This document shows positions 1 through 64,000 of a DNA stretch of 64,000 nucleotides, piece after piece. Every line of letters starts with the position of its first letter. The first letter of the stretch is position 1. The DNA is from Methanoplanus sp. FWC-SCC4 (GTDB taxonomy: Archaea > Halobacteriota > Methanomicrobia > Methanomicrobiales > Methanomicrobiaceae). The stretch spans positions 496,001 through 560,000 of the forward strand of contig NZ_CP043875.1 in NCBI RefSeq assembly GCF_032878975.1, written 5' to 3'. Both the position numbers and the translations under genes were made by a program. The notes beneath the pieces are model-generated. The model was not told where the DNA came from, ran no database searches, and saw only the letters and a list, made by a program, of their open reading frames with translations.

Positions 1-584
1 TCACAAATTGATCTGATTCTGACAAGTGTATCTTCCTCAAATGCATATGTGTGGAGTGTAATCAGTATTGTTTTACCATGATCAACAAGGTTTTTGCAGT
101 TTGTCAGGAATGCCAGCAGATCACTCTGAGATGTTGATTCGGTCAGGAGTGTCAGTGAATCAATGATTATTACTTCAGATTTGCTTGTCTGTATTTTTCC
201 GATAATTCTTTTTAAAATACCGTTCATTTCTTCTTCACCCCATTCAAAACCAATTGTGTGCATGGGGTATATTTTCAGATATCCCCATGCAAAATAATCA
301 GAAATATCCAGACTCATTGAATCCATCTGTGAAAGAAAACTTTTTGCAGTGTTTTCTGAAGTATAGAGATCCACGTTCATGCTGCCTTTCATCGCACCCC
401 AGATGATCTGCTGGGTCATTACACTTTTTCCTGTATCATTTTCTCCTTCAATAAGAGTTAATGATTCAAGTGGAAGTCCGTCTGCGAGTTTTTTATCAAT
501 TTCCGGATTTCCGGTTGAGAGGATGTGTCTGTCATCTCCCCCTAACAGATCACCAAGACCGGGACTTTCTTCATCTTCAAACAT
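1..584 (-). CDS. flaH: Archaellum ATPase FlaH (ArlH), cut by the window edge
   Basis: RecA/KaiC-fold ATPase of the archaellum motor platform, a cytoplasmic partner of FlaI and FlaJ. I translated it from the ATG at 584; about 194 residues are readable and the frame stays open to base 1, so the C-terminus lies outside the window. Walker A GENDTGKS is at about residues 47-54 and a Walker B hydrophobic run ending in IIIDSL at about 138-143. It follows flaG in the same direction with 22 bases between, so it is part of the fla operon; flaI and flaJ would be expected just beyond the left edge. The identity rests on motifs plus operon position. Confidence 0.9.
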   Translation of the reverse strand, partial: MFEDEESPGLGDLLGGDDRHILSTGNPEIDKKLADGLPLESLTLIEGENDTGKSVMTQQIIWGAMKGSMNVDLYTSENTAKSFLSQMDSMSLDISDYFAWGYLKIYPMHTIGFEWGEEEMNGILKRIIGKIQTSKSEVIIIDSLTLLTESTSQSDLLAFLTNCKNLVDHGKTILITLHTYAFEEDTLVRIRSIC

Positions 585-606
585 ATTTTTACCTCATTAA
601 TTTTTT

Positions 607-1080
607 TTAGGTGTAAGCTGATGCTGAAACCCCGTTTGGAGTTGTTATCTGTATCCAGGCAGGTGCTTCACCGGAATATCTTACAGAAATGTTCATGATT
701 TCCTGTGGATCAAATTGTTCGGGGTTTATTATATCAGGTTTTATTGAGACAATATTCCATTCACCGGTACCATCTCCTTTTTGATAATAGACAGGTGTTT
801 TTGATGTGTTGCTTCCGGTGTAAATATCAAAGTATTCGAAGTCGGATATTGTCGTTTTTCCATCATTTATTACTTCAACATAAAGTGTTTCAGGAGGAAG
901 AACTGATGTCTGGTTGATTCCTATTGATGTTCTGATTCGTAATTCCTGCTGGTTTATTTGTTCGCCCTGTGCCATTGAAACAACCTCGGCTGTTGTCAGT
1001 ACTACTCCTACCAGAAAGTAGGCAGTGATCATAAGAAGAATCAGTGCAAATGCTGTTGCGACGATTGTTGCACTTCCCAT
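607..1080 (-). CDS. flaG: Archaellum stator-like protein FlaG (ArlG)
   Basis: 157 residues. One N-terminal hydrophobic helix (about residues 5-33) is followed by an extracytoplasmic beta-rich domain with conserved-looking YVEVINDG and SVRYSGEAP segments. FlaF and FlaG are known to form a pseudoperiplasmic complex that links the archaellum motor to the S-layer. The start codon is directly adjacent to the flaF stop (1080/1081), so translation is probably coupled. The ITTPNGV near the C-terminus echoes SIALPNGV at the end of FlaF, which supports their known structural relationship. The pairing with FlaF and FlaH makes the call firm. Confidence 0.87.
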   Translation of the reverse strand: MGSATIVATAFALILLMITAYFLVGVVLTTAEVVSMAQGEQINQQELRIRTSIGINQTSVLPPETLYVEVINDGKTTISDFEYFDIYTGSNTSKTPVYYQKGDGTGEWNIVSIKPDIINPEQFDPQEIMNISVRYSGEAPAWIQITTPNGVSASAYT

Positions 1081-1581
1081 TTAACCACTCGCTGTAAAGG
1101 TTTTAGCAAGATTCACTCCGTTTGGAAGGGCTATACTGAAATATACATAATCACCTTTGGTAACAGGTATTTTACTGGATTTTATACTGATTTCAAGAGT
1201 TTCCCTCGGGTCCCAGTAATCATTTGTATCCGTTTCAATGACTGAATAATTCCATTCGCCATTGGAGGGTATATCTGTAAGATCAAGTGATACAAGGGTA
1301 AAATCTCCTTCTGCCCCAATGAATACATCAGACATGTTTATACTATTCTTGCCGATTCTTGCGCTTCCAATATTTTTTATCCAGACTCTTGCATCCGGGC
1401 TATCTGCAAATGTATTGATGACTTTGATGTCAGTTCGCAATCTTTCATCCGCAGAACTGGAGGATTGGGTAAAAGTTGAAGTTGCCTGATATATTATTGG
1501 AAAAAAGGCATTTACAAGTACTGCCGCAGCGACGATCGCTGTAATCAGGAAAATGGCTGTAGCAAATGTTTCACTTGACAT
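1081..1581 (-). CDS. flaF: Archaellum protein FlaF (ArlF)
   Basis: 166 residues. The N-terminal membrane anchor (about 6-30, including FLITAIVAAAVLVNAFF) is followed by a beta-sandwich-type outer domain. FlaF binds S-layer protein and partners FlaG in anchoring the archaellum; this is family knowledge. Here the sequence shows the expected length, the single helix and the ALPNGV C-terminal motif shared with the next gene. It lies 9 bases downstream of the FlaC/D/E-type gene and abuts flaG. Nothing looks damaged. Confidence 0.87.
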   Translation of the reverse strand: MSSETFATAIFLITAIVAAAVLVNAFFPIIYQATSTFTQSSSSADERLRTDIKVINTFADSPDARVWIKNIGSARIGKNSINMSDVFIGAEGDFTLVSLDLTDIPSNGEWNYSVIETDTNDYWDPRETLEISIKSSKIPVTKGDYVYFSIALPNGVNLAKTFTASG

Positions 1582-1590
1582 ATTTTGTGT

Positions 1591-2421
1591 TCAGACTTTT
1601 TCAAGCATTTCGATCCAGTCTTCTTCATAACTCTCTTCTTCAGACAGTTTTGCTAATAATGGATCTTTTGAAGTTCTTTTTTCCATTATGACTTCTATCA
1701 TTTCCCTGTCCAGAGAGGAGTCATCAGGTATCAGTATTCTGTTTAAAACATAGAGTTCCGCAACAAATTCTTCAGAACTGATCTCATTACATTCACCTGA
1801 TGATTCAGGCATCAGTTTTGAAATTTCCTTAATTTGTCCAGCTGCCTCTTCTGAAATATATCCCATTGTTACATAGGATTCGGTCATAATTCTGAGTCTG
1901 TCGTGACCGTATTTGTTCACCATTCTGCTGACCCACTCAAAGAGTCTGTGAAGTTTTTGTAGTCTGGGCCTGTCTGATGTTTTTGTTTCAGGCGGGATTT
2001 CCTCCGCATTTCTGTTAATATCTTCAACTCTTTTTCTGAGTGCTGCTAACATCTCGGCATCAGATTGTTTATACCCTTTTTGAAGATCAAAATTTGCAGG
2101 AGCTATTTCATTGTCATCAGTATTTATATCGGATATTTCCTCAGTTTCCGAGATTTCTTCTTCAGGAACTGCCGGAAGAGAATCTTTTGCTAAAGGGTCT
2201 GTTTTATCCTTTAACTGACCAGGGTCTGAAGGAGGTATCATAGCTGTAACTATGAATGGATTTTCCGTTTCATTCAGCCTTTCCCTTAGATCGATTAAAA
2301 GCTTTTTTACAGATTTTTTCAGGAGATCAACTTCATCCTGCAAATTTTGAAGTTTCACTTCCGGATCATCGGCAGATGCTGAACTAAGAATATGGTCTAC
2401 CTGTGACTGGTTAATAGCCAT
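1591..2421 (-). CDS. Archaellum cytosolic ring protein, FlaC/D/E type
   Basis: 276 residues, soluble. A coiled-coil segment (about 22-50) and a central acidic, low-complexity linker (about 80-110) precede a C-terminal FlaD/E-type domain (about 155-276) with LFEWVSRMVNKYGHDRL and a YISEEAAGQIKEI-like helix. In euryarchaea, FlaC, FlaD and FlaE form the cytosolic part around the motor and link it to chemotaxis through CheF. Only one such gene is present here, so it probably combines these roles, as in other Methanomicrobiales. It is the first gene of the second half of the locus, after a gap of about 400 bases from the archaellins, and could have its own promoter. Confidence 0.85.
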   Translation of the reverse strand: MAINQSQVDHILSSASADDPEVKLQNLQDEVDLLKKSVKKLLIDLRERLNETENPFIVTAMIPPSDPGQLKDKTDPLAKDSLPAVPEEEISETEEISDINTDDNEIAPANFDLQKGYKQSDAEMLAALRKRVEDINRNAEEIPPETKTSDRPRLQKLHRLFEWVSRMVNKYGHDRLRIMTESYVTMGYISEEAAGQIKEISKLMPESSGECNEISSEEFVAELYVLNRILIPDDSSLDREMIEVIMEKRTSKDPLLAKLSEEESYEEDWIEMLEKV

Positions 2422-2819
2422 AGTTACAATTATTTTCTCTTTATGAATTTAAAAAACTGTTGAATTAATCAATACTGAAAAATATTTTATTAAAATTTGT
2501 TCAATTGAAAATATTATTTCATATTTTGCTGTATAATTGTGGATATTATTTATTTTTAAGATATGGTGTCGGGCAATATGGTGAATAATATTTTATGAAA
2601 ATTTCTATTATGGCATATAATTTATTAGAAAAGCTTTGATAATTTATGATTATTTGATTATAGTTTATGAAAATGCGCTATAATAAAAATTCCTGATCAG
2701 AAAGGATTGTAATAAGATATTAAGAGTATTTTTAGAAAATGATCTCAAATATTTTCCAAACAATTCAGAATAACAGAAATTTATAACCATAATTAAAAAA
2801 CTGATTGATTTTAGAATAA
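2422..2819. other. AT-rich gap between archaellin genes and flaC/D/E
   Basis: About 400 bases with no open reading frame I can support. It is very AT-rich, with many short TATA-like stretches on both strands. It separates the three archaellin genes from the structural and motor genes, both on the minus strand. It could therefore hold the archaellin transcript terminator and a second promoter for flaC/D/E-F-G-H. I see no convincing hairpin or RNA gene. Confidence 0.4.
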
Positions 2820-3449
2820 TTAATTCAGGATATTAATTTTTGTAATTCTTGCAGGAGCTTTTCTTTTAATTCCGTATGAAGCACCAGAAGCAGGCCTTAT
2901 CTCAAGATTGAATTCCTGATTTGCACTGATCTGGTTTGGTTCATCAAACACAGTATAGATTGTGAACTGTTCCTGGTTTTCAAGAAGTGCTCCTTTGTCA
3001 TTGTTTTCATAGTTTGCAATATCAATTATCCCCCATTGCCCGGGATTAATTGCAGTTTTGTCACTTATGACATCTGTTGAAGAACTGCTGATTTTGGTAA
3101 CATTGTTAATCTTTGTTACATTGTCTTTGGTCTGGAATGTTAGAGTTGTTGATGCAAAATCAACAGGTGATCCACCAGCTGTGAGTCCCACTACAAACCT
3201 TATTCCATCCATTTTGGCGTTTATTCCGCCTACCATCGTACTGTTGCCATATACATCACCGAGTATTTCAATACCTGAAGATGACTGGCCTACACTTGTA
3301 TACACAACATCCTGAGCTTTTTGTGTTGCAAAAAAACCGGCTCCGAGTATCACATAAGAGAAAACTGAAGCGGTTACTACAAATGCAATTAAGACAATTG
3401 CAGCTTCAAGACCTGTGAAACCCTCGCTATTTAAAATCATGGCTGTCAC
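2820..3449 (-). CDS. flaB: Archaellin (FlaB), third copy in the operon
   Basis: Major filament protein family. It has a class III signal peptide with cleavage expected after the Gly of EG-FTGLEAAIVLIAFVV, followed by the hydrophobic helix that forms the filament core. The outer domain carries several N-x-S/T sequons (for example NNVT, NVTK) suited to N-glycosylation. The GTG at 3449 gives a 10-residue leader; the ATG at 3440 gives a shorter one and is an alternative start. About 209 residues. It is the last of three tandem copies and ends in the same family-typical region (SYGIKRKAPARI) as copy one. Processing by the FlaK/PibD peptidase is inferred from the motif. Confidence 0.92.
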   Translation of the reverse strand: MTAMILNSEGFTGLEAAIVLIAFVVTASVFSYVILGAGFFATQKAQDVVYTSVGQSSSGIEILGDVYGNSTMVGGINAKMDGIRFVVGLTAGGSPVDFASTTLTFQTKDNVTKINNVTKISSSSTDVISDKTAINPGQWGIIDIANYENNDKGALLENQEQFTIYTVFDEPNQISANQEFNLEIRPASGASYGIKRKAPARITKINILN

Positions 3450-3484
3450 GTCATGCTAGTTTTCTGGTTTCTTCAAAAAAAAGA

Positions 3485-4102
3485 TTAGTTGAGCAGGTTT
3501 ACCTTCTCAATCTTTGGTGGTGCCGTACGCTTAATTGCATATGATGCACCCTTTGGTGGCTTAATTTCAAGACTGAAGCGCTCATTTGCTGCAATTCCTG
3601 TTGCACCAACATTTGCATATATTGTGAACTGCTCCTGGTTTTCAAGGAGTGCTCCCTTGTCGCTGTTGTCATTGGCAATGTCGATGATACCCCATTCGTA
3701 TGTAGTGATGTCTGTCTGGGCAGAAACTACATCTGAAGCTGAGCTTGAGATTTTTGAATCATTTGTCAGATCCTTTATTGAAGTTGTATTTGTGAATACA
3801 AGTGTTGTTGAAGCAAAATCAACAGGTGCTCCACCTGCTGTAAGACCTACTACAAATCTGATTCCATCAATTTTTGCATTGTCTCCGCCTGTACTGTTTC
3901 CGTACACATCGCCTAATACTTCAAGACTTGATGATGCCATGTCAACACTGGAATAGACTACTTCCTGTGATTTCTGTGTTGTGAAGAAACCCGCTCCCAA
4001 TACTACGTATGAGAAAACCGCTGCTACTACAACAAATGCAATCAATACGATAGCAGCTTCAAGACCGGTAAATCCTTCGTCTGATTTAAATAATTTCATC
4101 AT
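3485..4102 (-). CDS. flaB: Archaellin (FlaB), second copy in the operon
   Basis: About 205 residues, with prepeptide ending SDEG before FTGLEAAIVLIAFVV and the archaellin core helix. An in-frame ATG at 4111 touches the Shine-Dalgarno GGAGG (4112-4116); the ATG at 4102 has a normal 9-base spacing, so I prefer it. It begins a few bases after the stop of the first copy, so translation is probably coupled. Sequons such as NTTS and NDSK lie in the outer domain. The N-terminal third is nearly identical to the neighbouring copies while the outer domain has diverged, as usual for multi-archaellin operons. Confidence 0.93.
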   Translation of the reverse strand: MMKLFKSDEGFTGLEAAIVLIAFVVVAAVFSYVVLGAGFFTTQKSQEVVYSSVDMASSSLEVLGDVYGNSTGGDNAKIDGIRFVVGLTAGGAPVDFASTTLVFTNTTSIKDLTNDSKISSSASDVVSAQTDITTYEWGIIDIANDNSDKGALLENQEQFTIYANVGATGIAANERFSLEIKPPKGASYAIKRTAPPKIEKVNLLN

Positions 4103-4116
4103 TTTAATCATCCTCC

Positions 4117-4704
4117 TTAGTAAAGGGTGTTAACTCCCGTAATTCTTGCAGGTGCTTTTCTGCTGATGGTGTATGATGTACCTACTGAAGGGCGCAGATC
4201 AAGGTTGAATCTCTGGTTTGCCACAATGTTGTCGATTGGATTCGCCACAATTGTAAACTGCTCCTCGTTTTCAAGGAGAAGATCTGCACTTGCATTGTTC
4301 TTTGCAAGAACAACTGACCATGTGCCTGAGGTGATTGTTGCATCGGCATTTCCGATAACTGCATCTCCTGCTCTTTCCATCTTTGAAACATTTGTTGCAT
4401 CTGCATATGTTATTGTCGTCTGTGAGAAATCAACAGGTGATCCACCTGCTGTAAGTCCTACAGTGAAACGAACTGTGTCAATGTTTGTGTCATCTGAGCT
4501 TGTACCATAAACATCACCTAAGATCTCGACACTTGAACTTGCCTGATCTACACTTGTATAGATAACTTCCTGAGATTTCTGTGTTGTGAAGAAACCTGCT
4601 CCCAATACTACGTATGAGAAGACAGCGGCTACAACGACGAATGCAATCAAAACGATAGCAGCCTCAAGACCTGTAAATCCTTCTTCTTTATTTATTTTCA
4701 GCAT
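4117..4704 (-). CDS. flaB: Archaellin (FlaB), first copy in the operon
   Basis: 195 residues. The leader MLKINKEEG precedes FTGLEAAIVLIAFVVV, a typical 9-residue class III signal. A GGAGG ribosome-binding site (4712-4716) sits 7 bases before the ATG. The promoter-proximal copy is generally the most strongly expressed, so this may be the major filament subunit (inference). Sequons NASA and NVSK are present. The C-terminal SVGTSYTISRKAPARI matches the end of copy three. Confidence 0.93.
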   Translation of the reverse strand: MLKINKEEGFTGLEAAIVLIAFVVVAAVFSYVVLGAGFFTTQKSQEVIYTSVDQASSSVEILGDVYGTSSDDTNIDTVRFTVGLTAGGSPVDFSQTTITYADATNVSKMERAGDAVIGNADATITSGTWSVVLAKNNASADLLLENEEQFTIVANPIDNIVANQRFNLDLRPSVGTSYTISRKAPARITGVNTLY

Positions 4705-5165
4705 TGCTTTTCCTCCAATTATTTTGATTTCATATATTCCTTATGAAAGATTCCTGGATCCCTCCAAAATCTATCAGTAATACTTAACATAGGCATTATT
4801 TAAAAATTTTTTTCATTTGTCATATTCAGAGCAGAAGATCTGATCCAATCTTTACAGGTGTGTGGAATTAATATTTCCTGTTCCGTCCATGTTGGGCATA
4901 ATATTTCATAAATATTTAGAATAGTATTATTGATCGCACTATTATTTTTAAAAATTATTGGTGTTGGTTTTTGTATCCTGTGGATAATTTGATGATTAAA
5001 AAGTCTGATCTGTGTTTATTTTTGTTATTTCAAGTTTGAAATTTTACCTAAATACATAAATGAGAATTCTTCACCTGCGGCATTATTGTATGAAAAACCT
5101 GAGGGCTCTGAAAAATTTTTGTCCGAGATTTTTTTTAATTTTAATGAATTTATGTAAAGAACAGA
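4705..5165. other. Upstream region of archaellin operon and tRNA-Leu 3' flank
   Basis: About 460 bases with no supportable gene. Near 4797-4808 the minus strand reads TTTTTAAATA, a good TATA box, and the GGAGG at 4712-4716 is the archaellin ribosome-binding site. The remainder is AT-rich and serves as the downstream flank of tRNA-Leu on the same strand. I found no stable RNA fold in it. Confidence 0.4.
4795..4810 (-). promoter_or_regulatory. TATA box of the archaellin operon
   Basis: Minus-strand TTTTTAAATAATG preceded by an A-rich BRE-like stretch. The expected transcription start is about 25 bases downstream, near 4770-4775, giving a leader of about 70 bases that contains the GGAGG site. 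Judged by eye only. Confidence 0.45.
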
Positions 5166-5250
5166 TGCGAGAGGTGAGATTCGAACTCACGGACTCCTAC
5201 GAGATTGGATCTTAAGTCCAACGCCTTTGGCCAGGCTCGGCAACTCTCGC
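5166..5250 (-). tRNA. tRNA-Leu (anticodon UAA)
   Basis: The minus strand folds as a class II tRNA. The acceptor stem is GCGAGAG/CTCTCGC, the anticodon loop CTTAAGA gives anticodon TAA, there is a long variable arm, and the T-arm has GTTCGAAT. The discriminator base is A, as expected for leucine. CCA is not encoded and no intron is seen. Confidence 0.96.
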
Positions 5251-5293
5251 AATTTAATTGTCTGTAAAAGTTTGGGATATTAGTATTGTTACT

Positions 5294-5312
5294 GTTAGGA
5301 AAAAAACCTAAC
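5294..5312 (-). terminator. Hairpin with T-rich loop after the DUF2070 gene
   Basis: Inverted repeat GTTAGG / CCTAAC with a 7-base loop that is all T on the minus strand, about 40 bases past the stop of the 5353-7104 gene and before tRNA-Leu. It is a plausible transcription end for the membrane protein gene. Confidence 0.4.
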
Positions 5313-5352
5313 TGATTGTGTCCGGCTTTTTTCCGTGTGTTTCTGTCTTGAA

Positions 5353-7104
5353 CTATACAAGTATGAAGTACGCAATTATCGAGAATACAAATGCAAGCAG
5401 CAGAATTGCAAGCCCCAAAGGAGCAATAAAGGTCAGCATAGCGTTTACTGAACTTGCAAGCTGTGATATTCTGTGTGATCCAAAGACAACAACGCCTTCA
5501 CACCATGCTGTCGAAGCGCCGGCTTTGGCATCTGAGAGATCTTTGATTGCATCACTGACCGCCTTCACCACATATTCCATAATAATATCTGCGCTGACAT
5601 GATACCCGACCGGGTTTTTGCCACTCATTGTGTTGACAACGTGGGAATCGGTTGTCATCAGTTCACATTCATCAACAATCTTTAGAAGTTCATTCCTCAA
5701 TATTTCGCGAACACCGTTTTGCATATTGTTTCCGTCAAAGAGGATATATGCTGTTTTCTGTCCGGATACTTCTGTGACAAGCGCCTGAATACCGATATCA
5801 CCGAATCCCTGCTCTCTTGTGAACGGGACATTTATGTGTGAAATGCCTACTTTGAATGGAAACTGTTCATTAATCCGGGCTTTTTCACATGCGTTATCAC
5901 ATGTTTTCATATATTCATAAGCTGTCAGTGAAGCGGGCATTACCGGATTTACCACATCCACCATGCAGTTATGTGCATCTACAAAACCAACATGGCTAAA
6001 TTTTTTATGGCCCTCGTTCATTATTGAAAGACCAATAGGGTATTCAAGATCCTCGGTCATCTCCGGTGAGCGCGTACTTACCATCAGAATCGAATCCCCA
6101 AAAGACTGGGCAAGAACCTGCACAGATCCGTAACTATGCCTCTCTGACATCCCTGCTTTATTGTGGTACTCAAGTCCGGCTCTGGTTTTGTTTATTGCGG
6201 AGATGATTTTTGGAATTTCCTTTTCAGATACAAGATTGAAGTCATGTGTTGCGCAACCGTGTGCAACAAAGGTTTCACCGCCAAGTGATTCATAAAGAAC
6301 TTTTGGAAGGTTCCCCCCGCCTATTTCACCCATGGGACCCGGGTGCAGATTGGGTATTGTAAACAAAACATCTTTTCTTCCCTCACGTGAGAAGAAAAGT
6401 GTAAACTGAGGGACGTATACTTCCTCACCGATTTCATGGAAAAAATCCTCAAGGGATTTTGAACCGTCAGTGTTGTGTGCGATGAAAGCATTAATGAAAT
6501 TCAGTGCACTGATGTGGAAATTCTTTTTAAGGGGCCTTTCTATTAGCCATAAAAATAATATGACGCCCATTCCAAAGAGCAGGTGTATAAGTACTGCAAA
6601 GATTGTAAAGACTGTGCTGAAGTAATAAGTTCCGATTAGTATTCCGACGACACTCTGCGTAAGTGCCGGAAGAATCATGTGTGACATTTTATAGTCAGCT
6701 ATTGCCACAAGCACAATCAGCCTTATTGCGAAGATGAATCCAAGTGATACGGAGAACAAAAGGGGGAAAATTCCCTGAAATACCAGTAGCACCGGAAAGA
6801 GACTAATAAGTATTGAAAATACCGTACAGGCAAGAGCTAAAAGTGCAGACCTGTTCCATGTAATTTTTTTACCGAAAATTTCAACAAGGGGCTTTGTCAG
6901 TATAAAAGCAATAATTGCCGGAAGAAAAAACCCTGTAAACCCGAAAAACTGAATTTCGTGATTTCTTATTACACTTGCAAGATCAAGAACCAGTCCGAGT
7001 ACAAAAATTATTGCGAGTGAACGTGGCCATGATGGTGCTATAAATAAAAATCTGCTTAAACCTTCTATTTTGGTGTCGCCTGAAGGGGCCATTTGCTGTT
7101 TCAA
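5353..7104 (-). CDS. DUF2070 family membrane protein
   Basis: 583 residues. The first 190 or so form about six to seven membrane helices, then a large soluble region (about 200-550), and one final helix at the C-terminus (about 555-580). The soluble part has PNLHPGPMGEIGGGNLP (about 252-267) and AHGCATHDFN (about 281-290), rich in His, Asp and Cys and likely to form a metal or catalytic site (inference). I recognise the layout as the archaeal DUF2070 family, whose function is not known to me. It is transcribed after the kinase gene but separated from it by an inverted repeat, so it probably has its own promoter. Confidence 0.8.
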   Translation of the reverse strand: MKQQMAPSGDTKIEGLSRFLFIAPSWPRSLAIIFVLGLVLDLASVIRNHEIQFFGFTGFFLPAIIAFILTKPLVEIFGKKITWNRSALLALACTVFSILISLFPVLLVFQGIFPLLFSVSLGFIFAIRLIVLVAIADYKMSHMILPALTQSVVGILIGTYYFSTVFTIFAVLIHLLFGMGVILFLWLIERPLKKNFHISALNFINAFIAHNTDGSKSLEDFFHEIGEEVYVPQFTLFFSREGRKDVLFTIPNLHPGPMGEIGGGNLPKVLYESLGGETFVAHGCATHDFNLVSEKEIPKIISAINKTRAGLEYHNKAGMSERHSYGSVQVLAQSFGDSILMVSTRSPEMTEDLEYPIGLSIMNEGHKKFSHVGFVDAHNCMVDVVNPVMPASLTAYEYMKTCDNACEKARINEQFPFKVGISHINVPFTREQGFGDIGIQALVTEVSGQKTAYILFDGNNMQNGVREILRNELLKIVDECELMTTDSHVVNTMSGKNPVGYHVSADIIMEYVVKAVSDAIKDLSDAKAGASTAWCEGVVVFGSHRISQLASSVNAMLTFIAPLGLAILLLAFVFSIIAYFILV

Positions 7105-7123
7105 GCCTCCTTTAATTATATGG

Positions 7124-7180
7124 AATTTGGGACAATTCTTATTGGTTAAATTAGATAATATTTGAAATATGTCCCAAATT
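7124..7180. repeat. Perfect 11-base inverted repeat upstream of DUF2070 gene
   Basis: AATTTGGGACA at 7124-7134 and its exact reverse complement at 7170-7180 flank a 35-base AT-rich spacer. The repeat lies between the kinase stop (7197) and the DUF2070 start (7104), both on the minus strand. It may be a terminator for the kinase or an operator pair around the DUF2070 promoter, since TATA-like sequence lies in the spacer. Confidence 0.55.
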
Positions 7181-7196
7181 TTTTAATTAACTTTGT

Positions 7197-8078
7197 TTAT
7201 TGATATAAGTCGCCAAAGTACTTATTGTATCTTTCCTTCATTCTGTCCCAGTCCGGAAGATTTGTCTGGCACCCTGTCATCTCTACAATAAAAGAAGCGG
7301 TGGTAGTACCTATTTTACAGCATTTTTCAACAGAGTATCCTTTTTGATATGCCGTCAGGAATCCTGCCCTGTAGGAATCACCTGCACCTGTCGGATCTGC
7401 AAGTTTTACTGAAATTGCAGGTATTTTTGTGATATTGCCATTATGGTGAATTTCACTTCCGTCTCCTGACATGGTAACAATCGAGAGCGGGATCTGTTTT
7501 ATCAGTTCTTCTCTTCCGATACCTGTTTTATCACATATGCCTTTTAGCTCGTGAATATTTGTGAACAGGATGTCGATGTGGTCAAGAATTGATATGAGCT
7601 GCTCTTTTGTATATTTTATCAGATCCTGCCCGGGATCAAATGATGAAAAAACGGCTTTTTCTGCAATTTTTACATTAAATTCCGGTTCAGCGGTTGCCAT
7701 ATGCACGAAATCGAGTGAAGGTGCTTTTGCGGTTTTGAAAATCTCTGATGCGCCCCATTCAAAAACTGTCGTCTGATCACCTTCTGTATCATTAAACAGG
7801 TAACAGGTGGGCGTGTTTTTGTCTTCAACTACAAAGAAGTCTTTTTTGATTCCGAGTTTATTCATCCACTTTTCATATTCACTTCCAAAGAAATCATTTC
7901 CAACTGCGCTGATTAATTCGGCTTCTCCGCCAAGCACAGCGATTCCTGCTGCAATGTTGGCGGCGCCTCCTCCAAAATAGACCTTATGATCAAGAACAGG
8001 GGAGGACGAATGTCTTTTTGGAAGAACAGGGAGAGTAAAAATATGATCAATTGCAGTATGTCCTACAACTGAGATCAT
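7197..8078 (-). CDS. PfkB/ribokinase-family sugar or nucleoside kinase
   Basis: 293 residues. The N-terminal PfkB signature includes FGGGAANIAAGIAVLGG (about 35-51) and the C-terminal signature DPTGAGDSYRAGF (about 228-240), whose Asp 234 is the expected catalytic base and GAG the anion hole. Family members phosphorylate sugars or nucleosides using ATP. Overall it resembles the archaeal nucleoside kinase branch (such as the M. jannaschii enzyme), but the substrate cannot be fixed from sequence. Its start is 2 bases from the UPF0212 stop, so the two are one operon. Confidence 0.85.
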   Translation of the reverse strand: MISVVGHTAIDHIFTLPVLPKRHSSSPVLDHKVYFGGGAANIAAGIAVLGGEAELISAVGNDFFGSEYEKWMNKLGIKKDFFVVEDKNTPTCYLFNDTEGDQTTVFEWGASEIFKTAKAPSLDFVHMATAEPEFNVKIAEKAVFSSFDPGQDLIKYTKEQLISILDHIDILFTNIHELKGICDKTGIGREELIKQIPLSIVTMSGDGSEIHHNGNITKIPAISVKLADPTGAGDSYRAGFLTAYQKGYSVEKCCKIGTTTASFIVEMTGCQTNLPDWDRMKERYNKYFGDLYQ

Positions 8079-8080
8079 TT

Positions 8081-8419
8081 TTATAACTCCTTGATATCAA
8101 TGACTTTGAGAGGCGTGTCTCTAAGTGCCCGTCCCACTACGGATTTTGCAATTCTGGATGCATGCTCTTCAGATTCAGCTTTGAATACTTTCATCTCAAG
8201 AATCAGGCCGACAAGGGCCATATTTGCAACCACTAATGCATTATTCAGCTCCTGTTCACAGAACGGGCATGCGAGCTGACCAATTTCAATATCAACAAAC
8301 TTAGCGGAGGGATTTAAACGTTTACCTGCTTCGCTTATAGCAATGCCTATTGCATCATCGAGGGTTTCAATATCCTTTATGATCCAGGCAGATTCCATTG
8401 TAACAAGATAGTCTGACAT
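8081..8419 (-). CDS. UPF0212 (DUF555) family protein
   Basis: 112 residues, soluble. I recognise the archaeal UPF0212/DUF555 family from the [20 protein letters not shown] start and the central [13 protein letters not shown] with a CPFC pair that may bind metal or be redox-active. Function is unknown. It is directly followed by the PfkB-type kinase (2-base spacing), which suggests co-expression. Length and both termini look intact. Confidence 0.85.
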
Positions 8420-8453
8420 AATATTTTCCGATAATTACTGAAATTTTATTAAA

Positions 8454-8981
8454 TTACCATGTCTCTTCATGGACATGTTCTTCAAGAGGCATTCTTTCGC
8501 TGCGATATTCGGGCAGGTTTCCGTGACCTACTGCAAGAAGGGCAACCGGTCTTGCGTGCTGTGGCAGGTCAAGTATTTCACATACCGTTTCATCGTCAAA
8601 AGCGCCTGTCCAACAGGTCTGAAGTCTGAGTGAATGAGCTGCAAGCATCATGTAGGTTGATGCTATTGTGGCATCTTCCATTGCATAGAGAATTCCTCTT
8701 TCACCATACTGTGACATTGATCGGACGTAATTTGTACAAACAACAAGTATGACAGGTGCTTTTTTTATGTGCTCCTGACCAAATGCTGCATCGGCCAAAT
8801 CCTCTCTGATGCCTTCATCAGTTACAATTACGACATCCCAGGATTCCCTGTTTCCCGCACTCGGAGCTGTACGTGCACATTTCAAGATGTACTGAATCTC
8901 TTCATCTTCGATTTCCAGCTCTGTGAAATCTCTCACGGATGAACGTGTGAAGAGAAAATCAAAAAATTCAGACGAGTTCAT
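8454..8981 (-). CDS. Nitroreductase-family flavoprotein
   Basis: 175 residues. It has the nitroreductase FMN-binding start RSSVRDF (about 13-19), a CARTAPSAGNRESWDVV segment (about 35-51) that contacts FMN and NAD(P)H in the family, and the ALLAVGHG segment near the C-terminus. Such enzymes are FMN-dependent oxidoreductases; the true substrate in methanogens is unknown. The start overlaps the stop of the 8968-9324 gene by 14 bases, so the two are translationally coupled. Confidence 0.88.
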   Translation of the reverse strand: MNSSEFFDFLFTRSSVRDFTELEIEDEEIQYILKCARTAPSAGNRESWDVVIVTDEGIREDLADAAFGQEHIKKAPVILVVCTNYVRSMSQYGERGILYAMEDATIASTYMMLAAHSLRLQTCWTGAFDDETVCEILDLPQHARPVALLAVGHGNLPEYRSERMPLEEHVHEETW

Positions 8982-9324
8982 TTTCAGATAACTTCTGCCA
9001 GGCTTCCTGTGCAGGAGTTGTGACTTTTGTAATTGCTATTCCTATCTGATTGGATGCGTCTGAAAAGTCCTCGTTTTCGATCATCTTTTTGACTTCGTCA
9101 ATGATTGATACGGCTTCGCTGAACTCTTTTGAACCTGTGGTTTTAAATCCAAGTTCCAGGTCTGACTGAAAGATATTAAGTAAAATATCAATCATTTTTT
9201 TTGCACCTGTTTTTTCAGCTCCTTTAAAGTCACTTAATACTGCTGTCATCTGTGATGCAGCGATCATATTAACCTTGGCGCGTTCTGCAAAAATGTAATT
9301 TTGAACTGCTTTTTTTGAATCCAT
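8968..9324 (-). CDS. Hypothetical helical protein
   Basis: 118 residues, predicted almost wholly alpha-helical, without membrane segments, cysteines or recognisable motifs. I do not recognise the family. The reading frame is real by its strong coupling (14-base overlap) to the downstream nitroreductase gene and by normal codon use. It may be a partner or small-molecule sensor for that enzyme, but nothing in the sequence proves it. Confidence 0.7.
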   Translation of the reverse strand: MDSKKAVQNYIFAERAKVNMIAASQMTAVLSDFKGAEKTGAKKMIDILLNIFQSDLELGFKTTGSKEFSEAVSIIDEVKKMIENEDFSDASNQIGIAITKVTTPAQEAWQKLSENELV

Positions 9325-9401
9325 CTCAATAACCCAACCTTACTCTCTCTAATAAAAGATAGAGGCTTTAATAATATTATTATAGCCTTTTTAAAACTTA
9401 T

Positions 9402-9683
9402 TTATTTTGAACCCTTTGAACCCTTAATGGATGAAGGTGAGCGTTTGATGCGTCTTCTAAATCTCGGGTCTACCTGTGGAGTACGTGAGCGGCTTGCTCT
9501 CTTTCCTCTTCCTCCTCTTCCGGCATCCTGTGATTTCTGCACTGCTCTTTTGAGTTTGGCACCTGATTTAAAGCGCTGGTTTGGACCTGGCTTTTTATAG
9601 CTGCCTTCTTTCTGAGGAACAAGTCTGATCTGACCTGATACACTTTTAATTTGAGTCCATGAACATGAACCGGTTTTTCCCAT
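9402..9683 (-). CDS. Small basic protein, DUF5350-like
   Basis: 93 residues, very rich in Lys, Arg, Gly and Ser. It starts MGKTGSCSW, has a middle SYKKPGPNQRFKSGAKLKRA, and ends in an Arg/Ser/Lys-rich tail (RFRRRIKRSPSSIKGSKGSK). I think this is the methanogen family DUF5350, but this is from memory. Composition and its place just after the eS1 gene suggest an RNA- or ribosome-associated role (inference). A GAGGAGTG ribosome-binding site is visible upstream. Confidence 0.7.
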   Translation of the reverse strand: MGKTGSCSWTQIKSVSGQIRLVPQKEGSYKKPGPNQRFKSGAKLKRAVQKSQDAGRGGRGKRASRSRTPQVDPRFRRRIKRSPSSIKGSKGSK

Positions 9684-9727
9684 TTTTCACACTCCTCTTT
9701 TAATTAATTGTTCTCTGTCTTAAGGCA

Positions 9728-10330
9728 TTAATGTGCTATTGCAGATTTTGCCTCAATTCCTTTTGATTTAATTACTTCGACGCGGCGTGTCGGGTGAATC
9801 TTCTTGACGTTCTTAAATACGTCGCGTGAGATTTCTCCCATAACCATGTCTTTTACAAACTGATCGTATGTCTGCTCTTTTGCCTTTGCAAGGATGTAAT
9901 CAGTAATTTCTTTTCTGATTGTGTGCTGCTGGCTTGCGTCTGCACGGTTGATTGTAAAGCAGGTTGTTGTGACACGGATTTTACGTCCGTCCTTTGTTGC
10001 TGCGAGAACAATGCTGTCAATTCTTGAAGTGCGGCGTTTTACCATTGCACGGAGGTAGTCTTTTGTGACTTCGTGTCCGACAAAGTCTGTGTATGCTGAG
10101 TCGCCTGCAACTTCGTTGACCTTGAATCTCATCTTGATGTTCTGTTTGGAATAGTCCTGTGTCATTTCGCCAAGTGTGGTCTGCATGACACGGCCGTATA
10201 CCTTCTCAGGTTCATCTGAAATTGTTTCGCCAAGGTAAGCCTTGTCGAATACTTCGGGAGCAAAGACTTTGAACCAGCTCTTTGCTTTCCATCCTTCTAC
10301 TCTTCTTCCTAATTGTTTCCTTTTTGCCAT
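9728..10330 (-). CDS. rps3ae: 30S ribosomal protein S3Ae (eS1)
   Basis: 200 residues, matching the archaeal/eukaryotic eS1 family at the expected length. It has WKAKSWFKVFAPEVFD near the N-terminus and RRTSRIDSIVLAATKDGRKI in the middle. eS1 sits at the platform of the small subunit near the mRNA exit. The ribosome-binding site GGTGA lies just upstream. It is the fourth gene in the order uS15 - DHH - pcc1 - eS1, an arrangement conserved in many euryarchaea. Confidence 0.95.
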   Translation of the reverse strand: MAKRKQLGRRVEGWKAKSWFKVFAPEVFDKAYLGETISDEPEKVYGRVMQTTLGEMTQDYSKQNIKMRFKVNEVAGDSAYTDFVGHEVTKDYLRAMVKRRTSRIDSIVLAATKDGRKIRVTTTCFTINRADASQQHTIRKEITDYILAKAKEQTYDQFVKDMVMGEISRDVFKNVKKIHPTRRVEVIKSKGIEAKSAIAH

Positions 10331-10412
10331 ATTTTCACCTCAATTTTTTATACGTCCTTTTTTGAAAGCACCTGCATGTGCGTTTTTTAAATCCTTTTCC
10401 GGAGATATTTCC

Positions 10413-10640
10413 CTATTTTTCTGAAATGTAACTGCAGACATCTTCAGATATCGAAAGGTTCATCAGATAATCATCGACTGATGCAATGATTGATCTTAGT
10501 TTATTGCCTTTGATTTCGGTTATTACTGTATTTCCTTTTGAATTTGTCTGCATTGACTTCAGGTTGTCTGAAGCAATTGCTTTTGCAACACATTCCGCAT
10601 TTCTGTGGTATGTTGTTATTTTACCTGATATCAGGGACAT
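10413..10640 (-). CDS. pcc1: KEOPS complex subunit Pcc1
   Basis: 75 residues, typical length for Pcc1, the small dimerising subunit of KEOPS, which with Kae1, Bud32 and Cgi121 adds threonylcarbamoyl to A37 of ANN-decoding tRNAs (t6A). Seen here are the AECVAKAIASDNL helix and the C-terminal SVDDYLMNLSISEDV. It starts 1 base after the DHH gene stop. The Sua5-type enzyme that supplies the t6A precursor is also in this window at 18190-18765. Confidence 0.85.
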   Translation of the reverse strand: MSLISGKITTYHRNAECVAKAIASDNLKSMQTNSKGNTVITEIKGNKLRSIIASVDDYLMNLSISEDVCSYISEK

Positions 10641-10641
10641 T

Positions 10642-11856
10642 TTAGGTCAATGCCTCCTTCACTTCATTTTTGAAGATTGAAAGTCCGTCTTCTCCAAATA
10701 TTCCGCCTGCCCGTGAGAAGTGACCTCCTCCGCTACCGCCTGTTTTCTCTGCAAGATTTTTCATAAATTCCGATAAGTCAAATTCTACTCCCGGAGGACA
10801 TCTGGCTGATACCGAATAATTATCATCATTTCTTGCAATTGTGAAAACCGGTGTATTGTACAGACCGTTGTTTGAGATAGTGTCTGCAACGCAGCTTGAA
10901 ACCGACGGCTTGGATATTTCAAAGACAGGAAGCTCTTCTTCTATTGTTTTTGCAGAATTAATTTCAGATATTACATTTAAGCGGTGTTTTATTGCAATCT
11001 CCCATGCTTCTTTTACATTTTCAGTATTTCTAAGGCATAGTGTTACTCCAAGGCCGCCCCTGTTTGATAATCCGCATGATTCAACTACAGCCGCCAGACT
11101 GTGTGCATCATGTATTACTCCTCTTTCGAGTTCGTATGTGTTGCCCCATAAAGACTGCATTGCAGTTTCGTTGGTTTTTTCGGCAATTTTGAGGATAATC
11201 ATTGAGTTTAAATCTTCATATCTGTAATCGTCATCATCAGAGTATTTAAGGAGAATTTCATCAACAGAATCTAAATTCCCGCTTATGCCGGGCAGGTAGG
11301 GGTCTGTTGCCGTATAGAGTTTCTCTCTTGTATCTCTTCCTGCAAGGGTAAGTCCCCTTTTAGGTACGATGATTTGATTTCCAATTCCTTCTGTTACAAT
11401 TTCCTGGTTTTTGCCTGATATAGTCTGTTTGTCCCCGATCATTCCGAGGATTGCCAGACCACACAAATCTCTGTTGTCTCCCATATGGTTTGCAACGAGA
11501 TAGGCAAGACCTGATGAGGAAAGCTCTTTTTCTCCGTCAATGTTGTGAAGGCGTGGATTTATGTGATATTCACCATTGAAATAAGGGACATGATGGTCTA
11601 TCACCACTGTGTCATCCGGAAGTTCTTCTAAGGATGCACCAAGGTCACACAGGAGAGTGGGTTCATCATTTTTGATGTCATCAGATGAGATACGATTTTT
11701 GATCGTCAGGTGAAATTTCTTCCCCAGCCTGTGAAGTGCATGACACATTATCGTGGCTGAAGCTATTCCATCTGCATCGTGATGCCCGTATACTCTCACA
11801 AACTCAGTTTCTGAGAGTTTTTCTGCGATATGACCTGCAGCGGCTTCAATGGACAT
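10642..11856 (-). CDS. Archaeal RecJ-like DHH phosphoesterase
   Basis: 404 residues. DHH-family motifs are intact: GHHDADGIAS (about 24-33), CDLGAS (about 70-75), VIDHHVPYF (about 85-93) and LGMIGDK. The C-terminal DHHA1-type glycine-rich GGSGGGHFSRAGG is near residues 372-384. Archaeal RecJ homologs are single-strand exonucleases, some bound to the replicative GINS/CMG complex. All expected metal ligands seem present, so it should be catalytically active. It is co-transcribed with uS15 (9-base gap) and pcc1 (1-base gap). Confidence 0.88.
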   Translation of the reverse strand: MSIEAAAGHIAEKLSETEFVRVYGHHDADGIASATIMCHALHRLGKKFHLTIKNRISSDDIKNDEPTLLCDLGASLEELPDDTVVIDHHVPYFNGEYHINPRLHNIDGEKELSSSGLAYLVANHMGDNRDLCGLAILGMIGDKQTISGKNQEIVTEGIGNQIIVPKRGLTLAGRDTREKLYTATDPYLPGISGNLDSVDEILLKYSDDDDYRYEDLNSMIILKIAEKTNETAMQSLWGNTYELERGVIHDAHSLAAVVESCGLSNRGGLGVTLCLRNTENVKEAWEIAIKHRLNVISEINSAKTIEEELPVFEISKPSVSSCVADTISNNGLYNTPVFTIARNDDNYSVSARCPPGVEFDLSEFMKNLAEKTGGSGGGHFSRAGGIFGEDGLSIFKNEVKEALT

Positions 11857-11865
11857 ATTATAAAA

Positions 11866-12324
11866 TTACTTTGATAACAGGAACTCCGCTGTGTCTGGCT
11901 TGTATGTCCAGCCAGCCGGCATTTTGCCTGCCTTCACGTAATATTTACCGAGTCTGCGCACCTTTGCTTCTGTGAGATGAAGCTGGCGCTTGTTGTGAAC
12001 ATCTTTTTTGTTTTCGGCAATGTGCTTTCTCATTCCCAGAGCCTTAACAATGAGGTTTCTAAGATCTTCAGGAATGTCTGATGCAAGACCATTTTCTTCG
12101 AGAAGCTGATCTACACGCTTTCCTGTTGCAAGCTTTACGCTTGGTACGCCATACTTGTCACGGAGGATTAATCCGATCTCTGCACTGGATTTACCCTCTT
12201 TTCTGAGAGCAATGATTATTTTCTGGATCTCTGCTGTGTCCTTGTTGGACCATTCAGGTGCCTCTGTGCGAAGCGGACATACAGACTTTGATGTTCCGCG
12301 TCGGCGGGCATGCATTCGTGCCAT
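11866..12324 (-). CDS. rps15: 30S ribosomal protein S15 (uS15)
   Basis: 152 residues, the archaeal long form: an N-terminal extension beginning MARMHARRRGTSKS precedes the bacterial-like core with the helix LRNLIVKALGMRKHI and C-terminal HNKRQLHLTEAKVRRLGKYY. It is the first gene of the operon. A TATA box (12351-12360) and a GGTGGTGA ribosome-binding site lie directly upstream, implying a short leader. Confidence 0.96.
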   Translation of the reverse strand: MARMHARRRGTSKSVCPLRTEAPEWSNKDTAEIQKIIIALRKEGKSSAEIGLILRDKYGVPSVKLATGKRVDQLLEENGLASDIPEDLRNLIVKALGMRKHIAENKKDVHNKRQLHLTEAKVRRLGKYYVKAGKMPAGWTYKPDTAEFLLSK

Positions 12325-12350
12325 ATTTCACCACCAATATTTTTAAGATA

Positions 12351-12360
12351 CTTATATATT
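12351..12360 (-). promoter_or_regulatory. TATA box of the uS15 operon
   Basis: The minus strand reads AATATATAAG, close to the archaeal consensus, about 30 bases upstream of the uS15 ATG at 12324. The start of transcription would fall just before the GGTGGTGA ribosome-binding site. Confidence 0.55.
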
Positions 12361-12374
12361 CCCTGATTTCAGGG
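12361..12374. repeat. Palindrome behind the uS15 promoter
   Basis: CCCTGA-TT-TCAGGG, a perfect 6-base inverted repeat with a 2-base centre, abuts the uS15 TATA box on its upstream side. It could be a factor-binding site for the minus-strand operon or for the plus-strand RNA that starts about 60 bases away. Confidence 0.3.
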
Positions 12375-12402
12375 GTTGTTATTTCCAAACGAATTAACCT
12401 GA

Positions 12403-12414
12403 TTTAGATTATTT
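12403..12414 (+). promoter_or_regulatory. TATA-like box for the candidate RNA gene
   Basis: TTTAGATTATTT centred about 23-26 bases before the proposed 5' end at 12431-12432, the normal archaeal spacing. AACCTGA lies on its upstream side where a BRE would be. Visual judgement only. Confidence 0.35.
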
Positions 12415-12430
12415 CAATTTGAAACAAACG

Positions 12431-12539
12431 TGTAAGTCCACAAAAAGAGTCATAACTGACTATTTTGTAATCCCAGAGCCCGATTATTCCGGGCAGTGCC
12501 TTTCATTGTATCAGGACACGTCGGACTTACTTTTTTTTT
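12431..12539 (+). ncRNA. Candidate structured small RNA, closed by an 8-bp stem
   Basis: GTAAGTCC (12432-12439) pairs exactly with GGACTTAC (12523-12530), and a run of nine T follows at once (12531-12539). Inside are three local hairpins. P2 is CAAAA/TTTTG (12441-12445 with 12463-12467) enclosing AGTCA/TGACT (12448-12452 with 12457-12461). P3 is GCCCG/CGGGC (12478-12482 with 12490-12494). P4 is GTGCCT with AGG-CAC (12496-12501 with 12513-12519, one bulged A). Together they form a four-way junction. There is no ORF, and a TATA-like box lies at the right distance. It does not look like 5S, SRP, RNase P or tRNA, and I do not recognise the class. Confidence 0.55.
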
Positions 12540-12726
12540 AGTCAGCACATTATTTCAGTGCTATATGTAATGGGATATATTATGAGATAAAAGGATCGTC
12601 TTATCCGAAGGTTGTCCCTGATGGATTTAATGTTTTTCTTCTTTTTAATCTCCCTGATATTGTTTTGTTTTACATTAAAAAATAAGTTTTATCATCAGAG
12701 AACTCCAAATTAAAGATTGTATATCT

Positions 12727-12797
12727 GCGATAATGGTCTAGCGGCATGACAGTGGCTTCCCAAGCCTCTAACCCGGGTTCGATCCCCGGTTATCGCA
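12727..12797 (+). tRNA. tRNA-Gly (anticodon CCC)
   Basis: Full cloverleaf: acceptor GCGATAA/TTATCGC, anticodon loop TTCCCAA (anticodon CCC), T-arm CCGGG-TTCGATC-CCCGG, discriminator A. The anticodon stem has one T-T mismatch. No intron and no encoded CCA. Confidence 0.96.
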
Positions 12798-12828
12798 TAC
12801 AAACCATAACTGATTCTGATGATTAATT

Positions 12829-13224
12829 TCATTTTTCTGTGCTTTTTTCCCTGTAATTTTCGATTGCCTTGTGAAGAGCATCAGCCGCAAGGTTTGAGCA
12901 GTGCATTTTTCTTGGTGGCAGACCTTCAAGTTCATCGGCAACATCCTGTCTGGTGATTTTTAAGGCCTCCTCAATATTTTTTCCTTTGGCAAGTTCTGTA
13001 ACCATGCTTGCGGTTGCAATTGCAGAACCGCATCCGAATGTTTTGAATTTTATATCGGTGATGGTTTCATTTTCTACTTTTATGGAAACTTCCATGAGAT
13101 CCCCGCATACGGGATTTCCTACGCGTCCTACTCCGTCAGGATTTTCTATGCTTCCCACATTTTTTGGATCCATAAAGTGTTCCATTACTTTTTTTGAGTA
13201 ACCAATCTGAGGTACATCTTCCAT
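12829..13224 (-). CDS. iscU: Iron-sulfur cluster scaffold IscU/NifU-N type
   Basis: 131 residues from the ATG at 13224, chosen because GGAGAG precedes it and the 20-residue upstream extension has no family match. The three cluster cysteines are present: NPVCGD (C40, with the conserved Asp next), FGCGSA (C65) and MHCSNLA (C109). IscU assembles [2Fe-2S] clusters for transfer to apoproteins. It starts 10 bases after the stop of the IscS-like gene, so the two form a pair, as in Archaeoglobus fulgidus. Confidence 0.93.
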   Translation of the reverse strand: MEDVPQIGYSKKVMEHFMDPKNVGSIENPDGVGRVGNPVCGDLMEVSIKVENETITDIKFKTFGCGSAIATASMVTELAKGKNIEEALKITRQDVADELEGLPPRKMHCSNLAADALHKAIENYREKSTEK

Positions 13225-13234
13225 TTTATCTCTC

Positions 13235-14389
13235 CTACATTGCAGTAATTTTACGCAGACGCTCCACAGTACCTTTGACTGCATCGGCTACGTATGGGAC
13301 CTCTTCCATTGTATTCAGACGTCCAAGAGTTATTATCATTGATCCGTGTGCTTCTTCGTGTTTTAGCCCAATTCCGATGAGGACGTGGGATGGTTCAAGG
13401 GTTCGTGATGAACATGCCGAGCCGGTTGTAACCTGAATGCCATATCCTGCATCAAGGTTTAACAAAATACTCTCGCCTTCCACACGCCAGAACCGAAAAC
13501 TCAGATGACCCGGAAGGCGATATGTAGGATGGCCTGTCAGATAAGAATCCTCTATTTTGAGGATCACGGATTTATATGCATCTCCAATTTTTTGAAGTCT
13601 TTTTGCTTCAGATGTCATCTCTTTTGAAGCGATATGTGCAGCTTCTCCCATCCCGGCTATTGCAAAAATGTTCTCTGTTCCTGATCTAAGTCCTCTTTCC
13701 TGCCCTCCCCCTGGCAAAATAGTTTGAATCCTGATACCTTTTTTTACGTAAAGAGCTGCTGCACCTCTTGGACCATACATGTCATTTGAAGAGATTGTCA
13801 TGAGGTCAATATCCTCTTTTTGTACATCAACAGGAATATTTCCTGCAGCAGCGGTGGCATTTACATGCAGAAACTGTCCGTTTTCATGGACTATTTTGCT
13901 GATCTCTTTAATCGGCTCTATCGTTCCTATTTCGTCACTGGCATAGTTGACAGATGTAATTATCGTGTCTTTTGTGACCGTTTCAGAAAGTTTTTCAAGG
14001 TCTATTGTTCCGTATTCATCCACAGGGACTGTTTCATAAGTATAACCTGATTTTTGGAGTTCTTTCATTGGATTTAAAACAGAAATGTGTTCAATAGTGC
14101 TTGATACAACTTTTTGACCGGTTTTTTTGTTCCTGAGAGCAGTGCCCCTTATTGCCATATTGTTTGATTCGGTAGAACTGCCTGTGAAAATTATTGTAGA
14201 GGGGCTTTCTGCATTGATTAACGAAGATACTTTGCTCCTTGCTTCTTCCAGGGCATGCTTTGCCTCCAGACCTTTCGAATGAAGTGAAGACGGATTGCCG
14301 TAACTCTCTGTCAGATATTTTTTTGCGAATTCAAACACTCTTTGTTCAACAGGCCTTGCAGACGTCAGGTCAAGGTAGATCTTTCTCAT
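13235..14389 (-). CDS. IscS/NifS-like protein lacking the PLP lysine
   Basis: 384 residues, full length for a class V cysteine desulfurase, with the mobile-loop cysteine in TGSACSS (C326) and the conserved EH (H101). However, the PLP Schiff-base site, normally S-x-H-K-x-x-G-P-K-G, reads SSNDMYGPRG, so Asp 203 replaces Lys. The Asp that binds the PLP ring nitrogen is Asn 177 (HVNATAAAG), and the usual NNEIG is SDEIG. It therefore should not bind PLP or desulfurate cysteine. A. fulgidus IscS has the same lysine-to-aspartate change and is reported inactive, with its cysteine acting as a cluster ligand with IscU. Expect a similar assembly-partner role here. Confidence 0.9.
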   Translation of the reverse strand: MRKIYLDLTSARPVEQRVFEFAKKYLTESYGNPSSLHSKGLEAKHALEEARSKVSSLINAESPSTIIFTGSSTESNNMAIRGTALRNKKTGQKVVSSTIEHISVLNPMKELQKSGYTYETVPVDEYGTIDLEKLSETVTKDTIITSVNYASDEIGTIEPIKEISKIVHENGQFLHVNATAAAGNIPVDVQKEDIDLMTISSNDMYGPRGAAALYVKKGIRIQTILPGGGQERGLRSGTENIFAIAGMGEAAHIASKEMTSEAKRLQKIGDAYKSVILKIEDSYLTGHPTYRLPGHLSFRFWRVEGESILLNLDAGYGIQVTTGSACSSRTLEPSHVLIGIGLKHEEAHGSMIITLGRLNTMEEVPYVADAVKGTVERLRKITAM

Positions 14390-14398
14390 TTTCCCTCT

Positions 14399-14758
14399 TT
14401 AGAATGTAATCACGGAATCAGCCTCAATTGCAAGATCATTTAATGTTGCAGCTCCTGCAATCTTTATTCCCTCAATGAAATCCCCTCTTTCAAGCCCAAG
14501 CAACTGTGTACTTTGTTCACATACATAGAATGTAATGCCGGCATCTTTCGCCTGGTCTATTACATCTTTTAAGGATGGAAATGATCCTATTTTGATCTGC
14601 TCTGCCTCGCCTTTTTTCATGACCGTGATCCCTTTGATCATGAAATATATGTCAGCCTCAATATCCATTGCAACCGCTGTTGTGGCAAGGATAAAAGGAG
14701 CATAGAGTCTTTCAGGTGTGTCTGTTCCACTTGTCTGAACATATAGAATTTTTGGCAT
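14399..14758 (-). CDS. DsrE/DsrF-like sulfur-transfer protein
   Basis: 119 residues with the DsrE fold pattern: MPKILYVQTSGTDTPERLYAPF at the start and ITFYVCEQSTQLLG with a single Cys 80 where DsrE-family proteins hold a persulfide. It probably relays sulfur between the TusA-like protein and the IscS/IscU pair (inference from order). The start overlaps the tusA-like stop by one base and it ends 10 bases before the IscS-like gene. Confidence 0.82.
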   Translation of the reverse strand: MPKILYVQTSGTDTPERLYAPFILATTAVAMDIEADIYFMIKGITVMKKGEAEQIKIGSFPSLKDVIDQAKDAGITFYVCEQSTQLLGLERGDFIEGIKIAGAATLNDLAIEADSVITF

Positions 14759-15000
14759 TATTTATTCCTCCTGATAAAAAAAGTCAATATTCCGTCATTA
14801 TTTTCAAACTTTAGAATCTCATGCCCTGACCTTTTTGCCCATCTCAGGATATCCTCTTCTGCCGCCGGGTCATCGGCTTCAACTTTAAGTACCTGGCCCG
14901 GTTTGATTTTTTCAATCTCTTCTTTTGTCATTGAAATGGGCATGGGGCAGTAAAGACCGATGCAGTCAAGTTCAGCATCGGCACTGATTTCTGAATCCAT
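14758..15000 (-). CDS. TusA/SirA-like sulfur carrier
   Basis: 80 residues with the hallmark CPMP motif (C18-P21, in LYCPMPISMTKEEI) and the usual beta-alpha-beta-alpha layout. An additional Cys 13 is close by. TusA-family proteins carry persulfide sulfur on the CPxP cysteine. It is first in an operon tusA - dsrE - iscS-like - iscU, all transcribed on the minus strand, and points to a sulfane-sulfur supply for cluster assembly that avoids a PLP-dependent desulfurase. Confidence 0.88.
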   Translation of the reverse strand: MDSEISADAELDCIGLYCPMPISMTKEEIEKIKPGQVLKVEADDPAAEEDILRWAKRSGHEILKFENNDGILTFFIRRNK

Positions 15001-15141
15001 GGATTTTGTATAACCCCCCTGTATTTCACCGGCATTAATCTAATATCCGGAAGATGAGTCCCCATATAAATTTATGAGCATAAAAATCTTGTTGAGAATC
15101 AGTTTTTATAAAGACTGTTATGATGAATTAAAAAACATGCA

Positions 15142-17400
15142 TCATAATAATCTGTAATGCTCTTTTGGTACCAGTATCTCAAATCTGGCACCAGAGTTAT
15201 AAACTCCGGTTTCTGATATTAAAATGCCTGTTATGGACAGTATTTCCCTTGATAAAAATAGGCCGAATCCGGTATTTTTGTAATACTGTCTTCTGAATAT
15301 CTTCTCCTTTACATCAGAAGGGATACCTGTCCCGTCATCTTCATAGATTATTAAAATGTCCTTTTTGTCAGGAGATATTTCATAAGAGAATTTGATTTTG
15401 GTAATAGTTTCTCCGTGTCTTAATGCATTATCAAAAAGATTGTAGATTACTTTTTCAAATAAAGGATCGGCATATATCAAAATATGATTAAGTTTATTTT
15501 CGACATTAAATCCTGAAAAAGAAGGATCAGCAGAGTATGTGTCAATAATCTCTCCGACATTGTACCAGTCAGGGGAATACACTCCTAAATCCTGATAGTC
15601 CTTTGTGAAAAGTATCTGCGTTCTTATAGCTTCAACAGACTCAGAAACTTTATTTATCTGATATTTTATTTCAGAATCATGTTTTAATTCTTCATTTTCA
15701 TTAATTAGTTCAATATAACCGACTGCGATGGTAAGCTTGTTAAGAATATCATGTCTTGTTATGTTGTTTAAAAGATTGAGTTTTTTGTTTACAGTTTCAA
15801 GTGCTTTTCGTGATCTGTTTCTCTCTGTTACATCACGTAATATCCCGTAACCTGTCCCTTTTATTGGATCAATTATCTGTGAACTAATTTCCACTTCGAT
15901 GATTACCCCGTCTGATCTTCTCATCCGGATTTCAAAAAAAGCATTTTTGTTAGTTTTGGCTTCTTTGAACCGTTCATCATAAGATTTTTTTGTCTCTTCC
16001 GGTTTGCCTGATGTAAAATGCCCAAGGGTCTTGCCTTTCATCTGTTCTACAGTATATTTGAGCATTTCACAGACGGCATAATTTGCATCAAGAATTATTC
16101 CGTCATTTGTCAGAATAAAAATACCGTCTTTTGAGTTCTCAAAAAGATTTCTGTATTTCTCTTCACTGATTTTTTGGGATTCTTCGAGTTTTTTTCTATC
16201 AGTGATGTCTACAAGAGATGCAACTGTTTTTTTGGTGCCGGGGATTATTCCGACTGTGAGCATTATATCTTTGATATTCTGGTCTTTGTCGAGAAACCTG
16301 AATTCATAATTTCCAGGAGCAATTAATTTATCATCTCTTCTTTTATTGTGGAAATCCCTCATTTCTCTAAGATCTTCAGGAACGACAAATTCAGTCCATG
16401 ATTTTTTTCCTTCAATTTCATATTTATTATAGCCTGAAAGACTTTCATATTTTGAATTGACAAGAGAAAGTGTTGTATCCTCTTCAATTATCACAGTTGC
16501 AGACCCTGTGTTTTCAAAAATTGTTCTGTAGAATATTTCGGATTTTCTAAGAGACTGCTGAATATTTTTTAGTTCGGTTATATCAATACCAAGAGCGATA
16601 CTTCCGGCAGTTTCTCCGTTTTCATCTGTAAGCCTGTTTGAATTCCATGAAATTGTTTTATATTCGCCGTTTTTACATCGTATATCTGTTTCATATTTTT
16701 CGACATTTATCCCCGTTTTCAGTATATTTTCAGATACAATGACAATTTCCGACCTGTATTTTTCGTCAGGATAAAGCCATTCCCAGATTATTTTTTTTCC
16801 AAGAACTTCTGAGCGATCATAACCGGAAATTTGTTCTGCGGCACGATTCCAGAGTTTTACATTTCCTTCATTGTCAAGAATATTTATCCATATGGCAGCC
16901 GTATCAAGCATATGATCCTTGAAACGAAGAAGAAGTGAGAGTTTCTCCTTTTTTTTCTTTAGTTCATTTTGAATATTTTTTAAATCTGTGATGTCGACTA
17001 TGACACCAATTATCCCTCTGATATTCCCGTCTTTGTCTTCAAAGGTAGCTTTGTTGAATATTACATCATGAACAGATGAATCCGGCCAGATAACTTTTCC
17101 TTCATATTTTTGAATACCCGGATTATTGAAAAGTTCGTTGTCTTTTTTGTAATATACTTCTGCTATTTTTTCCGGAGCAATTTCAAAAACAGATTTGCCA
17201 ATGATATTTTCCGGTTTTTTTCCTAAATAGTTAAAAAATGCGGTATTTCCACCTATATATATCCCATTACGATTTTTAATAAATATTGGATTTGGGATAT
17301 TATCGATTATTGTTTGTGAAAACTGGTTTATTATATCAGAAATTACGATTTGATTATTGCTTTTATCAGAGGATGTTTCTGATTCATTAACCTCTTTCAT
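15142..17400 (-). CDS. Soluble multi-PAS sensor histidine kinase
   Basis: 752 residues. Four PAS domains follow one another (about 25-145, 155-280, 285-405, 410-530), the last with PAC-type DVTERNRSR. Then comes a dimerisation segment with NNITRHDILNKL, where His is the likely phosphate acceptor, and an ATPase domain with DNALRHG (N box), DDGTGIP (G1) and GFGLFLS (G2). There is no membrane segment, so it senses cytoplasmic signals. The RHDILN type of H-box is common in methanogen kinases. No response regulator lies next to it, so its partner is elsewhere. Confidence 0.9.
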   Translation of the reverse strand: MKEVNESETSSDKSNNQIVISDIINQFSQTIIDNIPNPIFIKNRNGIYIGGNTAFFNYLGKKPENIIGKSVFEIAPEKIAEVYYKKDNELFNNPGIQKYEGKVIWPDSSVHDVIFNKATFEDKDGNIRGIIGVIVDITDLKNIQNELKKKKEKLSLLLRFKDHMLDTAAIWINILDNEGNVKLWNRAAEQISGYDRSEVLGKKIIWEWLYPDEKYRSEIVIVSENILKTGINVEKYETDIRCKNGEYKTISWNSNRLTDENGETAGSIALGIDITELKNIQQSLRKSEIFYRTIFENTGSATVIIEEDTTLSLVNSKYESLSGYNKYEIEGKKSWTEFVVPEDLREMRDFHNKRRDDKLIAPGNYEFRFLDKDQNIKDIMLTVGIIPGTKKTVASLVDITDRKKLEESQKISEEKYRNLFENSKDGIFILTNDGIILDANYAVCEMLKYTVEQMKGKTLGHFTSGKPEETKKSYDERFKEAKTNKNAFFEIRMRRSDGVIIEVEISSQIIDPIKGTGYGILRDVTERNRSRKALETVNKKLNLLNNITRHDILNKLTIAVGYIELINENEELKHDSEIKYQINKVSESVEAIRTQILFTKDYQDLGVYSPDWYNVGEIIDTYSADPSFSGFNVENKLNHILIYADPLFEKVIYNLFDNALRHGETITKIKFSYEISPDKKDILIIYEDDGTGIPSDVKEKIFRRQYYKNTGFGLFLSREILSITGILISETGVYNSGARFEILVPKEHYRLL

Positions 17401-17518
17401 TAGGAAATGAAATGATTTTTCTGTATATAACCGTATTGTTTACCGATATTTATATGAAAAATTAGTGGATTAAAAAAATATAACTATCCATAAAAACAAT
17501 GATAATTTAATAATAAAA

Positions 17519-18193
17519 ATGACAGATTCTGAAATCTATGCTATCAGCATTTTAAGCGAAAACACCCAGGGAGTTTTAAGGGATGTTTCCAAGGTTATGG
17601 CATCACATGGTGCGAACATAGTTCTTGCACAGGCTTCTGTTTTGCCTTTATGTGGAGATGAGGGCAGGTCTTTTATTTATTTTGAGTTTGAGAATGTTGA
17701 TGATTTAAAAGCAATTTCTGATGATCTGGAAAAACTTAAAACCATCTACAATGTTACAACTTACCAGCCTCTTTCCAAGATATTTGGAAAAAGAGTGATA
17801 ATAATGGGCGGAGGAGCACAGGTTGCACAGGTTGCACTTGGTGCGGTAAATGAAGCAGATCGTCATAACATCCGTGGTGAGAGGATATCGGTGGATACAA
17901 TACCGCTTGTCGGAGAGAAGGATCTTGCTACAACAATTGAGGCTGTATGCAGACTCCCGAGAGTCTCGGTGCTTGTTTTAGCAGGTTCGCTTATGGGAGG
18001 CAGTATTACAGATTCCATTGAAATTGTAAAAGCCGCAGGGATACCTGTAATTTCTTTAAAGATGGCGGGAAGTGTTCCGTCTCATGTTGATCTTGTAGTG
18101 ACCGATCCTATACAGGCAGGAGTATTTGCTGTAATGCAGGCAAGCAATCTTGCTGTTTTTGATATAAACCGTGTAAGGGGGCGTGAGTTTTGA
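17519..18193 (+). CDS. ACT-domain protein, DUF5612-like
   Basis: 224 residues. The N-terminal ACT domain (about 5-80; SILSENTQGVLRDVSKVMA) is typical of amino-acid-binding regulators. It is followed by a methanogen-specific C-terminal domain with KRVIIMGGGAQVAQVALGAV and LVLAGSLMGGSITDSIEIV. I think the latter is DUF5612; its function is unknown to me. The last bases overlap the start of the sua5-like gene, so they are co-translated. The promoter lies in the 118-base gap shared with the divergent kinase gene. Confidence 0.78.
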   Translation: MTDSEIYAISILSENTQGVLRDVSKVMASHGANIVLAQASVLPLCGDEGRSFIYFEFENVDDLKAISDDLEKLKTIYNVTTYQPLSKIFGKRVIIMGGGAQVAQVALGAVNEADRHNIRGERISVDTIPLVGEKDLATTIEAVCRLPRVSVLVLAGSLMGGSITDSIEIVKAAGIPVISLKMAGSVPSHVDLVVTDPIQAGVFAVMQASNLAVFDINRVRGREF

Positions 18194-18765
18194 GATATAA
18201 AATTGATAAAGCTGTATCAGTTCTCCACCGTGACGGACTGATTGTATATCCGACTGAAACCGTTTATGGTCTTGGTTGCGATGCGTTTTCGGAAAATGCA
18301 ATAAAGCGTGTTTATGATGTCAAAAAGCGACAGATTTCAAAGCCGATTTCAATTGCCGTATCGGATATTGATATGGCCCTGGCTGTTGCAAAGATCAGCA
18401 AAACCGAACTTGAATTTATTGAAAGGTTTATGCCCGGACCTGTTACAATTATTGTGGAGGCAAAAAGCTGTATTCCTTCTGTTTTAACCGGAGGTACAGG
18501 TTTTATCGGGATACGTATTCCAAAAAATCCAATTGCAAGAAAGATTATTGAGGAGTTTGATGCACCGATTACATCCACCAGTGCAAATATTTCCGGCAGA
18601 AAATCTCCTATGGAGTTTAGTGAGATTACTGTAGTATATGACCTCTTTATTGACGGTGGAAAACTTTCAGGGATGCCAAGCACTGTTGTTGATGTGAAAA
18701 ACAAAAAAATTCTTCGTGAAGGAGAAAATATTGAAGAAATTGCCGGATTTCTGGCAGAATTATAA
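18190..18765 (+). CDS. Threonylcarbamoyl-AMP synthase, Sua5/YrdC family
   Basis: 191 residues. It makes L-threonylcarbamoyladenylate from threonine, bicarbonate and ATP, the first step of tRNA t6A synthesis. Seen are YPTETVYGLGCDA (nucleotide/threonine pocket), KRQISKPISIAVSD, MPGPVTIIVEAK and TSTSANISGRKSPM. It is the short YrdC-like form without the Sua5 C-terminal domain. The start is a TTG at 18190 overlapping the upstream stop by 4 bases. The KEOPS subunit Pcc1 that uses its product is encoded 8 kb away. Confidence 0.9.
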   Translation: MRYKIDKAVSVLHRDGLIVYPTETVYGLGCDAFSENAIKRVYDVKKRQISKPISIAVSDIDMALAVAKISKTELEFIERFMPGPVTIIVEAKSCIPSVLTGGTGFIGIRIPKNPIARKIIEEFDAPITSTSANISGRKSPMEFSEITVVYDLFIDGGKLSGMPSTVVDVKNKKILREGENIEEIAGFLAEL

Positions 18766-18786
18766 TTATTTTTTAAGGTTTTTCTT

Positions 18787-19719
18787 ATGTTGCCAATAAG
18801 ACTTAGAGATTTTCTAGAGGACAAAGACGGCAGACTGTATGCTGTTTCAGCTTATGATAATGAGGAGCGTGCAGGTTGCGTTCTTAGATATGTGCCGGAT
18901 GACGAAGGCGAGAGATGTTCGAAGAAGACAGGGCAGAGATATAAAAAGTATGATTTTGAACCTGCGTTTGAATATATAAAAAAATACAAGCCGGAATATC
19001 TTGATGTTGTTCATCGTGTCCCTCTTTCTGACATAAAGAGGGTTTTGAAGCCGGATCAGGAAATATCAGATGTAATGGAGAGAGACAGCCGTGTAAAGAG
19101 GCTTGCCGAAGTATTTGGAGTTCCTAAAGGTACTTTTGGCTGCACCGGCTCTCTTCTTTGCGGACTTGAAAATGAGCTTTCGGATATTGATATGGTTGTG
19201 TATGGGAAATACTGGTTCGTTGCCCAGCAGAATCTGATTGAAGCTGTCTCTAAAGGGGTAGTTTCGGCACTGTCCGATGATCTGTGGGATAAGGTCTATA
19301 ATAAGCGTGTTCCCGAGATTGATTATGATACCTTTGTTATGCATGAGAAGAGGAAGTGGAACAGAGGTGAGATTGACGGCACATACTTTGATCTGCTTTA
19401 TACAAGGGGCTATGAGAATCTAAATTCAGTCGAAATAAAAAAAGGCAAAGTCTTAGGCAAAAAAACAATAGAAGCCAAGGTTTTGGATGCTTCACTTTCA
19501 TTTGACAGTCCTGCGGTATATACTGTGGATCACCCCGAGATTTCAAAGGTGCTCTCGTTTACACATACTTATAGTGGTCAGGCGCTGGACGGTGAGATCA
19601 TTGAGGCATGCGGTGTTGTGGAAGATCAGGGCAATGAGAAATGGCTGATTGTAGGGACCACCCGTGAGGCGAAAGGTGAATATATTATATCAAAGACGCT
19701 TCTTGAAAATAGCAAATAA
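18787..19719 (+). CDS. Nucleotidyltransferase-domain protein (Pol beta superfamily)
   Basis: 310 residues. The central Pol-beta-type active site is clear: G-S at 121-122, followed by D133 and D135 (ELSDIDMVVYG). The N-terminal 100 residues include a basic segment around CSKKTGQRYKKYDF. The C-terminal region (about 230-310) looks like a beta-barrel RNA-binding-type domain. I recognise this as an archaeal family of predicted nucleotidyltransferases without assigned substrate. It follows sua5 by 21 bases in the same direction, which suggests an RNA-modification or RNA-processing role (inference). Confidence 0.75.
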   Translation: MLPIRLRDFLEDKDGRLYAVSAYDNEERAGCVLRYVPDDEGERCSKKTGQRYKKYDFEPAFEYIKKYKPEYLDVVHRVPLSDIKRVLKPDQEISDVMERDSRVKRLAEVFGVPKGTFGCTGSLLCGLENELSDIDMVVYGKYWFVAQQNLIEAVSKGVVSALSDDLWDKVYNKRVPEIDYDTFVMHEKRKWNRGEIDGTYFDLLYTRGYENLNSVEIKKGKVLGKKTIEAKVLDASLSFDSPAVYTVDHPEISKVLSFTHTYSGQALDGEIIEACGVVEDQGNEKWLIVGTTREAKGEYIISKTLLENSK

Positions 19720-19741
19720 TAATAAATTAATTTTATGGGGG

Positions 19742-20365
19742 TTAGCCTAAAGCGGCTAATCCTTTAAGATTCATGAGACCGTTGAATACGGTAAGATAAT
19801 CTTCTTTTCCATCTGTTACAAGGGTGTAAACGATGAATCTGTCGTCAACATTTACGTACTGGGCGATGGTATTTTCTATTTTGTCAATGCCTATCCATGC
19901 CGGGTACCCCTGAACAGTTGTGCTTTTAAATGATGCTTCTGTGGAATCAAACTCTATGAATCCTTCCCATCCTGCCATATAGCCGACGTCGTAGCCACCT
20001 GTGTCCTGAATAATTATATCAACACGTGCATCGCCGCCCATTTTTTGATCATATCCTTTTGATGCCCAGCTCCATGCATAGTCTGCTTCTGTCATCTGCA
20101 GTCCCACGGGTTCTTCCTGTTCCCAGTTGCCTGTAGCAGTTGGCAGGAATTCAATCAGTTTTGTATAGTGAACCGTCTGGACTGTTGTTTTTTCAGTTTC
20201 CTGAGCTGATGTTGTCTCCTCTGTTTTGGGGATATCTGACTGACCGGAAGATTCGGTTTGTGTGTCATCTGTTCCGGTGCAGCCTGAACAAAGAACTATT
20301 CCTATTGTTATTATGACTAATATAATAACCAATCCATTTTTAAAACTTAAATTACTCATTGGCAA
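19742..20365 (-). CDS. Predicted lipoprotein of unknown function
   Basis: 207 residues. An N-terminal hydrophobic helix (about 12-27) ends in the lipobox LCSGC, followed by a Thr/Glu/Gln-rich linker (about 30-65) and a compact domain with aromatic repeats such as YAWSWASKGYDQK. It should be anchored outside the membrane. I do not recognise the domain. Convergent with the nucleotidyltransferase gene, 22 bases apart. Confidence 0.72.
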   Translation of the reverse strand: MPMSNLSFKNGLVIILVIITIGIVLCSGCTGTDDTQTESSGQSDIPKTEETTSAQETEKTTVQTVHYTKLIEFLPTATGNWEQEEPVGLQMTEADYAWSWASKGYDQKMGGDARVDIIIQDTGGYDVGYMAGWEGFIEFDSTEASFKSTTVQGYPAWIGIDKIENTIAQYVNVDDRFIVYTLVTDGKEDYLTVFNGLMNLKGLAALG

Positions 20366-20432
20366 ATACCTCTGCGTATAATAAAATAGATAATATCATT
20401 GCTATATAAATATTTTCAGAAAACTGTCGGTA

Positions 20433-21098
20433 CTAAATAATGTCAGAGAGTCTTTTTGGGATTGTCGGGCATTGTTCTTTGAGGTAACATCTGGTGCAGG
20501 GGGCGTTTTCAGGCTTTTTTGGGATAAAACCCGATTTTATTTTGTGTGCGGTTTTGATTGCGTTTAGTGCATACCGTCTGTCTCTTGGCTGTGGTTTGCA
20601 TATTCTGCTTATTCCCGATGGTATATATTCAATAATTACTTCATCAAATTCTGTCCCGAAATGTTCACCGGCACATATCGAATAGCAGGCAGCTCGGATT
20701 CTGTCTGCTGTGTATATGCCGTTTTCAGGAGCGGTTATCGGGCGTGCTATTGCAATTTGGGGTTTGGAATTAAAGAACCTGTCAATAGTGCCGTGTATTT
20801 TTAATTTATCAGATTTTACCCTGACATCCGTTTGCGAGGCTCTTGGCCATCTTGTTTTTTTGCATGAGTCAATCCAGGATGAAAAAAGTTCTTTTGCCTC
20901 ATTGTCCATTTCCGGGTTTATCATCTCAATTTCTTCCCAGATATTTTCAGGTATGAGCTCTTCTCCAAGATGATATGATATCTGCTTGGCAATAGTGTAG
21001 TTCTCAGGTTCCGCGTCTTTTTTTTGTTTTTGTTCAATTACAAATCTGACCGGGCAGGTGTGACAGGATACTATTTTGGATATGCTTATTGATTCCAT
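20433..21098 (-). CDS. Cas4/Dna2-like Fe-S protein with degenerate nuclease site
   Basis: 221 residues. The layout fits Cas4: cysteines near the N-terminus (SCHTCPVRF, C12 and C15) and a C-terminal C-x2-C-x5-C (PCTRCYLKEQC), which together can hold a [4Fe-4S] cluster. The core has GTIDRFF, giving the PD-(D/E)xK aspartate, but the following strand reads QIAIARPI instead of the usual E-x-K, so catalysis is doubtful. No cas genes or CRISPR array lie in the window. It may be a stand-alone, possibly non-catalytic Cas4 relative with a DNA-repair or unknown role. Confidence 0.68.
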   Translation of the reverse strand: MESISISKIVSCHTCPVRFVIEQKQKKDAEPENYTIAKQISYHLGEELIPENIWEEIEMINPEMDNEAKELFSSWIDSCKKTRWPRASQTDVRVKSDKLKIHGTIDRFFNSKPQIAIARPITAPENGIYTADRIRAACYSICAGEHFGTEFDEVIIEYIPSGISRICKPQPRDRRYALNAIKTAHKIKSGFIPKKPENAPCTRCYLKEQCPTIPKRLSDII

Positions 21099-21230
21099 TA
21101 TTTTTACCGTTGATTTGCTTTGTAATTCCGGTTATGGTTTTTTAGGATCATGATTGAGGAAGAAATATATTTTTTTTAAAAACTTGTTTTATGATAAATC
21201 CTTATTTTCTCAGGCGATAAATATTATGTT

Positions 21231-21533
21231 ATGGAAAAGCGGGAAATTGCAGTTAATCTGCCTCAGGATCTTGATCCGGTTTATTCTAACAGGATTCAGG
21301 TTGCATATAAGGATGATGAGTTTACTTTTGTTTTCCTTCATGAGATTCCGGGCACCAATCACGCACGTGCCAAGGCTATTGTGTCAATAAGCCCGAAACA
21401 TGCAAAGAATTTTTCAGAAGTTTTGTCAAAGAGCGTTTTGGATTATGAGGCAAAGTTTGGTTCAATAAAGAGTGCGAATTCTGAAAATAAAGATGAAAGC
21501 AATTCAAATGTGACAATCAGGGGTTATTCCTGA
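21231..21533 (+). CDS. DUF3467 family protein
   Basis: 100 residues, soluble. The pattern IQVAYKDDEFTFVFLHEIPG and ARAKAIVSISPKHAKNFSEVL matches DUF3467, a small family in archaea and bacteria with no known function to me. The C-terminal 25 residues are Ser/Asn/Lys-rich and probably disordered. It is divergent from the Cas4-like gene over a 130-base gap. Confidence 0.8.
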   Translation: MEKREIAVNLPQDLDPVYSNRIQVAYKDDEFTFVFLHEIPGTNHARAKAIVSISPKHAKNFSEVLSKSVLDYEAKFGSIKSANSENKDESNSNVTIRGYS

Positions 21534-21678
21534 TTTATTCAATGAATTTTTAGAAAACTAAAAAAACAAATTTTTTAGAAACCCGTGTGTATATAGTGTC
21601 ATATTTATAAGTCTGAATACGCCGGTTTTATTATTTTTAAAGTACAATATGATATGGAGTTATTACTCATTTGTTGTG

Positions 21679-21749
21679 CCGTTGTGGCTTAGAGGTATAG
21701 CGGCTGATTCGTAATCAGCAGGCCGGGGGTTCAAATCCCTCCAGCGGCT
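21679..21749 (+). tRNA. tRNA-Thr (anticodon CGU)
   Basis: Cloverleaf with acceptor GCCGTTG/CAGCGGC, anticodon loop TTCGTAA (anticodon CGT), T-arm GGGGG-TTCAAAT-CCCTC and discriminator T, as usual for archaeal tRNA-Thr. It lies immediately upstream of an integrase remnant and is probably the attachment site of a former integrated element. Confidence 0.96.
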
Positions 21750-21811
21750 TCAGCCAATCATGTCCAAATCCCCCCCATAATACTTTTATAATTCTATTCT
21801 GAACTTTCTTT

Positions 21812-22352
21812 CATGGGAAATATAACCGCACCCTCCCGTACTGAAAGTAGTTTTCATTACGTCAAAACTGTCTATGCAGACAGGTCATTTGAAAAAGGAT
21901 TGAGAGAAGATCGAATAACTCATGATGATATTGATTTAATCTATGTATTCTATCCGAGCTTCAGGCATCACAGAATATTGGTCTTCTAAGAACAAACAAA
22001 ATCATCTATACTCTTGTAAACTGGAGAAGTTTCATATGTCCTTTCAGAGATGCAAAGATCGCTGACATCTACAAAGCAATTTCAGAATTAAAATCAGCAA
22101 ACACTCAAAAGGGAAGACCATACAAAGTCAATACATTCTATGTAATGTTCCTAAAGAGATTCTATGTCTGGATGATTGAAAACGAATATGTGGATCTTTC
22201 AAAGGAGAAGATCAAACGGATAAAACCCCCAAGAGAAGACCGTAGAACAAAACTTCCTGAACAGCTACTCTCAAAAGAAGAAATAGAATCGCTGCTCAAA
22301 AATTGTTTATCTTCAAGAGACCGGGAGTTAATTGCACTTCTCTATGAATCAG
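21812..22352 (+). pseudogene. Tyrosine recombinase (XerC-like integrase), frameshifted and truncated
   Basis: Starting at the ATG at 21812, the first frame reads MGNITAPSRTESSF and runs to DLIYVF. A shift near 21950 then moves to another frame that reads SELQASQNIGLLRTNKIIYT, through MFLKRFYVWMIENEYV to ELIALLYESGCR at about 22352. That is the core-binding domain plus the first catalytic-domain helix of the archaeal integrase family. The catalytic Arg region and everything after it, including the Tyr, are missing. It lies 62 bases after tRNA-Thr in the same direction, the classic arrangement of a tRNA-integrated element. Confidence 0.75.
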
Positions 22353-22690
22353 GCTGCCGTGTTTTTCTTTCTGTTTGTCTTCTTTCGATTCAACAAGACA
22401 CCATATGCCTGCTTCGAGCATTGCTTTCCCGATCTTTCCGTATGCGGGATACTGCTTTTCAAAGGCTTCGATGTCTTCCTTTGTTACTTTTCTTGAATTT
22501 TTCTGTATGGTCTCACCTAAAGTCGTGATGTTTTTGCAATGGCTTGCAGCGGTTTTTTTGTTTTTCTGTTAACCACCAGTTTTCTGCAAACCCATTTTCC
22601 GACGGCGTTTTGGAAATCCGCGGGGATTTGGTCGTCACTAAAAAGAAATGTTAAATCCCGGTCGTCATTGTTGCCGGCATTTCCCAACGC
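22353..22690 (-). pseudogene. Frameshifted ORF fragment of unknown family
   Basis: On the minus strand, one frame reads LGNAGNNDDRDLTFLF through KWVCRKLVVNRKTKKPLQAIAK. It then meets a stop at 22517-22519. The neighbouring frame continues naturally with NITTLGETIQKNSRKVTKED, then EDIEAFEKQYPAYGKIGKA, to about 22353. The switch point is a run of five A near 22535. Joined, it would be a protein of about 110 residues. It abuts the break in the integrase, so a rearrangement fused the two. I do not recognise the family. Confidence 0.45.
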
Positions 22691-22779
22691 TTAATTATTC
22701 TGTCTGATTTTTGGGATTTAAAGTTTAGGGGGGGAGTTTGGATGTGAGATATTAGAAGAATGTTTTGGATTTAAACATA

Positions 22780-23013
22780 TTATGAATTCATTTTCCAATA
22801 ATTTAAAAAATAATTCACTATTTCAATTACACTTAATATTATCAGAATTATGCAGAATATAATTGTTGATATGAAAACTACAAGTAATCCTGTTTCCAGA
22901 TTTATATTTAAAAACTTGAATGCTGGAGTGAGATAATTTGGAGTCAGTGCTATCAAAATAAGTATCATAATTAGAAAAATGAGAATAAAAGGTGAAATTG
23001 GAATTTTTTTCAT
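22780..23013 (-). CDS. Small two-helix membrane protein
   Basis: 77 residues. Two hydrophobic helices (about 9-27 and 41-66) are separated by a short polar loop. No family recognised. It begins 9 bases after the stop of the 23023-23610 membrane protein, on the same strand, so they are probably co-transcribed. Codon use is AT-rich like the surroundings. Confidence 0.6.
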   Translation of the reverse strand: MKKIPISPFILIFLIMILILIALTPNYLTPAFKFLNINLETGLLVVFISTIIFCIILIILSVIEIVNYFLNYWKMNS

Positions 23014-23022
23014 AATTTTACT

Positions 23023-23610
23023 TCATTTTTTCTCTGCCTTAATCTCTTCTGAATGCATTACTTCAGATTCTATCCCTTTAATGAAATCAGAAGTTTTTTT
23101 CTCAATATCATCCGAGAATACTTCTCCTACTCTCAACAGAAGGGCAATAGCCCATAATACAATAATTATGAGGATAATTCCTGCGAGTACATTGAATATG
23201 CTTGATAAAAAAGGCAGGAAAAATAAATATGCGATTACAACAACGAGAACATAGGCCAGACCACGAAATCCTCTCTGGTATTTGAGTAGTTTTTCTTCCT
23301 CTATCGTTTCTTTTCTTAATGTTGCAACTGCAGCATAAGATGCAATAGCATCAGTGATTGCTTTGACATCTCTAAGCACGGCAAACAAAATGATCAGCAA
23401 AGCAATCAGAACAATTGCAGCGATAAGCTTTTCAAGTCCAATCAGGCCGAGAAAAGTGGGATCACTTAGGAATCCCGAGAGTGGAAGAAAGATATAAACT
23501 GCAAATAGCCATATCAGAAAAGCTATAACCAATTTTACAAGGACTTTTGGAAACTTTTCTGCAACTGTTTTTCTTGCCTCCATCATTACATCAACAGCGG
23601 TTTCTGTCAT
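23023..23610 (-). CDS. Membrane protein of unknown function
   Basis: 195 residues. About four membrane helices: 24-45 and 58-80, then, after a polar coiled segment (about 80-112), 114-136 and 137-160. The acidic, lysine-rich C-terminus is presumably cytoplasmic. The N-terminal segment MTETAVDVMMEARKTVAEKF is amphipathic. I do not recognise a family. It and the following small membrane gene lie between a decayed element and the coiled-coil operon. Confidence 0.65.
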   Translation of the reverse strand: MTETAVDVMMEARKTVAEKFPKVLVKLVIAFLIWLFAVYIFLPLSGFLSDPTFLGLIGLEKLIAAIVLIALLIILFAVLRDVKAITDAIASYAAVATLRKETIEEEKLLKYQRGFRGLAYVLVVVIAYLFFLPFLSSIFNVLAGIILIIIVLWAIALLLRVGEVFSDDIEKKTSDFIKGIESEVMHSEEIKAEKK

Positions 23611-24209
23611 GGTTATCTCCGATGCTACCTAATGTTCTATATTCTATTTAATATTTATGTGATTTTTTAAATCGAATTTTCAATTTTATAATCAAAGTAC
23701 ATATTAATGATTATTCACTATGACCTCACTTTCACACCCCATGTCTGCTCTTAAAAATCAAAAATGCAAACCATATTTTTCATGAAAATTGAGATTTTGA
23801 ATAACATCATACTCCGGATCCAATAATGAGTGCAGCAGATATCAACTAATGTCTTAATATCGGAAACATTGGTAATTTTCCCTATAGTGTGAGAAAATCT
23901 TTGTTCTTTTAACTTTTTCTGGTAATTATTGGAATGTGTTACAAAATATTCAATTAAATCTTTGTAAATAAGGAAAAAAGCTAGAATGCAGAGATATATT
24001 GATATTTTATTGAGGTCTTTTTTCAAAACGATTTTTATATTAGCTAAAGAGGAGATCGTAGAATACAAGGTTTCTGTGAGGATGCATTTTTTTGAATCTG
24101 GTCGGCTTGAAGGGCAATTTATGCATTACTTTGTGATAAAAGAGTTTTTCGTGATAATATCAGGGTTGCCATCCCGGACAAAATCAATGATAAAATCTAT
24201 TGGGATAAT
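23611..24209. other. 600-base gap with no supportable gene
   Basis: AT-rich. A minus-strand frame of 105 codons at 23751-24068 is open but has no recognisable motif, no ribosome-binding site and unlikely composition (many Ile, Lys, Cys, Tyr). It may be a decayed gene. I see no terminal repeats or RNA fold. Confidence 0.35.
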
Positions 24210-24533
24210 TCAGTCCTCTTTTTCTTCAGGTACCGGATTTTTAAAAGTCATTGTATGAAGTTTAATCACACCATTGCATGAATTGCAGACATAAAAATCC
24301 TGAGTCCAGCAGGATGAGCATGCCCACCGCCCGCAGAGTGTGCACTGTTTGATCTCATTAAGTGGAAATGAATCATTGCACAGATCACAATAATATTTTG
24401 AAAAAGTAGAGGGATCTTTCTCAGGGAAATTTCCCTGTTTACGCATGGTTACAATATCCCCCCGAAGCCTTGAATACAAATTATCCCGCCTTTCTTTTTG
24501 CTCACTTGCCGGGAATCTGTTCTTCAAGAACAT
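24210..24533 (-). CDS. Small zinc-finger protein, last gene of the coiled-coil operon
   Basis: 107 residues. After a basic N-terminal helix region (about 1-45) come four C-x2-C pairs: YYCDLCND, QCTLCGRW, CSSCWT and YVCNSCNG. This treble-clef or FYVE/B-box-like layout can bind two zinc ions. The start at 24533 overlaps the end of the preceding coiled-coil gene by 32 bases, so translation is coupled. It probably mediates protein or nucleic-acid contacts for the operon products (inference). Family not recognised. Confidence 0.72.
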   Translation of the reverse strand: MFLKNRFPASEQKERRDNLYSRLRGDIVTMRKQGNFPEKDPSTFSKYYCDLCNDSFPLNEIKQCTLCGRWACSSCWTQDFYVCNSCNGVIKLHTMTFKNPVPEEKED

Positions 24534-24846
24534 TAAGACGCTCCTCCAGATTTGTCAGTTTTGCGTTCATGCTTTCTTTAAAATCCTTAAGGACGGCTGT
24601 TTTGCTTTCGTCTGCCAGAATCTGACTATTTTTATTATTGCAAAATGATCTGACCTGATATTTATCAGCCAGAGACCACTCGGAAACCATCTCCTCAAAA
24701 TGACGATCAAGGTACTCGTCAACGCGGCCCTCTATTGGCCGGCTGATTGACAATTCACTTGTAGACCCCTTGAAATAATAATACATGATGAATGCAATAA
24801 TTGCAATGAGGATAACAGCTGAAAGGAAAAATTCAAGCCATGTCAT
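24502..24846 (-). CDS. Membrane-anchored coiled-coil protein with EWxL motif
   Basis: 114 residues. An N-terminal membrane helix (about 5-25) is followed by the segment EYLDRHFEEMVSEWSL (about 44-59) and a C-terminal coiled coil (about 83-112) with leucine heptads. The Y-L-D...E-W-x-L segment recurs in the two preceding genes. The start overlaps the stop of the previous gene by 4 bases. Function unknown; it could be the membrane tether of a complex. Confidence 0.68.
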   Translation of the reverse strand: MTWLEFFLSAVILIAIIAFIMYYYFKGSTSELSISRPIEGRVDEYLDRHFEEMVSEWSLADKYQVRSFCNNKNSQILADESKTAVLKDFKESMNAKLTNLEERLNVLEEQIPGK

Positions 24847-25067
24847 TTTCTGACCTCTTTAATCTTTGAAAGCCTCTTTTCAAGAACATTCATTCTCTCA
24901 TAAGCTTCATCTTCAAACAATTTGATATCCCTGATGTCTTTTTCAACCGAATTAAGACGGATTATGAAATCTCCAAAGTCCTGTCCGGTTCCAAGATTCC
25001 ACTCATTAATAATATATTTCATCCGGCTGTCAATGTAGGTATTCATATAATCGTCAAAGCCGCTCAT
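24843..25067 (-). CDS. Small coiled-coil protein with EWxL motif
   Basis: 74 residues, soluble. The segment TYIDSRMKYIINEWNL (about 10-25) matches the motif in the flanking genes, followed by a coiled coil (about 38-70). It overlaps both neighbours by 4 bases. It appears to be a stripped-down paralog of the 25064-25381 product. No family recognised. Confidence 0.66.
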   Translation of the reverse strand: MSGFDDYMNTYIDSRMKYIINEWNLGTGQDFGDFIIRLNSVEKDIRDIKLFEDEAYERMNVLEKRLSKIKEVRK

Positions 25068-25381
25068 AATTCACCTTCTATCTCGCTTATTGCGGATTCG
25101 AGTGCCCTGGCCCTCTCTTCAATAATCGTCTTTTTGCTTTCAAGCATGCTGATTTCGCTGCTGACGCCATCAAGCCTGTGTTCAAGATGATCAAGAGTGC
25201 TTAAAGTCACCAGATCCCACTCAGAGATAAGTTCATTGAAATGCGAATCAAAATACCGGCCCATCTTCTTTTCCATAGAAGGCATAACTGAATTAATTCT
25301 TCCCGGTATCCCTGCAAGTGTCTCCGAGAAAGAATGTTTTTTTTCCTTCCCGGAAATATTTGTTTCATACATTTTAATCAC
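25064..25381 (-). CDS. Coiled-coil protein with EWxL motif
   Basis: 105 residues, soluble. It has RYFDSHFNELISEWDL (about 42-57), then a heptad-rich region to the C-terminus. The start is a GTG at 25381 overlapping the upstream stop by 4 bases; an ATG at 25372 is an alternative. The shared motif with the next two genes suggests tandem duplication within the operon. Function unknown. Confidence 0.66.
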   Translation of the reverse strand: MIKMYETNISGKEKKHSFSETLAGIPGRINSVMPSMEKKMGRYFDSHFNELISEWDLVTLSTLDHLEHRLDGVSSEISMLESKKTIIEERARALESAISEIEGEL

Positions 25382-25779
25382 CGGATTTTCCTTTCATCAT
25401 CTTTTATTTTCTCGATCATACGATCGAGTTTTGTGTTTTTGACCATGTTCTCAAGTTTTTGAATTCTCTTTTCTACAGTGCTTTGTTTGGCAAAGATCGT
25501 GGATTCAAGCTCGTTGTTTTCCTGGTCAATTTTGTTAATCTCTTCGAGACTTTCAGGAGATATCCGGAAAAAGGGCTGACATCTGCTTTTGTATTCAAGA
25601 GTCATCAGTTTAAGTTTCTCTTTTTCCAGATCAATTTCAGCAAGTCTTGGCGTCACTCTTCCTAACTGGATTTCCCTGATAATATAGTAGATAATGATAA
25701 GTCCGATAAAAAGCAGAACAACCCACATCAAAGACTGAAACCACTGCCACCACTCCGGGTATAAAGACTCTATGGCCAT
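25378..25779 (-). CDS. Membrane-anchored coiled-coil protein
   Basis: 133 residues. A tryptophan-rich N-terminus (PEWWQWFQSLMW) leads into one membrane helix (about 17-35), then a long charged coiled coil to the C-terminus. It lacks the EWxL motif of the next three genes, but its topology matches the 24502-24846 protein. It is the second gene of the operon, 15 bases after the barrel protein gene. No family recognised. Confidence 0.67.
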   Translation of the reverse strand: MAIESLYPEWWQWFQSLMWVVLLFIGLIIIYYIIREIQLGRVTPRLAEIDLEKEKLKLMTLEYKSRCQPFFRISPESLEEINKIDQENNELESTIFAKQSTVEKRIQKLENMVKNTKLDRMIEKIKDDERKIR

Positions 25780-25794
25780 TGTATCTAGTCTCCT

Positions 25795-26238
25795 TCAGAG
25801 TTCATCCTCCTTTTTGCCGGGCATTATTTTTTCACCGATTTCTTTCATCCCTTTCTCAATAGTTGCCCCCGCTTTAGATGTCTCTTCTTTAATGGTTTTC
25901 CCTGTATTGCCTGCTTTTATTCCAATCACTTCTGTGAAAGGAATCTTTCGTTTAATTATGACAGTATCTCCTTCAAGAGCACCAAGACGGGCAATGTCTT
26001 CAGGACTCATCCTTATGACATCCGTTTTGACCATACTGTCGGCAAACACAGAAACAACAATTGGTTTTGATTTTTCCTCTTCACCAGTAACAGCTTTCAT
26101 TACTTCGAGATTCTCCCCCACTTTAACCTCTAAATCTGGCAATAATGATTCATGGACGCGTACTCGTCCGCTGCTGGGGAAGGATCTTGTTTCGATTTTT
26201 AACTCAATCCCTTCCATAATAGAGGGTGAAATGGGCAT
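25795..26238 (-). CDS. CDC48-N/double-psi-barrel-like small protein
   Basis: 147 residues from the ATG at 26238, chosen for its distance from a TATA box near 26275; TTG 26268 and ATG 26217 are alternatives. Two half-barrel-like units are visible: GRVRVHESLLPDLEVKVGEN and, later, IRMSPEDIARLGALEGDTV. The 'position then G-x-x-x-G-D' pattern resembles the double-psi beta-barrel of CDC48/VAT N-domains, which bind substrates or adaptors. The C-terminal 35 residues form a charged amphipathic helix. It is the first gene of the six-gene operon. The fold call is by pattern only. Confidence 0.62.
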   Translation of the reverse strand: MPISPSIMEGIELKIETRSFPSSGRVRVHESLLPDLEVKVGENLEVMKAVTGEEEKSKPIVVSVFADSMVKTDVIRMSPEDIARLGALEGDTVIIKRKIPFTEVIGIKAGNTGKTIKEETSKAGATIEKGMKEIGEKIMPGKKEDEL

Positions 26239-26269
26239 TATAGTATTTAGATATTGTGTGAATTCCAAG

Positions 26270-26285
26270 TATAATTTAAAAATAG
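26270..26285 (-). promoter_or_regulatory. TATA box of the coiled-coil operon
   Basis: The minus strand reads TTTTTAAATTATA about 35-45 bases before the ATG at 26238. This would give a short leader and supports that start over the further upstream TTG. Confidence 0.4.
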
Positions 26286-26384
26286 TATAAATATTAAATA
26301 TAAGTGTTGTTATGATGAAAAGAGAAGATAATCATCTTGTTTTCATCAGAAATTCAGATAGATCTTTTTTTATGATAAATCCGT

Positions 26385-27542
26385 TCATTTCAGTATATTT
26401 CTGCGCATTAAAGCCATTACGCCCGGTTTTTTATTTCTTCTGATTCTTGACTGCACAGGGGATATTCCTGCGCCTGGTTCCTCAAACATTTCCTTATTCA
26501 GCCTTTCATTAATTTCATCAAAAATTTTGTTGTAGGCAGCGCAGTGAGGATCGACTGCTTTAATCTCTCCATTTGTTGGTGCAATTGCGTTATACGGGCA
26601 TCCTCCGCGGCAATAATTAATATGTGGACATTCCCCGCACTCTTTGTCAACAAAGGATTTGAATCCTGTCATCAGTTTTCCTGCATCAGAATTCATTAAA
26701 TCATCGATTGAGGGTTTTTCATATACATTTCCCATGACAAACTTTGGCATCCCGACAAAACGGTAGCACGGGTAGATATTTCCGTCAGGTCCCACTGCGA
26801 ATGTGCTTCCCATACAGTCTGCAAAAGTGCAGACACTTCCATTCCTTGTAAAAACACATCTGCACAGGTCGTTGACATTCATTATTTCAAGATCATTTAT
26901 ATGCTCAAGAGATTTGTCAAGAAGATATATGAGCAGTTCACCGTATTTTTCAGGAGATAAAGCCCATTTGTCAGGATTATTGTCACGCAGAGAGGGAAGT
27001 GCCGGGTGAAGTTTTAAGGTAAGACCGTTTTCAAGGAAAAAATTCAGGATTTCATCTTTTGATTCCACTGACTGACCGGTGAATGTGCATATGAATCTTA
27101 CATTCAGGCCGTTTTCCTTTGCAATTTTCCAGCCTTCCATTGTCTTTTCAAAGTAACCTTCTCCTCTTTGCGAATCATTAATCTCTTTTGGCCCGTCTAT
27201 ACTTGAACCAATTGGAATTTTATATTCAGCAAGGATTTTTGCAATTTCAGGTGTTAAAAGCCAGAGGTTTGACTGGAGTGCAAAGTCGGGCGTTAAATGG
27301 GTAAGTTCTTTTGAGAGTATCGGTAGTGCCTCTCTGTAAAATTCAGGACCTGCAAGAAGAGGTTCTCCTCCATGAAATGTGAATGTGACGGGGATGTCCT
27401 TTAAATCTTTAAGCCATTCTGCAATTGCCCTGACGGTATCAATAGTCATTACCGGTGAATTTTCATCTGAACTCCAACAGTAACTGCAGTTGCACGGGCA
27501 GCCGAGAGTAGGTATAATCATGACATGGAAGGGATTTTTCAT
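26385..27542 (-). CDS. Radical SAM/SPASM enzyme, predicted peptide-modifying
   Basis: 385 residues. The radical SAM cluster motif C15-x3-C19-x2-C22 (GCPCNCSYCW) is followed by HGGEPLLAG and SSIDGP. The C-terminal SPASM-type cysteines run from VCTFADCMG and PCYRFVG to CGECPHINYCRGGCPYNA. SPASM proteins use auxiliary [4Fe-4S] clusters, often to modify ribosomal peptides or as sulfatase-maturase-like enzymes. I believe it belongs to a methanogen-restricted family (Mhun_1560-like, TIGR04083). No obvious precursor peptide was found next to it. A hydrophobic-basic C-terminal tail follows the SPASM domain. Confidence 0.85.
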   Translation of the reverse strand: MKNPFHVMIIPTLGCPCNCSYCWSSDENSPVMTIDTVRAIAEWLKDLKDIPVTFTFHGGEPLLAGPEFYREALPILSKELTHLTPDFALQSNLWLLTPEIAKILAEYKIPIGSSIDGPKEINDSQRGEGYFEKTMEGWKIAKENGLNVRFICTFTGQSVESKDEILNFFLENGLTLKLHPALPSLRDNNPDKWALSPEKYGELLIYLLDKSLEHINDLEIMNVNDLCRCVFTRNGSVCTFADCMGSTFAVGPDGNIYPCYRFVGMPKFVMGNVYEKPSIDDLMNSDAGKLMTGFKSFVDKECGECPHINYCRGGCPYNAIAPTNGEIKAVDPHCAAYNKIFDEINERLNKEMFEEPGAGISPVQSRIRRNKKPGVMALMRRNILK

Positions 27543-27617
27543 AATAAATTTACTGTTTTGCTTAAGTTTATTTTTGCTGTTTTATGTCCGGAAATATTTC
27601 ACAAATATTATTTTAAA

Positions 27618-27640
27618 AGATATTTAAACAAAAAATATCT
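27618..27640. terminator. Inverted repeat between MFS and radical SAM genes
   Basis: AGATATTT and AAATATCT, exact complements with a 7-base loop, lie just past the stop of the MFS gene (minus strand). A second weaker repeat, AAATCT/AGATTT, is adjacent. Likely the end of the MFS transcript. Confidence 0.4.
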
Positions 27641-27654
27641 AAATCTCTTTTCTT

Positions 27655-29148
27655 TTAGATTTTAAATGTAGAATCATCTTCCCCGTTTTTTGAAGAAAGA
27701 TAATCCGGGTGAATCTCCTGCCTGGAAATAACTGCCAGAATCAGAACAATTATTCCAATAATAAACGAAGCAAAGAAAGCCAGATCAAAACCGGCTGTCA
27801 AAACTTCCAGTTTCATACTGGCAGGTGTATCCTGTACAATTCCTCTGTGTGAGGCTATAGTCAGAATACCCTGGACAAATATCAGGTTGGATATTGCGAT
27901 CCCGATTGTCATCGGTGCAAACCTTTCAAGACTTGTTAAACTCGAAACCATCCCCTGATATTTCCTGGAAACAGAGTTCATTATCATATTGGATGCCGGA
28001 GTGATTATCAATCCAAGACCAAAACCGATTACCAGGAGACACATAATTACAAAACTCATCGTTGAGTCAACACGCAGAAGGGTTGTCATGAAATAACCTG
28101 CTGAAATTATAATACCGGCTGCAATACAAAGAACTCTGCAACCGGTTTTGTTGATTAACATTCCTGCAATAATTCCGGACACCATCATTGCAAATGATAG
28201 AGACGTGAGTATCAGTCCGGCGGTTGATGTATCAAATCCCTGTACATACTGAAGATAGAAGGGAAGGAGATAGTTGATTCCGGCAAAACTGAAGAAAACA
28301 AGGGCCATCATCATATTGGTGAAGATGAAGTTTCTGTTTTTGAAAAGTCTAATGTCAAGGAGGGGTTCCGCCGTTTTTAGTTCATGCCATACAAAGTATC
28401 CGAGAGAGAATACAGCCAGAACTGCTGATAAGAGGATAACTGGTGAAGTCCATCCAAGAGCCTGTCCTTCCGATACTGCAAAAAGCAGTGTTGCAAGTCC
28501 GATGAAAATAAAAGCCGCTCCTCCTTTGTCAAAGCCTTTGAGTTTTCCTGTTTTGACCGTCGACGGAATTACCCTGGCACCGAGGAACAGTGCAACCACT
28601 CCGACAGGCACATTTATGTAAAATATCCAGTGCCATGATAAATACTGGGTTAGCAGTCCTCCGATTGTCGGTCCGATCGCTGTTCCAAGAGCTGCGACGG
28701 TCATTATGATTCCCATTGCTTTTCCTTTCTGATCCATTGGAATAAATGCAGTTATCATTGCAGGTGCAATAGCTGTAATCATTGCTCCTCCAACTGCCTG
28801 CAATACTCTTGAACCTACAAGAGAGGAAAAAGAATTCAGGATTTCAGGTATGAAACCGCATGCAAAAGAACCTGTGGTAAATATGATGAATCCTGATAAA
28901 AATACTCTTTTGAATCCGATAACATCGGAAATTTTTCCAAATATCAGCACACATCCTGCCATTACAAGAAGGTAGGAAGTGGCAACCCAGCTCACTGTTC
29001 CCGAGGATATGTCAAAAGCCTCCGAAATGGTTGGCAAAGCAATATTTACAATTGTCCCGTCAAGAGAAGACATGAAAGCCGCCATTGAAATGGCAATAAT
29101 TAATAGTAAAAATCCCGAATTAGAAGAGTTGTCTTCTGAAGAACTCAT
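27655..29148 (-). CDS. MFS drug/solute exporter, DHA2 (14-helix) family
   Basis: 497 residues with about 14 membrane helices. Motif A-type signatures: SSLDGTIVNIALPTI in the first helix (the DHA2/EmrB hallmark), GKISDVIGFKRVFLSG after helix 2, and GPTIGGLLTQYLSWHWIFYINVPVG in helix 5 with its following loop. Members export drugs, dyes or fatty acids using the proton gradient. It is divergent from a PadR regulator gene 250 bases away, a common regulator/transporter arrangement, though the PadR gene has its own HAAS partner. Confidence 0.92.
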   Translation of the reverse strand: MSSSEDNSSNSGFLLLIIAISMAAFMSSLDGTIVNIALPTISEAFDISSGTVSWVATSYLLVMAGCVLIFGKISDVIGFKRVFLSGFIIFTTGSFACGFIPEILNSFSSLVGSRVLQAVGGAMITAIAPAMITAFIPMDQKGKAMGIIMTVAALGTAIGPTIGGLLTQYLSWHWIFYINVPVGVVALFLGARVIPSTVKTGKLKGFDKGGAAFIFIGLATLLFAVSEGQALGWTSPVILLSAVLAVFSLGYFVWHELKTAEPLLDIRLFKNRNFIFTNMMMALVFFSFAGINYLLPFYLQYVQGFDTSTAGLILTSLSFAMMVSGIIAGMLINKTGCRVLCIAAGIIISAGYFMTTLLRVDSTMSFVIMCLLVIGFGLGLIITPASNMIMNSVSRKYQGMVSSLTSLERFAPMTIGIAISNLIFVQGILTIASHRGIVQDTPASMKLEVLTAGFDLAFFASFIIGIIVLILAVISRQEIHPDYLSSKNGEDDSTFKI

Positions 29149-29325
29149 ATAAATTAGTGGTTATGCTCATTTTATTATTTTTCGTTTTATTTTGAGTTTT
29201 TCATTTTTTAAGAAGATCACTTTGCTTATCCCAGTTTTTGATATTGCATTAGCATTTATGATATAATTTTTAAGTACCTGCTATCCTCTGATAGCGAAGT
29301 ATTTTATAAGGGTGTGATTAATATT

Positions 29326-29347
29326 TAGTATCGTGCATAACACAGTA
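29326..29347. promoter_or_regulatory. Probable PadR operator, cassette one
   Basis: The 22-base site read on the minus strand begins TACTGTGTTATGCA and ends TACTA. It matches the site at 33603-33624 before the second PadR gene at 15 of 22 positions, with nearly all differences being transitions. It lies 54 bases before the padR ATG at 29401. Confidence 0.45.
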
Positions 29348-29400
29348 ATGTTTAATGATTAGATAAGCCTGTGGTATGAATTATATGATGGAATTTGAAA

Positions 29401-29745
29401 ATGAACATCCAGTTTAAAAAAGGGGTTCTCGATTTATGCGTCCTGTCACTCCTTTCAAAAAAAGAGTGCTATGGTTACGAAATTGTGCAGGTGATCTCAG
29501 ATGCTGTGGAGATTTCGGAAGGTACTATTTACCCTTTATTAAGGCGCCTGAAAAAGGATGGATACCTCGAAACATACATACTGGAGTCAACCGGAGGTCC
29601 GCCCCGGAAATATTACTCCATTACTGAAAAAGGTCGTGAGATGGAACAGAATCTTAGAAAAGAATGGTTTTCATTTGTTAGCAATGTCAACCTGTACCTC
29701 TGTGAGGATCAGAACAATAAAACCCCTTATCCTGAGGAGAGATGA
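29401..29745 (+). CDS. PadR-family transcriptional regulator (cassette one)
   Basis: 114 residues from the ATG at 29401 (a TTG two codons earlier is less likely). The PadR winged helix shows as [20 protein letters not shown], the recognition-helix region [20 protein letters not shown] and the wing [14 protein letters not shown], with a short C-terminal dimerisation helix. PadR proteins usually repress genes in response to small hydrophobic compounds. It is followed 5 bases later by a HAAS-type membrane protein, an arrangement repeated at 33635-35194. Confidence 0.92.
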
Positions 29746-29750
29746 AATAA

Positions 29751-30347
29751 ATGGAAAAATATGAATTTTTTGAAATATTGAAAGAAAACCTTGCCAGACT
29801 TCCTGTTAATGAAGTGCAGGAGATTGTTTCGGATTATGAGGAACACTTTGCTTTTGGATTAGAGGCAGGCAGACCTGAAGAAGAAATTTGTGAAGCGCTG
29901 GGAAATCCGGCAGATATCGGAAAAAATCTTGTTGCTGTTTCATATATTGATGCAGCAGAAAGAAGTGGTTCTTTAAAGTCCCTTTTCTGTGCAGGAGTTG
30001 CGGCGGTTGGTCTTGGTTTTTTTAATATTCTTTTTGCCCTTGCTCCGGTAGTAGTTTTTGCCGGGATAATTCTTTCAATATTTATGATAGGAATTTCATT
30101 TGTTCTTGCAGGAGGAATTGTTGTGTTTTTCACTGTACTTCCTGAAGCCATTCCCCCTGGTGCCACAGTTTCTCTTCCGTTCAATACTTTCTTTGCCAAT
30201 ATTGCAGCATCAGTTGGTTTTATGGCAGGAGGTATCCTGATAACCATGTGCGGAATTTACGTGACAAGATTTTTTGTAAGAATCATGGCCCGATATTTTA
30301 GAATGAATGCTTCAATCATTAAGGGGGCCTACAAAAATGATTTTTGA
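29751..30347 (+). CDS. HAAS/DUF1700-type membrane protein
   Basis: 198 residues. The N-terminal helical domain (about 1-60) has YEEHFAFGLEAGRPEEEICEALGNP, the HAAS/DUF1700 pattern. It is followed by four membrane helices (about 80-100, 103-125, 143-165, 168-190). PadR plus HAAS pairs are common in bacteria and archaea; the HAAS protein is thought to work with the regulator as a membrane signalling partner (inference). A small membrane ORF overlaps its end. Confidence 0.85.
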   Translation: MEKYEFFEILKENLARLPVNEVQEIVSDYEEHFAFGLEAGRPEEEICEALGNPADIGKNLVAVSYIDAAERSGSLKSLFCAGVAAVGLGFFNILFALAPVVVFAGIILSIFMIGISFVLAGGIVVFFTVLPEAIPPGATVSLPFNTFFANIAASVGFMAGGILITMCGIYVTRFFVRIMARYFRMNASIIKGAYKNDF

Positions 30348-30459
30348 TTTTAGTAATATTGAGCCTGATCCGTTAGTGAGGAAATTAGTATTCAATATAT
30401 TTGTTTTAATGCTTGTTTCATTCGGAGCAGGTATAATTTTTAATTATTTTCAAATATGA
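30337..30459 (+). CDS. 40-residue membrane peptide overlapping the HAAS gene
   Basis: Starts with ATG at 30337 inside the last codons of the preceding gene, with an AGGGGG ribosome-binding site 8-11 bases upstream. It reads MIFDFSNIEPDPLVRKLV, then a hydrophobic helix NIFVLMLVSFGAGIIFNYF. It looks like a co-translated small membrane component of the PadR/HAAS cassette. Support is only the ribosome-binding site, the overlap and the single clean helix. Confidence 0.5.
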   Translation: MIFDFSNIEPDPLVRKLVFNIFVLMLVSFGAGIIFNYFQI

Positions 30460-30474
30460 ATATATCCTATTTTT

Positions 30475-30843
30475 TCACAGTATACAATCCCTGCAGTTTT
30501 GTTCACCGCATTCAATATTGTCAATTTTCCATTTAAGCGCCCATTTTTTTATTGATTTTATGATTTCAACAATTTCAAGTCCGCTTTGTGTTAGTGCATA
30601 CTCTGTTTTGACAGGGAATGATTCTGTGATAACTTTTTTTTCTACCAGGCCTTCATCTTCAAGTTCCTTTAATCTCTGTGAAAGAACTTTGGGTGTAATT
30701 CCATTCAGAGAGCTCTTTAAATCTGAAAACCGTTTTACGCACCCTTTACCTTTGTAAAGTTCAAGGATTATTAGAAGTGACCATTTTTTTGTAAGATATT
30801 TTACTGTTTTGTTTACTGTGCATTCTTCATCCATAGTATACAT
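30475..30843 (-). CDS. HxlR-family transcriptional regulator
   Basis: 122 residues. The HxlR winged helix is clear: TKKWSLLIILELYKGKG, RFSDLKSSLNGITPKVLSQR (recognition helix) and LEDEGLVEKKVITESFPVKTEYALTQ. A C-terminal ECGEQNCRDC with three cysteines could sense redox or bind metal. It is divergent from the hybrid-cluster protein gene across an operator with four half-sites, so it probably regulates hcp and itself. Start at 30843, or the ATG three codons later. Confidence 0.9.
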   Translation of the reverse strand: MYTMDEECTVNKTVKYLTKKWSLLIILELYKGKGCVKRFSDLKSSLNGITPKVLSQRLKELEDEGLVEKKVITESFPVKTEYALTQSGLEIVEIIKSIKKWALKWKIDNIECGEQNCRDCIL

Positions 30844-30867
30844 TCAGAAACTTTTCACTATTTATAA

Positions 30868-30908
30868 TTTAGTATCTTAATGATACTTTGTATCTTTTAG
30901 ATACTAAA
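30868..30908. promoter_or_regulatory. HxlR/hcp operator with nested inverted repeats
   Basis: TTTAGTATC (30868-30876) and GATACTAAA (30900-30908) form an outer perfect repeat. Within them lie two more GATAC/GTATC half-sites, so the stretch reads as two tandem palindromes, each GTATC-N5-GATAC. It overlaps the hcp promoter and lies 25 bases from the hxlR start. Confidence 0.65.
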
Positions 30909-30925
30909 ATTGTGAGTTGAAAGAA

Positions 30926-32587
30926 ATGTATTGTTTCCAGTGTGAAGAGGCAGCGAAAGGATGTGGCTGCACAGTAAAAGGTGTCTGTGGCAAGGATGAA
31001 CAGACAGCAGAATTGCAGGATGTTTTAATATATATTCTCAAGGGAATATCCAAAAGAAACATAAAGGCAATTGCAAATGGAAAAGGCAACAAAGATGCCG
31101 GAATATTTATTGCCGAATCATTATTCGCAACACTTACAAATGTGAATTTTGACAAAGAGCGGTTTAGAGAACTTATAAATGAAGGAATTTTAATTCGTGA
31201 TTCAATCCCTCCGGCAGATGAAATTGAACATGATGCATGTACCTGGCTGCCTCAAAGTGACGAGGATATAAAGTCAAAAGCAGGTATGGTAAGTGTACTC
31301 GCAACAGAAAACGAAGATGTAAGATCACTTCGCGAACTCCTTGTGTACGGGCTGAAAGGAGTCGGGGCCTATTATTACCATGCAGCAATTCTGGGGTATG
31401 AAGATGAAGAGATAACAACTTTCATTCAGGAGGCACTCGCATCAACGCTAAATGATTTAACTGTCGAAGAAATGGTTGCAAATGTTTTGAAGTGCGGTGA
31501 AATCGGAGTGAAGACTCTTGCACTTCTTGACACTGCCAACACTACTGCGTATGGAAATCCTGAGATAACAAAAGTATCAACCAAACCAAAAAACCGCCCG
31601 GGAATTCTGGTTACAGGGCATGACTTAAAAGACCTCGAAGAACTGCTTCTTCAGTCTGTTGGCAGCGGTGTGGATATCTATACCCATGGTGAGATGCTTC
31701 CCGCACATGCATATCCTGCCTTTAAAAAGTACGATCATCTTATCGGAAACTACGGCGGATCATGGCCTTTTCAGAAAGAAGAATTTGAAAGTTTCAACGG
31801 CCCTGTGCTTGTTACAACAAACTGTCTTGTTCCTCCGAAGGATTCATACAGTGACAAGGTATATACAACCGGTCCGGTCGGTTTCTCAGGTCTGAGGCAT
31901 ATTGGAACATCGGAAAACGGAGGGAAGGACTTCTCCTTAATAATTGAGCATGCCAAAAAGTGTCAGCCTCCAAAGGACCTTAACTTAAAAGATGAGGGTT
32001 TTATCAAAGGACTGTTCAGGAAAAAGGATGAGGGCGAAAAAGATCTTATTACAGGATGTGCCCATGAGGCTGTTTTGTCTATCGTCGATAAAGTTGTGGA
32101 TGCCGTCAAAGCCGGATCAATTAAAAGATTTGTAGTAATGGCCGGGTGTGATGGAAGACACAGTGAAAGGGATTATTATTCCGATTTTGCAAAGGCTCTC
32201 CCCAAAGATACTGTCATCCTGACAGCAGGCTGTGCCAAATACAGATACAACAGCCTTCCTCTTGGGGACATAGAGGGAATCCCCCGTGTTATTGATGCCG
32301 GACAGTGTAATGACAGCTATTCACTTGTTGTAATAGCAATGGCACTTGCAAAAGCCTTTGATGTTGAGTTGAACGATCTTCCGATATCATACAATATCGC
32401 ATGGTATGAACAAAAAGCGGTACTTGTTCTTCTCTCACTGCTTCATCTTGGAATAAAGGACATTACTCTTGGACCTCGTCTTCCTGCCTTTGTCTCCCCT
32501 GGTGTTTTGAAGGTCCTTGTAGAGAATTTTGGAATCCGTAAAAATTCAACCGTGGAAGAAGATCTTAAGCTGATGGTTCCTGAATAA
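30926..32587 (+). CDS. hcp: Hybrid-cluster protein (hydroxylamine reductase)
   Basis: 553 residues from the ATG at 30926, which gives the usual MYCFQCEEA start; the TTG nine bases upstream is less likely. N-terminal cysteines (C3, C6, C15, C21) bind the cubane cluster. The hybrid-cluster ligands are visible in order: [13 protein letters not shown] (His, Glu), [35 protein letters not shown] and NIAWYEQKA (Glu). Hcp reduces hydroxylamine in vitro and acts as a nitric oxide reductase/nitrosylase in nitrosative stress. Controlled probably by the divergent HxlR regulator. Confidence 0.95.
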
Positions 32588-32601
32588 ATACAAACATAAT
32601 A

Positions 32602-32608
32602 TTTTTTT
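32602..32608 (+). terminator. T-tract after hcp
   Basis: Seven T in a row, 15 bases past the hcp stop, fit the U-rich archaeal termination signal. The next gene has its own GGGGG-type ribosome-binding site before 32656 and may still be read through. Confidence 0.35.
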
Positions 32609-32655
32609 GGAATTGTCCGGCAGTTTGATTTCCTATAAAAAGTATAAGGGGGTTT

Positions 32656-33129
32656 ATGGTTGCCGGAAATAAATTTCCAAAAATCACTGCAGAGACACTT
32701 TTGGGGAATGAAATAACTCTGCCTGACGACACTGCCGGAAAAGTGACTGTTATTTTTATTGCATTTGTCAGAAGTGCACAGTCTATGATTGATTCGTGGA
32801 TGATTCCGTTTGAAAAAGAGTTTCCGGCAGATAAATCAATTGTTGTCTATGAAATACCAGTAATTGATTCTCCTCTATGGAGGCCTTTTAAATCAGTAAT
32901 TGACGGCGGCATGAGATCCGGAATATCGCCTGATAAGCATGACAGTATAATTACTTATTGCAAAGATGCATCCCTGATTACCGGAGAACTTGGAATAAAA
33001 GATCGTTCCCTTGCTTATATTTATATTCTTGACCAGAACGGTGTTATTATCTGGGAAAATAAGGGCTATGCTGATTTGGCAGGTTTGTCTGAGATGAAAA
33101 ATATTCTTAGATCCATAAAATCGGGCTGA
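32656..33129 (+). CDS. Thioredoxin-fold-like protein without redox CxxC
   Basis: 157 residues. A peroxiredoxin/ATP10-like layout is suggested by GNKFPKITAETLLGNEITLP, the strand VTVIFIAFVRSAQSMIDSWM and the later AYIYILDQNGVIIWENKGYA. The only cysteine is in ITYCKDAS (about residue 102), outside the usual peroxidatic position, so a thiol-peroxidase role is unlikely. It follows hcp and may belong to the same stress response. Family assignment is tentative. Confidence 0.6.
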   Translation: MVAGNKFPKITAETLLGNEITLPDDTAGKVTVIFIAFVRSAQSMIDSWMIPFEKEFPADKSIVVYEIPVIDSPLWRPFKSVIDGGMRSGISPDKHDSIITYCKDASLITGELGIKDRSLAYIYILDQNGVIIWENKGYADLAGLSEMKNILRSIKSG

Positions 33130-33232
33130 CCTAAGTTTTCAATAATATTTCAGTCATCATTGAGGGTAATGTATATTCTGAATAAAATTTATAAAGAAAT
33201 CTGTCTTTGGATATTCAGATAATGGGCATTTT

Positions 33233-33421
33233 TTAAGGCTCATCTTTTTTTGGCAACATCACTGCTATTGCTCTCCCTAAAAGCCAGATGACAATTGCGA
33301 TTATGAACCAGGTAGTAGTGCTGTATAATTCAGTAACGGCACCTGCCAGAATTACGATAAAAACCAAAGAGAATAATATGCACCTTATTGACTTTATCTG
33401 ATTAATGCTGATAACTTTCAA
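33233..33421 (-). CDS. Small two-helix membrane protein
   Basis: 62 residues: two hydrophobic helices (about 12-30 and 37-55) and a lysine/acid C-terminal tail. It contains IAIVIWLLGRAIAVMLPKK. No family recognised. It is isolated between two cassettes on the opposite strand. Modest support from length and composition only. Confidence 0.5.
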   Translation of the reverse strand: MKVISINQIKSIRCILFSLVFIVILAGAVTELYSTTTWFIIAIVIWLLGRAIAVMLPKKDEP

Positions 33422-33599
33422 CCCCCTGATTATTATTTTTGCCTGCTCAATGAAGTACTTTCATTAATATATACTGATTGTATGATTATAATTGCAAACT
33501 GGAACTCTTATTTTATGACTTAAAAGCAGTTATAAATTCTATTTTTTTGAAAACACATTCTATAATAAAATGAGAAAAGGTTATCCGGTAATAAAAACA

Positions 33600-33624
33600 C
33601 AATACTGTGTAATACATAGTATTG
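33600..33624. promoter_or_regulatory. PadR operator, cassette two
   Basis: CAATACT (33600-33606) and AGTATTG (33618-33624) are exact complements with an 11-base centre, ending 10 bases before the padR ATG at 33635. Bound repressor would cover the transcription or translation start. The inner TACTGTGTAATACA matches the site before the first PadR gene. Confidence 0.55.
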
Positions 33625-33634
33625 AAAATTAGTC

Positions 33635-33958
33635 ATGACAACTCAGTTTAGGAAAGGTGTTTTGGACTTATGTGTCCTTTCTCTCCTTTCAGAAAGAGAT
33701 TATTACGGGTATGAGATGGTGCATGAGATCTCAAAAATTATTGAGATATCAGAAGGTACAGTCTATCCCATTCTAAAAAGGCTTAAAAGTGAGGGTTATC
33801 TGGAAACATATCTGAGAGAATCGCAGGAGGGCCCTCCAAGAAAATATTATCGCCTTACAACGGATGGCAAAAGAAAAGAAAATGAAATTCGTAATGAATG
33901 GATCTCTTTTTCAAAAAAGGTAAATTATCTCCTTAAAATCAATAACAGAAGTGAATAG
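33635..33958 (+). CDS. PadR-family transcriptional regulator (cassette two)
   Basis: 107 residues, clear paralog of the 29401 gene: [20 protein letters not shown], then [20 protein letters not shown], then [14 protein letters not shown]. The same operator type sits upstream, so cross-regulation between the two PadR proteins is plausible. It is followed 15 bases later by a HAAS-domain gene. Confidence 0.92.
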
Positions 33959-33973
33959 TAATCTGGTATATAT

Positions 33974-35194
33974 ATGGACCAAAAAGAGTATATTGAAAAT
34001 TTAAAGCTTCATCTTAAAGGATTTTCAAAAAAAGAATCTGATGAGATAATATCAGAAATAATGGAGCATTTCAGATCAGGCATGGAACTTGGTAACAGCG
34101 AGGAAGAAATTAGCGCCATGCTTGGAAAACCCTCAGATCTGATTCTGGCGTATCTTGAGGAAAATCCGCCTGCATCCTCTGAAAAAATAAAAAAATCTCT
34201 GAGAAGTATAAGAAAACCTGTTATCGGAATAACTCTGTTAATTTTGATTATATCTGGCATATTCTTTGGATCAGCTTTTTATTCCATGTTAAATATTGAA
34301 ATTTATGGAGGTGGAGATTCTAAACCCTCTGTAAATCTCTATTCTCTTTTCAACTGTACACAGGGACAGGGATATTTAATCCAGGACGATATGACAATTG
34401 CTGAAAAGAAAAATCCTGCAGTTTATCTGGCAATTCTGAAGTTTTTAAAAGATAATCCTGATTCAGAGTATTGTGGGCTGATTAAAAAACCCGGTTTTTT
34501 TGCCGGATTAATTAATTCAGATGAAACCATTCATCTAATCTTTAGCCGGATGAACAGTACTGAAATTATTGATTTAAAGCCTGTTTTACTTGGGGAAACA
34601 GAGGAAATATACGAAAGCAGTATATTCCCTGAAAATACCGGACAGATCAAACCCTCTTTGGGAATGAAATTATTCCGGCTGAAAATACCTGTAAATGAAA
34701 ATCTAACCGAATATATGACGATAGATTTCTGTGATCTATGGCGTGATTCATATATTCTTGCTGGAGATAAGTATATTTATTCGCACAATGCAGGAAGGTT
34801 TTACGTAAACCATCTGGATGGACAAGGTTTATCGGTGGATTATTATGAAATGGGAAAATTCATCCCCCGTTCTTATTATAAAACCAAAGATGGGATCAAT
34901 AATGAAAAAATGATAACATTCACATCAGTCAGCGGGTTTACGTTGAATGATTCTGATATTAATGATGGAATTCCATCTGACAGAATTTCAGAAATACACG
35001 TATGGAAAACCGGCGGTATACCTTTTTGTGTCTATTCAGGAATAATGACTTCAATAATGGTTGATCCGGGCATGAATGTCACTTCAGATTTCAAAAGCGT
35101 TAAAAATATTAATTTTTGCATGAATTATGACAACTATAACGACTATCAGCCTTTTGTGGATGTCTCAGAATTATTGGAAAAGTGCATGGCATAA
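33974..35194 (+). CDS. HAAS-domain protein with large extracytoplasmic region
   Basis: 406 residues. The HAAS helical domain (about 1-65; IMEHFRSGMELGNSEEEIS, MLGKPSDL) is followed by one membrane helix (about 80-102) and an approximately 300-residue outer domain rich in Tyr, Asn and Ser, with no motif I recognise. Unlike the partner at 29751, which has four helices, this one appears built to sense or bind something outside the cell and pass it to PadR (inference). No other genes in the cassette. Confidence 0.8.
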   Translation: MDQKEYIENLKLHLKGFSKKESDEIISEIMEHFRSGMELGNSEEEISAMLGKPSDLILAYLEENPPASSEKIKKSLRSIRKPVIGITLLILIISGIFFGSAFYSMLNIEIYGGGDSKPSVNLYSLFNCTQGQGYLIQDDMTIAEKKNPAVYLAILKFLKDNPDSEYCGLIKKPGFFAGLINSDETIHLIFSRMNSTEIIDLKPVLLGETEEIYESSIFPENTGQIKPSLGMKLFRLKIPVNENLTEYMTIDFCDLWRDSYILAGDKYIYSHNAGRFYVNHLDGQGLSVDYYEMGKFIPRSYYKTKDGINNEKMITFTSVSGFTLNDSDINDGIPSDRISEIHVWKTGGIPFCVYSGIMTSIMVDPGMNVTSDFKSVKNINFCMNYDNYNDYQPFVDVSELLEKCMA

Positions 35195-35388
35195 ATGTTT
35201 CCTAAACATTTTATTGTGATAATCTATCAAAAAATAAGCCCTTTGCCTTAAGGGTAATGTTAAAATGGGCAGAATATTTAAAAATCCTTTTTTCCTGAAA
35301 AAGAGTAATTTTATTTTTTGATTTAAGCCTGACAAATAATAATATAGAATGAGCTACATTTGTTCTAAAAATTGAGGGGGATTTATTT

Positions 35389-35622
35389 ATGGCTGAAAAG
35401 TCAGATACTGAAAATGAGACGAGAAACAGGTTTGTTGCTCATAAAAGAAGTGTTGTAAGAAAGCCTTCATACCGGTCTTCAAAGGATCAGGCAAATATGT
35501 GGAGAGATTATCAGAAAAGAGATATCAGAAGTTCTGATATAGAATTTCAGCATCCGCATCAACGAACATTCAGGATTTCAGAAAAGCCCTATGAAAGGCC
35601 GCCAAGAAAAAAAGTAAAATAA
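35389..35622 (+). CDS. Small basic, probably disordered protein
   Basis: 77 residues, rich in Arg, Lys, Ser and Glu with few hydrophobics (VAHKRSVVRKPSYRSSKD, KPYERPPRKKVK). A GAGGGGG ribosome-binding site lies 7 bases before the ATG. Likely nucleic-acid binding or structural, from composition only. No family recognised. Confidence 0.6.
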   Translation: MAEKSDTENETRNRFVAHKRSVVRKPSYRSSKDQANMWRDYQKRDIRSSDIEFQHPHQRTFRISEKPYERPPRKKVK

Positions 35623-35677
35623 AACAGTAAGAAATCTCTGAATTTTGTATTTATTCAAAAATCAGAGTATTAATTTT

Positions 35678-37162
35678 TTAATTTTGAATATTCTTTGTTT
35701 TCAGGGCATACGTTAAAAGAAATCCTGCAAGAATTATAATCATTACAAAGATCCATCCTGCAATATTTGTCCAGTCCGGATATCCTCCATATGAGCTGAA
35801 AATTCTTTGATAAACAGTTCCTCCAAGAATTAAAAGCAGCATTGCAGGTGCAATAACTTTAATGCATATCTCCCACCATTTCCCGATTTTAACATCTGAA
35901 TTTTTATTTATGAATTTTCTCATCAGCTTTGGTCCGTAAACGTAACCTATGACAAGTGCTTCAAGGAGTCCTACAAGAACAAGTACAAATGAACTCAGGT
36001 AATAGTCAATTATGTCAAGGTAGTAATAGCCTGAATTGGTTGTAAATAAGAGGCCTGTCAGGAATCCGAAAAGGCAGAGAGATAAAGTAATCAGAATTTT
36101 AGGTTTGTTGACGTAATCGTGCACAGCAACAGACACTCCTTCTATTGTTGCAAAAGCTGAGTCAACTCCAAGAGTCATTAAAAGTATGAAAAACAAAAAT
36201 CCGAAAATTTGGGCACCAAAAGGCAGAAGGGATATGCTTGTCGGGTAAGTCACAAATGCAAGTTCAATTCCCCCTTTTGCAACTTCCGATACAGGTATTC
36301 CCTGTTCAAATGCAAGGTAGCCAAGTGTTGAAAATACCGCCAGACCTGCTGTAATTGATGTGGCACTGTTTGCTAATGCGATAACAATTGCACTTTTTCC
36401 AAACTCGGTATTCTCAGGAAGGAATCCTGAATATGCAATCATACATCCCCATCCAAGAGACAGTGTGAAAAAGATCTGTCCATATGCTGACAGCCAGATT
36501 CCCGGATCAGATAATACTGAAAAATCAGGCGTTAAATAGTAGACAATTCCGTCCATTGCACCCGGAAGCGTTAAACCCTGTATTATAAACAAAATTATCA
36601 AAATCCATGGCAAAAGGACTGTTAATAATATCATTTTCTCAACGCTTTTAACTCCTTTGTATATTGAGAGAAATAACCAGGTCCATGAAATAAGAAGTCC
36701 TGCTACCACAAGGAGGTTTATACCTTCAATGCCTCCCACTGTCGCGGGAAGATTGAGGAACTGATCAAAAAAGAAGGTCTCTGCCTGTCCTGCATATTCC
36801 TGAGTTAAGGAAAATACAGCAAAATCCGCTGACCATGCCATGATTACGGTATAGTATGTCATGGTTGCAAAACCTGTCAGTATTGCAAGCCAGCCTACAA
36901 TTGCATACTTTTTTCCCAGAAGTTTTGAAAATGCTGCCGGAGCGCTAAGTTTCGTTTTATATCCTATTGAAAATTCAAGTAATAATAACGGAATTCCGGC
37001 TGTCAGGAGGGCAATAAAATATGGTATTAAAAATGCCCCTCCTCCATTTGAATATGCAAGATAGGGGAATCTCCAGACATTCCCTATCCCTATTGCAGCG
37101 CCAATAGATGCAAGAATAAATAGCCCTCTTGAGCTCCATTGCTGTTTATTATCGCTTTGCAT
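35678..37162 (-). CDS. Sodium-dependent transporter, NSS/SNF family
   Basis: 494 residues, about 12 membrane helices with the LeuT-type signature in helix 1 (IGAAIGIGNVWRFPYLAYSN) and the first loop (NGGGAFLIPYF). NSS proteins import amino acids or related amines with sodium. The unwound helix 6 region lies around FFTLSLGWGCMIAYSGF, which contains the Na+ and substrate-contacting Gly residues. The substrate cannot be assigned; methanogen members may bring in osmolytes such as betaine or amino acids. Confidence 0.92.
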   Translation of the reverse strand: MQSDNKQQWSSRGLFILASIGAAIGIGNVWRFPYLAYSNGGGAFLIPYFIALLTAGIPLLLLEFSIGYKTKLSAPAAFSKLLGKKYAIVGWLAILTGFATMTYYTVIMAWSADFAVFSLTQEYAGQAETFFFDQFLNLPATVGGIEGINLLVVAGLLISWTWLFLSIYKGVKSVEKMILLTVLLPWILIILFIIQGLTLPGAMDGIVYYLTPDFSVLSDPGIWLSAYGQIFFTLSLGWGCMIAYSGFLPENTEFGKSAIVIALANSATSITAGLAVFSTLGYLAFEQGIPVSEVAKGGIELAFVTYPTSISLLPFGAQIFGFLFFILLMTLGVDSAFATIEGVSVAVHDYVNKPKILITLSLCLFGFLTGLLFTTNSGYYYLDIIDYYLSSFVLVLVGLLEALVIGYVYGPKLMRKFINKNSDVKIGKWWEICIKVIAPAMLLLILGGTVYQRIFSSYGGYPDWTNIAGWIFVMIIILAGFLLTYALKTKNIQN

Positions 37163-37234
37163 GCCCTAGTCATTTAGATCTGAAATCATAAAATGGGTTG
37201 TGATGATAAGGAAGAAAAAATGAGATTGCAAATT

Positions 37235-38368
37235 TTATTCATATTTTTTTAGTTCGATTTCAAATTTCTGAAAATTATCGTCTAAAACCGGAACTATCAG
37301 GAGAGCAGTCTTTTTTATGCCTGATTTTTCAGATTTTTCTGCTCTGATCAGATATTTGTTTTCCTTTCTGATTATAGTTGAAAATGTGCCGTTTACATCT
37401 GTAACACCCTGTGCTATGAGAGGGTCTGATGAACTTTCGTTCAGGAGATATACTTCAATGTAAACTGAATCGGTATTTTTTCCCGAATCATCATATAATA
37501 CCAGTAATATCTCTTTTGAATTAAATCCATGTTCTTTCAGGTACGATTTTTTTGTGACGGAATCAATAAGATTTGCAATATTACCGTATATCACCGGTTT
37601 ATTCCCGGAAAGGTAAGATGAGTAATTTTCAGAGAGTACCGGATATTTAACTGTTGTCAGAATTCTGTCAAAAACATACCACTGATTGTTATATTCTGTT
37701 TCAGGGTATGTGTGATCAACTCCTTCCATTGTAATTATTCTTGTTTTAAGCCCTGTAATATCATTAATAAGATATGATATGGAAACAGCAAACTCACTGC
37801 AGTTTCCCGTTTTAAAAATTGTGAAAACTTTTTCTTTTCCATTCATATTGAAGAGATAGTGGTAAAGAATGAAATGGAATTTTAAGACACTGTTCTCCGG
37901 ATATATTGTCCGTGCAGGAATTGGTGAATCAGGTTTTCTCCATGCAGTTTCAAAATTTTGAAAGTAAGTGTCAGTAACACCCCATGCACTGTTTAGTGGG
38001 TCTTTACCATTTTTAATTTCATTATCGAAAAGTGATGAATAATCTTCTTTTATCGTTTTGTATTCCGATTCTATTTCAGCTATTATTGCCATCTGTGGTC
38101 CGAGCCAGATTATTAGAATTAAAATGATTATCAGAAGTGAATGCTTTTTTGCGGGATATTTCGTTAAAAGAAAGGCTGTGATTATAATCAGCATAAGAAA
38201 GAGGATTAGAAAAAGTAAAAATTCATAATCCGAAATCCCTTTGAATATTTCAATGTGAAAGGCTAAAAATATAAAATATGCAGATATGATTATAAAAACA
38301 AAAATAAGTGTCAGATATTGAAGCGTTTCGGGCAGTTTAATTTTAGCAGGTCTGTCCGGGATTTTCAT
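37235..38368 (-). CDS. Membrane-anchored transglutaminase-like protein
   Basis: 377 residues. Three N-terminal membrane helices (about 18-40, 47-68, 76-96) precede a transglutaminase-fold domain with the triad C190 (TGNCSEFAVSISYLI), H219 (GVDHTYPE) and D234 (WYVFDRI). A C-terminal beta-sandwich-like region follows (about 290-375). Archaeal members may act as proteases or cross-linking enzymes outside the cell; activity is unproven. It stands alone, upstream of the NSS gene on the same strand, with a 72-base gap. Confidence 0.8.
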   Translation of the reverse strand: MKIPDRPAKIKLPETLQYLTLIFVFIIISAYFIFLAFHIEIFKGISDYEFLLFLILFLMLIIITAFLLTKYPAKKHSLLIIILILIIWLGPQMAIIAEIESEYKTIKEDYSSLFDNEIKNGKDPLNSAWGVTDTYFQNFETAWRKPDSPIPARTIYPENSVLKFHFILYHYLFNMNGKEKVFTIFKTGNCSEFAVSISYLINDITGLKTRIITMEGVDHTYPETEYNNQWYVFDRILTTVKYPVLSENYSSYLSGNKPVIYGNIANLIDSVTKKSYLKEHGFNSKEILLVLYDDSGKNTDSVYIEVYLLNESSSDPLIAQGVTDVNGTFSTIIRKENKYLIRAEKSEKSGIKKTALLIVPVLDDNFQKFEIELKKYE

Positions 38369-38494
38369 CAGGATTAATGAAATGTCAATAATTCATAATA
38401 TAGTTAGTCCCGTTGAATGTGTAATTTAATTTAAAATACATGTTAGGGAAAATAATGAATTTTCAAAAAAAATTATCTTCTTTTTTATTTCTGT

Positions 38495-39484
38495 TTATCT
38501 GGTCAAATCACTCATATAAACGCCGGTTCCGAGCCACCAGTTCTCATCAACGGGTTTGACATATCCCAGCTTAAGTTCCGGCTTGTTATCATTTGAAGGG
38601 TTCTCCCATCCGAAAATAACGTAGCCACCTCCCAATTTAGCTTTTTTGCTCAGAACTTCAACTGAGCGTACTCCATAAGGTCCTGTTTTTTCATTCAGGT
38701 TTTTGCCTGTTTTATCTGTCAGGTAGGGATGCGCTAGCAGTGTTCCGTTAAAATCGTATGCATAGATGTAAAGATTGCCCTGAACAAATTTTCCGCTTGT
38801 ATTGCTGATCTCGGCTAATGCTTTCTCACGGCCGTTTTCTTTTGCAAATTCTACTGCATTATTTGTAAAATCAATTTCATCCTGAATTACTTCGGGCATT
38901 TTGTTGTTTGCTTTATCAATATACTCTGAGAGGTATATGCCGGAACCAATCCACCATTCATCATCGATCTTTTTGACATACCCGATTTTTGGTTCATATA
39001 AATCTGATGCTGATTCATTTATTTCTCCGGATTTACCCGGGGAAGGGTACATGTACATAACATAACCCTCTCCGTTCCTTGCAGCATCAGAAGAGGCTTT
39101 TACAAATTGAAGCCCGTTTGCAGTCGTCCAGTTCAGCCTGTCAGTGCCGACCAGTTCAGGCTGGTACGGATGAGCGATCAGGGTTCCGTTGAAGTCATAT
39201 GCATAGATATACAGATTTCCATCAATGAATTCTCCGTTATTGTCGTTAAAAGCTTTCAAAGCTTTTTCTTTTCCGTTTTCTTTTGCATAACCGGCCGCTT
39301 TATCCATGAAGGATACCAAAATATCTTTTCCCGATTCAAGACTGACTGAATTTTCAGTTTCCTCTGTGATGATCACTTTGTTTTTTTCATCATCATTTAT
39401 GCCATCTCCGGAAATACACCCGGCTGAAAAAATACATAATGAGAGAATTAACGAAAAAATTAAAATAAATTTTTTATTGTCCAT
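38495..39484 (-). CDS. Lipoprotein with two tandem sCache_2-like domains
   Basis: 329 residues. The signal peptide ends in the lipobox SAGC (C23). Two repeats follow, each with NLYIYAYDFNGT-L-AHPY (about 89-106 and 236-253) and a closing GYVK...W-W-G-G-Y segment. That is the single-Cache type 2 ligand-binding module seen in chemoreceptors and kinases, here without any signalling domain. It would be a membrane-tethered binding protein presenting a ligand to a partner sensor or transporter (inference). The two halves are internal duplicates. Confidence 0.85.
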   Translation of the reverse strand: MDNKKFILIFSLILSLCIFSAGCISGDGINDDEKNKVIITEETENSVSLESGKDILVSFMDKAAGYAKENGKEKALKAFNDNNGEFIDGNLYIYAYDFNGTLIAHPYQPELVGTDRLNWTTANGLQFVKASSDAARNGEGYVMYMYPSPGKSGEINESASDLYEPKIGYVKKIDDEWWIGSGIYLSEYIDKANNKMPEVIQDEIDFTNNAVEFAKENGREKALAEISNTSGKFVQGNLYIYAYDFNGTLLAHPYLTDKTGKNLNEKTGPYGVRSVEVLSKKAKLGGGYVIFGWENPSNDNKPELKLGYVKPVDENWWLGTGVYMSDLTR

Positions 39485-39747
39485 CTAAAGAAGATTAAAC
39501 ATTTTTTAATAAAAAGCGTTCGGATTAATATTCTGCGATTCTTTCTAAGCATACCTGCGATTTTGATAAGGTTAAAGTTTAAAGTCAGCTTTTTTTAGCA
39601 TATGAATTTATGATCCAAAATTGCGCATTATGACATGTATTTTGAAATTTTGTTTTGTAAAATCCGTATGAAATGTCATTTTATCAAATCAATTCCAACA
39701 GGTTTAATAATGTCTAATGCCAATCTAATTAGGCAACAAGTATGACC

Positions 39748-39821
39748 GGACCTGTGGTCTAGCTGGTTATGACGTCGCCTTTACACGGCGAAGATCTTGA
39801 GTTCGAATCTCAACAGGTCCA
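39748..39821 (+). tRNA. tRNA-Val (anticodon UAC)
   Basis: Cloverleaf with acceptor GGACCTG/CAGGTCC, anticodon stem TCGCC/GGCGA with loop TTTACAC (anticodon TAC), T-arm TTGAG-TTCGAAT-CTCAA, discriminator A. No intron, no encoded CCA, no integrase next to it. Confidence 0.96.
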
Positions 39822-40020
39822 CTCCTTTTGAAAGATTTTAAATATCTGTATTAAAGTGGAAGTTTCATTTTCAGGCAGTGCCTGAAATGTTATTTTATGC
39901 AATTTATCAATTAAATATTTTAACCGTGAATATTTTTTTTAGATATCCAGTTGAATAATTATTTTGAACATAATGCAATGATATTTTGATTTTTAAGGAT
40001 AAAATCTGGTAAGGGATAAT

Positions 40021-40200
40021 GTGAAATTTGAAAGAAAAGAAATTCTTATTTTATTTACAGCAGTGATATCAGGATATTTTTTTGGAAATCTTGCAGGAAG
40101 CGTATATAATAATATAATATTACAGATTCTGGTAACAGTTATTGCAATAATACTGGTTGATTCCCTGCTTTCACACATATTAAGGAAGTACGACTTTTAA
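40021..40200 (+). CDS. 59-residue two-helix membrane protein
   Basis: A GTG at 40021 preceded by AAGGGA opens a frame reading MKFERKEILILFTAVISGYF, with helices at about 8-27 and 33-52 and ending LRKYDF. Opposite-strand frames overlap it, but this one has a ribosome-binding site, positive-inside basic ends and clean helices. No family recognised. Confidence 0.5.
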   Translation: MKFERKEILILFTAVISGYFFGNLAGSVYNNIILQILVTVIAIILVDSLLSHILRKYDF

Positions 40201-40289
40201 AAAAATATTTATCCAAATTTTTCTTCTAACATGAAAAAGGCATTTTTGGCTTTATGCAAATATAGCTTTAAACATTTATTTCATGCATA

Positions 40290-41588
40290 TTAGTGAAATT
40301 CATTCAGAACGAAAAAATCCAGTAAAACTGCAATGATCAGTATGAAAATCCCTGCGGCTGCGAGTGGAAGTGTATAATATTTCACAACTTTCCCTGGTGA
40401 ATCATTGGTTGTTCTCTGCACAAGCCAGAAGAATGGATCTGTAACATATGATATTGTGCATGCACCTGCACTCACAAGAAGAATCATTACAAACGGGTGA
40501 ATTGTACTAAATATTCCTAAACCTGATAGTATTTCGGCTGATATTACTCCTGTTACAACCCTTGACCCCTGCGCAGTTGCAAGTATGGCTGCGATCAGAA
40601 AAGGAATCAGTATTACAGGCATGAAATCGGGATAAATATTTATCGCATCATTTGCAATTCCGCTTTCAACCATTACAAAACCCAGAGCCCCGGCACCGCA
40701 GAGATCAAAAATAATAAGGCCTGCATGCTTTGCGCCGTCATTAACGCAGACATTTCTTATTTTTGGATTTGCAAGCAAAAAGGCTGTAACCAGTCCCGAA
40801 AGCATTATGAAATTGATAATCCCTGTGTGTGAGAGGCCAAGCAGAAAATACCCCAGCGGTATTGCGAAAATCATGACAATAAATGGAGCCCACGCTCTTT
40901 TATGGAATGAAATATTTTCATTCTCTAAAGAGTGAACGATCTGACTTCCCATTTTATCCCTGAGAGCATGTTCTGCTTCTGATCTTTTCTTTTTGATGTA
41001 ATGCCTGCCCAAAAATACGAAAATAACGAGAATTGTAATAGATAACGGAATTGATATTGCATCAAAAATCAAAGGGTTTTGCTCTTTTGAAAGGGCTTCA
41101 TAAAGCGGGATTGTTACCGGAGTTGGAAATACCAAAACATATGCAACTACTCCTGATACCGCTGCAAGATAAAGTCCGATATTTTTTATATTTTTATTCT
41201 TTTCAAGTCCGCTTATGATCGGTGCAAGCATTATGTAGGCAGTAATGCAGCATGTGAGAGGTATCGTCAGAAGATAACTTGAAATTGCTGATATGGAGGC
41301 AAAATCCCTGATTTTTTTGTTTATATCGGATACAATCTCTTCTATATGATTCTGTTTTTGCATTGACTTTGCGATAACAGATCCACAGAAGATCAAAATC
41401 CCGAAAGCCATAAAGGTCTTTGACATACCCCGGATGATCTGGTTTATTATTGTATCCGGGTTTAATCCTGTCAGAATACCAAATAAAAAAGCACCGCCTA
41501 TAAGTGTTAAAAACGGCGGCACCCTGTATTTAAAGCTTGCAAATGATATCAGGATGAGAACAATCAAAAGAACGGCTAAGGTATCCAC
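40290..41588 (-). CDS. GntP-type permease
   Basis: 432 residues, about 11-12 membrane helices. It resembles the GntP/citrate-type superfamily: VPPFLTLIGGAFLFGILTGL at the start, a polar re-entrant-like GAGALGFVMVESGI, and TAQGSRVVTGVISAEIL in the middle of the C-terminal half. Family members import gluconate or other carboxylates with protons; the actual substrate here is unknown. It is divergent from an aldehyde dehydrogenase gene with a 250-base gap. Confidence 0.8.
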   Translation of the reverse strand: MDTLAVLLIVLILISFASFKYRVPPFLTLIGGAFLFGILTGLNPDTIINQIIRGMSKTFMAFGILIFCGSVIAKSMQKQNHIEEIVSDINKKIRDFASISAISSYLLTIPLTCCITAYIMLAPIISGLEKNKNIKNIGLYLAAVSGVVAYVLVFPTPVTIPLYEALSKEQNPLIFDAISIPLSITILVIFVFLGRHYIKKKRSEAEHALRDKMGSQIVHSLENENISFHKRAWAPFIVMIFAIPLGYFLLGLSHTGIINFIMLSGLVTAFLLANPKIRNVCVNDGAKHAGLIIFDLCGAGALGFVMVESGIANDAINIYPDFMPVILIPFLIAAILATAQGSRVVTGVISAEILSGLGIFSTIHPFVMILLVSAGACTISYVTDPFFWLVQRTTNDSPGKVVKYYTLPLAAAGIFILIIAVLLDFFVLNEFH

Positions 41589-41840
41589 TATCTAATAATT
41601 GGAAATTTGGCATATAAAAACAGATGCGTTTATATGAATCCTTTAAAACAGAATTCACATCATCATGTGAGATTCCCCGGAACTACTTGCTCAGGAAATA
41701 ATCCGGCAGGATTAATTTTGAAAATAAAGGCAGATTCCTAAAAATCATTTTTTGAAGAATTGTGTTCTTATTAGAAATCAGACCTTATGTTCCTGTGATT
41801 AAATATTGTTACTGATTATTGGGCTAAGTTTATCTGCCTT

Positions 41841-43289
41841 ATGTGCATTAATAAAGTCTGTATGACTTCTCCTTTGGAATTTATTGTCGGGGGCGACCTT
41901 CGGAAAAGTGATGAAACGCAAGATGTAATTTATCCTTATACAAACCGCCCATACAGGGCAGTCTTTCTTGCAGATGAAAAAGATGCAGAGGATGCACTTG
42001 AATGTTCTGCTCAGGGTTTTTTAAGGACAAAAAAACTTTCCGGATACCAAAAAAAAGAAATTCTTGACAAACTTGCAGGACTTATCGAACAAAATCAGAA
42101 AGAATTTGTTGAAATCCTTATAAAAGAAGGCGGAAAGGTAAGAGATCTTGCGACAGCTGAAGTTTCAAGGGCGGTTGAGACCCTGAAAATTTCAGCTGAG
42201 GAATCTGTAAGACTTGGCGGGAGTCTGATTCCACTTGACAGAACAAAGGCTGGTGAAGGACATATTGGAATAACGCGGAGATTTCCGGTCGGACCTGTTC
42301 TTGCTATAACTCCTTTTAATTATCCGTTGAATCTGGCCTGTCACAAAATAGGACCTGCAATAGCTGCAGGGAATTCATTTATTCTAAAACCGGCGTCCAA
42401 GACACCCATATCGGCGCTTCTGTTTGGAAAACTTATAATTGAGGCCGGTTATCCAAAAGATGCGGTAAATGTTATTCCATGCAAAACAAGCATTGCCGAA
42501 AAAATGGTTAGTGATGAGAGAATCAGATTTCTGAGTTTTACAGGGAGCCCTGATGTCGGGTGGTATCTAAAATCAATTGCTCCTAAAAAGAAGGTTGCAT
42601 TAGAACTTGGTGGAAATGCCGCCGTTATTGTACATAATGATGCTGATATTGAGATCGCATCCCGAAAAATTGCAGTAGGAGCTTTGGCCAACGCAGGACA
42701 GGTATGCATATCCGTTCAGAGAATATTTGTCCAGAATGATATATACAAAAAATTCATCGACGCATTAAAAAGTTCTATGGAAAGGATTGAATTTGGTGAT
42801 CCTGAAGAAAGCGGTGTAATTCTTGGTCCGATGATATCAGAAGATGCAGCTTCCTTTGCTTATGAAAAGGTGGATGAATCAGTATTTATGGGTGCAAATA
42901 TTACTATGGGCGGTTCAATATCCGGAGCGCGTTTTCCACCCACAATTCTTGAGAAAACGACTCCTGAAATGAGTGTAAATTCTACTGAAATTTTTGCACC
43001 GGTGGTATCTGTCCGTGGCTATGATGAATTTGAGGAAGCGCTAAAATATGCAAATGAATCTAAATACGGACTCCAGACCGGGATTTTTACAAGAGATATA
43101 GGAAGAGTGATAAAGGCTTTTGAAAATGCAGAAACCGGTGGGGTCATAATAAACGAAATTCCCTCATTCCGGGTTGACTGTATGCCATACGGCGGGATTA
43201 AAATGTCCGGCACAGGAAGAGAGGGTCCAAGGTATGCGATAATGGAGATGACAGAAGAAAAACTGCTTGTACTAAATAATCTGCAATGA
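41841..43289 (+). CDS. NAD(P)-dependent aldehyde dehydrogenase, MJ1411-like
   Basis: 482 residues. ALDH landmarks: catalytic Cys 289 (AGQVCISVQR), general-base Glu 255 (LELGGN), oxyanion Asn 160 (TPFNYPLN) and NAD-binding FTGSPDVG. It closely resembles the methanogen lactaldehyde dehydrogenase used to make lactate for coenzyme F420 (CofA, MJ1411), with similar MPYGGIKMSGTGREG near the C-terminus. Function is inferred. The start could be the ATG seven codons later. It stands alone. Confidence 0.85.
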   Translation: MCINKVCMTSPLEFIVGGDLRKSDETQDVIYPYTNRPYRAVFLADEKDAEDALECSAQGFLRTKKLSGYQKKEILDKLAGLIEQNQKEFVEILIKEGGKVRDLATAEVSRAVETLKISAEESVRLGGSLIPLDRTKAGEGHIGITRRFPVGPVLAITPFNYPLNLACHKIGPAIAAGNSFILKPASKTPISALLFGKLIIEAGYPKDAVNVIPCKTSIAEKMVSDERIRFLSFTGSPDVGWYLKSIAPKKKVALELGGNAAVIVHNDADIEIASRKIAVGALANAGQVCISVQRIFVQNDIYKKFIDALKSSMERIEFGDPEESGVILGPMISEDAASFAYEKVDESVFMGANITMGGSISGARFPPTILEKTTPEMSVNSTEIFAPVVSVRGYDEFEEALKYANESKYGLQTGIFTRDIGRVIKAFENAETGGVIINEIPSFRVDCMPYGGIKMSGTGREGPRYAIMEMTEEKLLVLNNLQ

Positions 43290-43448
43290 TGTCAGAAATA
43301 AAAATTATAAAATCCTGAACTCGTTGCATAATTTTTTGGTTTTGTTACCAACTCTATTCAAAATATTTTTCATTAACTGGTATTTTTTGTAATATCAGTC
43401 ATCATTTTAAAATATATATTAAAAATGAATTGGGCTGTTATCAACTGA

Positions 43449-43691
43449 TTATTCCCTTATTAATGGGATTGGTTTAATGAAGATATTCTCAGCCACTCCT
43501 GAAACCAGAATAATTTCATTGTTATTTTTAGTATTTTTAATTACAATAACACCATTATCTTCAGGTTTTGATATTTTTTTGATAATGTCACCTTTTTGTA
43601 TTCCCATGCATTCGAGATCAGATTTGTAATCACGAATTTCATTAATAATTCCGGATTGTTCTTCTTTTAGTTCTGATGCTTTTATTATCAT
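43449..43691 (-). CDS. FeoA-domain protein
   Basis: 80 residues with an SH3-like FeoA fold: SGIINEIRDYKSDLECMGIQ, KGDIIKKISKP, and NNEIILVSGVAENIFI at the end. FeoA proteins regulate the ferrous iron transporter FeoB. No feoB is adjacent, so this is either a stand-alone FeoA or a paralog for another transporter. Confidence 0.8.
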   Translation of the reverse strand: MIIKASELKEEQSGIINEIRDYKSDLECMGIQKGDIIKKISKPEDNGVIVIKNTKNNNEIILVSGVAENIFIKPIPLIRE

Positions 43692-43737
43692 ATTTTTCCT
43701 TTATTTGAGATCATTATCTGTAAAAACAGATTTTAAT

Positions 43738-44280
43738 TTAGTTTCTCTCACCCTGTTTTTCAATAATTGCGCCGTAATTATATGGTTTATCAAGTGTAAG
43801 GCTTCCCTGCAATGATTCTGTTGGAAGTTCAGCTCCTACCGTTTTTTTATTGTTCGGGTAGAGTGTGGTTCCTACTGTCCTGTATGGAATTCCTGCATCA
43901 ATAACATCCTGTCTGGTCTTTGGATTAAAAGATTTTTCAACATCCCTGTAATTGTATGCAAAAACTGTTGCTCTTAGATCGGAACCTGTTCCGGTTGTTC
44001 CCATCTGGTTTGTACTGTCATAGTTCACCGACACAATCAATGCATTATTGCCTGAATCCTTTGCATTTACTGTGATTTTGGTTGAATAAATATCATCACC
44101 GATAATCAGAACAGGTTCGGTTACTTCATAAGGCTCTTCGGTAGGGATTGTCGTTTTTTCCGGTGTTATTTCTTCATCAATGGTCGGAACCGGTAATTTT
44201 GCTTCTTCTGTCCCTGTGCATCCTGCCGTTAATATTAATCCAATAATTAAAACTGCCATAAAAAATGCTGTTTTTTTCAT
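43738..44280 (-). CDS. Predicted lipoprotein, paralog of the preceding gene
   Basis: 180 residues from the ATG at 44280 (MKKTAFFMAVLIIG); the upstream extension is unlikely. Signal peptide with lipobox LTAGC, then a Thr/Pro/Glu linker. The outer domain contains FNPKTRQDVIDAGIPYRTVG, then TLYPNNKKTVGAELPTES, then LDKPYNYGAII. Those phrases recur in the 44328-44867 product. It starts 47 bases after that gene ends. Function unknown. Confidence 0.7.
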   Translation of the reverse strand: MKKTAFFMAVLIIGLILTAGCTGTEEAKLPVPTIDEEITPEKTTIPTEEPYEVTEPVLIIGDDIYSTKITVNAKDSGNNALIVSVNYDSTNQMGTTGTGSDLRATVFAYNYRDVEKSFNPKTRQDVIDAGIPYRTVGTTLYPNNKKTVGAELPTESLQGSLTLDKPYNYGAIIEKQGERN

Positions 44281-44327
44281 AATTGAAAAAAGAAGTTCAT
44301 GGTAGATTAATCTATTCCATTGAACTC

Positions 44328-44867
44328 TCATTTTTGAAGTCTGAATAATATGCCGTAGTTATAGGGCTTGTTGATGTCAATAGAACCTCCTGATGGAGAA
44401 TCTTTGACCTCTATTTTGTCAGTGTAAACAGTTCCCGGATATAAGAGGATATTTCTGGATTTGTATGGGATGTTTGCGTTAATTATGTCATCATTGGTTT
44501 TCGGGCTGAAATCTGCCGGTACCGAATCAGTGTTGTATACAAAAGCCGTCACAACAATATTCCAGCCTTCCTGCCCCATGGAGATGCCTGACTTTTGCGT
44601 ATCAAGTGTGTAGTATACCAAAACCGCCTGATTGTCCTGGACTGTTTTTGCATCTGTTTCAATTCCTATCTCTTCAGGAATGCCTTCGCCTCTCATGATT
44701 ACAGGCTTTATGATAATTTCCTCTGTTGGTGCAGGTGTCTGTGTGTATAAAGGAGTCTGTGTTGGTGCAGGAGTTTTTTCAATATCACTGTCACTTCCTG
44801 TGCAGCCTGAAAATATCAGAAATAGAAACAGGCACAATATCACTAATATAAGAGAAATTTTTTTCAT
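44328..44867 (-). CDS. Predicted lipoprotein, first of a tandem pair
   Basis: 179 residues with signal peptide and lipobox IFSGC, then a Pro/Thr linker. The domain has FSPKTNDDIINANIPYKSRN, then ILLYPGTVYTDKI, then INKPYNYGILFRL, matching the downstream paralog. Tandem duplication is evident. No enzyme motif. Divergent from nifB, sharing an 88-base promoter gap. Confidence 0.7.
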   Translation of the reverse strand: MKKISLILVILCLFLFLIFSGCTGSDSDIEKTPAPTQTPLYTQTPAPTEEIIIKPVIMRGEGIPEEIGIETDAKTVQDNQAVLVYYTLDTQKSGISMGQEGWNIVVTAFVYNTDSVPADFSPKTNDDIINANIPYKSRNILLYPGTVYTDKIEVKDSPSGGSIDINKPYNYGILFRLQK

Positions 44868-44955
44868 TTCATTATCCCCCTTTTTTTTATATCCTACATT
44901 GGTTTATTTGGTTATATTTTTTAGTAATCAAAACAATTTATCCTATAAGATAAAT

Positions 44956-45855
44956 ATGGCTGATGATGAATATCCGACTGTCGAAATAGGGGGAGAAAAA
45001 ATTCCCTATGATCCTGAACAGCTCCGGAAAATAAATGAGCATCCCTGTTACAGTGAAAAAGCATGCCACAGTGCTGGAAGGATGCACCTGGCGGTTGCTC
45101 CAAAATGCAATATTCAGTGCAATTACTGTGTCCGTGATTTTGACTGTGTAAACGAAAGCCGTCCAGGTGTTTGCAGTGAGGTTTTAAGCCCGGAAGAGGC
45201 TATTGAACTTGTAAAAAAAGCTCTCTCCAAGTTTCCTTACATAAAAGTTATAGGAATTGCGGGACCCGGTGATCCTCTTGCAAATGAGGAAACTTTTGAG
45301 ACACTCCGTCTCTTAAAAGAGGAATTCCCGACACCAATTAAATGTCTGAGTACAAACGGGCTTCTCTTACCGGAGAGTATTGACAGACTTTTAGAGTATG
45401 ATGTTGGAAATGTAACCGTAACAATGAATGCAGTTGACCCTGCAATCGGAGAGAAAATTTATTCCTTTGTTGAATGGGAAGGCAAAAAGCTTCATGGAAG
45501 AGAGGCGGCAGAGAAACTTCTCTCCCAGCAGCTTAAGGGAATTGAGATGGCAGTTTCAAAGAAGATGCTTGTAAAAGTTAACACTGTTTTTATTCCCGGA
45601 GTAAATGATCATCACATTATAGATATCGCCAAAAAAGCGGGTGAGATGGGGGTTTTCACATTCAATCTGATACCCGTAATTCCACAGTATAAATTTAAAG
45701 ACATCGTTCCACCAACTCCAAAGGAGAAGAGGGAGATGCAGGATAGTTGTTCACCCTTTGTCCGCCAGATGAGACACTGTCAGCGCTGCCGCTCGGATGC
45801 AATCGGAAAGCTTGGACATGATGTCCAGGACTGCCTTTATAACAAAAAGGATTAA
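44956..45855 (+). CDS. nifB: Radical SAM NifB-like FeMo-cofactor maturase
   Basis: 299 residues from the ATG at 44956; a longer in-frame extension from 44632 crosses the divergent lipoprotein gene and is not real. The radical SAM motif C51-x3-C55-x2-C58 sits in KCNIQCNYCVRDFDC, with GIAGPGDPLAN and a C-terminal MRHCQRCRSDAIGKLG, the NifB-type cluster ligands. NifB makes the NifB-cofactor core of nitrogenase. Many methanogens carry nifB, some without full nitrogenase; no other nif genes are in the window. Confidence 0.93.
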   Translation: MADDEYPTVEIGGEKIPYDPEQLRKINEHPCYSEKACHSAGRMHLAVAPKCNIQCNYCVRDFDCVNESRPGVCSEVLSPEEAIELVKKALSKFPYIKVIGIAGPGDPLANEETFETLRLLKEEFPTPIKCLSTNGLLLPESIDRLLEYDVGNVTVTMNAVDPAIGEKIYSFVEWEGKKLHGREAAEKLLSQQLKGIEMAVSKKMLVKVNTVFIPGVNDHHIIDIAKKAGEMGVFTFNLIPVIPQYKFKDIVPPTPKEKREMQDSCSPFVRQMRHCQRCRSDAIGKLGHDVQDCLYNKKD

Positions 45856-45856
45856 A

Positions 45857-45886
45857 TTTTTTCTTTTCTGATTTTTTATTTTTTTA
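45857..45886 (+). terminator. U-rich terminator after nifB
   Basis: Several T-runs follow the nifB stop within 30 bases, with no hairpin, as in archaeal intrinsic termination. Confidence 0.5.
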
Positions 45887-45925
45887 TCATTTATTGGTAT
45901 TTTTGAATATCCTGTTTTCACTTTT

Positions 45926-47140
45926 CTAAAGTTGCCACCATATTACAATGGCACCGGTTGCAAAGAATATGATTCCTATAAAGATTCTTATGATATACCT
46001 GTATTCCTCCCTGAATGAGTTTATTCTTTCAGGTGGCAGTCCTGTGCATGAAATTAAGGTTATGATTATCAGCGGAAGTACAAACATCAGGTTATATAGC
46101 ACAAGGTATGGTATGCCTTCATAAACAGTCATCTCTGAAGAAAGAAGTCCGAGTATTGCAAGATATATGCCGCCTGTGCAGGGAAGTTCAAAAATACCAA
46201 CCAGTATCCCAAGTATGAATGCAGCGGGAATTGTTGCTTTTTTTATGAATCTGCTTATTGTTGTTTTTTGCGACTCCGGAATTTTAATGGATATTCCCCT
46301 CCCTTTAAAAATCCCGTCAGTGATATTTATAAAACCGGCAATAATTGCAATAATTCCGGCGACTATGGAAAATGCATATGATAGTCCTGCTGACTGGATG
46401 AATGTTATAATACCCAAACCTGCAAGAAGGTAAAAAAGGAATACAGCAAGCGTATATGTAAATCCTGTAATCAGCATTTTTTTTCTGGATTCAACAGTGC
46501 TGAGACCTATTAATAATATTACAAGCACTGCAAATGCACACGGGTTTATCCCGTCTGCGAGACCTGCTGACAGAACAAGAGGTATGGTGAGGTTATCAGA
46601 ATCATCTTTTACAGATGTATTTTCAGACGTTTTTACTTCAGCCCATTTTTTTTCATACTCACTATCCGGTATCTTTCCAGCATCTAATGAACTGATAACA
46701 TCTTCATAATTACTATCAATGTTAAAAAAACCTTCAATGATAACCGTATCTCCTGTCAGAACTGCCGGGTAGGATAGATATTTTTTCCCGTATTTTTCTC
46801 CAAAGAGGTAGAGTAATTCCTGGTTATTGGGTGAATTGTATGTGTCGTAATAATAAACGCTGATATTGGGATATTTGGATGAGATTTCTTTTATTATTGG
46901 TATTGCCTTGTGGCATGCACTGCAATGCTGGTTGTAGAATACATTTATGGATGTATTTGAAGTATCCAGCCTGGACTGTGAGAAAGTTGTAAAATTATTG
47001 TATGAATAATTGCTGTTATTTGGGGTGAGGCCTGAATTCAGGGCAGTATTCTCTGTCTGGATCAGATTGCCGGCATTTACATTTAATGCTAAAAGCATTA
47101 AGGCAATCACCAATAATATTTTTTTTAGATCCAGAATCAT
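45926..47140 (-). CDS. Thioredoxin-CcdA fusion (DsbD-like thiol transporter)
   Basis: 404 residues. A signal/anchor helix (about 8-22), then a thioredoxin-like extracytoplasmic domain with CSAC (C73, C76), then six membrane helices of CcdA type with DGINPCAFA (about 198-206) and FELPCTGGIYLAI, the two transport cysteines. Such proteins carry electrons from cytoplasmic thioredoxin to outside disulfides. Methanomicrobiales generally lack cytochromes, so the role is probably outer disulfide reduction or redox protein maturation. A split version lies at 51097-52343. Confidence 0.88.
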   Translation of the reverse strand: MILDLKKILLVIALMLLALNVNAGNLIQTENTALNSGLTPNNSNYSYNNFTTFSQSRLDTSNTSINVFYNQHCSACHKAIPIIKEISSKYPNISVYYYDTYNSPNNQELLYLFGEKYGKKYLSYPAVLTGDTVIIEGFFNIDSNYEDVISSLDAGKIPDSEYEKKWAEVKTSENTSVKDDSDNLTIPLVLSAGLADGINPCAFAVLVILLIGLSTVESRKKMLITGFTYTLAVFLFYLLAGLGIITFIQSAGLSYAFSIVAGIIAIIAGFINITDGIFKGRGISIKIPESQKTTISRFIKKATIPAAFILGILVGIFELPCTGGIYLAILGLLSSEMTVYEGIPYLVLYNLMFVLPLIIITLISCTGLPPERINSFREEYRYIIRIFIGIIFFATGAIVIWWQL

Positions 47141-47404
47141 TGTAAACCAGTTTAGAGAATTATTATTTATCTTCCTTGCCTTAAGCTGAACTGAAGAATA
47201 TTTTTATAACCTGTTAATCTGTTTAATCAAATCATCCTTATTGTTCTTTAAAATGATATTTGCATCTAAACCCTGATTTAGAGTTTTTATTTATGTTTAT
47301 TGTGACTCTGAATAATCCGATTCAAATAATTGGCAGGGCTTTTGTTCTAATTAATCCCCGATAAAAGTTGCAGTATTATAAAAACAAAAAAAATTTAGTT
47401 ATTT

Positions 47405-48088
47405 TTAATCGCCTGCTTCGTAGATGTTGGTAATGAAGCGTGCTACAAATATATTCCATATTGGCAGCAGAATGAGTGCCAGAATCCATCCAAAGAGGGG
47501 GATTACCATAAGGACAAATAAAATTGCAATGAAAATCAGTGAAATAATCCAGAGTAAGATCCAGTATCCTATGTAGCCAAGCCATCCAAGACCTTTTGAA
47601 ATCTGATCATTGATTGCACTGATATTGAATGCCTCTCCTATGCTGTCTGTTTTGCCAAGGCGGACCAGTCCCATTGTCATGAAAAGGGTAAGCAGAAGAA
47701 TTACCACTCCTGTCAACATTATCCCGAGGAAAAATTCGGAAAATACCAGAATACTCCCTGCATCTCCTGTTGAAAAGGCTCCCATAGCGGCAGGGAATAT
47801 TGCAAATATACCGAATACCATAGCGATAATAATTGCAGGAATCATGTAAAGCAGGGTTACAATGTTCATCTTCCAGCCCTGAACAAATAGTTCTCCCCAT
47901 CTGTCAATCTCAGGAGCAGGTCTTACACCGGAATAAATTCTGTAAACATATCCGTTTAGTAACGGAACAAGATTTAATGTAATACCCTGTATGAATGAGC
48001 ATACAAGCAGGAGAATCACTTTCATGAAATCTCCGGCAATGCTGTCCTTCGTGTAAGCGAAAGCATCTCCAATAATATCTTTTGCCAT
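47405..48088 (-). CDS. DUF4013 membrane protein
   Basis: 227 residues from the ATG at 48088. Five to six helices, with the DUF4013 pattern PLLNGYVYRIYSGVRPAPEI near the first third and LGWLGYIGYWILLWIISLIF later. Family function unknown to me. It is not in an operon with neighbours. Confidence 0.8.
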   Translation of the reverse strand: MAKDIIGDAFAYTKDSIAGDFMKVILLLVCSFIQGITLNLVPLLNGYVYRIYSGVRPAPEIDRWGELFVQGWKMNIVTLLYMIPAIIIAMVFGIFAIFPAAMGAFSTGDAGSILVFSEFFLGIMLTGVVILLLTLFMTMGLVRLGKTDSIGEAFNISAINDQISKGLGWLGYIGYWILLWIISLIFIAILFVLMVIPLFGWILALILLPIWNIFVARFITNIYEAGD

Positions 48089-48100
48089 AACTATCACCAC

Positions 48101-48408
48101 TTTATTTTAGGTTTTAAAAAATCTATTTTCTTTGGATTTAAGGTATTCGTCTTGTTGTTATGAAAATTAATTTGTGATTTGTAAATCAGATGTTTTTTGG
48201 CAGGAATATGTATCCATGTAATATTGGTTTGTTAATGAAGAGATTGCGGATTTCAATGACAAAACAGACAGATATAAAAACTAAAGTCCACCGGTTCACA
48301 TTGAAAAAAAATTTTTAAACGAATAATATAATTTTTAAAACATTGAGTTTTTCAAAAAACCGGAATATCGATAATTCTTTGATTAAGATTATTTAATAAA
48401 AAATTGGT
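48101..48408. other. Intergenic region before thrS 3' end
   Basis: About 300 bases between the DUF4013 start and the thrS stop. T-rich on the minus strand next to thrS (TTTTTTATT), consistent with termination there. A 36-codon plus-strand frame (48208-48318) was considered and rejected. Nothing else seen. Confidence 0.35.
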
Positions 48409-50241
48409 TTAAATAAATCTGGGTTTTTCTGAAAGTTTCTTTGAAGTATAAATAGGTCTGAACGGATTACCCTCACAGTCCTGTTTCACACGTTTTTCAA
48501 GTTCTTCTGCTGTATATTCAACTTTCATTGGCTTCTTTGGCTGTGATTCACGCCTGATTGTAACTGTGAGTTTACCGGTTTCTACTTCACTGTCTCCGAC
48601 GACTGCAACATAAGGTACCCAGTCCATTCCTGCTTCTCTGACCTTTTTGCCGACACTTTCCTCACGGTCATCCATATCGCAGCGTACTCCTGCATTGTTC
48701 AACTGGAGGCAGACTTTTTCTGCGAAATCAATGTGACGTTCTGCAACAGGCACAACTCTCACCTGTGTTGGGGAAAGCCATACAGGGAGCATAGGAACAT
48801 CCTGTGTTGCTGTGTTTTCCAGAAGTGCGCATATAACACGTTCGATAGAGCCTGTTGGGGAACAGTGGATAATTGGTGGGTGAACAGCCTCATTGTTGGT
48901 ATTGTAATATTTTATATCAAAGCGGTCAGCACTTTCCACATCAATCTGGACTGTCGGGTTTTCAATAGGTCTTCCCTGACCGTCAATTGCTGCAAGATCA
49001 ACTTTTGCGATCCAGTAGTGAACGCGGTCTGAGAGTGTCTCAATCAGCATCGGTGTCTCTGACATCCTGACAATCTTCTTAACCCACTCTTCATGTTCTT
49101 TGTAGAAATCCTCAGTACAGCGGAATACGCCGGCAAGAGGGGTCTCAAAGTCCTTTCCTGTTTTCCATCCAAGGAGGAGCTGTTCTTCAAAGCATTTCAG
49201 GGTCTGTTCCATGTCTGCACAGAGTGAATGCATATCAGGCATGGTAAATGCACGAAGACGCTTAAGACCGATACATTCACCTTTCTGCTCGTGGCGGAAT
49301 GAGTATGTCGAGAGTTCATACATCTTCATTGGAAGTGTATTAGGAGAGATGTGCATGTCATGCATGATTGAAAACATACCAAAGCATGCTGCAAAGCGGA
49401 GCATCATGTTGCGGTTTCCTGATTTGAAACGGTACTGCCTTTCGCCGAATTTTCCTGCATGTTCGTTGATGGCTGCATCGCCGAGATCATACATGACAGG
49501 GGTCTCGACCGGCATTCCGCCATAATCCAGAACAAGCTTTAACACATAATCCGAGAGCAGATCGCGTACAAGTTTTCCACGGGGCATCCAGCGGTGGTGA
49601 CCTACATCTGATAAAGGCTCGTAGTCAACAAGCTCTTTTGCGCGCATGAGTTCAACATGCAGTGGTTCACCGCCCTGTTCAACTCCAAGCCCTGTCTCTT
49701 TTTTGACAAGTTTTCCAAAAGGAGTGTCATCGGCAAATTCGTGGAAGTCTTTCTTTTCTCCTTTTGGAGTCATGACAAAGAAATTGTGGGTAACTTCTTT
49801 TTTAGCCGGCTTGTCGGATTCCCCGGGAACAATTGTTCTTGAAAGTTCGGACAGCGGGTGTCCCTTGCATGAGAGTGTAAATGCTTTGTACCATCCAAAA
49901 GGTGCACGCTTTACATTAAGATTACCTGCATCTTTACAGTTTTCCTCAATTCCCTTTAAAACCTCAACTGCCACTTTTGGAGATGACAGATCGCTTGAGA
50001 GATGGGCATAAGGGTAAATCATAACATTTGTGGTGCCAAGCTTTTCAGCAGTATCTCTAACCTCTTTTGATGCCTGCAAAATTACATCCTTTGGGTCTTC
50101 TTCATCAATAGATTCCACGGCGCAGAATACGGTAAGTGCCTCGTCAAGTGAATCCTCGAGGACTACCTCTTCTTCTGCAACAGGGGTTTTTTTCTGTGCA
50201 ATGTATTTTATATTGTCAGAATGAATTAACAGAAGTCGCAT
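48409..50241 (-). CDS. thrS: Threonyl-tRNA synthetase, archaeal type
   Basis: 610 residues. The archaeal N-terminal editing domain (about 1-140, [16 protein letters not shown]) replaces the bacterial one and resembles D-aminoacyl-tRNA deacylase, removing mischarged serine. Class II motifs follow: motif 2 region [20 protein letters not shown], motif 3 [12 protein letters not shown], and zinc-ligand Cys/His around [12 protein letters not shown] and the IIHCSPTG. The anticodon-binding domain (about 505-600) is typical. A KxTVTIRRE segment ends it. Co-oriented with dcd. Confidence 0.96.
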
Positions 50242-50268
50242 TTTTTATGTCTCCGGTTGCCTTAAAAA

Positions 50269-50862
50269 TTAGTGTTCTTCAGTATTTAGGTTATCTAATT
50301 TAGAGTTTTCCTGCCTGCTGTTTTTATAATACCTTGACAGAGTTGCATTTTTCTGATTGAAGTATTTTGCATCTCCTTTTGATCCGTATGGTTTTGAAGC
50401 ACGCTCTGTCGGGTAGAATACAAGCTGGCCGATTGGCATTCCTGCATAGAGTCTTACAGGGCGCTGGTTTGCGTTGTATATTTCAAGTGTTATTGTTCCT
50501 GAAAAACCTGCATCTATCCATCCGCCTGTCTGATGGAGTGTGATCCCAAATCTTGCAATGCTGCTTTTTCCTTCAATTGTTGCAACTATATCATCGGGAA
50601 GACGGATTGACTCAAATGTTTCCGCGAGAACAAACATTCCCGGGTAGATGTCTATGTAATCCGATACTTTCTCCGATACGTTTGACGTTATTGATTCTCC
50701 GTTATAAGGGTCAATTACTTCATCGCATTCATCATACCAGACGAAATGGTTGCCAAGACGGATATCAAGAGAGTTGGGCTGAATAAATTTTTCATCAAAT
50801 GGTTCAACACCAATAAATCCCCTTTTTATCCTGTCGTGGATCTGCCAGTCAACAAGGATCAT
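50269..50862 (-). CDS. dcd: dCTP deaminase
   Basis: 197 residues. It deaminates dCTP to dUTP (or to dUMP if bifunctional) for dTMP synthesis. Motifs: [22 protein letters not shown], the active-site [20 protein letters not shown] with Glu after it, and PIGQLVF. The C-terminal Ser/Asn-rich tail closes over the site. It starts upstream of thrS with a gap of 27 bases, so one operon. Confidence 0.93.
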
Positions 50863-51096
50863 AATATACCAGAAAATATTGGTTTGTTTAGTGATTAAAA
50901 TTGTCGTGATGATACAGAACGGTTGAAGTTTTTTGGAAATATTAATTTTTGAAATATTTGGTAATCGAATTATGATATTTTGTTAATTTGGCTTTTTTTA
51001 TCAAAATAAAAATGGTTGTTTTTTCCGAAAAGATATTGAAGTTAAATAAAGCAAAATTGTAGCTTATTGTGCATTTAGTTAAAATTTTACCCTGAT

Positions 51097-51792
51097 CTAA
51101 CCGGCAATTCTGAATACAAATATGAGATAGTAAAGCGCAACTCCGAGCATAAGAATTCCTGCAATCCTTCTTATTTCTGTTTGCCATTTTATAATGCCTC
51201 GGGTAAAACCGGATTGTTTCCCGGATGCAAGTGCTGATAGAATAAAAAGAGGAAGGCCCATCCCGGCCCCGTATATTATAAAATTAAGAAGATTTTCAAG
51301 AAATCCTACTGTCGATGAACTGACAGCAAATAGAACGAATAAAGATGCGGGGTTGCAGGGAAGGACAATAAGCCCGAAGAATGACCCATATAAAAATGCA
51401 CTTAAACCTGGATTTTTTGCCTTTGGAATTAAAAAGTGCGGGAAAATACCCCCTGTGTCAATGTCAAGGATCAATAATATGGAAAAAACTGCCAGTATCA
51501 AAAACAGGACGGGAGACAAATAGGACAGTACAAAAACAATTGACAAATGAAAGAAGGAAACAATTAAAAGCCCGAATATAAACATGGAAGTTATTACTCC
51601 GGCCATTACTAATGCGCCAAGGTATATTTCCGGGATATTATGAGTTTTAGTTTCTGATTTTTTTATAGTCTGATTTGAAAGATAAACGAGAAATGCAGGG
51701 TAAAGGGGAATTGCACATACTGCACCCAGAGGGGCAAAAAGGCCCGATAAAAAAGATATCCACAGATTTGTTATAAGTCCTATTGCAAACAC
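51097..51792 (-). CDS. CcdA-type membrane thiol:disulfide carrier
   Basis: 231 residues, about six membrane helices. Transport cysteines are in LGAVCAIPLYPAF (about residue 26) and LIVLPCNPASLFVLF. It is the membrane half of a split DsbD-like system: the thioredoxin-like gene directly upstream overlaps its start by 13 bases. It passes electrons from cytoplasmic thioredoxin to the partner outside. A fused version lies at 45926-47140. Confidence 0.85.
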   Translation of the reverse strand: MFAIGLITNLWISFLSGLFAPLGAVCAIPLYPAFLVYLSNQTIKKSETKTHNIPEIYLGALVMAGVITSMFIFGLLIVSFFHLSIVFVLSYLSPVLFLILAVFSILLILDIDTGGIFPHFLIPKAKNPGLSAFLYGSFFGLIVLPCNPASLFVLFAVSSSTVGFLENLLNFIIYGAGMGLPLFILSALASGKQSGFTRGIIKWQTEIRRIAGILMLGVALYYLIFVFRIAG

Positions 51793-52343
51793 CCCTGTGT
51801 GATGGCATCCTTTAGATATTCAGCATTTTTTATACCAATGTTGAACATTACAGGTTCTGTGCATTTTGGGTGTATCATAATAACAGGTGCTGTAATTGGC
51901 TGAACAACCAGTTCACCAAATTCAGAGATTAGTTTTTCTGTAAGTTCGGGTGGAGAAACTGCATAATACCCATTAAATCCGTTATCCTGAATGTGTTTTT
52001 TGAGTGTTTCCGGTTTGTCATTATAGTCCAGATCAAGACCAATGTTTATAAATTCCGTATCTGTCAGTCCGGAAATTCTGGCAATCTCCTCCTGTTGTTT
52101 TGTACATACCGGGCAGAGTATTGTGAAAGATGTAATAAGAACAGGTTTATCCTCAAAATCATTAATTTTAAAATTTTCACCTGTTAATACATCAGATAGC
52201 ACATAGTCTCTGTAGTCACTGTTATTATTTTTTGTATCTTCTGAAAAAACAAGGACTGATATTATGATTATTGCTGATAATATTACGACCAGAATTTTTA
52301 CAAACCTGTCAGTCTGGTTTTTTGATTTACTGTTATTTTCCAT
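51780..52343 (-). CDS. Membrane-anchored thioredoxin-like (TlpA/SCO type)
   Basis: 187 residues. An N-terminal helix (about 14-34), then a thioredoxin fold with CPVC (C77, C80) and the cis-Pro region PITAPVIMIHPKCTEP. The extra Cys residues near the end (PKCTEP, QGCLQ) are unusual and might bind metal. Coupled to the CcdA-type gene by a 13-base overlap. Confidence 0.85.
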   Translation of the reverse strand: MENNSKSKNQTDRFVKILVVILSAIIIISVLVFSEDTKNNNSDYRDYVLSDVLTGENFKINDFEDKPVLITSFTILCPVCTKQQEEIARISGLTDTEFINIGLDLDYNDKPETLKKHIQDNGFNGYYAVSPPELTEKLISEFGELVVQPITAPVIMIHPKCTEPVMFNIGIKNAEYLKDAITQGCLQ

Positions 52344-52417
52344 TCCCCGTGATCACCTGATTTTGTATGTTGGGGATTTAAGTCTCAAAAAAGTTTGTAT
52401 GAATTGATTATGAAATT

Positions 52418-53140
52418 TTACTCTTCGTCATTTACAGTATCGGTTATCCCTTTGATTCTGTTTTCGGCCCTTCTTAAAAGTCCGTGCATGGTGGATACCT
52501 CACGCGTCGTAAGCATAGTCCTTCCAAAAATTCGTCTCAGCATAACAAGAGTGTTCTCACGTTTGTAATCGGGATGATCGATAGTGTTGAGGAATTCATT
52601 GAAATGCTCATGTAGTGCATCCATTTCTATTCGTGATGCATATTCATAGATGCCTCTTGGAAGATTTGCAAGCTCATAGACAACTATACCGACAGCATGT
52701 GAGATGTTTACAATCGGGTACACATGGGATGTCGGGATAGTGCATATAATATCGCATTTTGAGATTTCTTCATTTGAAAGACCCCAGTTTTCGCGTCCGA
52801 ATATAATTGAAACCCTGCCATCAATATCTTTTATGATGTCACGAAGTTCTGAAGGTGTATAATAAGGCATCCGCATTGCTGTTGAAACACTTTTAGAAAG
52901 TTCTCCGGTGGTGGCAATTAGGAGGTTGCTTTTGTCAATTATTTCATCAAGTGATGAAACATGACGGGCATTTTCAAGTACATCACGTGCATGTGATGAC
53001 CTTGCAATTGCATCATCTCCAATTTCCGGGGGATTTATGAGGGTCAGATTATTAAAACCGAAGTTTTTCATGACCCTTGCGGTAAACCCGATATTCCCTT
53101 CATAAAGGGGTTCACAGAGGACAATTTCAATTTCAGGCAT
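52418..53140 (-). CDS. tRNA/rRNA 2'-O-methyltransferase, TrmJ-like SPOUT
   Basis: 240 residues. SPOUT-class knot motifs: EPLYEGNIGFTARVMKNFGF, IIFGRENWGLSNEEI and the final VYPIVNISHAVGIVVYEL. In archaea TrmJ methylates the ribose of C32 in tRNA; that specificity is inferred. The start overlaps the GGGP synthase stop by one base. Confidence 0.85.
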   Translation of the reverse strand: MPEIEIVLCEPLYEGNIGFTARVMKNFGFNNLTLINPPEIGDDAIARSSHARDVLENARHVSSLDEIIDKSNLLIATTGELSKSVSTAMRMPYYTPSELRDIIKDIDGRVSIIFGRENWGLSNEEISKCDIICTIPTSHVYPIVNISHAVGIVVYELANLPRGIYEYASRIEMDALHEHFNEFLNTIDHPDYKRENTLVMLRRIFGRTMLTTREVSTMHGLLRRAENRIKGITDTVNDEE

Positions 53141-53829
53141 TACTGTACAGCACGAACTGTTTCTTTTAAGGCTTTTGAGCCGTTGTCGTAAACTGCATTC
53201 CCGACTACTATGGTGTCAGCATATTTCCCCATTTCTGCGGCTTTTTCACCACAGTTAATGCCTCCGCCATAATACAGAACAGAATCCTCAATTGTTTCTG
53301 ATACTGCCTTAACGATTTCAGGATTTCCGTATGTTCCTGAATATTCAATATAAACAATCGGGAAATTGAAGTATTTATCCGCCACTTTTGCAAATGCACA
53401 GACATCTTCTTTTGGAAGGTCACATATTGCCTTTGTAACTCTTCCTACGGATGATTTTGGATTTAAGACAATATATGCTTCAGGAACCACAAGGTCCCAT
53501 CTGATATTTGCATCTTTTTTAACCCAGGATTCATGTTTTCCAATAATCCAGGTTGGATCAGGTGTGTTCAGTACACTCGGGACAAACAGACCCTGAACTT
53601 CTTCGAAGATCACACCACTTGGATCTGCCGGTTCGACAACCATTGGAACCCCGTATTGTTTTACCTGTTCACGAAGAACTGTCAGGTTCTCTTTTGTAAC
53701 ATTTAGTGTCCCTGAAAGCATCAGGGCATCTGTACCACTTGTGACTATCTCTTCGACTGATTCGGGTGGCAGTTGTTTGTCAGGATCAAGTTTGGTTACG
53801 TGTTTCCAGTTTTTCCAATCGATTTTCAT
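53140..53829 (-). CDS. Geranylgeranylglyceryl phosphate synthase
   Basis: 229 residues, TIM barrel of the PcrB/GGGPS family. It joins sn-glycerol-1-phosphate and geranylgeranyl-PP, the first ether bond of archaeal lipids. Seen: HVTKLDPDKQ at the start, DALMLSGTLNVT, AYIVLNPKSSVGRVT, VYIEYSGTYG and YYGGGINCGEKA phosphate loop. It sits between topA and trmJ in a compact operon. Confidence 0.92.
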   Translation of the reverse strand: MKIDWKNWKHVTKLDPDKQLPPESVEEIVTSGTDALMLSGTLNVTKENLTVLREQVKQYGVPMVVEPADPSGVIFEEVQGLFVPSVLNTPDPTWIIGKHESWVKKDANIRWDLVVPEAYIVLNPKSSVGRVTKAICDLPKEDVCAFAKVADKYFNFPIVYIEYSGTYGNPEIVKAVSETIEDSVLYYGGGINCGEKAAEMGKYADTIVVGNAVYDNGSKALKETVRAVQ

Positions 53830-53844
53830 TTGAATCCACCAAAT

Positions 53845-56640
53845 TTATGACTTGTTTTGTAATTGTTCTAATTTTTCTTTAGAAATACCTGTTTTCTTTG
53901 AAAGAATGGCTGGATCTGCATTTTTGAGAGATTTTTTGTTGGTGATGCCTGCCATGTATAATTTTTCAAGCAGTGCCTCACCAATACCCGCAATCTGCAG
54001 AAGTTCTTTTTTACCCTCTTCAAAACTTTTCTTGCTGATTTTTTCAGGAACGGATACTTTTTTTCCTTCACAGACTTTTGTTACATGTTTGTGTACGGTA
54101 TCAATGTTGATTCCGGTTTTATGGCTTAAATATGCAGGATGAATAAAGCAGAAATCTTCAGGAGAAAGGAAGCCGGATTCCATGTATTTTTTAAGACTTA
54201 CTGCAGGGACGCCGTATTCCTTTAAAATTGCTTTGTTGTATATCGCCTTTGCCTCATTTATCAGTGATTCTGCTTCCTGTTCACTGACAAAAAGAGTCTG
54301 AAGCTTTTTCCTGTCTGATGAAGCAATGTCACCAATTTCATTAATGCCATCATCAATAAAGGCATTAACAACTTTGGCATGGCTTCTGCCCCTTCTTGGC
54401 GGAATTACCTTTCTTACAAATTTTCTCATTTCAGAGCGTTTGCGCAAAATTTCCAGGACTTCTTCAGCTTCTGCTCTGATCTTTGTAATTTCAGCTTCGC
54501 TTATTTTTGTTCTTCTTATCAGATCATTTATATCCAGTGTTGCGATTTCATATACCGAATAAATGTTTTCAGAATGAAGATTTGCAATCAATACATCATT
54601 CATCGAAGGCATCATTCTGAGGGCCTCCAGATTTGAGTTTATATGATTGCAAAGCGGGCAGCCAATATCCCAGGGTCTTGCGCCTTTTCTTATAAGTTTT
54701 ATATATCTTAATCCGTGAATGTCACACACTTTTTCTTCACGAATTGCGTTTCCCCACTGTGCAGAAGGAAGGCCTATATTAAAAGAACAGTCTGGATAAC
54801 CGTTGCATCCGATAAACTGAGCCATTCCTTTTGATTTTCTTATCATCAGGCTGTTGCCACAGACCGGACACTTTCCAATCATCCGCTCTTCGGCTGTCCT
54901 GTCCATTATGTCATTTCCGATGTTCTCCTCATTTTGTTCGAGATCATCGAAAATTCTGTGCAGCATCCCTTTTGATTCATTGACCACACTGGTTTTACGC
55001 ATCGACCCTTTTTTGATGTCCTCCATATGTGATTCAATAGTCTGGGTCATGTCAGGTTTTGTTATAAGTCCTGCATATTGTTCAAGAGTTTCTGTCACTG
55101 CTCTTCCCACAAGGGTGGGTTTAAGAGGAGTTCCTTCCACATAGCGTCTTGAAACAAGTTTTCCTATAACATCATGGCGTGTGGATTTTGTACCAAGTCC
55201 AAGTTCTTCCATTTGCTGGATAAGTTTGCTTTGTGAATACCTTGGCGGGGGGAGAGTCTCTTTTTCTTCAAGAACAATTTCCTTTACCGGCAGTGAGTCA
55301 CCTGTTGACAATTCAGGGAGTTCCTGTTCTTTTGCCTGACTGTATGTGTAAACATGCCTGTAACCTTCGTATTCAAGTTTCTGCCCGGTTGAAGTATAGG
55401 GTTCAGTTCCTGCATTAAAAAGATATTTTAGTGTTTTCCATCTTGCATCAGGGGAAAGAGTTGCAAGGAATCTTCTTACTACAAGTTCATAGACTTTCCA
55501 GGTCTGTTCATCCATTTGCTCTGGTTTTGCAGCGCCGGCCGGGTGAATCGGGGGATGATCAGTACTTGACTTCTTTCCCTGTGTTGGTTTTTCCCGCTTA
55601 TTTGCAATAACCCATTCAACTTCATTTTTAAACGGAGAATTTTTAAGTTCTGTTAATATAGCATCAAGGTCAAGGGATGCAGGATAGATTGTATTGTCAG
55701 TTCTTGGATAAGAGATAAAACCGTTCATATACAGTTCTTCGGCGATACGCATTGCATTTGCCGCACTTAAGCCCAGACGGCTTGCCGCGACTATAAATGC
55801 GGTTGTATCAAAAGGAGTTGGAGAATGGTCGTTTTTGGTTCCTTTTTTGACTTCAGTTACCAAAAGAGGCTCTTTTGTATTTGATTCTGCTAATTTTGCC
55901 TCATCAAAGTTCCAGAATTTTCCAGAGGTATGGCGTGCTTCAAAAATCTCATTGTTTTTTTCTGAAATTAAGCCAAGCATCCAGTATGGTTCAGGGATAA
56001 AGGCCTCTATTTCTTTTTCCCTGTCAACAATCATTGCAAGTGTCGGGCTTTGTACACGACCAACGCTCAGGATGTTGTTGCCACCTCTTTTTGCAGCAAT
56101 ACTTATGAATCTTGTAAGTGATGCACCCCATACAAGATCAATTTCCTGTCTTGTTTCTCCTGCTTCCGCAAGATTGAAATCAATTTCAGTAGGATTTTCA
56201 AATGCTGACTTAATTTCCTGTTTTGTTATTGCACTGAATATTGCACGGTTTATTCTGACAGATTTGTTTGCTGATCTTACGATTTCGTATGCCTCTTTTC
56301 CGATTAACTCTCCCTCACGGTCATAATCAGTTGCAATTGTAACGAGGTCTGCTTTTTTTGAAAGTTTTTTGATGAGGTTTACAATCTTTTTTTCCGTTGG
56401 TTTTTTTATGATCCCTGCATCAATAAGGGTTCTGGGAGTATGCACCTCACTTCTCCAGTTTGAATATCCCGGCTCAAAATCTATTTCAACAACATGCCCG
56501 CGAAGTCCTATTGAAACAGAATCATTGAAATGGTAGAGATTTACCCCGCCGTCTTTTTCTGTTTTAACTTTCTGGTCTTCTGCGAGAAATCCGGCAATCC
56601 TTTGAGCCGCAATGTTTTTCTCTGCAATAATAAGGTGCAT
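53845..56640 (-). CDS. topA: DNA topoisomerase I (type IA)
   Basis: 931 residues. Toprim domain: LIIAEKNIAAQRIAGFLAE, then ATDYDREGELIG. Active-site Tyr is in GFISYPRTDNT. Zinc-ribbon motifs CPVCGNSLMIRKSKGM and CNGYPDC, then CDIHGLRY with CPLCNH, follow the core. The C-terminal region holds helix-hairpin-helix repeats (LLQIAGIGEALLEKLYMAGI). It relaxes negative supercoils. The extra C-terminal repeats are longer than in bacterial TopA. Confidence 0.95.
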   Translation of the reverse strand: MHLIIAEKNIAAQRIAGFLAEDQKVKTEKDGGVNLYHFNDSVSIGLRGHVVEIDFEPGYSNWRSEVHTPRTLIDAGIIKKPTEKKIVNLIKKLSKKADLVTIATDYDREGELIGKEAYEIVRSANKSVRINRAIFSAITKQEIKSAFENPTEIDFNLAEAGETRQEIDLVWGASLTRFISIAAKRGGNNILSVGRVQSPTLAMIVDREKEIEAFIPEPYWMLGLISEKNNEIFEARHTSGKFWNFDEAKLAESNTKEPLLVTEVKKGTKNDHSPTPFDTTAFIVAASRLGLSAANAMRIAEELYMNGFISYPRTDNTIYPASLDLDAILTELKNSPFKNEVEWVIANKREKPTQGKKSSTDHPPIHPAGAAKPEQMDEQTWKVYELVVRRFLATLSPDARWKTLKYLFNAGTEPYTSTGQKLEYEGYRHVYTYSQAKEQELPELSTGDSLPVKEIVLEEKETLPPPRYSQSKLIQQMEELGLGTKSTRHDVIGKLVSRRYVEGTPLKPTLVGRAVTETLEQYAGLITKPDMTQTIESHMEDIKKGSMRKTSVVNESKGMLHRIFDDLEQNEENIGNDIMDRTAEERMIGKCPVCGNSLMIRKSKGMAQFIGCNGYPDCSFNIGLPSAQWGNAIREEKVCDIHGLRYIKLIRKGARPWDIGCPLCNHINSNLEALRMMPSMNDVLIANLHSENIYSVYEIATLDINDLIRRTKISEAEITKIRAEAEEVLEILRKRSEMRKFVRKVIPPRRGRSHAKVVNAFIDDGINEIGDIASSDRKKLQTLFVSEQEAESLINEAKAIYNKAILKEYGVPAVSLKKYMESGFLSPEDFCFIHPAYLSHKTGINIDTVHKHVTKVCEGKKVSVPEKISKKSFEEGKKELLQIAGIGEALLEKLYMAGITNKKSLKNADPAILSKKTGISKEKLEQLQNKS

Positions 56641-56649
56641 ATTTTTGGT

Positions 56650-58101
56650 TCACTCCATCTTTTCGATGTATTCTTTAATTGTATTATTGAGGGTCTTTGG
56701 ATCTGCCCTTCCTCTGGTCTCTTTCATAACCTGTCCTACGAGGAAGTTTAATGCATTGCTTTTTCCGCTGTGGAAATCTTCAATTGCCTGAGGATTGTTT
56801 TCGATAATATTTCTTATAATTTCATCGAATTCATTGTCACTGCCTTTTCCGAGTCCGAGTTTTTTGACGATAGCAGAAGGCAAATCAGGTTTTTTACCTT
56901 CTTTTATTTCATCAAGTGTCATTCTCAGAATGTCAACTGCAACACGATCCGTTATTTCTTTCTCTTTTAATAAAGTTACAAGTTCTGTGAAGTTCTCAGG
57001 CGGGACAGAATCGATTTTCATATCGCGGTAGTAAAGTTCTCCAAGAAGGGTGTCTGCAACCCATGTTGCTGATAAAACAGGCTCATTTTCTGCTATGAGT
57101 TCATAGAAATCTGCAACTTTTATGTCGCCTGTAAGAGTTTTTGCATGGTTTAATGAAATATTATACTGTTCTATGAATCTCTCCCTTTTTGCATCAGGAA
57201 GTTCGGGGAGCTCAATATCATTAACCCAGTCTTTTACTTTTAAGGGTTTTAGATCGGGTTCCGGGAAATAGCGGTAATCATTTTCTTCTTCCTTGCTTCT
57301 GGAACCTGTTGTAATGCCTCTTCCCTCAAGGAAGTGACGGGTTTCCTGAGCAATCTCCTGGCCGCGTCTGATAAGATTCCTCTGACGTGTAATCTCAAAC
57401 AGAAGAGCTTTTTCAACTCCTTTGTAGGAAGAAATATTTTTACATTCCACACGTTTGTGGCCTTCAAGTGAAATGTTTGCATCCACACGGATTGCTCCTT
57501 CCTTTTCCCCGTCAAATACGTCCAGGTATTCAAGTGTTGCACGGAGTTTGTTTAAGAAGCGGCGTGCTTCTTTTGGAGATGAGAGATCCGGTTCGGTAAC
57601 TATTTCGATTAAAGGAATAGAAGACCTGTTGTAGTCAACAAGAGAGTAACCCACCCTGTCGCGACTTGTTTTGTGAACCAGTCTTCCGGGATCTTCTTCC
57701 AGGTGTATCCTTGTGATTCTTATCTCTTTATCATGCCCTTCATCATCATCAATAATCATTATGCCCCGTTCTGCAATCGGCTTGTCATACTGACTTATCT
57801 GATAGCCTTTCGGGAGGTCAGGGTAAAAATAATTCTTTCTTGAAAATTCAGAATATTCAGGTATCTCAAGATTAAGAGCCTTTGCAACCTTAAGCGCGTA
57901 ATATACCGCCTGTTTATTCAGTTTTGGGAGAGCACCAGGAAGTCCGAGACATATCGGGCAGACGTGAGTGTTGGGTTCATCATTTCTGTAATCAGTGGAA
58001 CAGCTGCAGAACAGTTTTGTCTTTGTATTGAGCTGACAGTGGATTTCAAGACCGATGATTACCTTTAAGTCCTTTACATCTTTTGTTTCTGCCATGTTCA
58101 T
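56650..58101 (-). CDS. gatB: Asp/Glu-tRNA amidotransferase subunit B
   Basis: 483 residues. GatB kinase-like cradle with zinc ligands: IGLEIHCQLNTKTKLFCSCS and CPICLGLPGALP. The C-terminal YqeY-like tail region includes NFLVGQVMKETRGRADP. It transfers ammonia to Asp- or Glu-tRNA after phosphorylation by ATP. The start overlaps gatA's stop by 4 bases. Confidence 0.96.
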   Translation of the reverse strand: MNMAETKDVKDLKVIIGLEIHCQLNTKTKLFCSCSTDYRNDEPNTHVCPICLGLPGALPKLNKQAVYYALKVAKALNLEIPEYSEFSRKNYFYPDLPKGYQISQYDKPIAERGIMIIDDDEGHDKEIRITRIHLEEDPGRLVHKTSRDRVGYSLVDYNRSSIPLIEIVTEPDLSSPKEARRFLNKLRATLEYLDVFDGEKEGAIRVDANISLEGHKRVECKNISSYKGVEKALLFEITRQRNLIRRGQEIAQETRHFLEGRGITTGSRSKEEENDYRYFPEPDLKPLKVKDWVNDIELPELPDAKRERFIEQYNISLNHAKTLTGDIKVADFYELIAENEPVLSATWVADTLLGELYYRDMKIDSVPPENFTELVTLLKEKEITDRVAVDILRMTLDEIKEGKKPDLPSAIVKKLGLGKGSDNEFDEIIRNIIENNPQAIEDFHSGKSNALNFLVGQVMKETRGRADPKTLNNTIKEYIEKME

Positions 58102-59399
58102 GCCACCTCCTGCTCATATGCAAATGCAGTGTCGATTACTGTCTCATCATCGAAGTGTTTTCCAATAATCTGAAGACCGACTGGCATATTATCTACCTTT
58201 CCGCATGGGACTGATATTGCAGGAACTCCTGCAAGGTTTGCAGGTACGGTCAGAATGTCGCTTAAGTACATCTCAAGGGGATCACTTTTTTCAGCCAGTT
58301 TGTAAGCAATATTTGGCATTGTAGGGCCTGCAATAACATCCACGTCTTTTAAGACTCTCAGAAAATCCTTTCTGACGTTGCTCATTGCGACCTGAGCCTT
58401 TGCATAGTATTTTCCGTAATATCCTGCTGAAAGTGCAAAAGTACCTAAGAGAATTCTGCGTTTTACTTCTTCTCCAAAGTATTTGCTACGGTAATCCCTG
58501 TATTCATCGTGCCACTGTCTTTTCTTCTCGACAGTCGGACCGAATCTGACACCGTCAAACCTTGAAAGATTTGAAGATGCCTCACTTGTGCATGTTACAT
58601 AGTATGCTGCAAGTGCATACCTCATGCTTGGAATAGAGCAGTCAACAATCTCTGCGCCGAGTGATTCAAGCTTTGATAGTGCATCCTTTACAACTGATGC
58701 AACATTCGCATCAACACCCTCTCCAAAATATTCCTTTGGGACACCGATTTTCTTTCCTTTGATGTTATCTTCAGGAGTGTGTGAATACGGTCTGCTGTAA
58801 GAAGTTGAGTCCTGTGAATCAGGCTGTGATATTACTTCCATCAGTTTTGAAACGTCAGAAACATTTTTTGCCATCGGACCTATCTGTTCGAGTGAATTGG
58901 AATATGCAATAAGTCCGTAGCGGGAAACTCTTCCGTAAGTTGGCTTTAACCCGACAATCCCGCAAAATGCTGCAGGACATCTAATTGAACCTCCTGTGTC
59001 GCTCCCAAGAGCCATTGGAACCATTCCTGATGCAACCGCCGCTGCACTTCCTCCTGATGATCCCCCAGGCACACGGGTTTTGTCGCATGGATTAGTGGTA
59101 GGGCCAAATGAAGAGTTCTCTGTTGTTGTTCCCATACCGAATTCATCCATGTTGGTTTTACCAACTATTGCTGCGCCTTCATTTTTCAGAAGTTCTATTA
59201 CATGCGCATCATACTGTGGAATATATCCTTTAAGAATCTGTGACCCGCAGGTTGTTTCAATTCCTTTTGTTGAAATATTGTCTTTTATTGCGACCGGGAT
59301 TCCGGCAAGTTTTCCTTCGCCAAAAGAAGCCTCTTTAAGAATTGTGATGAATGCGTTGTTTTCATCCTTTTTACCAAATGTGTACACTCCCATTCTCAC
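58098..59399 (-). CDS. gatA: Asp/Glu-tRNA amidotransferase subunit A
   Basis: 433 residues, amidase signature with the triad Lys 39 (PVAIKDNIS), Ser 114 and Ser 138 in PGGSSGGSAA and GSDTGGSIRCPA. It hydrolyses glutamine to give ammonia to GatB. The start is GTG at 59399 overlapping gatC; an ATG two codons later is an alternative. Archaea usually use GatDE for Gln and GatCAB for Asn. Confidence 0.96.
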   Translation of the reverse strand: MRMGVYTFGKKDENNAFITILKEASFGEGKLAGIPVAIKDNISTKGIETTCGSQILKGYIPQYDAHVIELLKNEGAAIVGKTNMDEFGMGTTTENSSFGPTTNPCDKTRVPGGSSGGSAAAVASGMVPMALGSDTGGSIRCPAAFCGIVGLKPTYGRVSRYGLIAYSNSLEQIGPMAKNVSDVSKLMEVISQPDSQDSTSYSRPYSHTPEDNIKGKKIGVPKEYFGEGVDANVASVVKDALSKLESLGAEIVDCSIPSMRYALAAYYVTCTSEASSNLSRFDGVRFGPTVEKKRQWHDEYRDYRSKYFGEEVKRRILLGTFALSAGYYGKYYAKAQVAMSNVRKDFLRVLKDVDVIAGPTMPNIAYKLAEKSDPLEMYLSDILTVPANLAGVPAISVPCGKVDNMPVGLQIIGKHFDDETVIDTAFAYEQEVA

Positions 59400-59665
59400 A
59401 TCACCTTTGGTGCTTTAATATAGCCTTCTTCCGTTTCGCCGGGTGTGGATAATGCTTCTTCCTGGGGGAGTGAAGGAATGATTTCATCCTCACGAAGAAC
59501 ATTATACAAATCTCCTTCTTCAATTTCTTCAGAATCAACAGTGTCCAGAATATCGAAGTATTCAAGAATATTATTGAATTGATCTGTAAATCCTGCAATT
59601 TTGTCTTTTTCTATTGTTATATCGGCAAGTCTGGCGATGCCTTCAACTTCATTTTCCGAGACCAT
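59396..59665 (-). CDS. gatC: Asp/Glu-tRNA amidotransferase subunit C
   Basis: 89 residues, the small stabilising subunit that wraps GatA and GatB. Helical N-terminus EVEGIARLADITIEKDKIAG, then a glutamate-rich middle and PSLPQEEALS loop. First of gatCAB, overlapping gatA by 4 bases. Confidence 0.93.
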   Translation of the reverse strand: MVSENEVEGIARLADITIEKDKIAGFTDQFNNILEYFDILDTVDSEEIEEGDLYNVLREDEIIPSLPQEEALSTPGETEEGYIKAPKVM

Positions 59666-59678
59666 TACTACGAATACC

Positions 59679-60659
59679 TCAAATTAACTGATCTATGTAC
59701 CGTTGCACCGAGTTTTTATAACCATTTTGTCGTGCAAGTTTCTGTATTTCTTTCCATATCCCACTACCATACTGCATTGCTTTTTTGCCGTAGAATGCAA
59801 AATCATCCGGCATATGACGGGCTGCAACACATCTTAGTGGGTACTTTCTGATTCCTGATTTTACTATTTCACTAGTGGGTATTTCCCTTGCAGCGCGCAC
59901 CACACGGATATCCATATACGGGCATGATATGTATGTTCCATTCATACCGGCCACGGCCTGTTCACGCATGCTTTGGACAGAAAGGCTTTCAAAATCTTTC
60001 CTGAGTGTATCCCTGATGGAATCCGTTTCAAGATATCGTGCATATCCGCCGAAAAGTTCGTCTGCGCCCTGTCCGGCTATAACACGTTCAAAGCCGTTAA
60101 TATGTGCCCATCTGGTGATGAAGTACATTGTTGTTGCAATTGATACGTCCACAGGTGTTTTGTTTGGAATTACTTTAATAACCTTTTTTATTGCAGGCTC
60201 TATCTCATCTTTTTTTATCTCGACGAAATTAGTATCTGTAAGGCCAATTCCTGCTGCAACTTCCTTTGCATGGATTAAATCATGTGAATTTTCAAGCCCG
60301 ACCGTAACACAGGGGCGATTTGAAAGTTTTGCTATAAGGGCAGAGTCCACCCCGCCTGAAAATGCCACTACCCCTTTATCTGCCCGAAGGCTGACTGCTT
60401 TTAGAATTGCATCTTCGAGAGGCACTGCGGGTGGATTCGGGTTTATGGTGCCTGTGACTTTACTTGCGCACATAATTACCCCGGGCGGGCATTTTCCCGG
60501 CATTATTCCAAAATGATCCCTTGCGGCACAGTCATCCCATTCCAGATAAAATTCACCGCCGCAGTCCCTGAGCTGTGAGTAATCCTTTCCCAGAAGAGAT
60601 TTCAGATTTGAACTGTCAATTATCTCTCCGTCTTTCTCAATCCATCCGTGGAGTTTCAA
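59679..60659 (-). CDS. Asparagine synthase-like ATP-pyrophosphatase
   Basis: 326 residues from a TTG at 60659 preceded by GGATGTGA as a ribosome-binding site; an earlier TTG at 60680 is the alternative. The PP-loop is intact: VVAFSGGVDSALIAK, followed by AGQGADELFGGYARYL, the AsnB C-terminal hallmark. The glutaminase N-terminus is missing or replaced by a short domain (about 1-80) without the nucleophile Cys 1. It may use free ammonia, or be an asparagine synthase relative with another amide acceptor. It overlaps or nearly overlaps polB and precedes gatC by 13 bases. Confidence 0.82.
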   Translation of the reverse strand: MKLHGWIEKDGEIIDSSNLKSLLGKDYSQLRDCGGEFYLEWDDCAARDHFGIMPGKCPPGVIMCASKVTGTINPNPPAVPLEDAILKAVSLRADKGVVAFSGGVDSALIAKLSNRPCVTVGLENSHDLIHAKEVAAGIGLTDTNFVEIKKDEIEPAIKKVIKVIPNKTPVDVSIATTMYFITRWAHINGFERVIAGQGADELFGGYARYLETDSIRDTLRKDFESLSVQSMREQAVAGMNGTYISCPYMDIRVVRAAREIPTSEIVKSGIRKYPLRCVAARHMPDDFAFYGKKAMQYGSGIWKEIQKLARQNGYKNSVQRYIDQLI

Positions 60660-60663
60660 TTTT

Positions 60664-63045
60664 TCACATCCCAAAATCAAAAAGTGTGGTTCTTGAGGGA
60701 TCTACATCTGCCCATGTCATGCCTATAGCTTCAATAATACGTGAAATAGGCTGTTTTATGCTTTTATCCATCATGGTTTCCCAGTCTATCACAAATTCGA
60801 GCGGAACCTGATCTGCATACTCAAAATCAATTACATCAGTTTGCGGATACTTTGATGTGACACATTTAATGTAGACCCTTTTTGGCTTGCTTCCTCTCTT
60901 AAAGTCAGTTCCAAGATATTCGTTAGAATATATTGCACCTCTTATGTGAGCATCTTTGTTTGCATATGACTGAAGATTTTTCCCGATTCCTCCCGGAATC
61001 CCTATATCATCAAGTGAATATTCTCCCTTGCGGTATTTCTTGATAATCTCTGAGAGATATTTTTTAAGTTCAGAGCGTTCGGCACCCTTTAGTATCAATT
61101 CCATAACCCTGTGCTGAACTTCTTTTGTGATATGAGGAGAGTCACTTCTTTTCATTTCAAAACCGACAATGTCGATCTTTTCAATATCCTGTCCTTCTTT
61201 CCAGACAAGGTATCCTGCATAGCGTTTCTTCTTTCCTGCCTGGAAAAATCTCTCATATATTTTTTCGAATTTGATTGAAAAATAGTGCTCGTCAGCTCCA
61301 AGAGATTCCTTTGCAAAATTTGAATAACTCTCGTTGAGGGTGGATTCAATTTTTCTTGCAATATGGATTGTATTTTCTTTGTCCATTACCGGAAGCTGGA
61401 TCATACATGAATCAGTATCCCCGTAAAGAACGGTATATCCCATTCCCTCAATAACATTTCTCGTATGCTCAATTATTGAACGCCCGACAGATGTAACAGC
61501 CGAACCGATTTCACGGTCATAAAGTCTGAACCGTGCATAGCCGCTGACACCGTAGTAAGTGTTCATTATTACTTTGAGTACATTTTGCTGAAGATCAAAG
61601 AGCGTGTATTCATATGAACCGTATTCGTATCTGTTTCTCTCAGCCTTCTTTTCATCACGTTCTTTTAAGAGCTCACTTATGATGCTTCTCGTAAGTCCGT
61701 CAGGTTCTTTTTTAAATCTAATTCCGTTTGGAGCACGCAGTTCTCCGTTTTTGTCCTTTGTCTCTGGCGATGCATTGATGGTCATCATGCACATAGGGTA
61801 GAGTGACTTTAAATCGAGGACAATTACATTTTCCTTGACACCCAGAGACGGGCTGAATACAGTTGCACCTTCAAATTCCTCTGCGTCAGCATATCCCTTT
61901 GAGGGAAGAACATACTTTGAGAATGCCTTTCGTAAAACAAATATATCGATAACATTTGATGAGTTGAGTGTCCTGTCCAGAGGGCATCCGACATACCTGG
62001 ATATTTCCCTGTAAAATTCGATGATATTATTTTTTTTGTTAATTCCAACGCATAGCTCAACATCTTTTAGATTGTAGTCTATCAGCTTCTGGGGATCATT
62101 TTCCCAGAGGTCAGAGATTGTGCCTGTGTATCTTATTTTTCCTTCTCCAAGCTCTTCTTCTCCGATTGCGTCAAGGCGGTATGACTCCTTTCTGGAGCCC
62201 TGCATTTTTTTATAAGCTGTGAGAAGATCGAAAAGAGATCGTCCTCTTGCCGGATTTCTTGCACCCTGGCCGGGGATTCTTGCCAGTGAATCTTCATTTA
62301 TACCCAGAATTTCCATTCTTTTAAGAATATAAGGTATGTCAAAATCTACAAAATTCCATCCCGAAAGGACATCAGGATCTTTTTCTGAGATATATTCCAC
62401 AATAGCGGAAAGCATGGCATATTCTCCTTGGTAAATTCTGATATTATGGTTTGAATACGAAGGATTCAGTGAAATATCGGTATTCCCGTCTTTTGGCCAG
62501 AAAAATGTAATATATTCATCATCAAAAGAGTCCCATGCAGTTACACAGTTTATTTTTTCAGTGCTTGCCTCAGGAAATCCGTTTTTATCTTCACATTCAA
62601 TATCCATCAGGCAGATTCTTGCAGGGGCATTAACTTCAACCGGTTTAATATCATGAAAATCCGGCATTTCGGACGGTGCCTCGACACCTCCTGTCAGATT
62701 GTTGTCAATCATAAAGCGGGTTGCAAAAGGAATGTCTGCTTCAAAATGCCTGTAAGATTCACGCATCTCACGGACTTTTCCCGGATTTGGAGTGTAAATT
62801 CTGAGGAGTTCTTCTCCTCTTATTGAATGGGAAACATTTTCTGTGTCAACCTCGGCACCTTCCTGTGCCGCCATGCTTTCTGCCTGTTCTTTTAGTGCAT
62901 AAAAATAAGGTTTAAAGCCTGTTACTGTGATCTGGTGTGCTTTTCCTGATTCTTCACGTCCAAAAATATGTACAACTGTCCCATCAACTGTATTTGAATA
63001 TTCAACCTGGTTTATTGCGATTTTTACAGGCACAGTTTTCTCCAA
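60664..63045 (-). CDS. polB: Family B DNA polymerase
   Basis: 793 residues. The 3'-5' exonuclease motif I is CLMDIECEDKNG; exo III is YNLKDVELC. Polymerase motif A is IVLDLKSLYPMCM, motif B KVIMNTYYGVSG, motif C LYGDTDSC, then the KKRYAGYL. Between A and B lies ELLKERDEKKAERN, the usual finger helix. It is a replicative or repair polymerase; euryarchaea also have PolD for replication. Starts just after mdh. Confidence 0.95.
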   Translation of the reverse strand: MEKTVPVKIAINQVEYSNTVDGTVVHIFGREESGKAHQITVTGFKPYFYALKEQAESMAAQEGAEVDTENVSHSIRGEELLRIYTPNPGKVREMRESYRHFEADIPFATRFMIDNNLTGGVEAPSEMPDFHDIKPVEVNAPARICLMDIECEDKNGFPEASTEKINCVTAWDSFDDEYITFFWPKDGNTDISLNPSYSNHNIRIYQGEYAMLSAIVEYISEKDPDVLSGWNFVDFDIPYILKRMEILGINEDSLARIPGQGARNPARGRSLFDLLTAYKKMQGSRKESYRLDAIGEEELGEGKIRYTGTISDLWENDPQKLIDYNLKDVELCVGINKKNNIIEFYREISRYVGCPLDRTLNSSNVIDIFVLRKAFSKYVLPSKGYADAEEFEGATVFSPSLGVKENVIVLDLKSLYPMCMMTINASPETKDKNGELRAPNGIRFKKEPDGLTRSIISELLKERDEKKAERNRYEYGSYEYTLFDLQQNVLKVIMNTYYGVSGYARFRLYDREIGSAVTSVGRSIIEHTRNVIEGMGYTVLYGDTDSCMIQLPVMDKENTIHIARKIESTLNESYSNFAKESLGADEHYFSIKFEKIYERFFQAGKKKRYAGYLVWKEGQDIEKIDIVGFEMKRSDSPHITKEVQHRVMELILKGAERSELKKYLSEIIKKYRKGEYSLDDIGIPGGIGKNLQSYANKDAHIRGAIYSNEYLGTDFKRGSKPKRVYIKCVTSKYPQTDVIDFEYADQVPLEFVIDWETMMDKSIKQPISRIIEAIGMTWADVDPSRTTLFDFGM

Positions 63046-63048
63046 TTT

Positions 63049-63912
63049 TTATACCCTCCTGCAAAGATCTTTAAGGTGACTGGCAGCACAGCTGAATTTC
63101 TCTTCTTCCCATGAATCAAGGTGGCATTCAATAATTTCACTGATTCCGTTCCTGCCGACTCTCACGGGTACGCATATAGAACATCCTTCTGTGTTATATT
63201 CTCCTCTCAAGACACATGAGCATGGAAGCAATTTGTTTTCATCATTTATTATGGCTTTAATGAGTGAGAATACATTGTATGCAGGTCCGAAAACCGTTCC
63301 TCCCTTTCCTTTAATTACCGGCATACTTGCGCCACGCATTTCGAGGAGTATTTCATTGCGAATATTCTCCGGAACTTCTTCTTTCATTCCAGAGAATACC
63401 GGCACCTGGTGCTCTCCGTGTTCTCCCATAACCCATGCACCTTTTGTGTCATATCCTCTTTTTGAGAGGAAATATTTTAATCGTGCAAGATCAAGCTGTC
63501 CACCAAATCCAATGCATTTCTCTCTTTTAATTCCTGATTCTTTCTGGATGAAGTAGTTATTGGCATCCATCGGGTTTGTAATGGTTATTACAATTCCGTC
63601 ATAATTTTTAATCATCCTGCAAAATTCGCGGGCAACAGGAAGATTTGATTCCAGAAGATCTGCACGTGTTTTAATATCCGGAGTTCTTGGCATCCCTGCT
63701 GAAAATACGATTATGTCTGATTCAGTCAGCATTTCAGGATCTGTGTTTAGGTTGATGTCAATTCCTGTATGGAGAAGATCGAGTTTTTGTGCAGTGAGAA
63801 GGGAAGGCACGCTGTCGTAGATATTTATTGTGTCTGCTATCTGCGTTACGGTGGAGAGGTAAGCTACCTCGGCCCCTACTTTCCCTACTCCCATTATGGA
63901 GAGGCTTGTCAT
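63049..63912 (-). CDS. mdh: Malate/lactate dehydrogenase family enzyme
   Basis: 287 residues, NAD-dependent. Rossmann GVGKVGAEVAYL at the N-terminus, SAGMPRTPDIKTRADLL with the substrate-binding Arg pair (Arg, not Gln, in MPR, favouring malate), ITNPMDANNYF, and catalytic His in MGEHGEHQVPVFS. Slightly short. Malate dehydrogenase in methanogens serves the incomplete citric acid cycle. Ends 3 bases before polB's start, so one operon. Confidence 0.92.
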   Translation of the reverse strand: MTSLSIMGVGKVGAEVAYLSTVTQIADTINIYDSVPSLLTAQKLDLLHTGIDINLNTDPEMLTESDIIVFSAGMPRTPDIKTRADLLESNLPVAREFCRMIKNYDGIVITITNPMDANNYFIQKESGIKREKCIGFGGQLDLARLKYFLSKRGYDTKGAWVMGEHGEHQVPVFSGMKEEVPENIRNEILLEMRGASMPVIKGKGGTVFGPAYNVFSLIKAIINDENKLLPCSCVLRGEYNTEGCSICVPVRVGRNGISEIIECHLDSWEEEKFSCAASHLKDLCRRV

Positions 63913-63971
63913 TCTAGATCAGATTTAGGTTATGCTAATAATAAAATAACTCCAATCTATTTCTATTCCAA

Positions 63972-64000
63972 ATGGTTGCGTTAATAAAAGAAGACAAAAT
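63972..64000 (+). CDS. Possible 5' end of a divergent gene, cut by window edge
   Basis: An ATG at 63972 opens a frame MVALIKEDK that runs off the window. A TATA-like AATAATAAAATA lies about 25-35 bases upstream. Too short to name; it could be chance. Confidence 0.2.

Follow-up and report, generated by a model that had tools for sequence, protein, structure and literature searches.

Do the six small genes that lie head to tail on the minus strand between positions 24210 and 26268 of the window (the whole 64,000-nucleotide stretch of Methanoplanus sp. FWC-SCC4 DNA analysed here) make up a single system, and if so, what might that system do? The host is a member of the order Methanomicrobiales, whose genome of 2.31 Mb consists of a single contig. 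The first-pass annotation, made from the DNA letters, had described six small minus-strand genes coding for a barrel protein, two single-pass anchors, two soluble coiled-coil proteins and a four-CxxC zinc protein. All six are present as open reading frames, and these product descriptions hold:

26239–26384, no strand assigned: upstream intergenic region, A+T-rich and TATA-like as read directly from the sequence; probably holds the promoter of the six genes
25795–26268, minus strand: gene 1, TTG start listed; double-psi beta-barrel (DPBB) with an amphipathic, low-complexity tail that ends in -DEL
25378–25779, minus strand: gene 2, single-pass membrane anchor with a short N-terminus outside and a cytoplasmic coiled coil
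25064–25381, minus strand: gene 3, GTG start; soluble coiled-coil protein with a YFD...EWxL domain
24843–25067, minus strand: gene 4, short soluble protein with a coiled coil, paralogous to genes 3 and 5
24502–24846, minus strand: gene 5, single-pass anchor with a YLDRRF...EWxL domain and a cytoplasmic coiled coil
24210–24533, minus strand: gene 6, four-CxxC binuclear zinc protein, Pfam Prok-RING_2 (PF14445)

Conservation and inheritance of the six-gene cluster

The junctions are as first described: genes 1 and 2 are separated by a gap of 15 nt, the pairs 2/3, 3/4 and 4/5 each overlap by 4 nt, and genes 5 and 6 overlap by 32 nt. Two start codons deserve comment. Gene 3 has an in-frame ATG 9 nt past its GTG, and a start there turns its 4-nt overlap into a 5-nt gap; for gene 1, the conserved start region of the homologues favours an ATG at 26217 or 26238 over the TTG listed at 26268. 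Five of the six window proteins match no Pfam or NCBIfam family model above cut-off. Note that an open frame of 172 aa runs antisense to gene 1 (25772–26290, plus strand) and falls into one cluster with frames from seven further loci; it is most likely a by-product of gene 1 codon use.

The first-pass annotation had staked its idea of a single module on gene order being kept in related genomes, and this order is indeed conserved. A search with gene 1 among 295 genomes of the phylum returned 18 with good matches, two further weak and partial ones being set aside, while a Prok-RING_2 search of the phylum gave 18 strong matches, which fell in the same 18 genomes and near the barrel gene. With profile models built from these matches, all six families were found together, in one order and on one strand, in 18 of 18 barrel-bearing genomes. 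When 84,980 species genomes were scanned independently, with gene 6 as the sole query, 73 loci emerged (many contigs are common to both sets, so that their counts are not additive). Eight of these loci are cut by contig ends, their remaining genes being in canonical order; each of the 65 untruncated loci has all six genes, and order and strand are canonical in 64 of them, including two (L124 and L138) with split genes. The lone rearranged copy, L140, is a divergent module from an Altiarchaeota metagenome-assembled genome (MAG), in which genes 2–6 are followed by a gene 1 that overlaps gene 6; the binning of this copy is uncertain because its contig is short (5.2 kb). Two other matches were rejected as module members: a partial one in genome G126 (E=2e-4), and a lone weak one in a HEAT-like protein of G347, an Altiarchaeota-phylum genome with no other module gene.

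The overlaps are conserved as well. Across some 65–70 loci, the overlap is exactly 4 nt in 71% of cases for genes 3/4 and in 72% for genes 4/5, and genes 5 and 6 overlap in 97%, the commonest lengths being 32 nt, in 31 loci, and 50 nt, in 18. That long overlaps are kept across large sequence divergence suggests translational coupling of the subunits. Altogether, the six-gene arrangement is far beyond chance expectation.

The module is patchily distributed within the Methanomicrobiales, where 19 of 70 sampled genomes hold it. Outside this order, it was found in two Theionarchaea MAGs, whose sample names are similar, and in one of 29 genomes of the Altiarchaeota phylum. The nearest relatives of the window's copy in the module tree come from Methanogenium and related MAGs, and the tree largely tracks host families; together with the patchy occurrence within the order, this suggests inheritance with losses. 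Patchiness and the altered gene order in one distant lineage could also speak for a mobile or antiviral module, but to this reading we give hardly any credence: no PADLOC model matched, two scans of viral collections (IMG/VR among them) and one plasmid search found no relatives, the tree follows the hosts, and the sampled genomes carry one copy each. A viral, plasmid or defence origin was rejected on these grounds, the PHROG matches being weak and of unknown function.

The barrel and tail of gene 1

In the AF2 model of the gene 1 product, residues 4–90 fold into a double-psi beta-barrel with a pLDDT of about 90, and the tail has a pLDDT below 50. Foldseek places the barrel next to the N-domains of p97/CDC48 and to the isolated DPBB of archaeal VCP-like ATPases (E about 1e-7), with a TM-score by target of 0.81–0.85 against the latter, which bears out the initial suggestion of a barrel of CDC48/VAT-N type. 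Against Pfam CDC48_N, the window protein scores 24.0–24.4 bits, below the curated cut-off of 35.1, and ten homologues score 14.5–30.1 bits. The likeness to the CDC48/VAT/p97 N-domain comprises the fold and the order of strands and helices of its first lobe. Gene 1 differs, however, in being a standalone protein devoid of the second lobe (Nc) and of AAA domains: the barrel ends near residue 90 of a product of 140–157 aa and continues into an amphipathic tail and, at times, a TrkA-C domain. Since only the first lobe is there, gene 1 has no counterpart of the interlobe cleft in which p97 binds its cofactors.

These observations bear on the main rival to the interpretation that we develop below, namely a quality-control adaptor for membrane proteins, in which the barrel would present substrates to CDC48/VAT and the proteasome, or mimic the CDC48/VAT N-domain, while the anchors and the zinc module hold the clients, as in a small ERAD-like complex that dispenses with ubiquitin. 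This rival draws on the closest structures of the barrel being p97/CDC48 N-domains, on full CDC48 proteins being encoded by the host and by 69 of 70 members of the order, and on the combination of membrane anchors with a zinc protein named after RING. The one-lobed barrel argues against it, as does a neighbourhood in which genes for the proteasome, AAA proteins or ubiquitin-like proteins are not conserved. So does the number of CDC48 copies: nearly all members of the order have at least two complete CDC48 genes, and holders of the module hardly differ from non-holders in this respect. We consider this rival unlikely, and a dedicated CDC48 partner was rejected because copy number is not linked to the module. 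The substrate-adaptor role proposed at first is thus reduced to one option among several.

The tail of gene 1 is rich in repeats of A, G, K, E and V. Its profile matches Apolipoprotein (E-values down to 2.8e-6), Senescence (1.1e-4) and, weakly, synuclein (E=0.05), and its hydrophobic moment exceeds that of shuffled sequences (z>2) in 23 of 35 homologue tails; in the window, the tail is short and reaches an amphipathicity z of only 1.7. Like the helices of alpha-synuclein and apolipoproteins, the tail is built of repeated units, here A/G-K-x-V-K-E-G-A, with a similar profile; unlike them, it is fused to a barrel. The synuclein- and apolipoprotein-like matches, being matches of sequence, may arise from composition alone or from convergence.

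Short forms of gene 1 mostly end in -EL or -DL. In nine loci on deep branches (L106, L111, L114, L117, L118, L123, L126, L134 and L135), the tail is followed instead by a C-terminal TrkA-C (RCK_C) domain, and the -DL/-EL ending is absent from these forms. TrkA_C scored above its curated cut-off in all six long forms tested (L106, L118, L123, L126, L134 and L135), Methanospirillum being one of the deep lineages concerned, and a Pfam scan gave no TrkA_C match in the window's gene 1. Since TrkA-C occurs in deep-branching copies, a ligand-binding domain may have been present in the ancestral gene 1 product and lost since. One could then imagine that the module regulates ion transport or osmotic balance, the TrkA-C part of gene 1 sensing a nucleotide, for example c-di-AMP, and the scaffold gating a transporter of K+ or solutes encoded elsewhere. 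The above-cut-off domain in Methanospirillum and other deep lineages would fit such a regulator, and so would the location on the cytoplasmic side of the membrane; still, we regard it as improbable, because most members, the window's included, are devoid of TrkA-C and because, if DUF308 proteins of unknown activity are set aside, transporter genes do not recur near the module.

The anchors, the paralogous coiled coils and the zinc protein

Both genes 2 and 5 code for one transmembrane segment near the N-terminus, the C-terminal side of which is positively charged in 99–100% of homologues; for gene 2, the flank C-terminal to the hydrophobic segment is richer in K/R by 4.0 on average (66 homologues). 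This charge distribution indicates that the coiled coils lie in the cytoplasm and agrees with the two membrane tethers described in the first-pass annotation. Genes 3, 4 and 5 share a homologous domain, with the approximate signature Y-[FLI]-D-x-[RH]-x4-[IV]-x-E-W-x-L, and match one another in profile–profile comparisons (hhalign, 97.7–98.1%). In the tree, each of the three forms its own clade, with Theionarchaea and Altiarchaeota members included, implying that the triplication is old and that the three subunits are not interchangeable.

Three paralogous coiled-coil subunits could also be the elements of a coat or skeleton for an internal structure such as a polar cap, an inclusion body or a division site: their trimers would form a sheet beneath the membrane, and the gene 1 tail would cover a lipid or polymer surface in the manner of a phasin. 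This arrangement would suit the resemblance of the tail to apolipoprotein, senescence and, weakly, phasin-type profiles. Nevertheless, we deem it quite unlikely, given that no polymer-synthesis or cell-division gene was seen to recur in the neighbourhood and that Snf7 was not found in 70 genomes of the order (the control matched in Sulfolobus only, below cut-off).

Gene 6 belongs to Pfam Prok-RING_2 (E=1.9e-26; 92.4 bits against a cut-off of 22.4), and all 54 aligned gene 6 sequences that were scanned match this family. Six cysteines are invariant among the 54 sequences and two more are present in at least 90% of them, making eight zinc ligands, in keeping with the four-CxxC module recognized at the outset. 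The AF2 core of gene 6 has a pLDDT of about 96, and its nearest folds are FYVE, then PHD, and not RING, FYVE structures dominating the top ten, although these matches are non-significant (best E=0.16). Weak sequence matches to FYVE and FYVE_2 occur in 23 and 31 of the 54 members, respectively. A weak match to TFIIE (E=0.0017) was taken as chance.

The family name notwithstanding, the predicted fold of gene 6 is therefore nearer FYVE than RING, within the limits of non-significant matches, and its conserved partners here are not ubiquitin genes. A RING-type ligase system for ubiquitin-like proteins could invoke the score of gene 6 above the Prok-RING_2 cut-off; we hold it to be highly improbable and rejected it, as the E2 model UQ_con matched in none of 18 holder genomes (nor in any control genome), no E1, Ubl or JAB match was found among the six genes, and the fold points elsewhere. 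The motif by which FYVE domains bind phosphoinositides is R(R/K)HHCR. It is absent from the gene 6 alignment, where the consensus at that place reads LRQCxLCGRWACxSCW. With the eukaryotic FYVE/coiled-coil tethers EEA1 and Hrs/Vps27, the module would have in common a binuclear zinc fold predicted to be FYVE-like and coiled coils at a membrane, but it has no R(R/K)HHCR motif, its fold match is non-significant, and its parts are separate polypeptides with transmembrane anchors.

A comparison with archaeal ESCRT is also in order, since these loci likewise hold VAT-N-type domains, coiled coils and zinc domains, and the Halo_adaptin ATPases found in them carry a VAT-N-related domain (PMC10936438). 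The six genes differ from such loci in comprising no Vps4-type ATPase, no ESCRT-III and no winged-helix protein, and the Snf7 result given above, with its control below cut-off and in Sulfolobus only, led us to discard an ESCRT partner. As to the membrane-remodelling role that had been guessed initially, it keeps indirect support from the gene 1 tail and the FYVE-like fold, against which stand the lack of an AAA or ESCRT-III gene in the operon and of Snf7 in the 70 genomes.

Seen as a system, the module matches no known kind; seen as domains, most of its parts are already known. The initial statement that no described system has such a composition stands for the libraries and literature searched, which contain no description of the six-gene system; a 2011 survey of prokaryotic RING domains, which lay outside that search, may mention a Prok-RING_2 neighbourhood. 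This survey is reportedly where the Prok-RING_2 naming originated. To the first-pass annotation, the present analysis adds the paralogy of genes 3, 4 and 5, the assignment of gene 6 to a named Pfam family and the synuclein/apolipoprotein-like character of the gene 1 tail.

Neighbourhood and a possible role at the membrane

There is no seventh conserved gene beside the module, and the flanking genes vary. Strict conservation of six genes amid changing surroundings bespeaks a shared function kept by selection. Among the neighbours, genes of the DUF308/HdeD type recur: 16 of 74 loci (e.g. L088, L106, L113 and L133) have one no more than 4.2 kb from the module, and the arrangements, at least seven in number, differ in side and orientation. 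With a background of roughly 1–6 DUF308/HdeD genes per genome (each protein giving two or three matches), about one such locus per 100 would be expected, by a hand estimate that inherits the roughness of this background. Recurrent as they are, these genes are no fixed member of the module and are absent beside most copies; in the window, no DUF308 gene was seen alongside the operon. Genes for LEA_2 and VTT-domain (DedA-type) proteins adjoin a few copies. DUF308/HdeD, LEA_2 and VTT proteins are all of a membrane or stress type, which gives a weak hint of a stress role.

The six products probably act together at the membrane. Several observations support one complex: the six genes occur together in a shared order in 18 of 18 genomes and in 64 of 65 untruncated loci, and are kept as a set even in the divergent L140, where gene 1 has moved; the paralogous trio is older than the lineages that carry it; and the overlaps are conserved. 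Our preferred interpretation, held tentatively and as somewhat short of an even chance when taken whole and with the stress role read broadly, is a membrane-docked scaffold in the cytoplasm that senses or stabilizes the membrane. More specifically, the six products would form one complex docked on the cytoplasmic face, with genes 2 and 5 as tethers (N-terminus out, coiled coil in), the copies of the helical domain in genes 3, 4 and 5 probably building a hetero-oligomeric coiled-coil core, and gene 6 supplying a rigid binuclear zinc module of the FYVE/RING treble-clef type for docking. Gene 1 would be the mobile part: its CDC48-N-type barrel may bind proteins, its synuclein/apolipoprotein-like helix may fold reversibly onto stressed or curved membrane and, in the lineages that have TrkA-C (RCK_C), this ligand-binding domain may gate it. 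The complex could thereby sense the membrane or osmotic state and stabilize the membrane or recruit clients. That its job is membrane stress sensing is, on the evidence for this point taken by itself, a rather doubtful proposition.

The CDC48-type barrel, the putatively lipid-seeking tail, the FYVE-like zinc module and the tethered coiled coils are of kinds that eukaryotes employ for quality control and traffic at their membranes. A bolder possibility, which we judge unlikely, is that they constitute a new membrane-surface machine, combining a tethered hetero-oligomeric scaffold, a standalone CDC48-N barrel, a synuclein-like tail for membrane sensing, optional RCK_C gating and a FYVE-like zinc module, which would sense the state of the membrane and recruit or protect its clients with neither ubiquitin nor a dedicated ATPase; were this true, parts of eukaryotic membrane quality control would have been combined independently in methanogens. 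As the holders include cultivated methanogens, these proposals are directly testable.

Several other features of the window were recorded. Directly upstream of gene 1 lies a gene for a peptide-modifying radical SAM/SPASM enzyme of methanogens (26385–27542, minus strand; TIGR04083, 682 bits), which was dismissed as a seventh member because it is not among the recurrent neighbours. Downstream of the module, 23023–23610 (minus strand) encodes a 195-aa multi-pass membrane protein with a weak 2TM match, which is not a conserved neighbour. A short open reading frame at 22145–22528 (plus strand) opens with a stretch resembling the N-terminus of a tyrosine recombinase, after which the frame is lost, and has no Pfam match; it adjoins a tRNA-Thr (21678–21749) and is possibly the remnant of an integrated element. 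Finally, an S15-Methanomicrobia ribosomal protein leader RNA (RF03137, 51.2 bits) is found at 12467–12562 on the minus strand.
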